Under the pieces are notes generated by a model. It saw only the letters and a list, made by a program, of their open reading frames with translations. It made no database searches and had not been told where the DNA came from. This document shows positions 1 to 37,898 of a DNA stretch of 37,898 nucleotides, piece after piece (the first letter of the stretch is position 1; each line of letters begins with the position of its first letter). A program made the translations under genes and the position numbers. This DNA comes from an uncultured Mycoplasmatota bacterium (lineage in GTDB: Bacteria > Bacillota_I > Bacilli_A > RF39 > UBA660): assembly GCA_947569245.1 (NCBI GenBank), contig CANORV010000008.1:1-37898 (forward strand). Reading direction: 5' to 3'.

Positions 1-231
1 CTAAAAATAGTGTCAGTGATTTTACTCACCAACACTATTTATTATAGAACCGATATAGATTTTTTCAAAGATAATAAGGTTAGTATTGATGAAAACTTAG
101 TAAATAATGTTAAATGCAAGTTGAAAGATGAACTTAAGAAAAGTGTAATTAGAAGTTTAGATGATGGATATTTTTATAGGCATACTAATTTCCCAATTGG
201 AATTGATGAAAAAGGAAATTTTATAAAATAA
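1..231 (+). CDS. C-terminal part of an unknown protein (partial)
   Basis: The reading frame is open from the window edge to a TAA at 229-231, so this is probably the 3' end of a longer gene; a GTG at 10 could be an internal start but has no visible ribosome binding site. The 76 visible residues are polar and charged, with a short hydrophobic stretch at the beginning, and end in GIDEKGNFIK. I recognise no family. It is followed at once by a hairpin terminator shared with the convergent gene on the other strand, which supports it as a real transcription unit. Confidence 0.5.
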   Translation, partial: LKIVSVILLTNTIYYRTDIDFFKDNKVSIDENLVNNVKCKLKDELKKSVIRSLDDGYFYRHTNFPIGIDEKGNFIK

Positions 232-254
232 AAAGAAGTCGTTTGACTTCTTTT
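231..254. terminator. bidirectional intrinsic terminator
   Basis: A perfect 10-bp stem, AAAAGAAGTC and GACTTCTTTT with a GTTT loop, lies exactly between two convergent genes. The arms supply a T run on either strand, so it can end both transcripts. Confidence 0.75.
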
Positions 255-1192
255 TATGTTGTTGGTAAAGTATTAGATGTTTTTTTAGAACTTTTAATGA
301 ATTCATAATTAAACTTAGCAAATTCATTTAATAAAACTATTTTTGTTTTATCTTTTTTATTTAATTTAATAATAAAATCAGTATTGAATAATAAAGTATC
401 ATTAATTTTTTTTCCGGTTTCGTCGACAAAATATTGATTTGAAGTAATTAAAGTGTAATAGTAATAATTGCTATCTTCATAAAGAGTTTCTTGATTTTTT
501 TTAGTAACACCATCTTCTAAGGTAAAGCTTCCAGTAAAGTATTTTGTTTTTTGATTTTCTTCATTACTATATAGATAATATCTTCCATAGTAATCATCTA
601 ATACAAACATGTAACCTTCTTTGCTATAAAAAGTATCATATAATTTATGTTCATTAAATCCCGTTTGAAATGCTGCTATAAAGTAATTAAAAATAGTTGT
701 TTTTTCTCCAGCCATAGTAAACTCTAAGTTTCCAACAAAAACAATAGGACCTAAAATCATGTTACCAATGAATGATAGAACACTAAATACTAAAACAACT
801 GTACCAAATATTTTAGATGTATGTTTTCTACCAGTGATACCAAAAATAAGTGCAAGAATACCAAATAGTATAGAAAGAAGTGGTTGAAAGAAAAGTGAAA
901 TAAAACCAGCAATCATAAAAATACAGGAAATAAGACTTTGATTGTTTTGCTTATAGCTTTCAGGTTCCTTATATTTTATTTGATTTTGATTTTTATCTTT
1001 ATATAAATTATCATTACTATATTTTTGTTGATAATTATACTGATCTTGATGAGAATTATTTTCTATTCGATAGTCCTTAAATGGATCATTATAGGTATTT
1101 TCATTTTCTTTATCATTATCTACTTTGGTTCCACAATATGAACAAAATTTTTGTCCATTTTTTAATTCAGATTTACAATTTTTACAAAACAT
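254..1192 (-). CDS. zinc-ribbon membrane protein of unknown function
   Basis: A 312-residue protein that starts with a CxxC-x11-CxxC zinc ribbon (MFCKNCKSEL ... FCSYCGT). A polar Asn/Gln/Tyr-rich linker follows, then two adjacent hydrophobic segments around residues 90-150 of the kind seen in DUF4190-like proteins, and a C-terminal extracytoplasmic-looking domain rich in Tyr and Asp. The start is the ATG at 1190-1192: AGGGAG lies 8 nt upstream, whereas the in-frame GTG three codons earlier touches that ribosome binding site. A consensus promoter sits about 16 nt further upstream. Function is unknown; several proteins in this window share the zinc ribbon plus membrane design. Confidence 0.75.
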   Translation of the reverse strand: MFCKNCKSELKNGQKFCSYCGTKVDNDKENENTYNDPFKDYRIENNSHQDQYNYQQKYSNDNLYKDKNQNQIKYKEPESYKQNNQSLISCIFMIAGFISLFFQPLLSILFGILALIFGITGRKHTSKIFGTVVLVFSVLSFIGNMILGPIVFVGNLEFTMAGEKTTIFNYFIAAFQTGFNEHKLYDTFYSKEGYMFVLDDYYGRYYLYSNEENQKTKYFTGSFTLEDGVTKKNQETLYEDSNYYYYTLITSNQYFVDETGKKINDTLLFNTDFIIKLNKKDKTKIVLLNEFAKFNYEFIKSSKKTSNTLPTT

Positions 1193-1214
1193 ACTCTTCA
1201 CTCCCTATGTTTAC

Positions 1215-1243
1215 ATTATGTCATGAATATGTAAAATTGTCAA
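1215..1243 (-). promoter_or_regulatory. sigma-A-type promoter of the zinc-ribbon gene
   Basis: Reading the minus strand, TTGACA (1238-1243), a 17-nt spacer and CATAAT (1215-1220) preceded by TGA form a near-consensus promoter. Predicted transcription starts near 1208, giving a leader of about 16 nt. Confidence 0.7.
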
Positions 1244-1305
1244 TTTTGTTGTTATTTTATTTTGTTTAGATTGACATGTTTTTATTCTGATGTTTTTTGG
1301 TTTTA

Positions 1306-1314
1306 TGATATACT
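1306..1314 (+). promoter_or_regulatory. gpsA: probable extended -10 element for gpsA
   Basis: TGATATACT ends 20 nt before the gpsA start codon. No good -35 box is found 17 nt upstream, so this would rely on the extended TG motif. The predicted start at about 1321 gives a very short leader, like others in this window. Confidence 0.4.
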
Positions 1315-1334
1315 AATAATGAGGTGAATAAAAA

Positions 1335-2309
1335 TTGAAGAAAGTTTCTGTTATTGGTACTGGTGCATATGGTTTGGCGCTGGCTAGTATCTTTGATGAA
1401 AATAAGTGTTTAGTTAAGATGTGGACTAAGTTTGAAGATGAGTTACTGCAATTAGTAAATAACCGAAGTAATGAAAGAGTCTTACCTGGTTTTAGAATCA
1501 GTGATAATATAGCAATTACTACAGATATGAAAGATTGTGTTACTGATAGTGATTTAATTGTTATTGCAGTTCCTGCTGGTTTTGTTGATTATATTTCTAT
1601 TCTTTTAAAGGATCTAGTTAATGAACAAACTATTTTGATTGCATCTAAGGGAATTGAACAGGATACTTGTCTTTTTGTTAATGATGTTTTGTCGAAACAT
1701 GTAAAAACTGATAAGGTTGCCGTTATTTCTGGTCCTAGTTTTGCTATTGATATTGTTTCTAAAATGCCAATTGGTTTAACACTTGCTACTAAAAGTTTAG
1801 AAGCTTGTAAACTGGTTCAAGAAACATTAGCAAATAATCATGTAAAACTTCGAGTTACAGATGATATCTATGGTACTGAGATATGTGGTTCAATTAAAAA
1901 TGTTATTGCTATAGCTAGTGGAATACTAGATGGTCTTGGGGCTAATGAGTCAACTAAAGCTATGTTTATTACCGAATCTTTACATGATATTAAGGAACTT
2001 ATTAAGAATTTAGGTGGTAATGGTAATACTATTTTATCATTTGCTGGGTTTGGGGATTTATTGCTTACTTGTACAAGTACTAAGAGTCGTAACTTTTCAT
2101 TTGGTAGAATTCTAGTAACAGCTACATTTGACGAGATTGAAGAATATAAAAGAACACATACAATTGAGGGTCTTTATACACTTAAATCTATTTATACTTT
2201 GATTAATAATAAAAGTGTTGATATGCCAATTATCGATTTAATTTATGATATTATTTTTAATAAGAAAGAAACAAAAGAACTACTTACTTTTCTGGTTGAA
2301 AAGAGTTAG
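1335..2309 (+). CDS. gpsA: NAD(P)-dependent glycerol-3-phosphate dehydrogenase
   Basis: Makes sn-glycerol-3-phosphate from dihydroxyacetone phosphate for phospholipid synthesis in the cytoplasm. At 324 residues it has the usual family length. Visible hallmarks are the N-terminal Rossmann loop GTGAYG (residues 8-13), the conserved SKGIE block (104-108), the catalytic lysine in CGSIKN (Lys188), and AGFGDLLLTCTSTKSRN (237-253). The start is TTG at 1335, chosen because GAGGTG lies 8 nt upstream and the Rossmann fold begins right after it. It is one of the few plus-strand genes here and stands alone; its terminator hairpin begins inside the last codons. pssA elsewhere in the window belongs to the same lipid pathway. 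Confidence 0.96.
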   Translation: MKKVSVIGTGAYGLALASIFDENKCLVKMWTKFEDELLQLVNNRSNERVLPGFRISDNIAITTDMKDCVTDSDLIVIAVPAGFVDYISILLKDLVNEQTILIASKGIEQDTCLFVNDVLSKHVKTDKVAVISGPSFAIDIVSKMPIGLTLATKSLEACKLVQETLANNHVKLRVTDDIYGTEICGSIKNVIAIASGILDGLGANESTKAMFITESLHDIKELIKNLGGNGNTILSFAGFGDLLLTCTSTKSRNFSFGRILVTATFDEIEEYKRTHTIEGLYTLKSIYTLINNKSVDMPIIDLIYDIIFNKKETKELLTFLVEKS

Positions 2310-2320
2310 TTCTTTTTTTT
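2274..2320 (+). terminator. gpsA intrinsic terminator overlapping the stop codon
   Basis: AAAGAACTA (2274-2282) pairs with TAGTTCTTT (2307-2315), followed by a T run to 2320. An inner CTTTTC/GAAAAG stem extends the structure. The TAG stop is part of the 3' arm. Confidence 0.7.
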
Positions 2321-3655
2321 ACTGAATTAATGTATCTTTTATTATATTTGAATTTTCTGATTTAGTTAAAATCATCTGATCTACTAAATCACTAGTTTCT
2401 TGTGTATAATTTATTATTATTTGACTTTCCTCATTTATTGCTGCATTAGTAAGCATATATTCATAAGTTGTTATATTAGGATTTGTTATATTGATAGTTG
2501 TTTTTAAATTCTGACATTCATGAAATAACATAGACATGCCTGTTACTTTAGTTAGATTAAGATTACCTAAATTTAAATTTGTTAAGTTATTACAAAAATT
2601 GAACATAAGAGAGATTTCTGTTACATTACTTGTATCAAAACTACTCAAATCGAGACTTTTTAAACTGCTACATTCTGAAAACATAGCCCACATATTTACG
2701 ACGTTACTTGTATCAAAGTGTTCTAGGCCTTCAATAGTTTCTAGTGATGTAAATGCTCCAAAGAATGAATTACTATCTTCGTTTGCTTTTATTCCACCGT
2801 TTCCCTGTAAATATAAAGTAAATAAACCTTCTACTTCAGATGGAGCTAAATAGGCCATTACTCTTTTAGTCTCATCAATTTTATCTTCTGCAACATTCCA
2901 TGATTCTATAGCATTATCTATTTCATGAATATTGTCTTCCATAATAATTTTTGATATTTTTTCTTTATATATTGGATTCCAGAATTCTTCATCATATGAT
3001 GAATCTCCAATAGTTTGGATAACAGGTAAGTCATTATTAATAGAACTTGCTATTACTGTTATTTTTCCTTGCCATGTTGCATTCATTACATCTTCACTTG
3101 CTGGAGTATCATAATCTAGCCATAGTCTTAGGCTAAACTGTTTACTTTCTTTACCGTTTAAGATACCTTTGTGAATCTTGTATGCATATACGGTATTTTC
3201 TATTACTTTTTCTTCAGTTAAATAAGTTTCATACAAATCATCAAAAAACAATTTATTACTACCACTAACTAAACTTGTTCTTACCGAGCTATCTGGTAAC
3301 CATTTTGTGTCGTAATCTGTTTCAGTAAATGACTCTAAATTGATTGCATATCCAGTGGCATCTGCACAAGTATTTTCAATAGTGAAGGTATATGGTGTTA
3401 ATTTTTCTGCCTCCTCATTAGTGATTGGATAGGCTTCTTGTAAATTAATAGCATTTGTTGCATCTGTTAATATCAAATTTAAACAGCCAGTTGTTATGAC
3501 ATTAGTATCAGTTTGTTGTAATGTAATTTGCCATAAAGCATAACTTGCACCAAATATTACTATTATTAAAGTTATTAATATGGGGATGATTACTTTTCTA
3601 TTTGTAAAGTACCCCCCCCCATAGATGATTTTTTTGTTATTTTTTCATTCTTCAT
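2319..3655 (-). CDS. BspA-like (DUF285) surface protein, out of frame at a poly-G tract
   Basis: The long open frame (2319-3476) has no credible start. Its frame continues upstream through a hydrophobic anchor (KVIIPILITLIIVIFGASYA) up to a run of nine G on the coding strand. Across the run, one extra G joins it to an ATG at 3653-3655 (MKNEKITKKSSM), giving a 445-residue protein. With nine G the ATG frame stops after 22 codons. After the anchor comes a domain resembling exported TasA/camelysin-like N-termini (AYPITNEEAEKLTPYTFTI), then DUF285/BspA repeats (FDTSNVVNMWAMFSECSSL and two more) near the C-terminus. The product is probably a surface protein. The gene as assembled is OFF: either phase variation or a base-count error. 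Confidence 0.75.
3612..3620 (-). repeat. nine-G homopolymer inside the surface-protein gene
   Basis: A run of nine C on the plus strand, GGGGGGGGG in the coding direction, at codons 12-15 of the surface-protein gene. Ten G or seven G would restore the frame; nine breaks it. I noticed no other G/C run of this length in this AT-rich window. Confidence 0.9.
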
Positions 3656-3674
3656 AATTTTCAATTCCCATATT

Positions 3675-3703
3675 TTTATACAGCTAATTAACTATTGTTT
3701 CAA
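3675..3703 (-). promoter_or_regulatory. promoter of the BspA-like gene
   Basis: Minus strand TTGAAA (3698-3703), 17-nt spacer, TATAAA (3675-3680). Transcription would start near 3668, about 13 nt before the ATG at 3655. This supports 3655 as the real start. The remaining gene-free stretch (3704-3965) shows only an AT-rich 9-bp inverted repeat at 3724-3772. Confidence 0.65.
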
Positions 3704-3965
3704 TTACCAATTTACAAAAAAAAGAATTTACTATGGTAGTGTTCATAAAAACTTAATTGCAAAAGTAAATTCCATCCATTATTTTTTATATAATTCTTCA
3801 TTTGTTTGCTGTTTTATCTATCACTATAGTACACATTTATAGGAATATTTAGCTAGTTTGGGTACTGTCATAATACTCCTTATTATTGTGATTTTAGTCA
3901 TTTTAATAAAAATAGTACCAACAGTATAATGGTATTTTTCCTAAAGAATTTTTGTGCTTGATTTT

Positions 3966-3993
3966 AAAATAAAAGCATCCTTTTTTGGATACT
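3966..3993 (-). terminator. trmL intrinsic terminator
   Basis: On the minus strand AGTATCC, an A6 loop and GGATGCT form a 7-bp stem with one G-T pair, followed by TTTTATTTT. Confidence 0.7.
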
Positions 3994-3994
3994 T

Positions 3995-4516
3995 CTAATC
4001 TCTTTCTAAATAATCATTTCCTTTGTGCATATCATCTTGTGGTTCATCTCTTAGTAAATTGTTATAATCTTGTTGTCTTAAAACTTCATATACACATATT
4101 GCTACGCAATTTGACAAATTTAATGCTCTAACATTAGCTGTCATAGGTATTCTCATACAATGTACTAAATCTTCTTTTAATATTTCTTTTGGAATACCAG
4201 TTGACTCTTTTCCAAAAATTAAATAAATATTTTTAGAATTATCACTATAATCAAAACTAGTATGAGGCTTATGACCATATCTAGTAAAATAGTAAAAGTC
4301 ACCTTGATTTTTTTCTTTAAACTCTTCATAATTTTCATAAACAGTATAATCTAGCTTATCAATATAATTAACACCACTTCTTTTTAATTTGGCATCATCA
4401 ATTGAAAAACCAAGAGGCTTTATTAAGTGAAGCTTAGTATTTGTTGCAACACAAGTACGCATAATATTTCCAGTATTACCTGGTATTTCTGGCTGATATA
4501 AAACAACATTTATCAT
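3995..4516 (-). CDS. trmL: tRNA (cytidine(34)-2'-O)-methyltransferase
   Basis: SPOUT-class methyltransferase that 2'-O-methylates the wobble nucleotide of tRNA-Leu isoacceptors using S-adenosylmethionine. The 173 residues match the family: N-terminal VVLYQPEIPGNTGNIMRT, central LIFGKESTGIP, and the C-terminal knot region IPMTANVRALNLSNCVAI, with a short charged tail added. It overlaps the upstream thioredoxin-like gene by ATGA, so the two are translationally coupled, and a terminator follows directly. Confidence 0.95.
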   Translation of the reverse strand: MINVVLYQPEIPGNTGNIMRTCVATNTKLHLIKPLGFSIDDAKLKRSGVNYIDKLDYTVYENYEEFKEKNQGDFYYFTRYGHKPHTSFDYSDNSKNIYLIFGKESTGIPKEILKEDLVHCMRIPMTANVRALNLSNCVAICVYEVLRQQDYNNLLRDEPQDDMHKGNDYLERD

Positions 4517-5073
4517 TGTACTTCACTAACAATTTTATTACTTTCTATAAAGTATCTTGCCTGATTAATATCTAAATCTTTTTTCTCTGTACCATTTGCA
4601 ACATTAACGATTTGCCCACCTTCAAACTTTATTAAAGCAGGATATGTATTAACTATTTTTTCGTATTGAAAAGTCTCATTGAAATATTTAAAAAAGTCAA
4701 TGATTTTCTCATTTGTATCTAAAGCTGATAGGTTTAAATAAGTTATTACTGATTCTAATTTTTTTTCTTTAATTAAGTCTTTAAACTCTAATTCAAAGTT
4801 TCTACATTTATCATCACTAGCTGTACACATATAAATTGTAGTATCTAAATTTTCATTAACGTAATTAATAAGTTCATTTTCATTTATTTCATGTAAAAGA
4901 GAACTTCTTATTATTGGAATGTTTAATTCATACTCTTTTCTTGCTAAATACCAATTACGAAGTAAAAAGACAACTAATAATGTAATTGCTACTATTACAA
5001 ATAAATAAATATAATTTTTTAAAAGCTTTTTCTTATCTTGCTTTTTCTTATCTTTCTTTGATTTAAATAACAT
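4513..5073 (-). CDS. membrane-anchored thioredoxin-fold-like protein
   Basis: A 186-residue protein with a Lys-rich cytoplasmic N-terminus, one membrane helix (YIYLFVIVAITLLVVFLL) and a soluble domain whose layout resembles a thioredoxin fold: IYMCTASDDKC at the place of the active site, then a TYPALIKFEGGQIV segment like the cis-Pro strand. The two cysteines are six residues apart, not CxxC, so ordinary disulfide exchange is doubtful. The start is the ATG at 5071-5073, 6 nt after AGGTG; the in-frame GTG three codons earlier is part of that ribosome binding site. It lies between the U32 peptidase gene and trmL, overlapping the latter by 4 nt. The fold assignment is moderate. Confidence 0.6.
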   Translation of the reverse strand: MLFKSKKDKKKQDKKKLLKNYIYLFVIVAITLLVVFLLRNWYLARKEYELNIPIIRSSLLHEINENELINYVNENLDTTIYMCTASDDKCRNFELEFKDLIKEKKLESVITYLNLSALDTNEKIIDFFKYFNETFQYEKIVNTYPALIKFEGGQIVNVANGTEKKDLDINQARYFIESNKIVSEVQ

Positions 5074-5138
5074 AACTATCACCTTTCATTCTATATTAAT
5101 TGTACCAAATTGCTAGAATAAAGTCCACCTTAACTTTC

Positions 5139-7376
5139 CTAATTTTTTAATTTAAGACACCTAGAAATAATTTTTTCTACAGCATTACTATCTTCATTAT
5201 AAAACTCTAATCTAAACGAGGTTATATTCATATTTAGATAATCTTTCATTTCATCTATTTTGTCGGTTACTTCACTATTTAAAATAGTTGTTAGGCAGTT
5301 ATTTGTTATTAATGGATACTTTTTATTATTTCTATCTTTTAAATAATAGTTGTTATTTTTACATAAATTGCAGGTTTTATTATGTTTTATAGAATAACTT
5401 ATTGGACAGTATTTCATTATCATAAGTTCAATCCTAGTATAAAGAATAACTTCTAAATCTGGTGGATTATTGTAATTTCTTACAATGTTTTTGCAATCTT
5501 CTTTCGTTAGTTCATGTGATAAAGTAATTGTTTTTACTTTGTTTTCTAGAAGATAATTTATCATACTATGATTTAAAACATTTAAGTATGCATCTGTTAT
5601 GATATTATTATTTGGATACCTTTTTATTCCTCCTAGTTCTCCTACTAATAAGTTTTCATTTTGATATTTTTTATTACCTTTAATAACTCTAGGAAGTTTT
5701 AAATAAATATTTTCAACATTTTGATACTTTCTATATAAATTTTCATCACTTGTATAAATACGATCTACATTGTTAGAAACAGCTACTTTTAATTGTTGTT
5801 CTGTTTTTACTAAAACACTTAATGTTATTTTTCTTTTTGGATAGTTAGTTTCATAGCTTTTTATTTGTCCTTTAGTCTTTTTACTTTTTTTAGTTGATAG
5901 TTCTTCTTCTAAAAGACTTGCAACTTCTCTTCTTAAGCCATTTAAAATTTTAATAGGAATAAAAATATTATCATCATTAACAATTTCTATTTTTTCACAA
6001 ATAAATGGTGTGTTTCCTAATTTAGTAACTTGTTTTTCAATTGATTGTGCTGATGATGAAGATGTTATTGCCATTTTTATTATATCAGATGTTTTTTCTA
6101 TCTTTACGTTACCTTTTTGCATTTTAATTTTTAGAGGCATTCCTAATTTAGCTGTTACTTTTATACTAATAGGAATCTTTTTTTCAACTAAGTTTTCATA
6201 AAGCTCTGTTAATTTTACATCAGCTGTTTTTAATACCTTACCTTTTTTTCTTATGTTATACTTATTATCTAAATAAACTATGCTTTTACTTTTAGCACTA
6301 TTTATTAGATTATCTTTTTCATCATATAAAAAATTAATTATTCCACCTTTATTATTTTCTATAAACCTGATTCCATCACCTTGATTTAGTTCTTCATCTA
6401 ATCTTATCTTAATTTTTTTGCTTGTTACTTCTATAACTTGTCCTATTACTAGTCCTTGATGATTTGGACTTTTAATATTCATTATATTAGTATTATCTTT
6501 GTTAAATAAATAGCCATCAGTAAACTCTCTATTATATAAAATAAATAATTTTTTAACATCTTCTTTATCTATTATAATTTTTTGATATTTTTGATAATTA
6601 TCTATTATTTTTCGGTAAAATTTAGTAATAAAACCAACATAGGTAGGACTTTTCATTCTTCCTTCTATTTTAAATGATTTAATATCACTTTTTAGTAGTT
6701 CATCTAGTTTAAAACTGGTATTTAATTCTTTTGGACTTAATAAATAATTACCTTCTGTTGTTACCTTTTCATCTTCTTTATATAATTCATATGGAAGACG
6801 ACATAAACCTGCACAACTTCCTCTGTTACCACTTCTGTTTAAAATTACACTACTAAATAGACATTGTCCCGAGTAGCTTACACATAAGGCACCATGAATA
6901 AAAACTTCTTTTTCAATATCGACATCTAAGTTTTTTATATCATCTAATGAAAGTTCTCTTGCAAGTACTACTCTTTTTATTCCTAGTTCTTTTAATAATT
7001 CTAAGCCTTCCTTATTATGATTATGAAGTTGAGTTGATGCATGTATTTCTAAATCAGGATATATCTCTCTTGCTAATTTAATTAATCCAATGTCTTGCAT
7101 AATAAGAGCATCAACTTCGTTTTCATATAAAAAACCAATATATTCTAAGGCTTCTTGTAGTTCATTGTCATAGATAGCAGTATTTACAGTAACATAGATT
7201 TTAACATTATAAAGATGACAATATTTAATGGCCTTCTTTAATTCCTCATTTGAAAAATTAGGAGCATATTTTCTTGCCCCAAACTTTAATCCACCAATAT
7301 AAACGGCATCACAACCATTAATTACAGCTTGTCTTAATGATAAAAAGTCTCCGGCTGGAGATAATAACTCATGCAT
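5139..7376 (-). CDS. U32 family peptidase (RlhA/YdcP-like), long form
   Basis: About 745 residues. The N-terminal U32 domain is clear: ELLSPAGDFLSLRQAV, GCDAVYIGG, HASTQLHNHN, and the cysteine cluster CVSYSGQC ... GSCAGLC followed by SFKIEGRMKSPTYV. U32 proteins with this cluster are radical-free Fe-S enzymes that hydroxylate RNA bases; RlhA hydroxylates C2501 of 23S rRNA and TrhP modifies tRNA. The middle region corresponds to the DUF3656-type part, and the last 200 residues carry another cysteine group (YCPIS, CNLCKN). The start is the ATG at 7374-7376, 6 nt after AGGTG; a GTG inside the binding site is an artefact. It lies 27 nt downstream of the ylmC-like gene. The exact RNA substrate cannot be read from sequence. 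Confidence 0.88.
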   Translation of the reverse strand: MHELLSPAGDFLSLRQAVINGCDAVYIGGLKFGARKYAPNFSNEELKKAIKYCHLYNVKIYVTVNTAIYDNELQEALEYIGFLYENEVDALIMQDIGLIKLAREIYPDLEIHASTQLHNHNKEGLELLKELGIKRVVLARELSLDDIKNLDVDIEKEVFIHGALCVSYSGQCLFSSVILNRSGNRGSCAGLCRLPYELYKEDEKVTTEGNYLLSPKELNTSFKLDELLKSDIKSFKIEGRMKSPTYVGFITKFYRKIIDNYQKYQKIIIDKEDVKKLFILYNREFTDGYLFNKDNTNIMNIKSPNHQGLVIGQVIEVTSKKIKIRLDEELNQGDGIRFIENNKGGIINFLYDEKDNLINSAKSKSIVYLDNKYNIRKKGKVLKTADVKLTELYENLVEKKIPISIKVTAKLGMPLKIKMQKGNVKIEKTSDIIKMAITSSSSAQSIEKQVTKLGNTPFICEKIEIVNDDNIFIPIKILNGLRREVASLLEEELSTKKSKKTKGQIKSYETNYPKRKITLSVLVKTEQQLKVAVSNNVDRIYTSDENLYRKYQNVENIYLKLPRVIKGNKKYQNENLLVGELGGIKRYPNNNIITDAYLNVLNHSMINYLLENKVKTITLSHELTKEDCKNIVRNYNNPPDLEVILYTRIELMIMKYCPISYSIKHNKTCNLCKNNNYYLKDRNNKKYPLITNNCLTTILNSEVTDKIDEMKDYLNMNITSFRLEFYNEDSNAVEKIISRCLKLKN

Positions 7377-7403
7377 ATAATTCACCTAATGGTTATTATA
7401 CAA

Positions 7404-7637
7404 CTAGATTGATAATTTTACCAGTATAACATCTTCACCTATTTTAGTAATAGATGACCATTTTATTTCAGTGTCATCCCCCTTAGAAAAAATTTTAAAA
7501 AAATTCTTATTGGGTTCTATTATAAATGAATCAATACTACCACTTGATTCATTTATTTTGACATCAATGATATTTCCAATATTCCTACCATCTAAAATAT
7601 TGACAATATTTTTATTTTGTAAATCAGATAACCGCAT
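7404..7637 (-). CDS. ylmC: YlmC/YmxH-type PRC-barrel sporulation protein
   Basis: A 77-residue PRC-barrel protein: MRLSDLQNKNIVNILDGRNI, then a strand pattern ending in IKWSSITKIGEDVILVKL. This short family occurs beside sigG in spore formers, and here sigG lies just upstream, which supports the call. The molecular role is not known. The start is the ATG at 7635-7637, with AGGTG 6 nt upstream. A terminator for the preceding small gene separates the two, so it may have its own promoter, which I could not place. Confidence 0.82.
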   Translation of the reverse strand: MRLSDLQNKNIVNILDGRNIGNIIDVKINESSGSIDSFIIEPNKNFFKIFSKGDDTEIKWSSITKIGEDVILVKLSI

Positions 7638-7673
7638 AAAAATCACCTATTTAATTATATTTAAGAAAAAAAG

Positions 7674-7720
7674 AAAAAAGACTTTTTTAACAATTAAAAA
7701 TTGTATTCCTGTCTTTTTTT
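7674..7720 (-). terminator. intrinsic terminator after the 55-residue gene
   Basis: On the minus strand AAAAAAGAC pairs across a 28-nt AT-rich loop with GTCTTTTTT. The stem sits 6 nt after the stop codon of the small gene. Confidence 0.55.
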
Positions 7721-7726
7721 GTTATA

Positions 7727-7894
7727 TTATTGGTTTAGTCTAATTAAATTTAAAATATTATTATCATCAGTTAATGATTTTTTTACCTGTTCTTTCTTAG
7801 TCGTATTAAATATTAACAATACTCCAACTACACCAAGTATTAATACAAAAATTATCCCTAGTGATTGATCTTGTTGTTTTAATAGTTTTCCCAT
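7727..7894 (-). CDS. small single-span membrane protein (55 residues)
   Basis: An unlisted short gene between sigG and the ylmC-like gene. It begins MGKLLKQQDQSLG, has one membrane helix (IIFVLILGVVGVLLIF), then a charged tail ending NLIRLNQ. AGAGGT lies about 10 nt before the ATG, a promoter with an extended -10 lies about 30 nt upstream, and a hairpin terminator follows, so it has all the parts of an independent gene. I recognise no family. Its position suggests, but does not prove, a sporulation role. Confidence 0.65.
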   Translation of the reverse strand: MGKLLKQQDQSLGIIFVLILGVVGVLLIFNTTKKEQVKKSLTDDNNILNLIRLNQ

Positions 7895-7924
7895 TATTAT
7901 ATCTTACCTCTTTCTACCTTAATC

Positions 7925-7953
7925 ATTATAGCATACTTTTAATATTTTTTAAA
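7925..7953 (-). promoter_or_regulatory. promoter of the 55-residue membrane protein
   Basis: Minus strand TTTAAA (7948-7953), 17-nt spacer, TATAAT (7925-7930) preceded by TGC, an extended -10. Predicted leader is about 24 nt. Confidence 0.55.
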
Positions 7954-8106
7954 ACTACTTTTTATCAGTTTTTAATTAGTTTTAAGTTTGTATTTAAGGT
8001 TGTGATATATAACCACTACTTACTATTTAAAATATATCTAGGTATCATTAAAAATGGGCTTGTAATTTATTTGTTTTGATATTAATTGAAGCATATTTAT
8101 TTAAGT

Positions 8107-8883
8107 TTATTTTAGAGTTTTTTTTAATTGATTAATAGCACTTTTTTCAAGTCTTGAAATTTGTGCTTGACTAATTCCTAATTCGTTAGCTATTTCCATT
8201 TGTGTTTTTCCTGTTACAAAACGTTCGTTAATAATCAGTTTTTCACGATTTGAAAGGTTGGAAATAGCACTTTTTACAGCCATATTTACATCAATATCAT
8301 TTTCAACTAATTTTTTATCTTCGATTTGGTCATATAAGTAAATAGTATCTCCACCATCTGAATAAATTGGTTCAAATATACTTACAGGACTTCTCATAGC
8401 ATCTAAAGCATTGGTAATGTCATATGTTGATACTTCTTGAAGCTTTGCAAGTTCTTCTATTGATGGTTCAGAACCTTTTGTATTTGTTATTTCCTCTTTT
8501 AGTTTTAATGTTTTATAAGCAATATCTTTTAAAGAACGGCTTACTCTGATACTATTATTATCTCTTAAATACCTTTTTATTTCTCCTAAAATCATAGGAA
8601 CAGCATATGTTGATAATCGAACATCATGAGAGGTATCAAAATTGTCAATTGCTTTAACTAATCCTACACAACCAACTTGAAATAAATCATCCATATTTTC
8701 ATCACGGGATTTAAATCTTTTTAAAATACTTAATACTAATTTTAAATTACCATTAATTAAATCATCTCTAGCAAAAGGATCTCCATTTGCCATTTTTTTA
8801 AATAATTCACAAGTTTCTTCATGCGTTAAAACTTGTAGGTTCGCTGTATTCACGCCACTTATTTCTACTTTGTGACGTGCCAT
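8107..8883 (-). CDS. sigG: RNA polymerase sporulation sigma factor SigG
   Basis: Forespore late sigma factor that directs the last wave of forespore transcription. The 258 residues match SigG along their length: RHKVEISGVNT at the start, DDLFQVGCVGLVKAIDNFD (region 2), STYAVPMILGEIKRYLRDNN, RVSRSLKDIAYK, and the region 4 helix-turn-helix KTQMEIANELGISQAQIS. The start is the ATG at 8881-8883; AGGAG lies 8 nt upstream. The gene is preceded on the same strand by a cytidylate-kinase-like gene 61 nt away and an ABC exporter before that, not by the spoIIGA-sigE pair of Bacillus. Its binding site is buried in a predicted hairpin (separate entry). Confidence 0.95.
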   Translation of the reverse strand: MARHKVEISGVNTANLQVLTHEETCELFKKMANGDPFARDDLINGNLKLVLSILKRFKSRDENMDDLFQVGCVGLVKAIDNFDTSHDVRLSTYAVPMILGEIKRYLRDNNSIRVSRSLKDIAYKTLKLKEEITNTKGSEPSIEELAKLQEVSTYDITNALDAMRSPVSIFEPIYSDGGDTIYLYDQIEDKKLVENDIDVNMAVKSAISNLSNREKLIINERFVTGKTQMEIANELGISQAQISRLEKSAINQLKKTLK

Positions 8884-8888
8884 AAAAA

Positions 8889-8922
8889 AATCTCCTTTCA
8901 AACTTATTAAGTTTAGGAGATT
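8889..8922 (-). promoter_or_regulatory. sigG leader hairpin that sequesters the ribosome binding site
   Basis: Reading the transcript, AATCTCCT (8922-8915) pairs with AGGAGATT (8896-8889). An inner AAACTT/AAGTTT stem is closed by a 3-nt loop, with a 3-nt GAA bulge on the 3' side. The 3' arm contains the Shine-Dalgarno sequence of sigG. A run of seven T, two of them in the stem, leads straight into the ATG, so the same structure also looks like an intrinsic terminator for upstream transcription. Confidence 0.7.
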
Positions 8923-8944
8923 AAATATTTATTCAAATAAAAGA

Positions 8945-9553
8945 TTACTTTTCTAACTTTTTATATAAATCAACAATCAAATCTTTTGTTTTTTCAATAC
9001 CTAAGATAGATGAGTCAATTAAATAGTCATATTCACTTTTACTGGCCCAAGTAGCATTTTTATTAACAGCTTCATAATACTTTTTTCTTTGTTTATCTAC
9101 TGTATTTAACTTTTTTAGAGCATCTGATCTACTTAAATTTTCTAGTTTCATTTTACGTTCTAATTTGAATTCTAAATCATTTGAATAGATAAATATATTT
9201 ATAGCATTAGTCCTATCTTTTAAAATATTATTAGAATTTCTACCTAAAATTACACAGGATTTGTTATTGGCAATATCTTTGATTGTTTCATTAATTAAAT
9301 GTTGATACTGTTCAAATGTAAAAGTATCATCATAATTATTCATATCGATTAAACTAAACATTTTCATTAAGTCCGATTTTTTCTTTTCATCGTATTCTTC
9401 TAAATTAGAGTATTTACAGCCGTTTCTTTGGTAAGCTTCTTTTAAAAGTTCTTTATCATAAAATGGTATGTTTAACTCTTTAGCAACAAGTTCACCAATG
9501 TATCTTCCACCTGAACCATATTCTCTTCCAATTGTTATTACTATATTATTCAT
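8945..9553 (-). CDS. cytidylate kinase-like family protein
   Basis: A 202-residue P-loop protein of the cytidylate-kinase-like family. It opens with IVITIGREYGSGGRYIGE, the glycine-rich nucleotide loop typical of that family, followed by LGRNSNNIL and a DYLIDSS motif near the C-terminus. The family is related to, but distinct from, the housekeeping CMP kinase, and its substrate is not settled. AAGGTG precedes the ATG. It starts 20 nt after the ABC exporter gene, with no terminator between, and sigG follows. Confidence 0.85.
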   Translation of the reverse strand: MNNIVITIGREYGSGGRYIGELVAKELNIPFYDKELLKEAYQRNGCKYSNLEEYDEKKKSDLMKMFSLIDMNNYDDTFTFEQYQHLINETIKDIANNKSCVILGRNSNNILKDRTNAINIFIYSNDLEFKLERKMKLENLSRSDALKKLNTVDKQRKKYYEAVNKNATWASKSEYDYLIDSSILGIEKTKDLIVDLYKKLEK

Positions 9554-9573
9554 TAAATCACCTTAAATTCAGT

Positions 9574-11715
9574 CTACAATTCAAATTGAGAATTGTAAAG
9601 ATCTGCATAGAATCCTTTCTTTTTTATTAACTCATTATGGTTACCTGTTTCAATTATGTTACCATCTTTCATTACAAGAATTAAATCGGCATTTTTTATA
9701 GTTGACAAACGATGGGCAATAATAAATGATGTCTTTCCTTCTGTTAATTTATCCATTGCTTTTTGGACTAATTCCTCAGTTCTTGTATCGACATTGCTGG
9801 TTGCCTCATCTAAAATTAAGAATGGTGCATCTTCTATCATACCTCTTGCTATTGTTAAAAGCTGTCTTTGTCCAGCTGATACTGAGTCATTTTCCGATAT
9901 GGTGGAGTCAAGTCCGTTAGGTAATGTCTTTATAAAATGAGTAAGTCCTACAGTATCACATACTTCCATTATTCTCTCATCAGTAATATTTTCTCTGTTA
10001 TATACAATATTTTCTCTTATGGTTCCACTAAATAACCAAGTATCTTGTAAAACCATAGTAAATAATGAATGAATGTTTTCACGTGTTAAATCTTTAGTTG
10101 ATATACCATCTATTTTTATATCTCCAGATGTTATTTCATAAAACTTCATTAATAAATTAACCATAGTTGTTTTTCCAGCTCCAGTTGGTCCAACTATTGC
10201 AATTTTTTGACCAGGTTTTGCTTTGGCACTGAAATCTTTAATAATAATTTTGTTTTCATCATAGCCAAACTTGACATTAGTAAATTCAATAGTTCCCTTT
10301 ACTTTATTTTTCTCTAAAACAGCCTTTTGCATCTGTTGACTTGCCATTTCTTCTTCATCTAGAAATTCAAATACTCTTTCACTTGCTGCTGCTGTTGATT
10401 GTAAGCTATTCATGGCTTGGGCTATTTGTGCTAAAGGTGATGTAAAAAGTCTAACATAGGTAATAAATGCAACAATTACTCCAAAAGTAATATGATTATT
10501 CATTGTAAGAAGTGCTCCTACTACACAAACAGCAACATAACCTAAATTACCAATAAAATTCATCATTGGTGGCATAAGTCCTGATAAGAATTGACTTTTT
10601 CTGTTTGCTTCATATACTTTTTTATTACATTCATCGAATTTTTGATCAGATTCTTTTTTTCCATTATAAGCCTTTACAACTAATAATCCTGAGTATACTT
10701 CTTCAATATGAGAATTTAATTTACCAAGTTCTACTTGTCGTGCTGTAAAGTATTTTTGTGATTTTGATAATATTATAAACATAAAAATGAATCCTAAAAA
10801 TGATGAAACAATAGCAGTTATGGCCATAATCCAATTAGTTATAAACATCATTATTATAGTACCAACAAATAAAGTTATAGCACTAACTAAAGTTGATAGT
10901 GATTGGTTCATACTTTGAGCAATAGTATCAACATCATTTGTAACACGTGATAAAACATCTCCAGTTTGATTTCTGTCGAAATATTTTAAGGGTAGTTTAT
11001 TTATCTTTATAGATATTCTACTTCTTAATTTTTTAGCAAAATTATTAGATACATCAGTCATTAAAATAGATTCAATAAAGTTAAAAACAGCACTAATTAT
11101 ATATAATGATGCCAAGAATAAGGCTATACTTTTTATTGAATTAATATCCATAAATGGTTCGATTAATTTTACAAATGATTTTGGCATTTCATCTATTTTT
11201 TTATACATTTCTTCAGCTGTTGCACTATTCATATCAGTAAGAATAACTAAGTAAGCTAGCTGGTCTTTCGATGAAATTTTAACATTATCTATTATAAATT
11301 CCGGTAAAATAACTTTGATAGTATTATCTGATAAGGTATTTAGTCCATCGAGCATTTCTTTTTTGTTTTCTTTATCTAGATTAGTCATAACAGTTACAAA
11401 TTCTTGTTTTTCTTTATCTGTTAAATTTTTATCTGTCATTACTAAATTTGGATTTATATTTTCTAAATTATTAGTTATAGTAGTTGTTATTTTTTCCATA
11501 TTATCAGTATTTACTGCTAAACCCTTTGATATTTCATCGGTTAATGCTGATAATTTGTCTGGAGCAACTATCGATAATATGGATCCTGCCATTGCTAGTA
11601 TTAGTGCAATAGCTATGAAAATTTTAAAACTTTTTAATTCAGAGAATAGTCTTTTCATTGAACCCATAAAGTTTTTAGACTTTTCAGGTCCATTTCTTCT
11701 TGGTCCATTATGCAT
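9574..11715 (-). CDS. ABC exporter half-transporter, consensus ATPase subunit
   Basis: A 713-residue permease-ATPase fusion. The membrane domain has a first helix at about 31-52, a polar insertion of roughly 140 residues (55-193) before the second helix, and then the remaining spans. The ATPase has Walker A GPTGAGKTT (509-517), Walker B FLILDE with the catalytic Glu637, H-loop His668, and a non-consensus signature VSAGQ (612-616). It overlaps the partner gene by 8 nt and has a strong AAGGAGGAG site. With its partner it should form a heterodimeric multidrug- or peptide-type exporter; the substrate is unknown. The large insertion is predicted to face outward. Confidence 0.93.
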   Translation of the reverse strand: MHNGPRRNGPEKSKNFMGSMKRLFSELKSFKIFIAIALILAMAGSILSIVAPDKLSALTDEISKGLAVNTDNMEKITTTITNNLENINPNLVMTDKNLTDKEKQEFVTVMTNLDKENKKEMLDGLNTLSDNTIKVILPEFIIDNVKISSKDQLAYLVILTDMNSATAEEMYKKIDEMPKSFVKLIEPFMDINSIKSIALFLASLYIISAVFNFIESILMTDVSNNFAKKLRSRISIKINKLPLKYFDRNQTGDVLSRVTNDVDTIAQSMNQSLSTLVSAITLFVGTIIMMFITNWIMAITAIVSSFLGFIFMFIILSKSQKYFTARQVELGKLNSHIEEVYSGLLVVKAYNGKKESDQKFDECNKKVYEANRKSQFLSGLMPPMMNFIGNLGYVAVCVVGALLTMNNHITFGVIVAFITYVRLFTSPLAQIAQAMNSLQSTAAASERVFEFLDEEEMASQQMQKAVLEKNKVKGTIEFTNVKFGYDENKIIIKDFSAKAKPGQKIAIVGPTGAGKTTMVNLLMKFYEITSGDIKIDGISTKDLTRENIHSLFTMVLQDTWLFSGTIRENIVYNRENITDERIMEVCDTVGLTHFIKTLPNGLDSTISENDSVSAGQRQLLTIARGMIEDAPFLILDEATSNVDTRTEELVQKAMDKLTEGKTSFIIAHRLSTIKNADLILVMKDGNIIETGNHNELIKKKGFYADLYNSQFEL

Positions 11716-13471
11716 TTTCTAACTCCTCCTTTGAAAGCTGTGATAAAGCAATTTGCTTATATACAGAACAATTTTTTAGTAATTCTTGATGAGTTCCCAT
11801 TCCAACACACTTTCCGTTATCTAAAACAAGTATTTTATCTGCATTCATAATAGTACCAATTCTTTGGGCAACTATTAAACTTGTTGCGTCTTTGGTGTAT
11901 TTTTTTAATTCTTTTCTAAGAGATGAGTCTGTTTTATAGTCAAGTGCTGAGAAAGAATCATCAAAGATATATATTTCTGGGTCTCTTGCAATTGCTCGAG
12001 CTATAGCTAGTCTTTGCTTTTGTCCACCAGATACATTTGTTCCTCCTTGAGCTATATGTGAGTTATAAGTATCTTCTAAATTTTCTACAAATTCTTTAGC
12101 CTGGGCTACCTGAATTGCTTCTTTAATTTTTTCTTCGGTAATGTTTTCTTTACCATTTTCTCCATAGGAAACATTTGAGGCAATTGTTCCATTAAACATA
12201 ACAGCTTTTTGAGGAACATATCCAATCTTATTATGTAAATCTTCTTGTTTATAGTCCTTAACATTAATTCCATCTACTAAAACTTCACCATCTGTAACAT
12301 CATAAAATCTTGGTACTAGATTGATAAGAGTTGATTTACCTGAACCAGTTGAACCAATAAAAGCAACTGTTTCGGACTTATTTGCTTTAAATGAGATATC
12401 TTTTAAAAGATACTCCTCAGCATCTGGATATTTGAAAGAAACATTAATAAATTCTACTGTTCCAACCTCTTTATTATTTTTAATATCATAGGTTCCATCC
12501 TCGATACTTAATTTAGTGTCTAAAACTTCATTAATACGTACTGCTGATACTTGAGCTCTTGGAACCATCATAAAAATCATAGCAAGCATTAAGAATGACA
12601 TAATTACTTGCATTGCATATGATGAGAAGACAACCATATCTCCAAACAATGATAATTTATCTACCATAAGAGCATCTTTTATTAAATATGCTCCCACAAA
12701 GTATATGGCAAGTGTTAAAAAGTACATAATAATATACATAACTGGTGACATAATAGAAAAAGCTTTTTGGTTAAAGTTTTGAGTTTTTGTTAGTTTTTCA
12801 TTAGTCTTTTCAAATTTTTCTTCTTGATATAATTCAGCATTGAATGCTCTTACTACTCTGATACCTGTTAAATTTTCTCTAGTAACTCCGTTTATTTTAT
12901 CTGTTAGTTTTTGAACTATTTTAAATCTAGGTAGTACAATTACCATTAAGCTGATGATTGTTGATAATAATATTAAAATAGCTACAGCGGTTATAGCACT
13001 CCACTGCCAACTTTTATTAAGTATTTTAGTAATTGCCCAAATAGCTGTAATTGGAGCTTTGATAATTAATTGTAGCCCCATTGATATTAGCATTTGAATT
13101 TGAGTTATATCATTTGTCGTTCTGGTAATTAGGCTACTAGTTGAAAACTTCTTTACTTCATGAATTCCCAATCTTTCTACTTTATCAAATAGTTTTTTTC
13201 TAACTTTCATAGAAAATGATGCTGAAATATTAGCAGCTAAGTAGCCAACAATAATAGCTGATACTAAACTTCCAAAAGCACAAGCTAACATGTATCCACC
13301 ATTAGTTAGAATTTCAGACATCTTACTTCCTTCTGTTTGTACTAAAATAGTGATTTTTGACATATAGTCTGGCATTTTTAAGTCGAGCCATACTTGTAAA
13401 ACAATCAATATAATTGATGTTACTATTAAGCAAATATCTTTTTTATTAAAATTTTTAAATAATTTAAACAT
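11708..13471 (-). CDS. ABC exporter half-transporter, degenerate ATPase subunit
   Basis: A 587-residue permease-ATPase fusion with Walker A GSTGSGKST (373-381) and a canonical signature VSGGQ (480-484). Asp505 stands where the catalytic Glu should be (YIFDD), and Gln536 replaces the H-loop His (VAQR). That pattern marks the subunit carrying the degenerate site of a heterodimer, complementing the downstream partner's altered signature. Start: ATG with AAGGAGG 7 nt upstream. It is the first gene of the unit; a palindrome and an extended -10 lie upstream. Confidence 0.93.
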   Translation of the reverse strand: MFKLFKNFNKKDICLIVTSIILIVLQVWLDLKMPDYMSKITILVQTEGSKMSEILTNGGYMLACAFGSLVSAIIVGYLAANISASFSMKVRKKLFDKVERLGIHEVKKFSTSSLITRTTNDITQIQMLISMGLQLIIKAPITAIWAITKILNKSWQWSAITAVAILILLSTIISLMVIVLPRFKIVQKLTDKINGVTRENLTGIRVVRAFNAELYQEEKFEKTNEKLTKTQNFNQKAFSIMSPVMYIIMYFLTLAIYFVGAYLIKDALMVDKLSLFGDMVVFSSYAMQVIMSFLMLAMIFMMVPRAQVSAVRINEVLDTKLSIEDGTYDIKNNKEVGTVEFINVSFKYPDAEEYLLKDISFKANKSETVAFIGSTGSGKSTLINLVPRFYDVTDGEVLVDGINVKDYKQEDLHNKIGYVPQKAVMFNGTIASNVSYGENGKENITEEKIKEAIQVAQAKEFVENLEDTYNSHIAQGGTNVSGGQKQRLAIARAIARDPEIYIFDDSFSALDYKTDSSLRKELKKYTKDATSLIVAQRIGTIMNADKILVLDNGKCVGMGTHQELLKNCSVYKQIALSQLSKEELENA

Positions 13472-13492
13472 ATTTTATCCTCCTTGTGTTAT

Positions 13493-13511
13493 ATTCTAGT
13501 TTTTCTAGAAT
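13493..13511. promoter_or_regulatory. operator-like palindrome before the ABC exporter operon
   Basis: ATTCTAG, five T, CTAGAAT: a perfect 7-bp inverted repeat 22 nt before the start codon and just downstream of the probable start of transcription. It has no U run in the transcript, so a repressor site or leader hairpin fits better than a terminator. No regulator gene is adjacent. Confidence 0.4.
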
Positions 13512-13534
13512 TATATATATTTTTGCCTTGACTC

Positions 13535-13543
13535 ATTATATCA
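13535..13543 (-). promoter_or_regulatory. probable extended -10 of the ABC exporter operon
   Basis: Minus strand TGATATAAT (13543-13535); no convincing -35 box. The rest of the gene-free 13544-13732 stretch is plain AT-rich sequence in which I see no gene. Confidence 0.4.
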
Positions 13544-13732
13544 TATTTTTAAAAATATTCGTTACTTTTTTCACCTCAGGTAGCATTTTATCAGGAAAAT
13601 ATTGTAAAATTATGGGAATTTATATAAAAGTTTAAAAATAATTTTTAAGTATTTCATTTGTTATTATATTATTTTTGATGTAGATTGCTACTCTAATAAC
13701 TTATAATTTCTTACATATTTTACTTACAAATT

Positions 13733-13777
13733 AAAAGAAAGTTTCAAAAAATTGTATTTGTTACTTTCTTTTTTTAT
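13733..13777 (-). terminator. intrinsic terminator of the ligase gene
   Basis: On the minus strand AAAGAAAGT pairs with ACTTTCTTT (13763-13771 with 13734-13742) across a 20-nt loop, followed by TTAATTT. Confidence 0.6.
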
Positions 13778-15826
13778 TTATTTACTATATCTAATTTTAG
13801 TAAGTGGTCTTTTTCCACGACTTTCGTATTCTTTTTCATTTTCTTCTTCTAAAACTCTATATGCAACTTTTCCAAACGATGTAAGTGGTAGTGGTTGATT
13901 TCTTACTTCATAAGTACCTGGAACATAGTATGAATACATTTTACTAGTTTTATCTTCTACTTCTAAAATAATATCTTCAACTATTTTTTCTTGTTCTTTT
14001 TGATCTAGGTTTCTATATTTTTCCTTTAAGACAATATGACATGATGCTTCACTAACATTAGTTGGGTGAGGAGATTTTACAACACAACATTCTTCTATTT
14101 CTTCTCTATTATTTAAAATGTCTTCAATGATATTTACAAAAATCTTACCACTTTGGGTACGAACAATTCGTTGTTCTCTTGTATAGTACCACATTCTTCC
14201 ATTTTCATCAGCATAGGCCTGATCCCCTGTATCAATATATTTTTTGCCATCTATATAGATGATTGCCTTTTCATTAAGATAAGCATCTTTTCCAATATAT
14301 CCTTGCATTACACTTGGTCCAGATAATAAAAGTTCTCCTATGTGATAGTTTCCTGATGCATCTTTTCCGTAAGGTAGTTCACATTTATTTTCTAAATCAT
14401 AGATGATGTAATCATTTCCAGCAAGAGGTATTCCACAACAACCATATACTTTTTCAGTACCTGGTATATCGAGGTTTATTAAAAATCCCGAAAATTCTTC
14501 ATTTTGACCAAATCCTAAAGCATTTCTTACTTTACAATTGTGAGAAGCAAGCATTTTATCAACTGCTTTATCATCTTCTACAGCAATTGCCTCTCCTCCA
14601 TGAAATATTGTTTTTATAAATGATAAGTCTTTTTTCTCAAGTTCTTTAGCATTAACGATAGTTTTGACAAATGATGGTACTGTGAAATAGTGATTATCTT
14701 TATTTTTAGCAATAATTTTAGGAAATTCTTTTCTATCATATGTTGCTATCAAATTTGAAGTCATATTAAAATATCTAGCAGCATGGATTGCTTCTAAACT
14801 CCATGCAACAATTGGAGGAGTAATTTGGCACAAACTATCTCCTACTTCAAAAGTATTTGGCATTAAAGATATTTGATATGGAGCACTATTAATAGCATAG
14901 TCTGTTACTGCAACACGTTTTACTGGTCCTGTTGTTCCTCCTGTATGAATAACCATTGACGTTTTGTCTTCTTCATATTTTGGTTCATTTATACGTTTTA
15001 CTTTTTCACCATTTCTTAAAAAGTCTCTCCAAGTAATAAATCTTTCATCTTTGTCTAAGTCTTTATAAAAACTAGTTTTCAATGATGATTTATCATCCTT
15101 GGCATATTCTCCAATGTTATAAGCTATCTTTTTTAAGAAATCTAGTTCATTAACTAATTGTTCTTTACTTTTACCATTTAAATTTCTTATATCATTTCCA
15201 TTTTTTTCTATTTCTTGCATAAGGCTTTTTATAACATTTAAATTAGAAAGATAGTCAAGACCAAATGTTTTGATAAAGTATGCTATTTGCATTTTTGTAG
15301 AAAAAGAATCCATTACTGAATTTACTATTACTTTTTCAACATTTGTTCCTTTAATTGCTTCTTTAACTGTGTTATACATCACATCGATGGTAAATAAGTA
15401 TTTGATATCATTTTCTTCAATATGATTACGTAATAACGTTGGTGATATGGCTGTTGGGTTAAACCATTCAGAGACTCCTCCTAGTTGATTTATCGAATAT
15501 AAGGATTCTACCATCTCAGGAGTATTTAAAGCAAAAAATGAGATGTTATCATTTTTCTTTAATCCTATTGATGTATATGATTTACTTACATCATCAATTT
15601 CTTTAAATAATTGTTTTGTACTTTTTTTAGCACCATAAAATTTTAAAGCTGTAATATCTCCATGATTGGCTGCTCTTTCTTTTATCATTTGATATCCAGT
15701 TTTTTTACAGTAATCTTCATCGTAATGAAATTTAGGAATTACATCTAAATATGGTTTATCTACTGATAATAACATTGTTCTTTTTCCTTTTGTTATAAAT
15801 TCTTCGTTTACTTGCAAATTTTTCAT
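13778..15826 (-). CDS. AMP-forming (adenylate-forming) acyl-CoA synthetase-like ligase
   Basis: A 682-residue class I adenylate-forming enzyme that activates a carboxylate with ATP, most likely for transfer to CoA. Seen: the P-loop-like A3 motif HTGGTTGPVKR (about 294-304), GFGQNEE at the position of the usual YGxTE, YIDTGDQAYADENG, the hinge REQRIVR, and the C-terminal lysine in PLTSFGKVAYRVLE. A stretch at about 190-260, rich in charged residues, is extra compared with common acyl-CoA ligases. The start is the ATG at 15824-15826 after GGAGG; an earlier ATG overlaps that site. It has its own promoter although it follows the histidine kinase gene. Substrate unknown. Confidence 0.85.
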   Translation of the reverse strand: MKNLQVNEEFITKGKRTMLLSVDKPYLDVIPKFHYDEDYCKKTGYQMIKERAANHGDITALKFYGAKKSTKQLFKEIDDVSKSYTSIGLKKNDNISFFALNTPEMVESLYSINQLGGVSEWFNPTAISPTLLRNHIEENDIKYLFTIDVMYNTVKEAIKGTNVEKVIVNSVMDSFSTKMQIAYFIKTFGLDYLSNLNVIKSLMQEIEKNGNDIRNLNGKSKEQLVNELDFLKKIAYNIGEYAKDDKSSLKTSFYKDLDKDERFITWRDFLRNGEKVKRINEPKYEEDKTSMVIHTGGTTGPVKRVAVTDYAINSAPYQISLMPNTFEVGDSLCQITPPIVAWSLEAIHAARYFNMTSNLIATYDRKEFPKIIAKNKDNHYFTVPSFVKTIVNAKELEKKDLSFIKTIFHGGEAIAVEDDKAVDKMLASHNCKVRNALGFGQNEEFSGFLINLDIPGTEKVYGCCGIPLAGNDYIIYDLENKCELPYGKDASGNYHIGELLLSGPSVMQGYIGKDAYLNEKAIIYIDGKKYIDTGDQAYADENGRMWYYTREQRIVRTQSGKIFVNIIEDILNNREEIEECCVVKSPHPTNVSEASCHIVLKEKYRNLDQKEQEKIVEDIILEVEDKTSKMYSYYVPGTYEVRNQPLPLTSFGKVAYRVLEEENEKEYESRGKRPLTKIRYSK

Positions 15827-15868
15827 TTTAACCTCCATTTTATGTATCTAGTTATCAAGAGTTGTATT

Positions 15869-15897
15869 ATTATATCACTTTTTTCTTTTGTTTACAA
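15869..15897 (-). promoter_or_regulatory. promoter of the ligase gene, overlapping the kinase stop codon
   Basis: Minus strand TTGTAA (15892-15897), 17-nt spacer, TATAAT (15869-15874) preceded by TGA. The -35 box contains the TAA stop of the histidine kinase gene. Confidence 0.65.
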
Positions 15898-17844
15898 GTG
15901 GTTAATTTTTTTTTTTTCAGTTATCTTATCTGTTATTACTACCATTGGTACATCATCCCAAGAAATTCGTTTTTTATTAGTTTCTTGTTCTTCAAATATT
16001 ACTCTTAGTTTTTCCATTATCTGTTCTTTACTAAATGGTTTGGCAAGGTAATCTTTAAAACCTTCTTCAATATATTTTTCTTTTGCACCTGCTATGGTAT
16101 CAGCAGTAAGTGCTATTACTGGTATATTAAAGTTTTCCTGTTCTTTTAGCTTTTGTAAGGCAGTAGAACCACTCATAACAGGCATCATAATATCCATTAA
16201 AATTAGGTCATATTTTTGTTCATTTTTTATCTTATCTAAGCATTCTTGACCATTATAGCATTCATCGATTTCAAAATTTAAACTTGATAAAACTTTTCTT
16301 GCTACTTTTATATTTAATTTATTATCATCAACAATTAATACTTTCTTTTTATTGTAATTTATTTTATTTTCTAAACTTTTATTTAAGATATCATTGTGGT
16401 TAAGTAGTTGTGTATTAGTTAATGGTTCTATTATATGTCCTATTTTTTGGGCAATATTTACAATGAAAATTGATCCTTTTCCAAATTGACTTTGAACATT
16501 TATTTTTCCACCCATCATTTCTACTAACTTTTTAGTAATTGCAAGACCTAAGCCTGTTCCTTCTGTTGTTGAATTTTTTTCGATGTCTAATCGTTCAAAT
16601 TTAGTAAATAGTTTATTGATATCTTCATGCTTTATACCTCTTCCTGTATCCTGTACACTAATTATTAAATTACAAATTTCATTTTGATTAATACATCTTA
16701 CATTTAAATTAATGCTACCTTCTGTTGTATATTTTATTGCGTTGGTTAACAAGTTGTTAATTATTGCTTTAACATGTACTTTATCACCAATTAACTCATA
16801 GGGTATATCTTCTGCTAAAGTCATTGTAAAATTGATTTTTTTATCTTCAATTCTTGTACTTGTAACTCTAACTAAAGCCTCTATTTCTTTTTTGAAATTG
16901 TATGGATTTTCTATTATTTCCATCTTGTTACTTTCTATTTTATTAATATCTAGAATATTACCTACAATTTCAAGTAGTGTTTGTGATGCACTAATTATAT
17001 CTTTTGCATCTTCACTGACTTCTTTTGGTACCTGATCTTTATAACTAACGATATCTTCACTCATTCCAACTATGGCATTTAATGGTGTTCTGATTTCATG
17101 TGACATACTTGATAAAAAATCACTTTTAGCACTATTGGCTCTTTCTGATTGTTCTTTTGCTATAGCAAGTTCAGATATCATTTTTAAATCAGGGTTTTCA
17201 ATTGTAAAATACATTAGAAATACAGCTAGTGATAAAACAAGATTCATCATTAAAAATTGAGGATATATTATTTGAATAATGCTTTCTAAAATAATCATAA
17301 TAACAAAAAATACTATCGGAATATATTTCTTTGTTTTTAAATTTTTGATGTTTATTAAAAGAATTATAAAAATTAGTAAAATCGTTAAAAATGCTGACAC
17401 AATAAATAATTGTTGACTTAGTCCATAAGTATTAAGAATTTTTCCATTAGTGTCATAATTGGCATTAAGTGGCAAAGTTAAAATAAATGATACTACTATA
17501 GTATAAGTTGTTAATATAGTTATTTTAAGGGGTTTATTTACTTTTTCCTTATCTAGTTTTTTCCATGATATTGTTATTGTATAAATTAAAAAGATGATGG
17601 TCCAAGTTAATACAGATGACATAAAAAGTTTTTTTAAAAAGAATCTTAATGTTTGTAAGTTAGGATTGAGTATAACTCCACTTAAAATTTCAATAACTAA
17701 ATTTAACAGTGTATTTATTAAAATAATTGAAAATAGTGTGTTTTCTGTACTTTTAATTTTTTGTTTTGAAAAATAAACAATTGCTAGTATTGCTAAAAAG
17801 ATAAAACTAGCAATACTAAAAAAGATGAAACTATTTATTTTCAT
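15892..17844 (-). CDS. hybrid sensor histidine kinase with receiver domain
   Basis: A 650-residue membrane protein with about seven hydrophobic segments in residues 5-215, no obvious large sensor loop, then HisKA ([11 protein letters not shown], His249), HATPase with N box [12 protein letters not shown]1 DTGRG (399-403), G2 GTGLGLA (429-435), and a C-terminal receiver domain (LIVDDNK, phospho-acceptor Asp551 in LMDIMMP, Lys602 in AKPFS). A 30-residue tail follows. No separate response regulator with an output domain lies nearby, so the phosphorelay partner must be elsewhere. GGAGG precedes the ATG. The next gene downstream is the ligase. Confidence 0.95.
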
Positions 17845-17955
17845 ATTTTTGTACCTCCATTTTTGTTTTTTTTAAAATTGTATTCTTATTTTTATATGTT
17901 TAATATATTGCTATTTAGAATAAATAGAGTTTAAATATACTTTTGATTTTTGAAT

Positions 17956-18879
17956 TTATTGTATTATTTTAATTATATATCCTTCTTTTTCTAATTGACT
18001 AGCTATTCCATCTTCTCCTATAATGTGGGCTAATCCTACTGTACAAAAAATATTTTTATTAGAAATAAATTCTTTTTTTAAGGATTTCATCATATTTTTA
18101 TTTCGTTTAGTAATTAATTGATCATTGTATTTTTTTACATATTCATCTGTTTCTTCTTCATCAGTAAACATTAATTTTTCTAGTTGTTTTTTATCTCCCT
18201 TTTTATATAAGTCATATAGTTTTTTCAAATTTGTTTTTGATTCTTCGTACTTATTTATTGATTGTTCTAATAAATAAGTTTGCATTTTTATATCAAAACT
18301 AGTTAACATATCATATTGAAACTCTGCTGATTCAAGTTCTAAGATTTCCTTTTGATCTTTTTTTGCAAGTTCTAATAGATATGTATCTATTCCTAGGTTA
18401 CTAAAAAGCTTATTATCTAGCATAGTTGCATTTTCAATTAGCATTTGAAACATCATGGGATTATAGTAATCATATAGTTGATTATATGGTGTAACATTAT
18501 TGATGATTTTTACTGCTTTTTCATATAATTCTTCTTCGATATAATCAGTTATTAATTTTCCATCAGGGTTTATAAATTTAGATAAAAGTTCTGTTTGGGC
18601 TGTTGTATCTTTTTGAAAATCAATTAAATCAAATTCAACTGCTAGTATCTTACTATTTTTGTATGCATCAATTACATAGTCAGGAAGTGGGTACATTGTA
18701 TCTTCTGCTGCATGTATTGATCCAAATAGATACATCTTATTAGTTTGATCTTCTTTGGTAACTTCTAATAAAAGTGGTGTACTTGGATTTTGATTTTTTA
18801 CTTCCTCCTGTTTTTTGGTGCAACCACTTGTAAGAAAAACGAAGGCTAAAAGTAACATTAGATATTTTATTTTTTTCAT
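17956..18879 (-). CDS. TraB/GumN family lipoprotein
   Basis: A 307-residue predicted lipoprotein: Lys-rich start, hydrophobic core and lipobox LTSGC with Cys20. The mature part carries the family marks GSIH (53-56), an AVEFDL segment, and C-terminal TVGLAHIIGEDG, the paired GxxH motifs of the TraB/GumN/Tiki metalloprotease-like fold. Likely membrane-anchored outside the cell; substrate unknown. GGAGA lies upstream of the ATG, and an extended -10 TGCTATAAT lies at 18947-18955. Confidence 0.88.
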   Translation of the reverse strand: MKKIKYLMLLLAFVFLTSGCTKKQEEVKNQNPSTPLLLEVTKEDQTNKMYLFGSIHAAEDTMYPLPDYVIDAYKNSKILAVEFDLIDFQKDTTAQTELLSKFINPDGKLITDYIEEELYEKAVKIINNVTPYNQLYDYYNPMMFQMLIENATMLDNKLFSNLGIDTYLLELAKKDQKEILELESAEFQYDMLTSFDIKMQTYLLEQSINKYEESKTNLKKLYDLYKKGDKKQLEKLMFTDEEETDEYVKKYNDQLITKRNKNMMKSLKKEFISNKNIFCTVGLAHIIGEDGIASQLEKEGYIIKIIQ

Positions 18880-18946
18880 AATTATATCTCCTATAAATCT
18901 CTATAATTCTTTTTATAATTTTTATTGTGATTCTCTAATTGTATTA

Positions 18947-18955
18947 ATTATAGCA
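18947..18955 (-). promoter_or_regulatory. extended -10 element of the TraB/GumN gene
   Basis: Minus strand TGCTATAAT; the -35 region is weak (TACAAC at 17 nt). Distance to the start codon is about 70 nt. Confidence 0.45.
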
Positions 18956-18985
18956 CATTTTTCCATAATGTTGTAAATTATAAAC

Positions 18986-19024
18986 AAAAAAGATAAATCT
19001 AATTAGTTTAAATTTATCTTTTTT
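18986..19024 (-). terminator. intrinsic terminator of the yyaC-like gene
   Basis: A 13-bp stem AAAAAAGATAAAT/ATTTATCTTTTTT with a 13-nt loop and T runs on both sides. It separates the yyaC-like gene from the TraB/GumN promoter. Confidence 0.7.
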
Positions 19025-19075
19025 ATAATTATTATTTATATTATAGTTTACTTTTTTATTATTACTCTTTTATTC

Positions 19076-19678
19076 TTATTTACGTAAAATTCTTTGTCTA
19101 CTTATCATGGTATCTTCCTTAGAAAGTCCCTTGTATAAAGCTTCAGCTGTTATATTAGCTAATAATTCTAATCCAGATTCATTTATAACTGTGGCATCTT
19201 TTAAATCAGTAGAAAAAAAGTTACCTTTTTTAATAGTTGTTGCTATAATACTAAAATCACCAATTATATCAATATCTTTTTTAAATCCAGCTCCTGGTTG
19301 CACTCCAAAGTTACATACTTTTATTTTTCCTAAGTTACTAGTAAACATAGTTACACATGCATCAATAGCAATAACTATATTTTTAGAGAATTCAGTCTTT
19401 TTCTCTTCTGCAAATTTTTCAATATTTATAGCATTTAAAGGCTCTTCCATCGTACCATAACAATCTACAAATTTCGGTAAATTATATTGTTTTAATAGTG
19501 AACCAACACGAGGTCCATATGTATCAAAATTAACATATTTTTTATTGTTAGATCCAATACCTAAAATTATTATTCCCTGATAGCCTTTATATAAAAAATT
19601 TTCTATTTGATGTCCTACTTTATTTGTTATTTTATTTACTGTATCTTCATGTGTTTTTTCATTTATATTTAATGACAT
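19076..19678 (-). CDS. yyaC: YyaC-type sporulation protein (DUF1256, Gpr-like fold)
   Basis: A 200-residue protein of the family related to the germination protease. Seen: IILGIGSNN, YGPRVGSLL, YGTMEEPLNAINIEKF, VIAIDACV and QPGAGFKKDIDIIGDFSI, in the order of the family. The usual DxxTGD/GxxxHP stretches are altered (NKKYVNFDTYGPR, YGTMEEP), so it is divergent. The role in spores is not established; the family occurs in endospore formers. It stands alone with a good terminator, and no clear promoter was found. Confidence 0.75.
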   Translation of the reverse strand: MSLNINEKTHEDTVNKITNKVGHQIENFLYKGYQGIIILGIGSNNKKYVNFDTYGPRVGSLLKQYNLPKFVDCYGTMEEPLNAINIEKFAEEKKTEFSKNIVIAIDACVTMFTSNLGKIKVCNFGVQPGAGFKKDIDIIGDFSIIATTIKKGNFFSTDLKDATVINESGLELLANITAEALYKGLSKEDTMISRQRILRK

Positions 19679-19826
19679 TTTTCACCAATCCCCATTAATT
19701 AAAAGTATCTAGATTATACTACAAAAATGTTAATTTATCAAGCAATTTTGTGTAAGTAATTGGTTTATTGTCCCATAAACAAGATTTAATAATGATAATA
19801 ATTATAATATATTTTTAGATAAACTG

Positions 19827-20747
19827 TCATTTTTCATCATCATACATTTTTCCTTTAGAATCAAGTTGAATTTCGTATCCATATTCAAAAATATATGCCA
19901 TACTAAATAAGAATAAAATATAAATAAGGTCGAGAAGTTCAAAACCTATTCCTAGATTTTCATTAATAAGATATTCCATTATTACACCACTAATATTTGG
20001 TAATATTGTCATAATAATCATAAAAATAGCTGTTTTCTTTATGTGATTTACATTTTCTAAAGTAAATGGTGTTTCATTTTGATAAATGTTTATAAATAGT
20101 TTTTCTAGATGAGTCATAGCTAAATAGAAAAATACTAATGTTATTACTAAAAATACAAAAATTGTTTCTACAAAACCAACTATTTTAATAATAGAATTAT
20201 TTTCAAGGCTATTAATTAATTTATTCAAGGATACTAAATTTTTATAATCATTTATAATTTCCTCATGATCTTTATATTTTATAATTAATCTGTCATCTTC
20301 TCTTTTATATTCTATCTTTTCATTGAATATTTCAATTTTACCTATCTCAGTTACTTTTATGTTACTTGAAAAAAATGGAATTATTATCATTGTTATAATA
20401 GTACAAACTAGTCCTATTATTGATATTATTTTTGCAAATCGAGAAATAATATAAAGTGTTTTACTTAAACCTCTCATTTGTTTTTGCTTTTCTTTTTTAA
20501 ATTTTACTATATTGGATTTTACTTCTTTATCTAGGTTATCTATATCAGTTAATTCTTCGTGTACTAATTCATTTATTTTACAGTGAAAAATATTACATAG
20601 CAAAAGTATATTATCCATTTCTGGATATGTATCACCACACTCCCATTTTGAAACGCTCTGTCTAGAAACTCCTATTTTTTCTGCTAAACTTTCTTGAGAT
20701 AATTTTTTTGATTTTCTTAATTTTTTTAAATTTTCTCCAAATTTCAT
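19827..20747 (-). CDS. XRE-family regulator with a C-terminal membrane domain
   Basis: 306 residues. The N-terminus is a clear HTH_3/XRE domain: LRKSKKLSQESLAEKIGVSR, QSVSKWECGDTYPEMDNI. After a charged linker come about four membrane helices (near 98-118, 190-215, 240-262 and 270-292) with a short charged loop between the first two. Such membrane-tethered XRE proteins are frequent in Bacillota and usually act on neighbouring or own genes; no obvious target operon is visible here. GGGAG precedes the ATG. Confidence 0.85.
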   Translation of the reverse strand: MKFGENLKKLRKSKKLSQESLAEKIGVSRQSVSKWECGDTYPEMDNILLLCNIFHCKINELVHEELTDIDNLDKEVKSNIVKFKKEKQKQMRGLSKTLYIISRFAKIISIIGLVCTIITMIIIPFFSSNIKVTEIGKIEIFNEKIEYKREDDRLIIKYKDHEEIINDYKNLVSLNKLINSLENNSIIKIVGFVETIFVFLVITLVFFYLAMTHLEKLFINIYQNETPFTLENVNHIKKTAIFMIIMTILPNISGVIMEYLINENLGIGFELLDLIYILFLFSMAYIFEYGYEIQLDSKGKMYDDEK

Positions 20748-20832
20748 TTATTTTTTCTCCCTTCAATAGTAAAACTTTAACTTTTTTTATTAATAGTTTC
20801 TACCAACTTTTGGTTGCATTTTTAAATATATT

Positions 20833-20869
20833 AAAAAAATCTATAATTATATTTAACTACAGATTTTTT
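20833..20869 (-). terminator. intrinsic terminator of the zinc-ribbon membrane gene
   Basis: AAAAAATCT and AGATTTTTT arms (20834-20842 and 20861-20869) just after the stop codon, with T runs on either strand. Confidence 0.6.
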
Positions 20870-20874
20870 ATTTA

Positions 20875-22920
20875 TTATAATTCTCTTTCAGTTGTACTAT
20901 ATCTAGTTTCTTCAGAACCACAATGATTACATACATATTCTAATTTATGTTTATCAACTCTTACCATAACTTGTCTTGTGTATTGTCTTCCATTTCTATC
21001 TGTTTCTGTTCTATTTCTGATTGCATTTTCAGATGCAATAATTGTATCTTTTACTAGTGTTAATGATCCCCATTTTTTACATTTTGAACAGGTTGTATTT
21101 CTTCCTTCATTACCAACACATGCCCAAATTATAAGGACAATAAAGATTGCTAGTGACCACCATCCACATGACATAACAATACTTTCTTCTTGAGGAGAAA
21201 ATATTGCTTTAAGAAAGTCAATTACCATTACTATTATAATTCCTATTGGTAGATAAAACATATAGAAGGCTTTTAAATTTGATGAGCTAGCATTTTCTGA
21301 TACTGTTTTTTTATACTCACCAAGTAAGTTTAATGGAGTAACTGGTTCAACATAAGCATTAAAAGCATTTTCAATATTAATGATAAATTCTCTCCAAATT
21401 TCTTCAGTTAGTTCCCAACCACTATCTTTCATTCTAAGTAATTCATGAAAGGCTTGTTTTTGCCATTTATCAAAGTCAAAACCAGAGTAGTTTTTATTTA
21501 TATAGTCTGTCTTATCTGCTTCCATTTTATTTTTTAGCTTTTCTTTATCTAAGTTAAATTCGGTTTCAAGATCATCTACAATATCTGAATCGATATTTCT
21601 TATGAATTCAATTGTTTTTTCTTTTTCTTCATCTGTTGAGTTAATAATCATTCTTGCAAATAAGCTTCCTTTAAATTCCTGTTCTGAGTAATCGACAAAA
21701 CGCATTTTATCAGCATCTTCATCGGCATTTGTATAAGAAGATTCCCATCCACTAAAAAATAGAAGAAAAATTCGGTAATCTTTTAGAAATTGTTCAAACT
21801 TTTCATATATCATTTGAAGTATTTTTTCTTTGCTTTTGTCAGTGTATTCATTTTCTTTTAATTTAGTTTTTAATACATTAGTTGCTAAAGGTGCATTTAA
21901 TGTAGTTGTCGATTGATTATTTTTAGAAATGGCAGTAGGTTTATTAGCATTTTTTCCTGTAATCAATGAGTATATGAATACTATTGTTGCAACAATAATT
22001 AAATAAAATCCCACCATGACCATAAGGGTATCTTCAAAATCATCGGTGCTATTAATAACGAAAAACATTACCCAAGAAAGTGCTAAGAATATTGTTGTAT
22101 ATAATATAAATTTTTCTTTTGTTTTAAAATATTTTACCAAAAAGATAGTCGATAAAGTAAGTGATATCATTATTGCAATACCAAGAAAAGCTCTTGTGTC
22201 ACCATTTGGTTCTAGTGATGTATCTAAATAATAAGAGCCAAAGTAAGTATCAAAGTTATCTTCTGTTATATTGGTACTAGTTCCAAATTTGTTATAGGCT
22301 TTGATTGCTAACTCTTTGGTTTCTTCATCAATTTTAACTGACTTTCCATAAAGCATTATACTTTCAGGTTTAGATGAAATACTGCTACTATATGTATAAT
22401 CACGAATTTCTGATGTCTTATCCCAATCTTCAAATTTCAATTTAACTAAATAAAAATTATTATCTTCAACAACAATATGAATTGTATCTTTTGAATAGTC
22501 ATCATCAATTGAATATGACATCAAATCAACATCAATATTTGAATATACTCCCTCATCCCTAACATTTATAAATGCTACAGCCTCATCTGGATTAGCTTTT
22601 TTTGTATTAAACATTATAAGAGAAAGTATTAGTGTAATTATTAAGAATATTATTCCCCAGACTAGATATTTTTTATTTACATTTTCCCTTTTTTCTATTT
22701 TTTCGGCTTCTTTATCTATAGATTTAATTTTAGCAATTTCCTCTTTATTGATATTGCTACTTTTTTCTTCGGTTTCTCTTTTTTTATTTTCTTTTTCTGA
22801 TATTTTTTTGACTTTTGTCTTGCTATTACTGTTATTTTCCTTATTTTTTCCAACTTTGTTATTTTCTTTGTCTACACTACTCTTTACTTTTTTACTTTTA
22901 CCATTAACTTCTTTTTCCAT
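20875..22920 (-). CDS. large zinc-ribbon membrane protein, partner of the AAA+ ATPase
   Basis: 681 residues, no recognised family. Residues 1-82 are almost entirely Lys, Glu, Asn and Ser. A first membrane helix (85-104) is followed by a polar domain of about 130 residues, three close helices (about 240-330), a soluble mainly helical domain (about 345-560, with GFDFDKWQKQAFHELLRMKD), two more helices (GIIIVMVIDF and SLAIFIVLIIWAC), and a C-terminal zinc ribbon formed by CSKCKKWG and VCNHCGSEE. AGAGGTG precedes the ATG. The gene starts 17 nt after the AAA+ ATPase gene, so the two are surely one operon and may act together at the membrane. Confidence 0.75.
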   Translation of the reverse strand: MEKEVNGKSKKVKSSVDKENNKVGKNKENNSNSKTKVKKISEKENKKRETEEKSSNINKEEIAKIKSIDKEAEKIEKRENVNKKYLVWGIIFLIITLILSLIMFNTKKANPDEAVAFINVRDEGVYSNIDVDLMSYSIDDDYSKDTIHIVVEDNNFYLVKLKFEDWDKTSEIRDYTYSSSISSKPESIMLYGKSVKIDEETKELAIKAYNKFGTSTNITEDNFDTYFGSYYLDTSLEPNGDTRAFLGIAIMISLTLSTIFLVKYFKTKEKFILYTTIFLALSWVMFFVINSTDDFEDTLMVMVGFYLIIVATIVFIYSLITGKNANKPTAISKNNQSTTTLNAPLATNVLKTKLKENEYTDKSKEKILQMIYEKFEQFLKDYRIFLLFFSGWESSYTNADEDADKMRFVDYSEQEFKGSLFARMIINSTDEEKEKTIEFIRNIDSDIVDDLETEFNLDKEKLKNKMEADKTDYINKNYSGFDFDKWQKQAFHELLRMKDSGWELTEEIWREFIINIENAFNAYVEPVTPLNLLGEYKKTVSENASSSNLKAFYMFYLPIGIIIVMVIDFLKAIFSPQEESIVMSCGWWSLAIFIVLIIWACVGNEGRNTTCSKCKKWGSLTLVKDTIIASENAIRNRTETDRNGRQYTRQVMVRVDKHKLEYVCNHCGSEETRYSTTEREL

Positions 22921-22937
22921 ATATAAAACACCTCTTA

Positions 22938-24122
22938 CTATTTATAAAAATCTTCATAGATTAAAGTTTGTAATTTTTCTTTATCAAGACTTTCTTCATT
23001 TGCAATTCTCGTTGCTTGATTTTTTGTTGCATTTTCGAACAAATTCCTTACATATCTAGCATTTGAAAATGAAATATCTGTTGTGTCTATTTTTTCTAAC
23101 TCAGATAAAATCAAATTGCTATCTTTGTCTTCTAATTTATAGTCATTGTTTTCTACCATTACTTTTAAAATATCAAGTAGTTCTTTACTATTGTAATTGT
23201 CAAATGTTAAATAAGTGTTAAACCTTGATTTTAAGCCTGGATTTGATGAAATAAACTGTTCTATTTCTTTTTGATATCCTGCTATTATTATAACTGTATT
23301 GTCTCGATTATCTTCCATAAATTTAAGGATAGTATTCACAACTGAAATTCCATATTCATCATTACTTTTAGTTAATGAATAAGCCTCATCGATAAACAAT
23401 ACTCCACCTTTGGACTCTTCTAAGATTTTCTTAGTTTTTATTTCTGACTGCCCTAGATATTCTGCTACTAAATCTTCTCTTGAAACCTCTTTTAATTTAT
23501 TCTCTTTTAAAATTCCTAAATTATGATATATATCGGCAATAATTCTTGCTACAGTTGTCTTTCCTGTTCCAGGACTTCCTGTAAAGACCATATGCATAGT
23601 AATACTATTTGCTTTTAATCCTTTTTCTTTACGTAACTTTGTTACATATGCCCAGTCAGCTAACTGTTTAATTTGTTTTTTGACATTTTCTAGGCCTATT
23701 AAGTCATCCAATTTTTCAACAATATAATTTTCTTTTTTGTTTTTTTCTAATACTTTTAATTTACCATCATAATTTTTATAGAGACTAATTATATTATTAA
23801 TTGCATCACTATCACTAGAAATGTATGATAAAATATTGGCTAGTGATTTAAGATACTTATTCTTATCAGATGATTCTTTAAGAGAGTAATCAATATAATT
23901 TTTCATAACACTGTTTAAGACTTCTTCTGAATAATGATTTTTGTCAAATGTTACGATTTCTTTTGTTAGATAAGATAGATTATCATAATTAATACTTTCT
24001 TTATATTTTAAAGAAAAGTTGTGCAAAAAGGTATCTAGTTCATCTATTTTTGCATCTTCACTATCAATAATAGCATCATAAATAAAATTATATCCCTTCT
24101 TTGCTTCTCCTGGGGTAATCAT
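22938..24122 (-). CDS. CbxX/CfxQ (SpoVK/EccA-like) AAA+ ATPase
   Basis: 394 residues. A helical N-terminal domain (1-125) precedes an AAA+ domain: LDDLIGLENVKKQIK, Walker A GSPGTGKTT (182-190), Walker B VLFIDEAY (241-248), sensor 1 VIIIAGY (277-283), the arginine finger region NPGLKSRF (Arg300), and sensor 2 ISFSNARYVRN. The family includes SpoVK of spore formers and EccA of type VII secretion; the N-terminal domain here does not decide between them. The start is the ATG at 24120-24122; the in-frame GTG three codons upstream abuts the GGAAG site. First gene of a two-gene operon. Confidence 0.9.
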   Translation of the reverse strand: MITPGEAKKGYNFIYDAIIDSEDAKIDELDTFLHNFSLKYKESINYDNLSYLTKEIVTFDKNHYSEEVLNSVMKNYIDYSLKESSDKNKYLKSLANILSYISSDSDAINNIISLYKNYDGKLKVLEKNKKENYIVEKLDDLIGLENVKKQIKQLADWAYVTKLRKEKGLKANSITMHMVFTGSPGTGKTTVARIIADIYHNLGILKENKLKEVSREDLVAEYLGQSEIKTKKILEESKGGVLFIDEAYSLTKSNDEYGISVVNTILKFMEDNRDNTVIIIAGYQKEIEQFISSNPGLKSRFNTYLTFDNYNSKELLDILKVMVENNDYKLEDKDSNLILSELEKIDTTDISFSNARYVRNLFENATKNQATRIANEESLDKEKLQTLIYEDFYK

Positions 24123-24262
24123 TATTATCACTTCCTACATAAACTTTTTAAACTTAATCAACCATATTTTACCATTTTTAATGATTAAATACTATAGTAA
24201 TTTTATTTTTTTTCCAAACAAAAATGTTATATAATTATTTATATCTTTTACAATTTATAGTA

Positions 24263-24958
24263 TCATTTTCTTTTCATTTTTCTTATTTCATTTTTTTCTT
24301 CTTTTGTCACTCTATTTGATTCAATAATTTTTTGACAAGCTTTATTATATGTTTTATCATCTAAGTTATTATCTTTTAAAAATTGCAAACAGTTATCTTT
24401 ATACTTTATATAAATATCTGATATTAGCCAAGCAATAGCCATACTTACGTAATAATCTTTGATATCAATATTGTTGATATCATGAATTATCTGATTTATA
24501 TAATCATCTTCTAAAAAATGAAAGAGCATTACTATGAAAAATCTTCTTTCAAATTCTTTTTTTGAAGTATAATATTTCTTTATGTATTTATAAACTGCAT
24601 TTTTATTGGCCTTATTTATTTTGATACTTCCAGATACAATATCACAAATAGCCCAATTGTCTATTAATGGTACAAATATATCTAATTTTTCAAAAAGGAT
24701 TGTTTGTTCTAATTTTGCCATTGCTATATAAAGACCATATATTAAAACCTCTTCATAGTATTTAAATTCTTCAATTTTTATTTCATCTAAATAGTATGGT
24801 TTCTCTTTAATTATTTTTTTAACATATTTTCTTATTTCTGGAACTCTTACACCAATGATATTATCAGTGTTTGGACATAAATTAGAATGAAACTGCCTAT
24901 ATTTTTCGTCTTTTAAATCAAACATGTCTTTTATTATTATTTCATTTAGTTTACTCAT
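24263..24958 (-). CDS. DNA alkylation repair protein (AlkD-like)
   Basis: 231 residues of HEAT-like repeats. Typical marks are YRQFHSNLCPN, IIGVRVPEIRKYVKKI, the LIDNWAICDIVSG block with Asp and Trp at the position of the base-excision centre, and AIAWLISDIYIKY. AlkD-type enzymes remove positively charged alkylated bases. GGAG lies 5 nt before the ATG. It is 56 nt downstream of the TtcA-like gene, possibly co-transcribed; an AT-rich TATAAT lies between them. Confidence 0.88.
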   Translation of the reverse strand: MSKLNEIIIKDMFDLKDEKYRQFHSNLCPNTDNIIGVRVPEIRKYVKKIIKEKPYYLDEIKIEEFKYYEEVLIYGLYIAMAKLEQTILFEKLDIFVPLIDNWAICDIVSGSIKINKANKNAVYKYIKKYYTSKKEFERRFFIVMLFHFLEDDYINQIIHDINNIDIKDYYVSMAIAWLISDIYIKYKDNCLQFLKDNNLDDKTYNKACQKIIESNRVTKEEKNEIRKMKRK

Positions 24959-25014
24959 TTTTTCTCCAATCTGCGTTAAGTGTTAAAAAAAAAATTATAT
25001 TGACTTTTTCTTTA

Positions 25015-25860
25015 CTAGTTTTCATCTTTATCATAATCATCTAAAAAATTATATATATAGTCATCTTTATGATAGCCAATTAAAGTATTTAAGTTCACGT
25101 TAAAAACGCTTTTAAAAATATTACTATCAATAAATTCACTTTTAGTTCTAAAATATTCTATCAATTTTTTCATTTCTTTTCTTTTGCTTTTTTCTTCTTT
25201 ATCAGAATCTTTATTACACATTTCAGTAAATTTACATGCACAATTTAAAAATGTTAAATTGTGATAATTTTTAAAAGAAATAATATCTTTTTCTTTTATA
25301 TAATACATTGGTCTAATTAGTTCCATGCCTTTAAAATTAGTACTTTTTAACTTTGGCATCATTGTTTTTATTTCTCCACCGTAAAGCATACTCATAAGAA
25401 TTGTTTCAATAACATCATCATAGTGATGACCTAAAGCTATTTTATTGCATCCTAATTCTTGGGCCTTAGCATATAGATTTCCTCTTCTCATTCTGGCACA
25501 CAAGTAACATGGTGAATCTTTTATATCTTTAACTGAATCAAAGATAGTTGTTTCAAAAATAGTAATCGGTATATCCATAAGTTTAGCATTTTCTTCAATC
25601 AACTTGCGATTTTTCTCATTATATCCAGGATCCATTACTAAAAATACTAAATCAAAATTAATTTTTCCATGTAATTTTACCTCTTGCATGCATTTTGCCA
25701 TTATAAATGAATCTTTTCCACCAGACATACAGACTGCTATTTTATCATTTTCTTTTATCATATCAAAGTCCCTAATAGCTTTAGTAAATAATCTATATAT
25801 TGGTTTTCGGTATTTTGTTATAATGCTATTTTCTATTTTTTTTGCTAATTGATTATCCAT
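25015..25860 (-). CDS. ttcA: TtcA-family tRNA 2-thiolation protein
   Basis: 281 residues. PP-loop ATPase motif SGGKDS (46-51), CxxC pair Cys118 and Cys121 (PCYLCARMRRG), LGHHYDDVIET, and a further cysteine group Cys207, Cys209, Cys215 (NCACKFTEMC). In TtcA the CxxC pair and one later Cys bind an Fe-S cluster used to thiolate cytidine 32 of tRNA. Related PP-loop proteins in Bacillota may act on other positions, so the exact nucleotide is not certain. The ribosome binding site is weak (AAGAAGTG). Confidence 0.82.
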   Translation of the reverse strand: MDNQLAKKIENSIITKYRKPIYRLFTKAIRDFDMIKENDKIAVCMSGGKDSFIMAKCMQEVKLHGKINFDLVFLVMDPGYNEKNRKLIEENAKLMDIPITIFETTIFDSVKDIKDSPCYLCARMRRGNLYAKAQELGCNKIALGHHYDDVIETILMSMLYGGEIKTMMPKLKSTNFKGMELIRPMYYIKEKDIISFKNYHNLTFLNCACKFTEMCNKDSDKEEKSKRKEMKKLIEYFRTKSEFIDSNIFKSVFNVNLNTLIGYHKDDYIYNFLDDYDKDEN

Positions 25861-26032
25861 AATAAATCACTTCTTTCATTATTTTTATGAGATAATAATA
25901 ATTATCAGGAACTTGTATTGTTTTTAATCAAAAACTCTTCTTTTTAATAAGCTGTTTGTCTACAAATATACATGTATTAGCTATTTTTTTAATTATTAAT
26001 GTAATATTATCTTGTAGATTTTTAATACTTCT

Positions 26033-27202
26033 TTATTCTATTTCTAAAATATGTTTTACATCTTCCTTTGTTAGTTTAACATAATTACCAATATATTCAT
26101 TTTCTTTAGAAAAGCCCATTTTACTTATTAAATCATCGATATCTTCTTTCAACATTCCCAATTGTTCATAATTAAATGGAAGGCCTATGTTCATCCAGAA
26201 GTCTTCTAATTTTTTTATAGCTTTTTCTATTTTTTCATCGTTATTTTCACCATGAATATCCATTATTTCTTCAGCAAATTGATAAAACTTTATTGGATTT
26301 TTTTTATAGATGTACTTCATCCATCTTGGTACAACAACAGCAAGTCCTGCTCCTTCTGATATATTATATCGATTAGATAGTTCTTGTCCTATTTTATGAC
26401 TAGCCCAATCTCCCACTCTTCCTACACCACATATATTGTTATTTGCAATTGTTCCTGCCCACATGATATTGCTTCTAGCTTCATAGTTATGTGGATCCAT
26501 CATAATAATTGGTGCATAATGAAATATTGTTTTTAGAATTGCTACACATAAATTATCAGTCAATATGACACCTGGAGTATTAGTAAAGTAACGTTCTAAA
26601 ACATGTGTCATTATATCAGCTATACCACAAGCACTTTGATATGGAGATAATGTCATAGTATAATTAGGATTCATAATGGTAAAACATGGTCTTATTATAT
26701 CTGATGATGCACTTCTTTTTTCTTTGGTTTTGGAGTTAGTTATAAATACACTATTGCTACCTTCACTTCCAGAAGATGCTATTGTTAAAATAACTCCGAT
26801 AGGTAAGGCTTGTCCAATAACAGGTTCTGTTTTATCGAAGAAATTCCAAAAATCTTTTTCATATACGGCTCCTATTGCTATAGCCTTGGCAGTATCAATT
26901 ACACTTCCTCCTCCTATAGCTAGAATCATGTCTATTTTATTTTCTCTAGCAATTAGAATTCCTTGATAAACTAAATTACTATCTGGATTTTCTGATACTT
27001 GCCCTAGTTCATAGAAATGGATATAGTTTGTTTCAAAAGAAAGTTTTACCTTAGTTAGTAAACCATTATTTATAATAGTCTTTTTTCCATAGACGATTAA
27101 TACTTTTCCTCCTCCAAACATATGAACTAAGCTAGATACTGCTTCTTCGGCATTATTTCCAAAATGAAAATATGTTGGGGCATAAAAATCAAAGTTTTTC
27201 AT
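26033..27202 (-). CDS. iron-containing alcohol dehydrogenase (butanol dehydrogenase type)
   Basis: 389 residues, close to the BdhA/YugJ group that reduces aldehydes with NAD(P)H in fermentation. Nucleotide-binding GGGSVIDTAKA (97-107) and metal ligands Asp196, His200 and His269 are present. The fourth ligand position (14 residues after His269, normally the His of a PHG motif) is Glu283 in ISEGAGLA. Activity may remain with a changed metal site, or specificity may differ. It follows the papain-like gene with a 21-nt gap, so the two likely share a transcript. Confidence 0.9.
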   Translation of the reverse strand: MKNFDFYAPTYFHFGNNAEEAVSSLVHMFGGGKVLIVYGKKTIINNGLLTKVKLSFETNYIHFYELGQVSENPDSNLVYQGILIARENKIDMILAIGGGSVIDTAKAIAIGAVYEKDFWNFFDKTEPVIGQALPIGVILTIASSGSEGSNSVFITNSKTKEKRSASSDIIRPCFTIMNPNYTMTLSPYQSACGIADIMTHVLERYFTNTPGVILTDNLCVAILKTIFHYAPIIMMDPHNYEARSNIMWAGTIANNNICGVGRVGDWASHKIGQELSNRYNISEGAGLAVVVPRWMKYIYKKNPIKFYQFAEEIMDIHGENNDEKIEKAIKKLEDFWMNIGLPFNYEQLGMLKEDIDDLISKMGFSKENEYIGNYVKLTKEDVKHILEIE

Positions 27203-27223
27203 TTTATAGTTACCTACCTTTCT

Positions 27224-27763
27224 CTAAAGTGATTTTGTTGCTTTATAATTGGTATAATTACCACTATAAATTTCATTAAAACCTTGAATATTTTCAAAAT
27301 CTTTAGGATTTACAAAACAAACGTCTTTTTCAAAATTATGTATATTGGCCTTTTCTAAAATAGATGCAACAAAATAGCTACATACATATCTATTTTTTAT
27401 AGTTATAGGTATTCCAAAATATCGTGGAATGATACCAAAAAAGTCGTATTTATATTTTTCATTGTTATTAAGCATATCATTAAGAATTTTTTTCACTTCG
27501 TTATATTGCTTGTTTGTAACTTCAACTTCATATATTTTACATTTAGTTTTATTAAATGTTTTAAAAAATTCTCCATCTTTGTATTCTACCAAAAAACCTG
27601 CATCTAAAACATAATGAAGATGTTTTCTACCAAAGCTATATATTGCATTACAATCTTTATCAAGACAAATTCCAACATGACTGTATTCGTAATTTGTGAC
27701 TTTTCTTATTATTCTTGCTGGTATAGTTCTCGTATGCATCAAAAGAATATATATTTTTTTCAC
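27224..27763 (-). CDS. YiiX/NlpC-P60-like permuted papain-fold hydrolase
   Basis: A 179-residue protein. The catalytic order is permuted: YSHVGICLD with His in the first third, and YVCSYFVASIL with Cys in the last third, as in the YiiX/YebB-like group of the NlpC/P60 clan. It has no signal peptide, so a cytoplasmic or membrane-face role on amide or acyl bonds is likely; the substrate is unknown. The start is the GTG at 27761-27763, 5 nt after AGGTG (MKKIYILLMHTRT). A TTG nine codons earlier has no binding site. Followed by the alcohol dehydrogenase. Confidence 0.65.
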   Translation of the reverse strand: MKKIYILLMHTRTIPARIIRKVTNYEYSHVGICLDKDCNAIYSFGRKHLHYVLDAGFLVEYKDGEFFKTFNKTKCKIYEVEVTNKQYNEVKKILNDMLNNNEKYKYDFFGIIPRYFGIPITIKNRYVCSYFVASILEKANIHNFEKDVCFVNPKDFENIQGFNEIYSGNYTNYKATKSL

Positions 27764-27927
27764 CTTATCACCTACTGCTATTATTATCAAAATTTTATGA
27801 TTAACATTATTTTAAACAATATATCAAAAATGATTATTAGATAATTCTTAAAACTATCATTTTCTTATATATTGTACCAAATTTCTAATAAAAAGTCTTT
27901 AGTTTTATAATAAAAGTTATAGCTTAC

Positions 27928-27960
27928 AATAAAAAAGAGAAAATGATCCTATTTCCTCTT
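27928..27960 (-). terminator. intrinsic terminator of the glycosyltransferase-like gene
   Basis: On the minus strand AAGAGGAAA pairs with TTTTCTCTT, one G-T pair, followed by TTTTATT. The 5' arm contains the last codons and the TAG stop. Confidence 0.6.
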
Positions 27961-29421
27961 GTATAAACTATATTCTATTTTATGATTTTCATAATATTGA
28001 GTGTGGGTTTTTATACAATAATAGTCTTTTTGAAGATTGGGTAACCTTTTATTTTTTGTAATAACGTAATCAGGTATTTTTTCTTTTATATATCTATTTT
28101 GTTCATCCATATTATCTTTGTAGTTGTTGTAGCTAACATTTTGTTTTTCAAAGTAATAAAACTCGGGAATCGTATTGGTTGAAAAATAAAATCCACCATC
28201 TAAAAATCCATAATTTAAAATTGTCTTATTTTTTTCAATTAAGTCAGAAAAAACAAATTGGGCATAATCTTTTTTTTCGTATTTCATATATATAATGTTT
28301 CCTGATTTATACCATATTATAGCTAAACACCACATATTTATAATTAGGGTTATTCTTACAATATCATTTAATGTTGAATTATTTGAAATAAGCTTGGATG
28401 TTTTAACTATAAAGATAAGTCCAAATATAATAAATATGTATATTGGCAAAGCATAATATCGATAATTTGTTCCACCTATGTAGATTCCAAATAGCATGAT
28501 AATAAAGGCACCTAATAAAAAGAAATTTTCTTTTTGTGTTTTAAATAAAATTTTATTTTTGATAGATAGTATTAGTGGCAATAGTATTAAAAATAAGAAA
28601 TCATACTGAATTAGTAATTTTTGACTTATTAGTGTTATACAATGCATTATCTTTTCTATTATAGTTATCTTTTGACCATAACATGTCATATTAAAAATAA
28701 AGTAGACATTTATTAATTTATCAAAAGCGTTATTTATCCAAAAATAAATAAGAAATGGAATTGTTATTATAGAAAATCCAAGTAAAAAGTATAGTATTTT
28801 TCGTAGCAAATCTTTATATGACTTTTCTGTATAGGTTTTTATAAGTACGACAATAACAAAACCAATATGAAAACCTAGTAATGTATATTTCATCCATAAT
28901 ACAGATGCAGCAGTTATTCCAACGATAATTATTTCTTTATTAGTTATTGTTGATGTTTTTATATATTTAATGAAATAGTATAGTGCAATAATAATAAATG
29001 GTAAGCAAAATTCTTCACAACTACCACCATGAGTAAATGCTCTTGATGTTAGGATAATAGCAGAAAATAATGGCAATAATGGATATATGAATTTTTTATC
29101 TATGAAGATAGCTATTATTTTTGATATGTAATAAAGTGTTACCGTAAAGAAAAACACTTCAAGGATATAGGCACCTATGAATGATGTTTCTGAAATTAAT
29201 GAGGCTATACCATATATTAGGTATAATAATGGACCCTTTTGTTCAAATAAATCTTTGTATGGTACTAGGCCGTTTACCATTGATTTTCCCATTGTGAAAA
29301 AGGCATTTACATCTTGCCAATCATTTATTTTGTATAATGGAGAATTTTTTGTACATAATAGTAAAAATACTACTGACAAAACTAAACAATATATTATTAT
29401 TCTTATTTTTTCTTTTTTCAT
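27949..29421 (-). CDS. multi-pass glycosyltransferase-like membrane protein
   Basis: 490 residues with about eleven hydrophobic segments. After the first helix there is a loop, NDWQDVNAFFTMGKSM then NGLVPYKDLFEQKGPLLY, with acidic residues and an aromatic-Pro pattern like that of GT-C lipid-linked sugar transferases (GT39/GT83-like). A polar C-terminal domain of about 100 residues ends the protein. It probably transfers a sugar from a polyprenyl carrier to a cell-surface acceptor; both are unknown. GGTG lies 7 nt before the ATG. It stands alone. Confidence 0.7.
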   Translation of the reverse strand: MKKEKIRIIIYCLVLSVVFLLLCTKNSPLYKINDWQDVNAFFTMGKSMVNGLVPYKDLFEQKGPLLYLIYGIASLISETSFIGAYILEVFFFTVTLYYISKIIAIFIDKKFIYPLLPLFSAIILTSRAFTHGGSCEEFCLPFIIIALYYFIKYIKTSTITNKEIIIVGITAASVLWMKYTLLGFHIGFVIVVLIKTYTEKSYKDLLRKILYFLLGFSIITIPFLIYFWINNAFDKLINVYFIFNMTCYGQKITIIEKIMHCITLISQKLLIQYDFLFLILLPLILSIKNKILFKTQKENFFLLGAFIIMLFGIYIGGTNYRYYALPIYIFIIFGLIFIVKTSKLISNNSTLNDIVRITLIINMWCLAIIWYKSGNIIYMKYEKKDYAQFVFSDLIEKNKTILNYGFLDGGFYFSTNTIPEFYYFEKQNVSYNNYKDNMDEQNRYIKEKIPDYVITKNKRLPNLQKDYYCIKTHTQYYENHKIEYSLYKRK

Positions 29422-29516
29422 AACTATTCACCGTTTAATTTATTATATCAGTTATTTTTTTTCAAGTATAGTATATAATAAAAATTGTTAGTTTTTGATT
29501 TTTTTTTACTGTTTGC

Positions 29517-29545
29517 TTGACATTATTTCTTTTATCATGTAATAT
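29517..29545 (+). promoter_or_regulatory. promoter of tRNA-Ser
   Basis: Perfect TTGACA (29517-29522), 17-nt spacer, TAATAT (29540-29545). The tRNA 5' end lies 26 nt further on. Confidence 0.65.
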
Positions 29546-29571
29546 TATATATGCGGAATGCATTTAGGTAT

Positions 29572-29662
29572 GGAGACATACTCAAGAGGCTGAAGAGGCG
29601 CCCCTGCTAAGGGTGTAGAGTGGGTAACTGCTGCGAGAGTTCAAATCTCTCTGTCTCCGCCA
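29572..29662 (+). tRNA. tRNA-Ser (GCT)
   Basis: Acceptor arms GGAGACA/TGTCTCC, anticodon stem CGCCC/GGGTG around the loop CTGCTAA (anticodon GCT at 29606-29608), a long class II variable arm, the TTCAAAT T-loop with stem GAGAG/CTCTC, and an encoded CCA end. It is the only plus-strand RNA gene here. Confidence 0.96.
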
Positions 29663-29665
29663 TAT

Positions 29666-29700
29666 AAAAAAAATACCATTGAGAAATCAATGGTTTTATT
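29666..29700. terminator. bidirectional terminator between tRNA-Ser and the DUF5684 gene
   Basis: ACCATTGA, GAAA loop, TCAATGGT, flanked by A8 on the left and TTTTATTTT on the right, so it works on both strands. Confidence 0.75.
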
Positions 29701-30609
29701 TTACTCTATTTTAGCACCACAAAGGAAACATTGAGTTGCCCCTTTTTTTAATTTTGAGTTACATTTTGGACAAGTTACAAAATCATTATCTTGTTCTATT
29801 TTTTGATTTTCTTTTTCTGGATTTATCATTTGTGAAATTTCTTGTGCTGGATTTACTGGAGCATTAGTAGTACTTTCATCTTTAAATTTTTTATAGAAAT
29901 CTTGTATACTTGATACTTCTGATGGTTGTACTTTTTTCTCTAATACATTTATATTTTTATTTTCTGTTTGATTATTTTCTATTATTTTTGGTTTTGTCTC
30001 TACTCTAAAGTCTGCTAACATTTCTTGTTGTGGCTCAAAAATTGGCTGTTTTTCCTCTTCTTTTACTTGCAAAGATTCAGGTACTTTATATTCAGATTTT
30101 TTTCCTTTTCCTGTTGTAATTTCTACTTGGTTTGTTGATGCTATTTGTTGATTTATTTCTTCTATTGAAATTTCTTTAACTAAGGCATTTGGATCAACTG
30201 TATATGTATTAAATGCCGAGTTATTAATTCCTTGATATTCACTTTTTCCAAATGCTAGTAATGGGTAAAATACAAATGGTAGAAAGAATAAACCTATTCC
30301 AAAATATTTTTTTTTGTTAAATGCAATTGCAAGATTCATACTTGCTATTATTAACACTATTATATTTGCAAAAGGAACAAACAGTAAAATAATGCACCAT
30401 GTTGGCATAGTTGCTAGTTCTAGCAATACAATAAAATTATATATAGGTATTAAGGCACTCCACCATGGTTTGTTAGCTTTTTTAAACACAATAGCCATAG
30501 ATATTAGAGATATTGCTACCGTAATTAATACAAATATTAAAATGCCAATTATTACTTCAGGTAGCAATCCAAATTTGCTTTCATGTACAATTTGATAATC
30601 ATTAAACAT
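29701..30609 (-). CDS. DUF5684-type membrane protein with C-terminal zinc ribbon
   Basis: 302 residues. The first 125 hold about four membrane helices with the signature KANKPWWSALIPIYN between them, as in the DUF5684 family. A long Gln/Glu/Asn-rich linker (about 135-270) leads to a C-terminal zinc ribbon, VTCPKCNSKLKKG then QCFLCGAK. Function unknown. GGTG lies 5 nt before the ATG. It is convergent with tRNA-Ser and shares its terminator. Confidence 0.75.
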   Translation of the reverse strand: MFNDYQIVHESKFGLLPEVIIGILIFVLITVAISLISMAIVFKKANKPWWSALIPIYNFIVLLELATMPTWCIILLFVPFANIIVLIIASMNLAIAFNKKKYFGIGLFFLPFVFYPLLAFGKSEYQGINNSAFNTYTVDPNALVKEISIEEINQQIASTNQVEITTGKGKKSEYKVPESLQVKEEEKQPIFEPQQEMLADFRVETKPKIIENNQTENKNINVLEKKVQPSEVSSIQDFYKKFKDESTTNAPVNPAQEISQMINPEKENQKIEQDNDFVTCPKCNSKLKKGATQCFLCGAKIE

Positions 30610-30697
30610 GTTTTCACCAGTCCTCTACTATATATATTATATAACTGTCTTTAGCTAGTGTCAATTTTATCCTTTTAGACTTGTAGGAATTTTGGCA

Positions 30698-30723
30698 AAA
30701 GAAAAACCCTTGCAATACAAGAG
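30698..30723 (-). terminator. terminator of the tRNA-Ile/Asn/Glu cluster
   Basis: On the minus strand CTCTTG, a 5-nt loop and CAAGGG, followed by TTTTTCTTTT, 13 nt after the CCA of tRNA-Glu. Confidence 0.7.
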
Positions 30724-30735
30724 TACAATACTTAC

Positions 30736-30812
30736 TGGTGACCAGTACGGGATTCGGACCCGTGAATGCCGCCGTGAAAGGGCGGTGTGTTAAGCCACTT
30801 CACCAACTGGCC
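30736..30812 (-). tRNA. tRNA-Glu (TTC)
   Basis: Acceptor GGCCAGT pairs with ACTGGTC (one G-T). Anticodon stem CCGCC/GGCGG around CTTTCAC gives anticodon TTC. T-loop GTTCGAATCCC, encoded CCA. Last gene of a three-tRNA cluster. Confidence 0.96.
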
Positions 30813-30817
30813 AATAA

Positions 30818-30894
30818 TGGCGCCCCAACTAGGACTTGAACCTAGGACCCCTTGATTAACAGTCAAGTGCTCTAACCAACTGAGCTATTGAGGC
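30818..30894 (-). tRNA. tRNA-Asn (GTT)
   Basis: Acceptor GCCTCAA/TTGGGGC, anticodon stem TTGA/TCAA around CTGTTAA (anticodon GTT), GGTTCAAGTCC T-arm, encoded CCA. Five nt separate it from tRNA-Glu. Confidence 0.96.
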
Positions 30895-30909
30895 ATCTAA
30901 ATACTAAAA

Positions 30910-30986
<77 letters not shown>

Positions 30987-31101
30987 ATTAATGGGTTACT
31001 TCTACATTCTACAATAAAATTTCATATTATGCAATACTTTTTTATAAATTATTTTATAGAAATATACTCATATTTTGCTAAAGTTCCCTTGAGCAATTTA
31101 T

Positions 31102-31131
31102 ATTATACAGTATATAATATTTCAAAGTCAA
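31102..31131 (-). promoter_or_regulatory. promoter of the tRNA-Ile/Asn/Glu cluster
   Basis: Minus strand TTGACT (31126-31131), 18-nt spacer, TATAAT (31102-31107). The leader before tRNA-Ile is about 110 nt and shows no gene. The rest of this gene-free stretch (31192-31309) is plain AT-rich sequence. Confidence 0.7.
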
Positions 31132-31132
31132 C

Positions 31133-31191
31133 TTTTTTTTACACTTTTTTAGAGTTTTTTTATAGTTTTTTTATAGTTTTTTTAGACTTTT
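31133..31191 (-). promoter_or_regulatory. phased A-tracts (curved DNA/UP-element-like) upstream of the tRNA promoter
   Basis: Six T runs on the plus strand (A runs in the promoter direction) begin at 31133, 31145, 31155, 31166, 31177 and 31188, spacings of 12, 10, 11, 11 and 11 nt, close to one DNA helical turn. They start one base upstream of the -35 box. Confidence 0.6.
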
Positions 31192-31309
31192 AGTAGCTAT
31201 CAATATTATGTAACGAAAGAAAAGATAATATACTTATTTTTTGTCTATAATTTACAATAAATATATTTAATTATTGGCTCTTTTTTCATAACTTGATTGT
31301 TTATAAAAA

Positions 31310-31927
31310 TTATATTTTGATAAAAAAGTAACTCGTAATCAGAACAATAATAAATCCAATAAAACCTATAGTTTTTAAATTTAATTTAGGTACTTTTACT
31401 TTTAAAATAAATAAAACAGATATTATCATCAGTGCTATGATATATATTTCACATGGATAAAATTCAAAATATGTAAAAATTGAATATATTGCTGGTAATA
31501 TCACAGAAACGCTAGTTACTGGTAGCCCCTCATAGAATTTGCGTTTGGTATTTTTACTTTGAAATTCTTCTTCTGTAACATTAAAATATGCAAGTCTAAT
31601 AAGAGCTGCCAAGTTATATATTGTCAATACTAAAATCGTAAAAATAATTATCAAAAAATTTTCATTGTACTTAAATTCATTCATAAATAGTGAATATCCA
31701 ATAACAGTTGGTAGAATAGCAAAACTTATTATATCTGCTAGAGAGTCAATTTGAATACCAAACTTTTTTTCTTGCACTGTCCTGTTTGCTTTTCTTGCTA
31801 CTGTACCATCAAACATATCACATATACCCGATACTACTAGGCACAAAAGTGCATATTTAATATTACCATTAAATGTATAATATATACCAACTGTTGCTGA
31901 TATGACACTTAAATATGTCAATATCAC
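31310..31927 (-). CDS. pssA: CDP-diacylglycerol-serine O-phosphatidyltransferase
   Basis: Membrane enzyme that makes phosphatidylserine from CDP-diacylglycerol and serine. The CDP-alcohol phosphotransferase motif is complete: CDMFDGTVAR, then FGIQIDSLAD with the spaced aspartates. About seven hydrophobic segments; 205 residues from a GTG at 31925-31927. The family N-terminus begins earlier: an ATG at 31966 with AGGTG upstream reads MKKKIFLGYYSY, then TAG, then this frame (VILTYLSV). So a stop interrupts codon 13 and the GTG directly follows it. Either translation restarts there or the gene is broken at its start; the rest is intact. Confidence 0.85.
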   Translation of the reverse strand: MILTYLSVISATVGIYYTFNGNIKYALLCLVVSGICDMFDGTVARKANRTVQEKKFGIQIDSLADIISFAILPTVIGYSLFMNEFKYNENFLIIIFTILVLTIYNLAALIRLAYFNVTEEEFQSKNTKRKFYEGLPVTSVSVILPAIYSIFTYFEFYPCEIYIIALMIISVLFILKVKVPKLNLKTIGFIGFIIVLITSYFFIKI

Positions 31928-31966
31928 CTAATAGCTATAATAACCTAAAAATATTTTCTTTTTCAT
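31928..31966 (-). other. 12-codon open frame before pssA, ending in TAG
   Basis: ATG at 31964-31966 has a good AGGTG site 5 nt upstream and encodes MKKKIFLGYYSY, which looks like the natural N-terminus of PssA. TAG at 31928-31930 ends it, in frame with pssA and touching the GTG. A TATAAT at 31999-32004 is the likely -10. Confidence 0.6.
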
Positions 31967-32197
31967 ATCTACACCTACTCTTTATTTCTCTATTATTCAT
32001 TATATCGTAAGACAGTTATATCTATTCGACTTTTAATCTACATTTTTTAATACTATTTTAAATCTTTTTATTCTTTATTGACATCAACAAAATAATTTAA
32101 AACTATAGTTATCATTTTTTAACTTTTTCTTGTCCAAATTTTTATCATGTGATAACTATATTTTATCATCTATATTAGATTTTTCAATATTTTTTAT

Positions 32198-32362
32198 TTA
32201 TTTTTTTGTACTTAAAATATCAAATCCATGTTTGTCAATTAATCTAATAAGATATTTTACATTAGTAATTGCTATACCGCATTTTAATGAAATATTCCTT
32301 ATTGACATATTTGTTTTCCTATCATTATATATATCTTTATCTTCATGACTTAATTTACTCAC
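32198..32362 (-). pseudogene. IS3-type transposase remnant (N-terminal helix-turn-helix)
   Basis: A 54-codon frame from GTG: KLSHEDKDIYNDRK, ISLKCGIAITNVKYLIRLID, KHGFDIL, ending STKK. The helix-turn-helix with the KYLIRLIDKHGFDIL ending is typical of the first protein of IS3/IS150-type elements, which normally continues for another 50 or more residues and is followed by an integrase frame. Neither is present downstream, so this is a relic. The rest of the 31967-32530 stretch has no other gene. Confidence 0.55.
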
Positions 32363-32367
32363 ACAAA

Positions 32368-32398
32368 AACCTCATTTCTATGTCTAAGAAATGGGGTT
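32368..32398 (-). terminator. hairpin upstream of the transposase remnant
   Basis: AACCCCATTTCT, 7-nt loop, AGAAATGAGGTT followed by TTT on the minus strand: a 12-bp stem with one G-T pair, 6 nt before the remnant's GTG. It may be a read-in terminator of the old element. Confidence 0.45.
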
Positions 32399-32466
32399 CA
32401 TATCAGTGCTTTAAAACTAGATATTACTTTTTTTATTTTATGCAAGTTTCCTTGACATGTTCATAA

Positions 32467-32496
32467 TAAAAACGGCTTTTTGACAAGTCGTTTTCT
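32467..32496 (-). terminator. terminator of tRNA-Lys
   Basis: AAAACG and CGTTTT arms with an inner CTT/AAG, followed by TTATTAT, on the minus strand. A second perfect hairpin, ACTCGAA CT TTCGAGT (32503-32518), lies between it and the tRNA. Confidence 0.6.
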
Positions 32497-32530
32497 ATTG
32501 TTACTCGAAAGTTCGAGTTATCCTTAAATT

Positions 32531-32606
32531 TGGTGGGCTGTTAGGGATTCGAACCCTAGACCCACTGATTAAGAGTCAGTTGCTCTACCAACTGAGCTAA
32601 CAGCCC
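32531..32606 (-). tRNA. tRNA-Lys (CTT)
   Basis: Acceptor GGGCTGT/ACAGCCC, anticodon stem CTGA/TCAG around CTCTTAA (anticodon CTT), GGTTCGAATCC T-arm, encoded CCA. Confidence 0.96.
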
Positions 32607-32632
32607 GTTTCTGAACTTTTCAGTTCTTTTGT

Positions 32633-32661
32633 ATTATAACATCTTTTATTCTGTTATTCAA
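32633..32661 (-). promoter_or_regulatory. promoter of tRNA-Lys
   Basis: Minus strand TTGAAT (32656-32661), 17-nt spacer, TATAAT (32633-32638), about 27 nt before the tRNA. Confidence 0.7.
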
Positions 32662-32696
32662 GCAACTTTTAAATTTTTTTCATTTTTTATGAATTT

Positions 32697-33605
32697 TTAA
32701 AAACTTCTGCCACCACCACCATGTGATGAGCCACTACTACTTGAGTGTGTCGACGAGCCACCAGACGATGAAGTTGTTGTCTCTATTCTTATCCTACTTG
32801 TATTACTTGTTAAAAACAAATCTATACGCCTATTAATATTTGTTTTTTTCTTTATAACATAATCAGCTGCATTTGTTTTGGCTTTTATTTTTTTATATGA
32901 TGATGCAATACATAGCCAAATAGTAATAACTAGAATTAATGATACTAAAGCAATTGGAACGATTGGAACTTTTTTATAACATTTATATTTTCCATCTTCT
33001 AATTCACAGTTTCTATTGCTTCTTGGAATCCCTTCTTTATAATAATTCTTAAGTGACTTAACTATTTTTTTGCTAGCTTTGGCATAAGCATTATTTTTCA
33101 TATCAAATTCAGCTATATCTAAAGTACTATCAATCCTTGAGTCATCATACATAATAATTGCTTTACCTGATGTTGATATATAAAATTTACGATTTTCCAT
33201 ATCGATTAAAAAGACAACAGCATCTGGTTTAAAATCATTATAGTCATGAAAATCATCGGCATATACAGTAGTAGAATCACTTCCATTAAAGTAACTTTTA
33301 GGATTTTCACTTATTGTTACTACAGCAAAGTCCATTGAAGTTTCCTTTATATAGCTTAAAATTTCATTATATAATTCCTCTTCTTCCACATCTGTAAATA
33401 AATCAGCAAAATCATATACTTTCTCTCTAGCATCTACCTTTGGAGTATTTAAAATAAAAGGTTTGTTTTCCTCTGTAATTAATATATTACTTGGTACTTG
33501 TAAATCAGACTCTGTTCTCGGAAACGTATTAGTAGATGCAGATACATTGGTAATATTTAAAGTAAATAAGAATAATAGGGAAAAGATAATAAGCTTATTT
33601 TTCAT
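32697..33605 (-). CDS. TPM-domain (YgcG-like) exported membrane protein
   Basis: 302 residues: signal peptide (KLIIFSLLFLFTLNITNVSAS), a TPM domain beginning near VYDFADLFTDVEEEELYNEI and containing DFAVVTISEN and AVVFLIDMENRKFYISTSG, one membrane helix (VPIALVSLILVITIWLCIAS), and a Ser/Gly-rich tail ending SSHGGGGRSF, as in many YgcG-type proteins. TPM domains are linked to photosystem repair in plants and have no settled bacterial role. Its ATG overlaps the stop of the zinc-ribbon gene (ATGA), so the two are coupled. Confidence 0.85.
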   Translation of the reverse strand: MKNKLIIFSLLFLFTLNITNVSASTNTFPRTESDLQVPSNILITEENKPFILNTPKVDAREKVYDFADLFTDVEEEELYNEILSYIKETSMDFAVVTISENPKSYFNGSDSTTVYADDFHDYNDFKPDAVVFLIDMENRKFYISTSGKAIIMYDDSRIDSTLDIAEFDMKNNAYAKASKKIVKSLKNYYKEGIPRSNRNCELEDGKYKCYKKVPIVPIALVSLILVITIWLCIASSYKKIKAKTNAADYVIKKKTNINRRIDLFLTSNTSRIRIETTTSSSGGSSTHSSSSGSSHGGGGRSF

Positions 33606-34642
33606 AATTTATATCCTCCTATTAAAAAAAGTCCTACAGTAATTGCTATCATAATTATAATAGTGATGATACCTGAAAAAATAAACTTCTTTTTATCAAT
33701 TGGAATGTCTCCTACCATTTTTCCAGTTTGACCATTCATAGCAAATGGCCGTATTTCATTTTTATATTTAATATTTAATAACCAAACAGGGAGTAAAACA
33801 TATTTTACTTTAACATTTAATATATCAACATTTTCTTTATCTATAATAGTTGTGTGGTATCTATTTAAATCCGATTTTAGAATATCCAAAACAGATTCTC
33901 TCGTACGTTTTTTTCCATCTTTTATAACTTCTATATCTGTTTGATTATATTTTTCAGCATAAAAACCTGATAAATACGAATAATTAAAGTCACATAAATC
34001 TTGATAATTAAATGGTTCTATTGAATTCATAATAGCATTGTCAAAATGTTTTGAACCATCTACTGGAACATTTTCAAAAGTTATGCTTCCTCCTCTTTCT
34101 ACTTTGTAATGGTCTGTTTTAGTATAATGATACTTTGTATCAGACCAACTACTTACTCTTGTTGCACTACCACTTATATTTCCTTCACATTCAAAATCAA
34201 ATAACCAAAATGGTATATAAATACCTTTCATCTCTTGAATATTTTTTTTATCTTTAAATTCACGAGGCATAAAAATTTTTCTTATTCCCACATTTTTAAA
34301 AGCCTCAATAGCATCTTCTTTTGTTGTTTTAAAAGGAATAATTTTATTTGGTTCATAAGCATCTACTAATCTATCTTTTATAATTGCTGTACTTTTACAA
34401 TATACACAAAAAGTAGCAGTGGTATTTTCATCGGTCATTATCTTAGCACCACAATTTTTACAAGTATATACGTCTAAGTCCTTCAATGGTTTGCTATTTG
34501 CTTTTTCATACTTTACTTCATTTTGTTTTAAATCCTTTAATTCAAAACTTGATTTGCAATAATGGCAATCCCATTTTTGATTTTTTGGGTTAAATTCCAA
34601 TGTAGCATTACAATTAGGACATTTGTGATCAACTACGTTCAT
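33602..34642 (-). CDS. double zinc-ribbon protein with a C-terminal membrane helix
   Basis: 346 residues. Two zinc ribbons in tandem: HKCPNCNATL ... DCHYCKSSF and YTCKNCGAKI ... TFCVYCKS. A conserved mid-domain follows (IIPFKTTKEDAIEAF, MKGIYIPFWLFDF, VKYVLLPVWLLNIKYKN), then a helix near the C-terminus (IITIIIMIAITVGLFLI). Proteins of this plan in Bacillota are annotated as TFIIB-type zinc ribbon proteins of unknown function and are often paired with YgcG/TPM genes, as here. The start is the ATG at 34640-34642 after AAAGGA; the upstream frame lacks a site. Confidence 0.8.
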   Translation of the reverse strand: MNVVDHKCPNCNATLEFNPKNQKWDCHYCKSSFELKDLKQNEVKYEKANSKPLKDLDVYTCKNCGAKIMTDENTTATFCVYCKSTAIIKDRLVDAYEPNKIIPFKTTKEDAIEAFKNVGIRKIFMPREFKDKKNIQEMKGIYIPFWLFDFECEGNISGSATRVSSWSDTKYHYTKTDHYKVERGGSITFENVPVDGSKHFDNAIMNSIEPFNYQDLCDFNYSYLSGFYAEKYNQTDIEVIKDGKKRTRESVLDILKSDLNRYHTTIIDKENVDILNVKVKYVLLPVWLLNIKYKNEIRPFAMNGQTGKMVGDIPIDKKKFIFSGIITIIIMIAITVGLFLIGGYKL

Positions 34643-34728
34643 AAAACCACATCCTTTAATTATATAATATGAGATAATTATAGCACGTATAATCTTTAAC
34701 ATAAAGTTATAATATATTATTTTTTACA

Positions 34729-34761
34729 AAAAAAGATGGATTTATTTCCATTTTTCCATCT
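34729..34761 (-). terminator. ddl intrinsic terminator
   Basis: On the minus strand AGATGGA (34761-34755) pairs with TCCATCT (34740-34734), followed by TTTTTT. Confidence 0.65.
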
Positions 34762-34771
34762 CAATATATTT

Positions 34772-36001
34772 TTATTTGTTATTATTTTTTAAACCTTTCA
34801 TTCCTTTTATTCCACCAAGTTCAGTAAATCCTTTTAAAATATTTGAATCAAAAGAATGAACTTTAGCAATTCTCTTTTTATAGTCCTTTATACCGATATT
34901 AATCATATCATCTAGTAATTCAGTATATCTTTTTCCAATTGGTTCCCATAGGTAAAATGCTAGAGAACCTGGTATGCTATTTATTTCATTTATATATATT
35001 TTATTAGTTTTCTCATCAATCAAAAAGTCAATTCTACAAACTCCACTACTTCCTAGGGCCTTAAAAGCTTTTACACCAATTTCTTCAATTTCTTCTTGCT
35101 GTTTTTTATCAAGAGGAGCAGGTACTACTCTAGATGCAGATGCCATTCCTTTACTTGGTGCCTTTGCAAAGTTTTTTATACCCTTTATTCCTTTGGTTTT
35201 TTTATTTCCAATATACTTTTCTTCATAAGTTAAGAAATCCTTTTTAGACATAACCTGTTCAATAGCACTAATTTGTTGGTTTTCATAGTTTCCTAAAACA
35301 CTAATGTTTACTTCTTTTAGATTTTCCACTACCTCTTCAACAACGATTTTTGAGTCATACTTAATGGCATCTTCTATTGCATCTATTAATTCAGCATTAT
35401 CGTGTGCTACATTTATTCCAACACTACTACCTAATTTAGCAGGTTTTATGATTACTGGATACTTTAGATTACTTTCAATTTTGGTTATAACACTTTCTTT
35501 TTCATCATTATATTCAACATCATAAAACCATGTGTATGGAGTAACTGGTAATTTTTCACTTTCAAATATTTGCTTCATAAATAGTTTATCTTGACCAGCT
35601 ACTGAGGCATAGACATCTCCACCTACAAATGGAATACCAAGTGTCTGAAGGTATCCTTGTAAAACACCATCTTCGACATTTGTACCATGTACTATAGGAA
35701 AAGCAATATCTATTTCATCAATTTGTCGTTTAAATAAACCTTTACTTTGTAATATAAAGTGACCTTTCTTTTCATATAAAACTACTTCTTTTGCATATCT
35801 TTTTAGTAAATTCATATCTTGATATGTTTCAATTTCTTTTAACATTGCACCAGTATACCAAACTCTATCTTTTGATATATATATAGGAACTATATCATAT
35901 TTTTCTATATCCATTTTGTTCATAGCCTGAACTGCTGAAATTATACTTACTTCATGTTCAACACTTTCACCACCAAAGATGACACCAACTTTTATTTTCA
36001 T
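34772..36001 (-). CDS. ddl: D-alanine--D-alanine ligase
   Basis: ATP-grasp ligase that makes the D-Ala-D-Ala end of the peptidoglycan stem. 409 residues, longer than the usual 350-370. Seen: VIFGGESVEHEVSIISA, FPIVHGTNVEDGVLQG, the ATP-binding KPAKLGSSVGI, GVCRIDFLID, and YINEINSIPGSLAFYLWE. The omega-loop region after YEEKY carries a Lys/Gly-rich extension (GNKKTKGIKGIKNFAK, then KGMASASR), and a 25-residue tail adds KGFTELGGIKGMKGLK. EKY rather than the KxxY-type swap of Van ligases argues for D-Ala as second substrate. It stands alone with an extended -10 (TGATATACT, 36057-36065). Confidence 0.95.
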   Translation of the reverse strand: MKIKVGVIFGGESVEHEVSIISAVQAMNKMDIEKYDIVPIYISKDRVWYTGAMLKEIETYQDMNLLKRYAKEVVLYEKKGHFILQSKGLFKRQIDEIDIAFPIVHGTNVEDGVLQGYLQTLGIPFVGGDVYASVAGQDKLFMKQIFESEKLPVTPYTWFYDVEYNDEKESVITKIESNLKYPVIIKPAKLGSSVGINVAHDNAELIDAIEDAIKYDSKIVVEEVVENLKEVNISVLGNYENQQISAIEQVMSKKDFLTYEEKYIGNKKTKGIKGIKNFAKAPSKGMASASRVVPAPLDKKQQEEIEEIGVKAFKALGSSGVCRIDFLIDEKTNKIYINEINSIPGSLAFYLWEPIGKRYTELLDDMINIGIKDYKKRIAKVHSFDSNILKGFTELGGIKGMKGLKNNNK

Positions 36002-36056
36002 ATTTTCACTCCTTGTTTATAAACATGTATAAAACATGTAGACTTTTAATAATTAA

Positions 36057-36065
36057 AGTATATCA
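36057..36065 (-). promoter_or_regulatory. ddl: probable extended -10 of ddl
   Basis: Minus strand TGATATACT; no clear -35. Leader of about 50 nt, including two ACATGT hexamers 5 nt apart at 36023-36039. Confidence 0.4.
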
Positions 36066-36177
36066 TAATTTTTTTCTTCTTGTATCTTTTATAGTAAAAT
36101 ATTACTTTATTAGACATTATTTTATTTTAAATTTACTATACTATAAGCTATGCTATCTTTTTATTTTGTTGATTTTA

Positions 36178-36900
36178 TTAATCTAGAAAATTATTCAGAA
36201 TATTTGTAACTTGATCTATTGCTTCTAAGTATGCATAGTGAGTATATCCTTCTAATTCAATTAAAGCTCCATCTGAAAGTATTTTTTCTAACTTTTTAGC
36301 ATCTTCTAGCGGTGCTTGAATGTCATTGGTTCCCCATATTAATAACGTTGGAGCTGTTATTTTAGTTGCTTCATTTGATAAATCCTGATTAATAACGTTT
36401 ACTAGCACTTCTTTCATAATAGGACTAGCATTTTTATAGTCATCTGAACCAATATGATTCTTGGCATAGGCTTTTAATTTATTCATACCAGGTATCTTAT
36501 TTAATTTTTTTAAAAGTGCAGTTTTTGCCGATTTTGTTTCTTCTCTAACACATGGACTACCAAATAATACTACTTTATTGACATTATTTCTTGCTGCATA
36601 ACAAATGGCAACTCTTCCTCCAAATGAATGAGCTATTAAAGTTGGATTTTTTATTTCAAGTTCTTGAAGAAATTTTTCTAGGATATCCCTGTAATCATAT
36701 ATTGTATAAGCTTCTTTTAAATTATCACTTTTTCCAAAGCCTGGAAAATCGAGAATAGTTATTCTAAATTTTTTATCAAATCTCAAGGCTAATGGAAGCA
36801 TCATTTCAATATTTTGTCCCCAGCCATGTAAGAAAACTAAATCTTTTCCTTTACCAAATTGTTGATAGTTTATTTTTATATTGTTGATTATTTTTATCAT
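36178..36900 (-). CDS. alpha/beta hydrolase
   Basis: 240 residues with the full fold signature: oxyanion loop HGWGQN, FPGFGKSD, nucleophile elbow AHSFGGR (Ser), acid in LIWGTNDIQAP (Asp), and the C-terminal His in EGYTHYAYLE. Cytoplasmic, no signal peptide; the family covers esterases, lactonases and C-C hydrolases, and the substrate cannot be read here. AGGTG lies 6 nt before the ATG, with a near-consensus promoter just upstream. Confidence 0.9.
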   Translation of the reverse strand: MIKIINNIKINYQQFGKGKDLVFLHGWGQNIEMMLPLALRFDKKFRITILDFPGFGKSDNLKEAYTIYDYRDILEKFLQELEIKNPTLIAHSFGGRVAICYAARNNVNKVVLFGSPCVREETKSAKTALLKKLNKIPGMNKLKAYAKNHIGSDDYKNASPIMKEVLVNVINQDLSNEATKITAPTLLIWGTNDIQAPLEDAKKLEKILSDGALIELEGYTHYAYLEAIDQVTNILNNFLD

Positions 36901-36916
36901 TTATTTCACCTATTTA

Positions 36917-36945
36917 ATTATAGCATGTATATTTTAAGATGTAAA
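36917..36945 (-). promoter_or_regulatory. promoter of the alpha/beta hydrolase gene
   Basis: Minus strand TTTACA (36940-36945), 17-nt spacer, TATAAT (36917-36922) with TGC before it. Predicted leader only about 10 nt. Confidence 0.7.
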
Positions 36946-36986
36946 TTAATGAAAGAAATATCCATTAGTTTATGATAGAATATTTT

Positions 36987-37898
36987 TTATTCTGATAATA
37001 TATATGGGTCTTCTTTTGTTCCTGTTCCGCTTGTTATTTTAATACTTGCTTTTAAATATAATGTTGTATATGAAAATGAAGCGTTTCCTTTTACAGAGTT
37101 GGCACTATGAGTTGTTATATGAGCACCATTTCCTGAAGTAGTTCGTTTTACAATAAAGATAGCATTGCTATAGGCTTTTACATTCATACTCCATCCTGTT
37201 TCTCTCATCCAGTTGTCTTTAAATCTGATTCCATAATCTTCAGTATATGTTTTAACACCGTTAATATCTGTTAGATAGTAACCATCATATTTTACTTTCC
37301 ACATGTTAGGAGTTGTTGCATAACCAAAGTCTGATAAATGAATTGTTGCAACTTCTCCTGTATAGGTAGGACTTCCACATCCAACGTTTGAACTTCTTTC
37401 CTTTAAACACCAATTTCTAATGTCTTCTGTTGCAATATAATTTTCTGCTCCGACATACCACACAGCAGGTTCGACCATTCTTTTGTATTTTTCTTCAACT
37501 TTGTTATCATAGTTGTATTTGATATCACGTAAGATGTCTGATTGTTCAAAACAGTTATTTTTATATTGTGAGTTTAATGGATTCCAGTTTCCTCCATAAG
37601 GATAGGTACTCATTAATTTAACTCTTCTTTCAATAATACCTTTATCATTTTCGACATTAAATACACCAATTGCTCTCCATAAATCTTTACTTGAACCAAA
37701 TCTTATATAATTGTCTGCATTTAATCCAGAGTATCGGTAACTGTTGTTACAATCATCTATTACCATATTTGAAGAGGCAATAAGTTTATCTGTAGCAAGT
37801 GGAATGCAGCTTTGAGTATTACAAGTAACTTTTTCATTTGAGATTGTACAGTTTTGATTGTTGTAATTAGATTTTCTATATACTTGTTTTACTCCTCC
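36987..37898 (-). CDS. Cys-containing exported protein, C-terminal part (partial)
   Basis: The frame is open to the window edge (304 codons including the stop; an internal ATG at 37766 is not the start). The visible part has an N-terminal segment with paired cysteines (QNCTISNEKVTCNTQSCIPL), then a domain with IRFGSSKDLWRAIGVFN, YPYGGNWNPL, WYVGAENYIATEDIRNWCLKE and GYYLTDINGV, ending TSGTGTKEDPYILSE. That GTGxxxDPYxL ending and the LWRxIGVF pattern recur in exported, often pilin-like or DUF6273-like, proteins of low-GC gut bacteria. An extracellular role is likely; function unknown. The signal peptide would lie beyond the window. Confidence 0.6.
   Translation of the reverse strand, partial: GGVKQVYRKSNYNNQNCTISNEKVTCNTQSCIPLATDKLIASSNMVIDDCNNSYRYSGLNADNYIRFGSSKDLWRAIGVFNVENDKGIIERRVKLMSTYPYGGNWNPLNSQYKNNCFEQSDILRDIKYNYDNKVEEKYKRMVEPAVWYVGAENYIATEDIRNWCLKERSSNVGCGSPTYTGEVATIHLSDFGYATTPNMWKVKYDGYYLTDINGVKTYTEDYGIRFKDNWMRETGWSMNVKAYSNAIFIVKRTTSGNGAHITTHSANSVKGNASFSYTTLYLKASIKITSGTGTKEDPYILSE

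Follow-up and report, generated by a model that had tools for sequence, protein, structure and literature searches.

Does the run of nine guanines near the start of a surface-protein gene act as a switch for that gene? The run lies on the minus strand at 3612-3620 (C9 on the plus strand) of the window, by which we mean the whole 37.9 kb stretch of DNA analysed (26.4% GC), and starts about 35 bases into the gene. An earlier note on this DNA had placed a G9 tract here and proposed slipped-strand phase variation. The tract is confirmed, and we consider it very probable that it is a simple-sequence (poly-G) contingency locus undergoing phase variation by slipped-strand mispairing, which is the best explanation of what is seen in the paralogs, the sister species and the relatives. 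Support for phase variation is far greater from these paralogs and relatives than from the window alone.

The G9 tract and the window gene

The G9 tract is the sole G/C run of more than five bases within the window. Runs of one to five bases number 7092, 1238, 110, 20 and 1, followed by a single run of nine, and none of 100 dinucleotide-preserving shuffles of the window contained a G9. By run counts and shuffles alike, the tract far exceeds chance length.

The start codon of the gene is an ATG at 3653-3655, 35 bases upstream of the tract; this and all following features are on the minus strand. In the assembled (off) state, translation from the ATG yields a product of 21 codons in total before a stop (3590-3655), so that the early stop described in the earlier note is confirmed; its 22 codons are 21 and a stop codon. 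Beyond the tract, 430 codons and a stop (2319-3611) form an open frame that is out of frame with the ATG as assembled. The window copy is in frame with 7, 10 or 13 G. Ten G give the 445 residues claimed previously, while seven G, for which the same length had been claimed, leave the frame open for 444; G8 and G11 give 18 and 19 residues.

If the tract is a phase-variable switch, slipped-strand mispairing during replication would add or remove a G. In the G9 state ribosomes starting at 3655 would stop after 21 codons and no surface protein would result, and in the G10 (or G7) state the anchored DUF285 protein would be made. Presumably the tract mutates at a high rate in living cells and expression follows the reading frame at the tract, and the purpose would be to vary the surface presented to host, phage or neighbours.

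The translated downstream frame carries a hydrophobic signal anchor (KVIIPILITLIIVIFGASYALW, 3531-3596), similar in about 40 genomic paralogs, and a DUF285 domain of the BspA/Mycoplasma surface-protein type (Pfam PF03382, 2439-2759; E 5e-16, 59 bits vs a cut-off of 25), in agreement with the anchor and domain named in the earlier note. The predicted surface location is based on the N-terminal hydrophobic stretch, which is plain in the sequence. The description "BspA-like" holds through DUF285 but not through the LRR_5 BspA model, which had no match in the window protein in the Pfam search and does match paralog C42 (51 bits vs a cut-off of 27.7).

Upstream of the ATG are a Shine-Dalgarno sequence GGGA (3666-3669; GGGAG in most paralogs), a -10 element TATAAA (3675-3680; TATAAT in several paralogs) and, across a 17-base spacer, a -35 element TTGAAA (3698-3703) that is conserved in several paralogs. 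This TTGAAA-17-TATAAA promoter was picked by eye, and promoter-like matches are frequent in such AT-rich DNA. A promoter just upstream had been claimed earlier, and its position is kept in several paralogs, for example C40 and C85, which have TTGAAA-17-TATAAT at the equivalent position. The promoter at 3675-3703 is missing from the automatic scan because the scan requires a final T. Between the ATG and the tract, alignment of the copies revealed an A7 run (3629-3635) that is A6 in the otherwise near-identical C85 copy. Because of this one extra A ahead of the tract, the window copy would be turned on by a different number of G.

Tract-bearing paralogs and their reading frames

The source genome assembly totals 1.40 Mb over 94 contigs, with a completeness of about 72%, and the window is on contig 8. 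It contains 16 runs of at least seven G: four of length 7, none of length 8, eight of length 9 and four of length 10. The four G7 sites are scattered at unrelated places. Eleven of the 12 runs of at least nine share one site in one paralogous surface-gene family, always with 9 or 10 G. At this site the tract is followed by TACTTTACAAA, encoding Tyr-Phe-Thr-Asn (YFTN; once Ser-Phe-Thr-Asn, SFTN), and then by the membrane anchor. The N-terminal domain recurs in some 40 genes or gene fragments of this genome. Roughly one in four of them thus has the tract, and the remainder have normal starts. Exact-pattern scans for the coding motif gave 15 matches in named genomes (unrelated taxa) and three in viral contigs.

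To assign reading frames, the start of each copy was defined as an ATG or GTG that lies 26-79 bases upstream of the tract and has a Shine-Dalgarno-like stretch. One of the 11 copies is in frame, on contig C11 (G10), and the other 10 are off. In one other species of the genus, the sister species, 3/3 copies at the same site are out of frame. For the genus as a whole, 13 of 14 tract-bearing starts are therefore off (11 in this genome and 3 in the sister species, with C11 alone on), and the 14 tracts comprise nine G9 and five G10. As the same switch sits at the same place in 11 genes of the family, each cell would display members of the family at random, in most cases a small share of them.

An assembly or sequencing error could produce a spurious off state: the true tract would then be in frame, with ten G or some other suitable number, and the gene would simply be on. 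Homopolymers are prone to error, the assembly is fragmented and incomplete, and several of its contigs end 26-60 bases past a tract. However, the 11 copies require different numbers of G for the on state (10 in two copies, 8 or 11 in nine) and yet read only 9 or 10, so a single systematic miscount cannot mend all of them. The separately assembled sister species has the same pattern, and the promoter-spacer tracts of other genera, described below, are independent of frame. We therefore regard error as an improbable explanation. It should also be noted that many contigs in several genomes end about 26-60 bases past a poly-G tract (L043, L050, L051, L169, L176, L181, L212 and others); short-read assembly may fail there because paralogs have sequence in common or because the tracts are polymorphic in length.

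The assembled state of the window gene yields just 21 codons, as would a fixed frameshift in a decaying pseudogene. Decay of the downstream frame, which the earlier note had set against a switch, is not seen: the frame is intact, with 430 codons open downstream of the tract, and complete sister genes are open too. The off copies retain long open frames, with the complete ones in this genome spanning 412-557 aa. Furthermore, off copies C14 and C40 give a dN/dS of 0.31 over their whole length, and of 0.05 within the N-terminal 150 codons, a simple Nei-Gojobori estimate that gene conversion could depress. Given this purifying selection between two off copies, we consider decay very unlikely. An internal start at the ATG touching the tract was considered and rejected, as it is without a Shine-Dalgarno sequence. 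Close to the tract, the off copies also showed no start in the downstream frame with a Shine-Dalgarno sequence ahead of it.

Retention of downstream frames in copies that are nearly all out of frame is also what a slippery site would give, with RNA polymerase or ribosomes slipping on the G run and making some full protein at any DNA length. Three observations argue against this. Near-identically flanked copies differ in tract length; in the promoter-spacer tracts of relatives there is no reading frame that slippage could restore; and C33, a twelfth paralog in which the tract is interrupted (GCGTGGGGGAGGGG), is exactly in frame from a Shine-Dalgarno-led GTG, as expected for a locked-on gene. 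Slippage during expression is, in our assessment, quite unlikely to account for the tract. If one third of the starts were expected to be on, the observed 1/14 would be low (P = 0.027, with copies that are non-independent). The slight excess of off states could reflect selection for off, or expression that is not set by frame.

Loss of mismatch repair was considered as a cause and is not supported, since MutS was found in this genome and in nearly all of family f1; its presence here gives no indication that slippage is raised by a general mismatch-repair defect. The majority of the other families in the class have a second, shorter MutS-type match, probably MutS2, which was not seen in family f1.

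Poly-G tracts in related genera and a putative second source of variation

The earlier note expected such a switch to be unusual in this kind of Bacillota, and suggested looking for further poly-G genes in this genome and counting the tract length in related ones. That expectation was not borne out: there are 11 same-site loci in the genome, including the window copy, same-site tracts in the sister species, and many tracts in related genera, in coding regions and often in promoter spacers. G9 or longer is present in 22 of the 45 genomes sampled around the source genome. Genus g15 has tracts in coding regions, where similar anchored proteins begin; by hand count about 3/10 of these are in frame, and the same genus also contains the promoter placement. 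In several other genera the tract occupies the spacer from a TTGAC box to a -10 box, ahead of signal-peptide or anchor genes. Other genera of the family carry G9-G14 in the -35/-10 spacer of surface genes, some with the same N-terminal family. The pattern TTGAC...G9...TANNNT matches 38/296 genomes of the class, with 0 matches for the backward control.

Spacer lengths at 65 listed sites range from 14 to 24, with 53 at 17-20. These are around or just above the usual optimum, and single-base changes should therefore alter promoter strength, to judge from known promoters such as Neisseria porA (PMC3639595). With 31-32% identity across about 190 aa (E 1e-20 to 1e-24), the promoter-tract genes of genus g13 belong to the N-terminal family of the window gene. 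One kind of protein would thus be promoter-switched in one genus and frame-switched in another. In both placements the tract sits where a change of length would toggle translation (coding copies) or transcription (promoter spacers of the relatives). The best reading is a poly-G phase-variation repertoire that is lineage-wide, with a mechanism like that of Campylobacter and Neisseria.

Tract length differs between otherwise similar copies, indirect evidence that the tract may be hypermutable. Nine g13 copies with near-identical flanks have 9, 9, 9, 10, 11, 11, 13, 14 and 14 G (promoter-spacer tracts at L206-L213 and L074), and two g15 contigs have a common stretch of 117 bp in which the sole difference is one gap at the tract. 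These length-differing copies are probably paralogs, not alleles.

Two further genera have tracts in conserved blocks. In g22 (L186-L205, L225), 26 of 29 G-runs of at least eight are exactly G9, mostly within a conserved TGCAACT-G9-TGC(A/G)ATACA block upstream of secreted-protein genes. These lengths look less variable than expected of a switch and, being nearly fixed, the g22 tract may instead be a site for a regulator. In g2 (L214-L218), G9 or G10 occurs in a conserved block, TATGCACAC-Gn-TAAATATTTACCCCTC, ahead of genes for secreted or pilin-like proteins; a clear -35 box is lacking.

The twelfth G9 of the source genome, on contig C38, was rejected as a member of the switch set. It belongs to another gene, is in frame there and falls within a hypervariable stretch close to the 3' end. 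The C-terminus of this gene aligns with those of family members that lack a tract, on contigs 2, 5, 6, 48 and 56, and variable C-termini of tract-free members are found at L046, L123, L124, L126 and L128. Changes in the variable C-termini are concentrated at particular codons inside otherwise conserved DNA, a pattern resembling the targets of diversity-generating retroelements. Contig 10 starts with the end of such a variable C-terminus and encodes a reverse transcriptase of the diversity-generating type (motif GIPIGNYTSQ; L239:990-2024), beside a small gene whose product resembles, by eye, the MutS N-terminus. A template repeat was looked for and not found, and the putative retroelement is therefore only a lead. 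We tentatively propose, as a reading with somewhat less than an even chance of being right, that one anchored N-terminal family is split between two engines, with poly-G tracts turning some members on and off and a retroelement rewriting the C-termini of others, and that across the lineage, within this one protein family, the switch has changed place from promoter to coding region or the reverse.

Comparison with known systems

These data point to a small-genome bacterium, of no known pathogenicity and apparently uncultured, with a Campylobacter-style poly-G repertoire that takes the promoter form in related genera. Its genome size, GC and gene content suggest a place among the Bacillota or Mollicutes-like bacteria. 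Counts of tract length in existing metagenome reads make the question of phase variation testable. Because the assembled state is off, many such genes would be annotated too short or missed, a warning to annotators that an off-state assembly hides or truncates surface genes of this kind.

In Campylobacter, tract lengths peak at 9 (53%) and then 10 (26%), and tracts of at least 8 are known to switch (PMC6321876). The tracts described here share with that phasome a location mostly inside ORFs, G on the coding strand, the 9-then-10 peak and many loci per genome. Unlike in Campylobacter, one family holds nearly all of the genome's tracts, and both the bacteria and the genes are unrelated; Campylobacter switching has been experimentally shown (PMC6321876). 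For Neisseria meningitidis porA, PMC3639595 describes a promoter poly-G tract that alters surface-protein expression. This is what we propose for the -35/-10 spacer tracts of the relatives, but porA is a single gene in a Gram-negative pathogen, and the tract of the window gene is in the coding region. Mycoplasma hominis vaa, an adhesin gene of the Mollicutes, is cited in PMC2831843 for 5' poly-A frameshift switching. It too has a homopolymer at the 5' end of the gene and a reversible frameshift, though in poly-A and in a single gene.

For these proteins, Candidatus Mycoplasma girerdii offers the closest biological precedent. BspA-like genes of strain UC-B3 carry dinucleotide repeats of variable length, often with the predominant form off and a minor variant on (PMC5476646). 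Both systems involve BspA-like surface proteins in a large paralog family, in which a change in repeat length truncates or restores the protein, and M. girerdii, a Mollicute, belongs to the Firmicutes in the broad sense, as the bacterium described here probably does. The M. girerdii genes differ in using dinucleotide repeats (e.g. CA) instead of poly-G, and in that their length variants have been demonstrated in reads. A limited literature search gave no report of a poly-G repertoire in this lineage. The mechanism itself is known; what is new is the lineage, how many loci there are, the existence of two placements, and poly-G in so AT-rich a genome of Mollicutes-like or Bacillota-like type.
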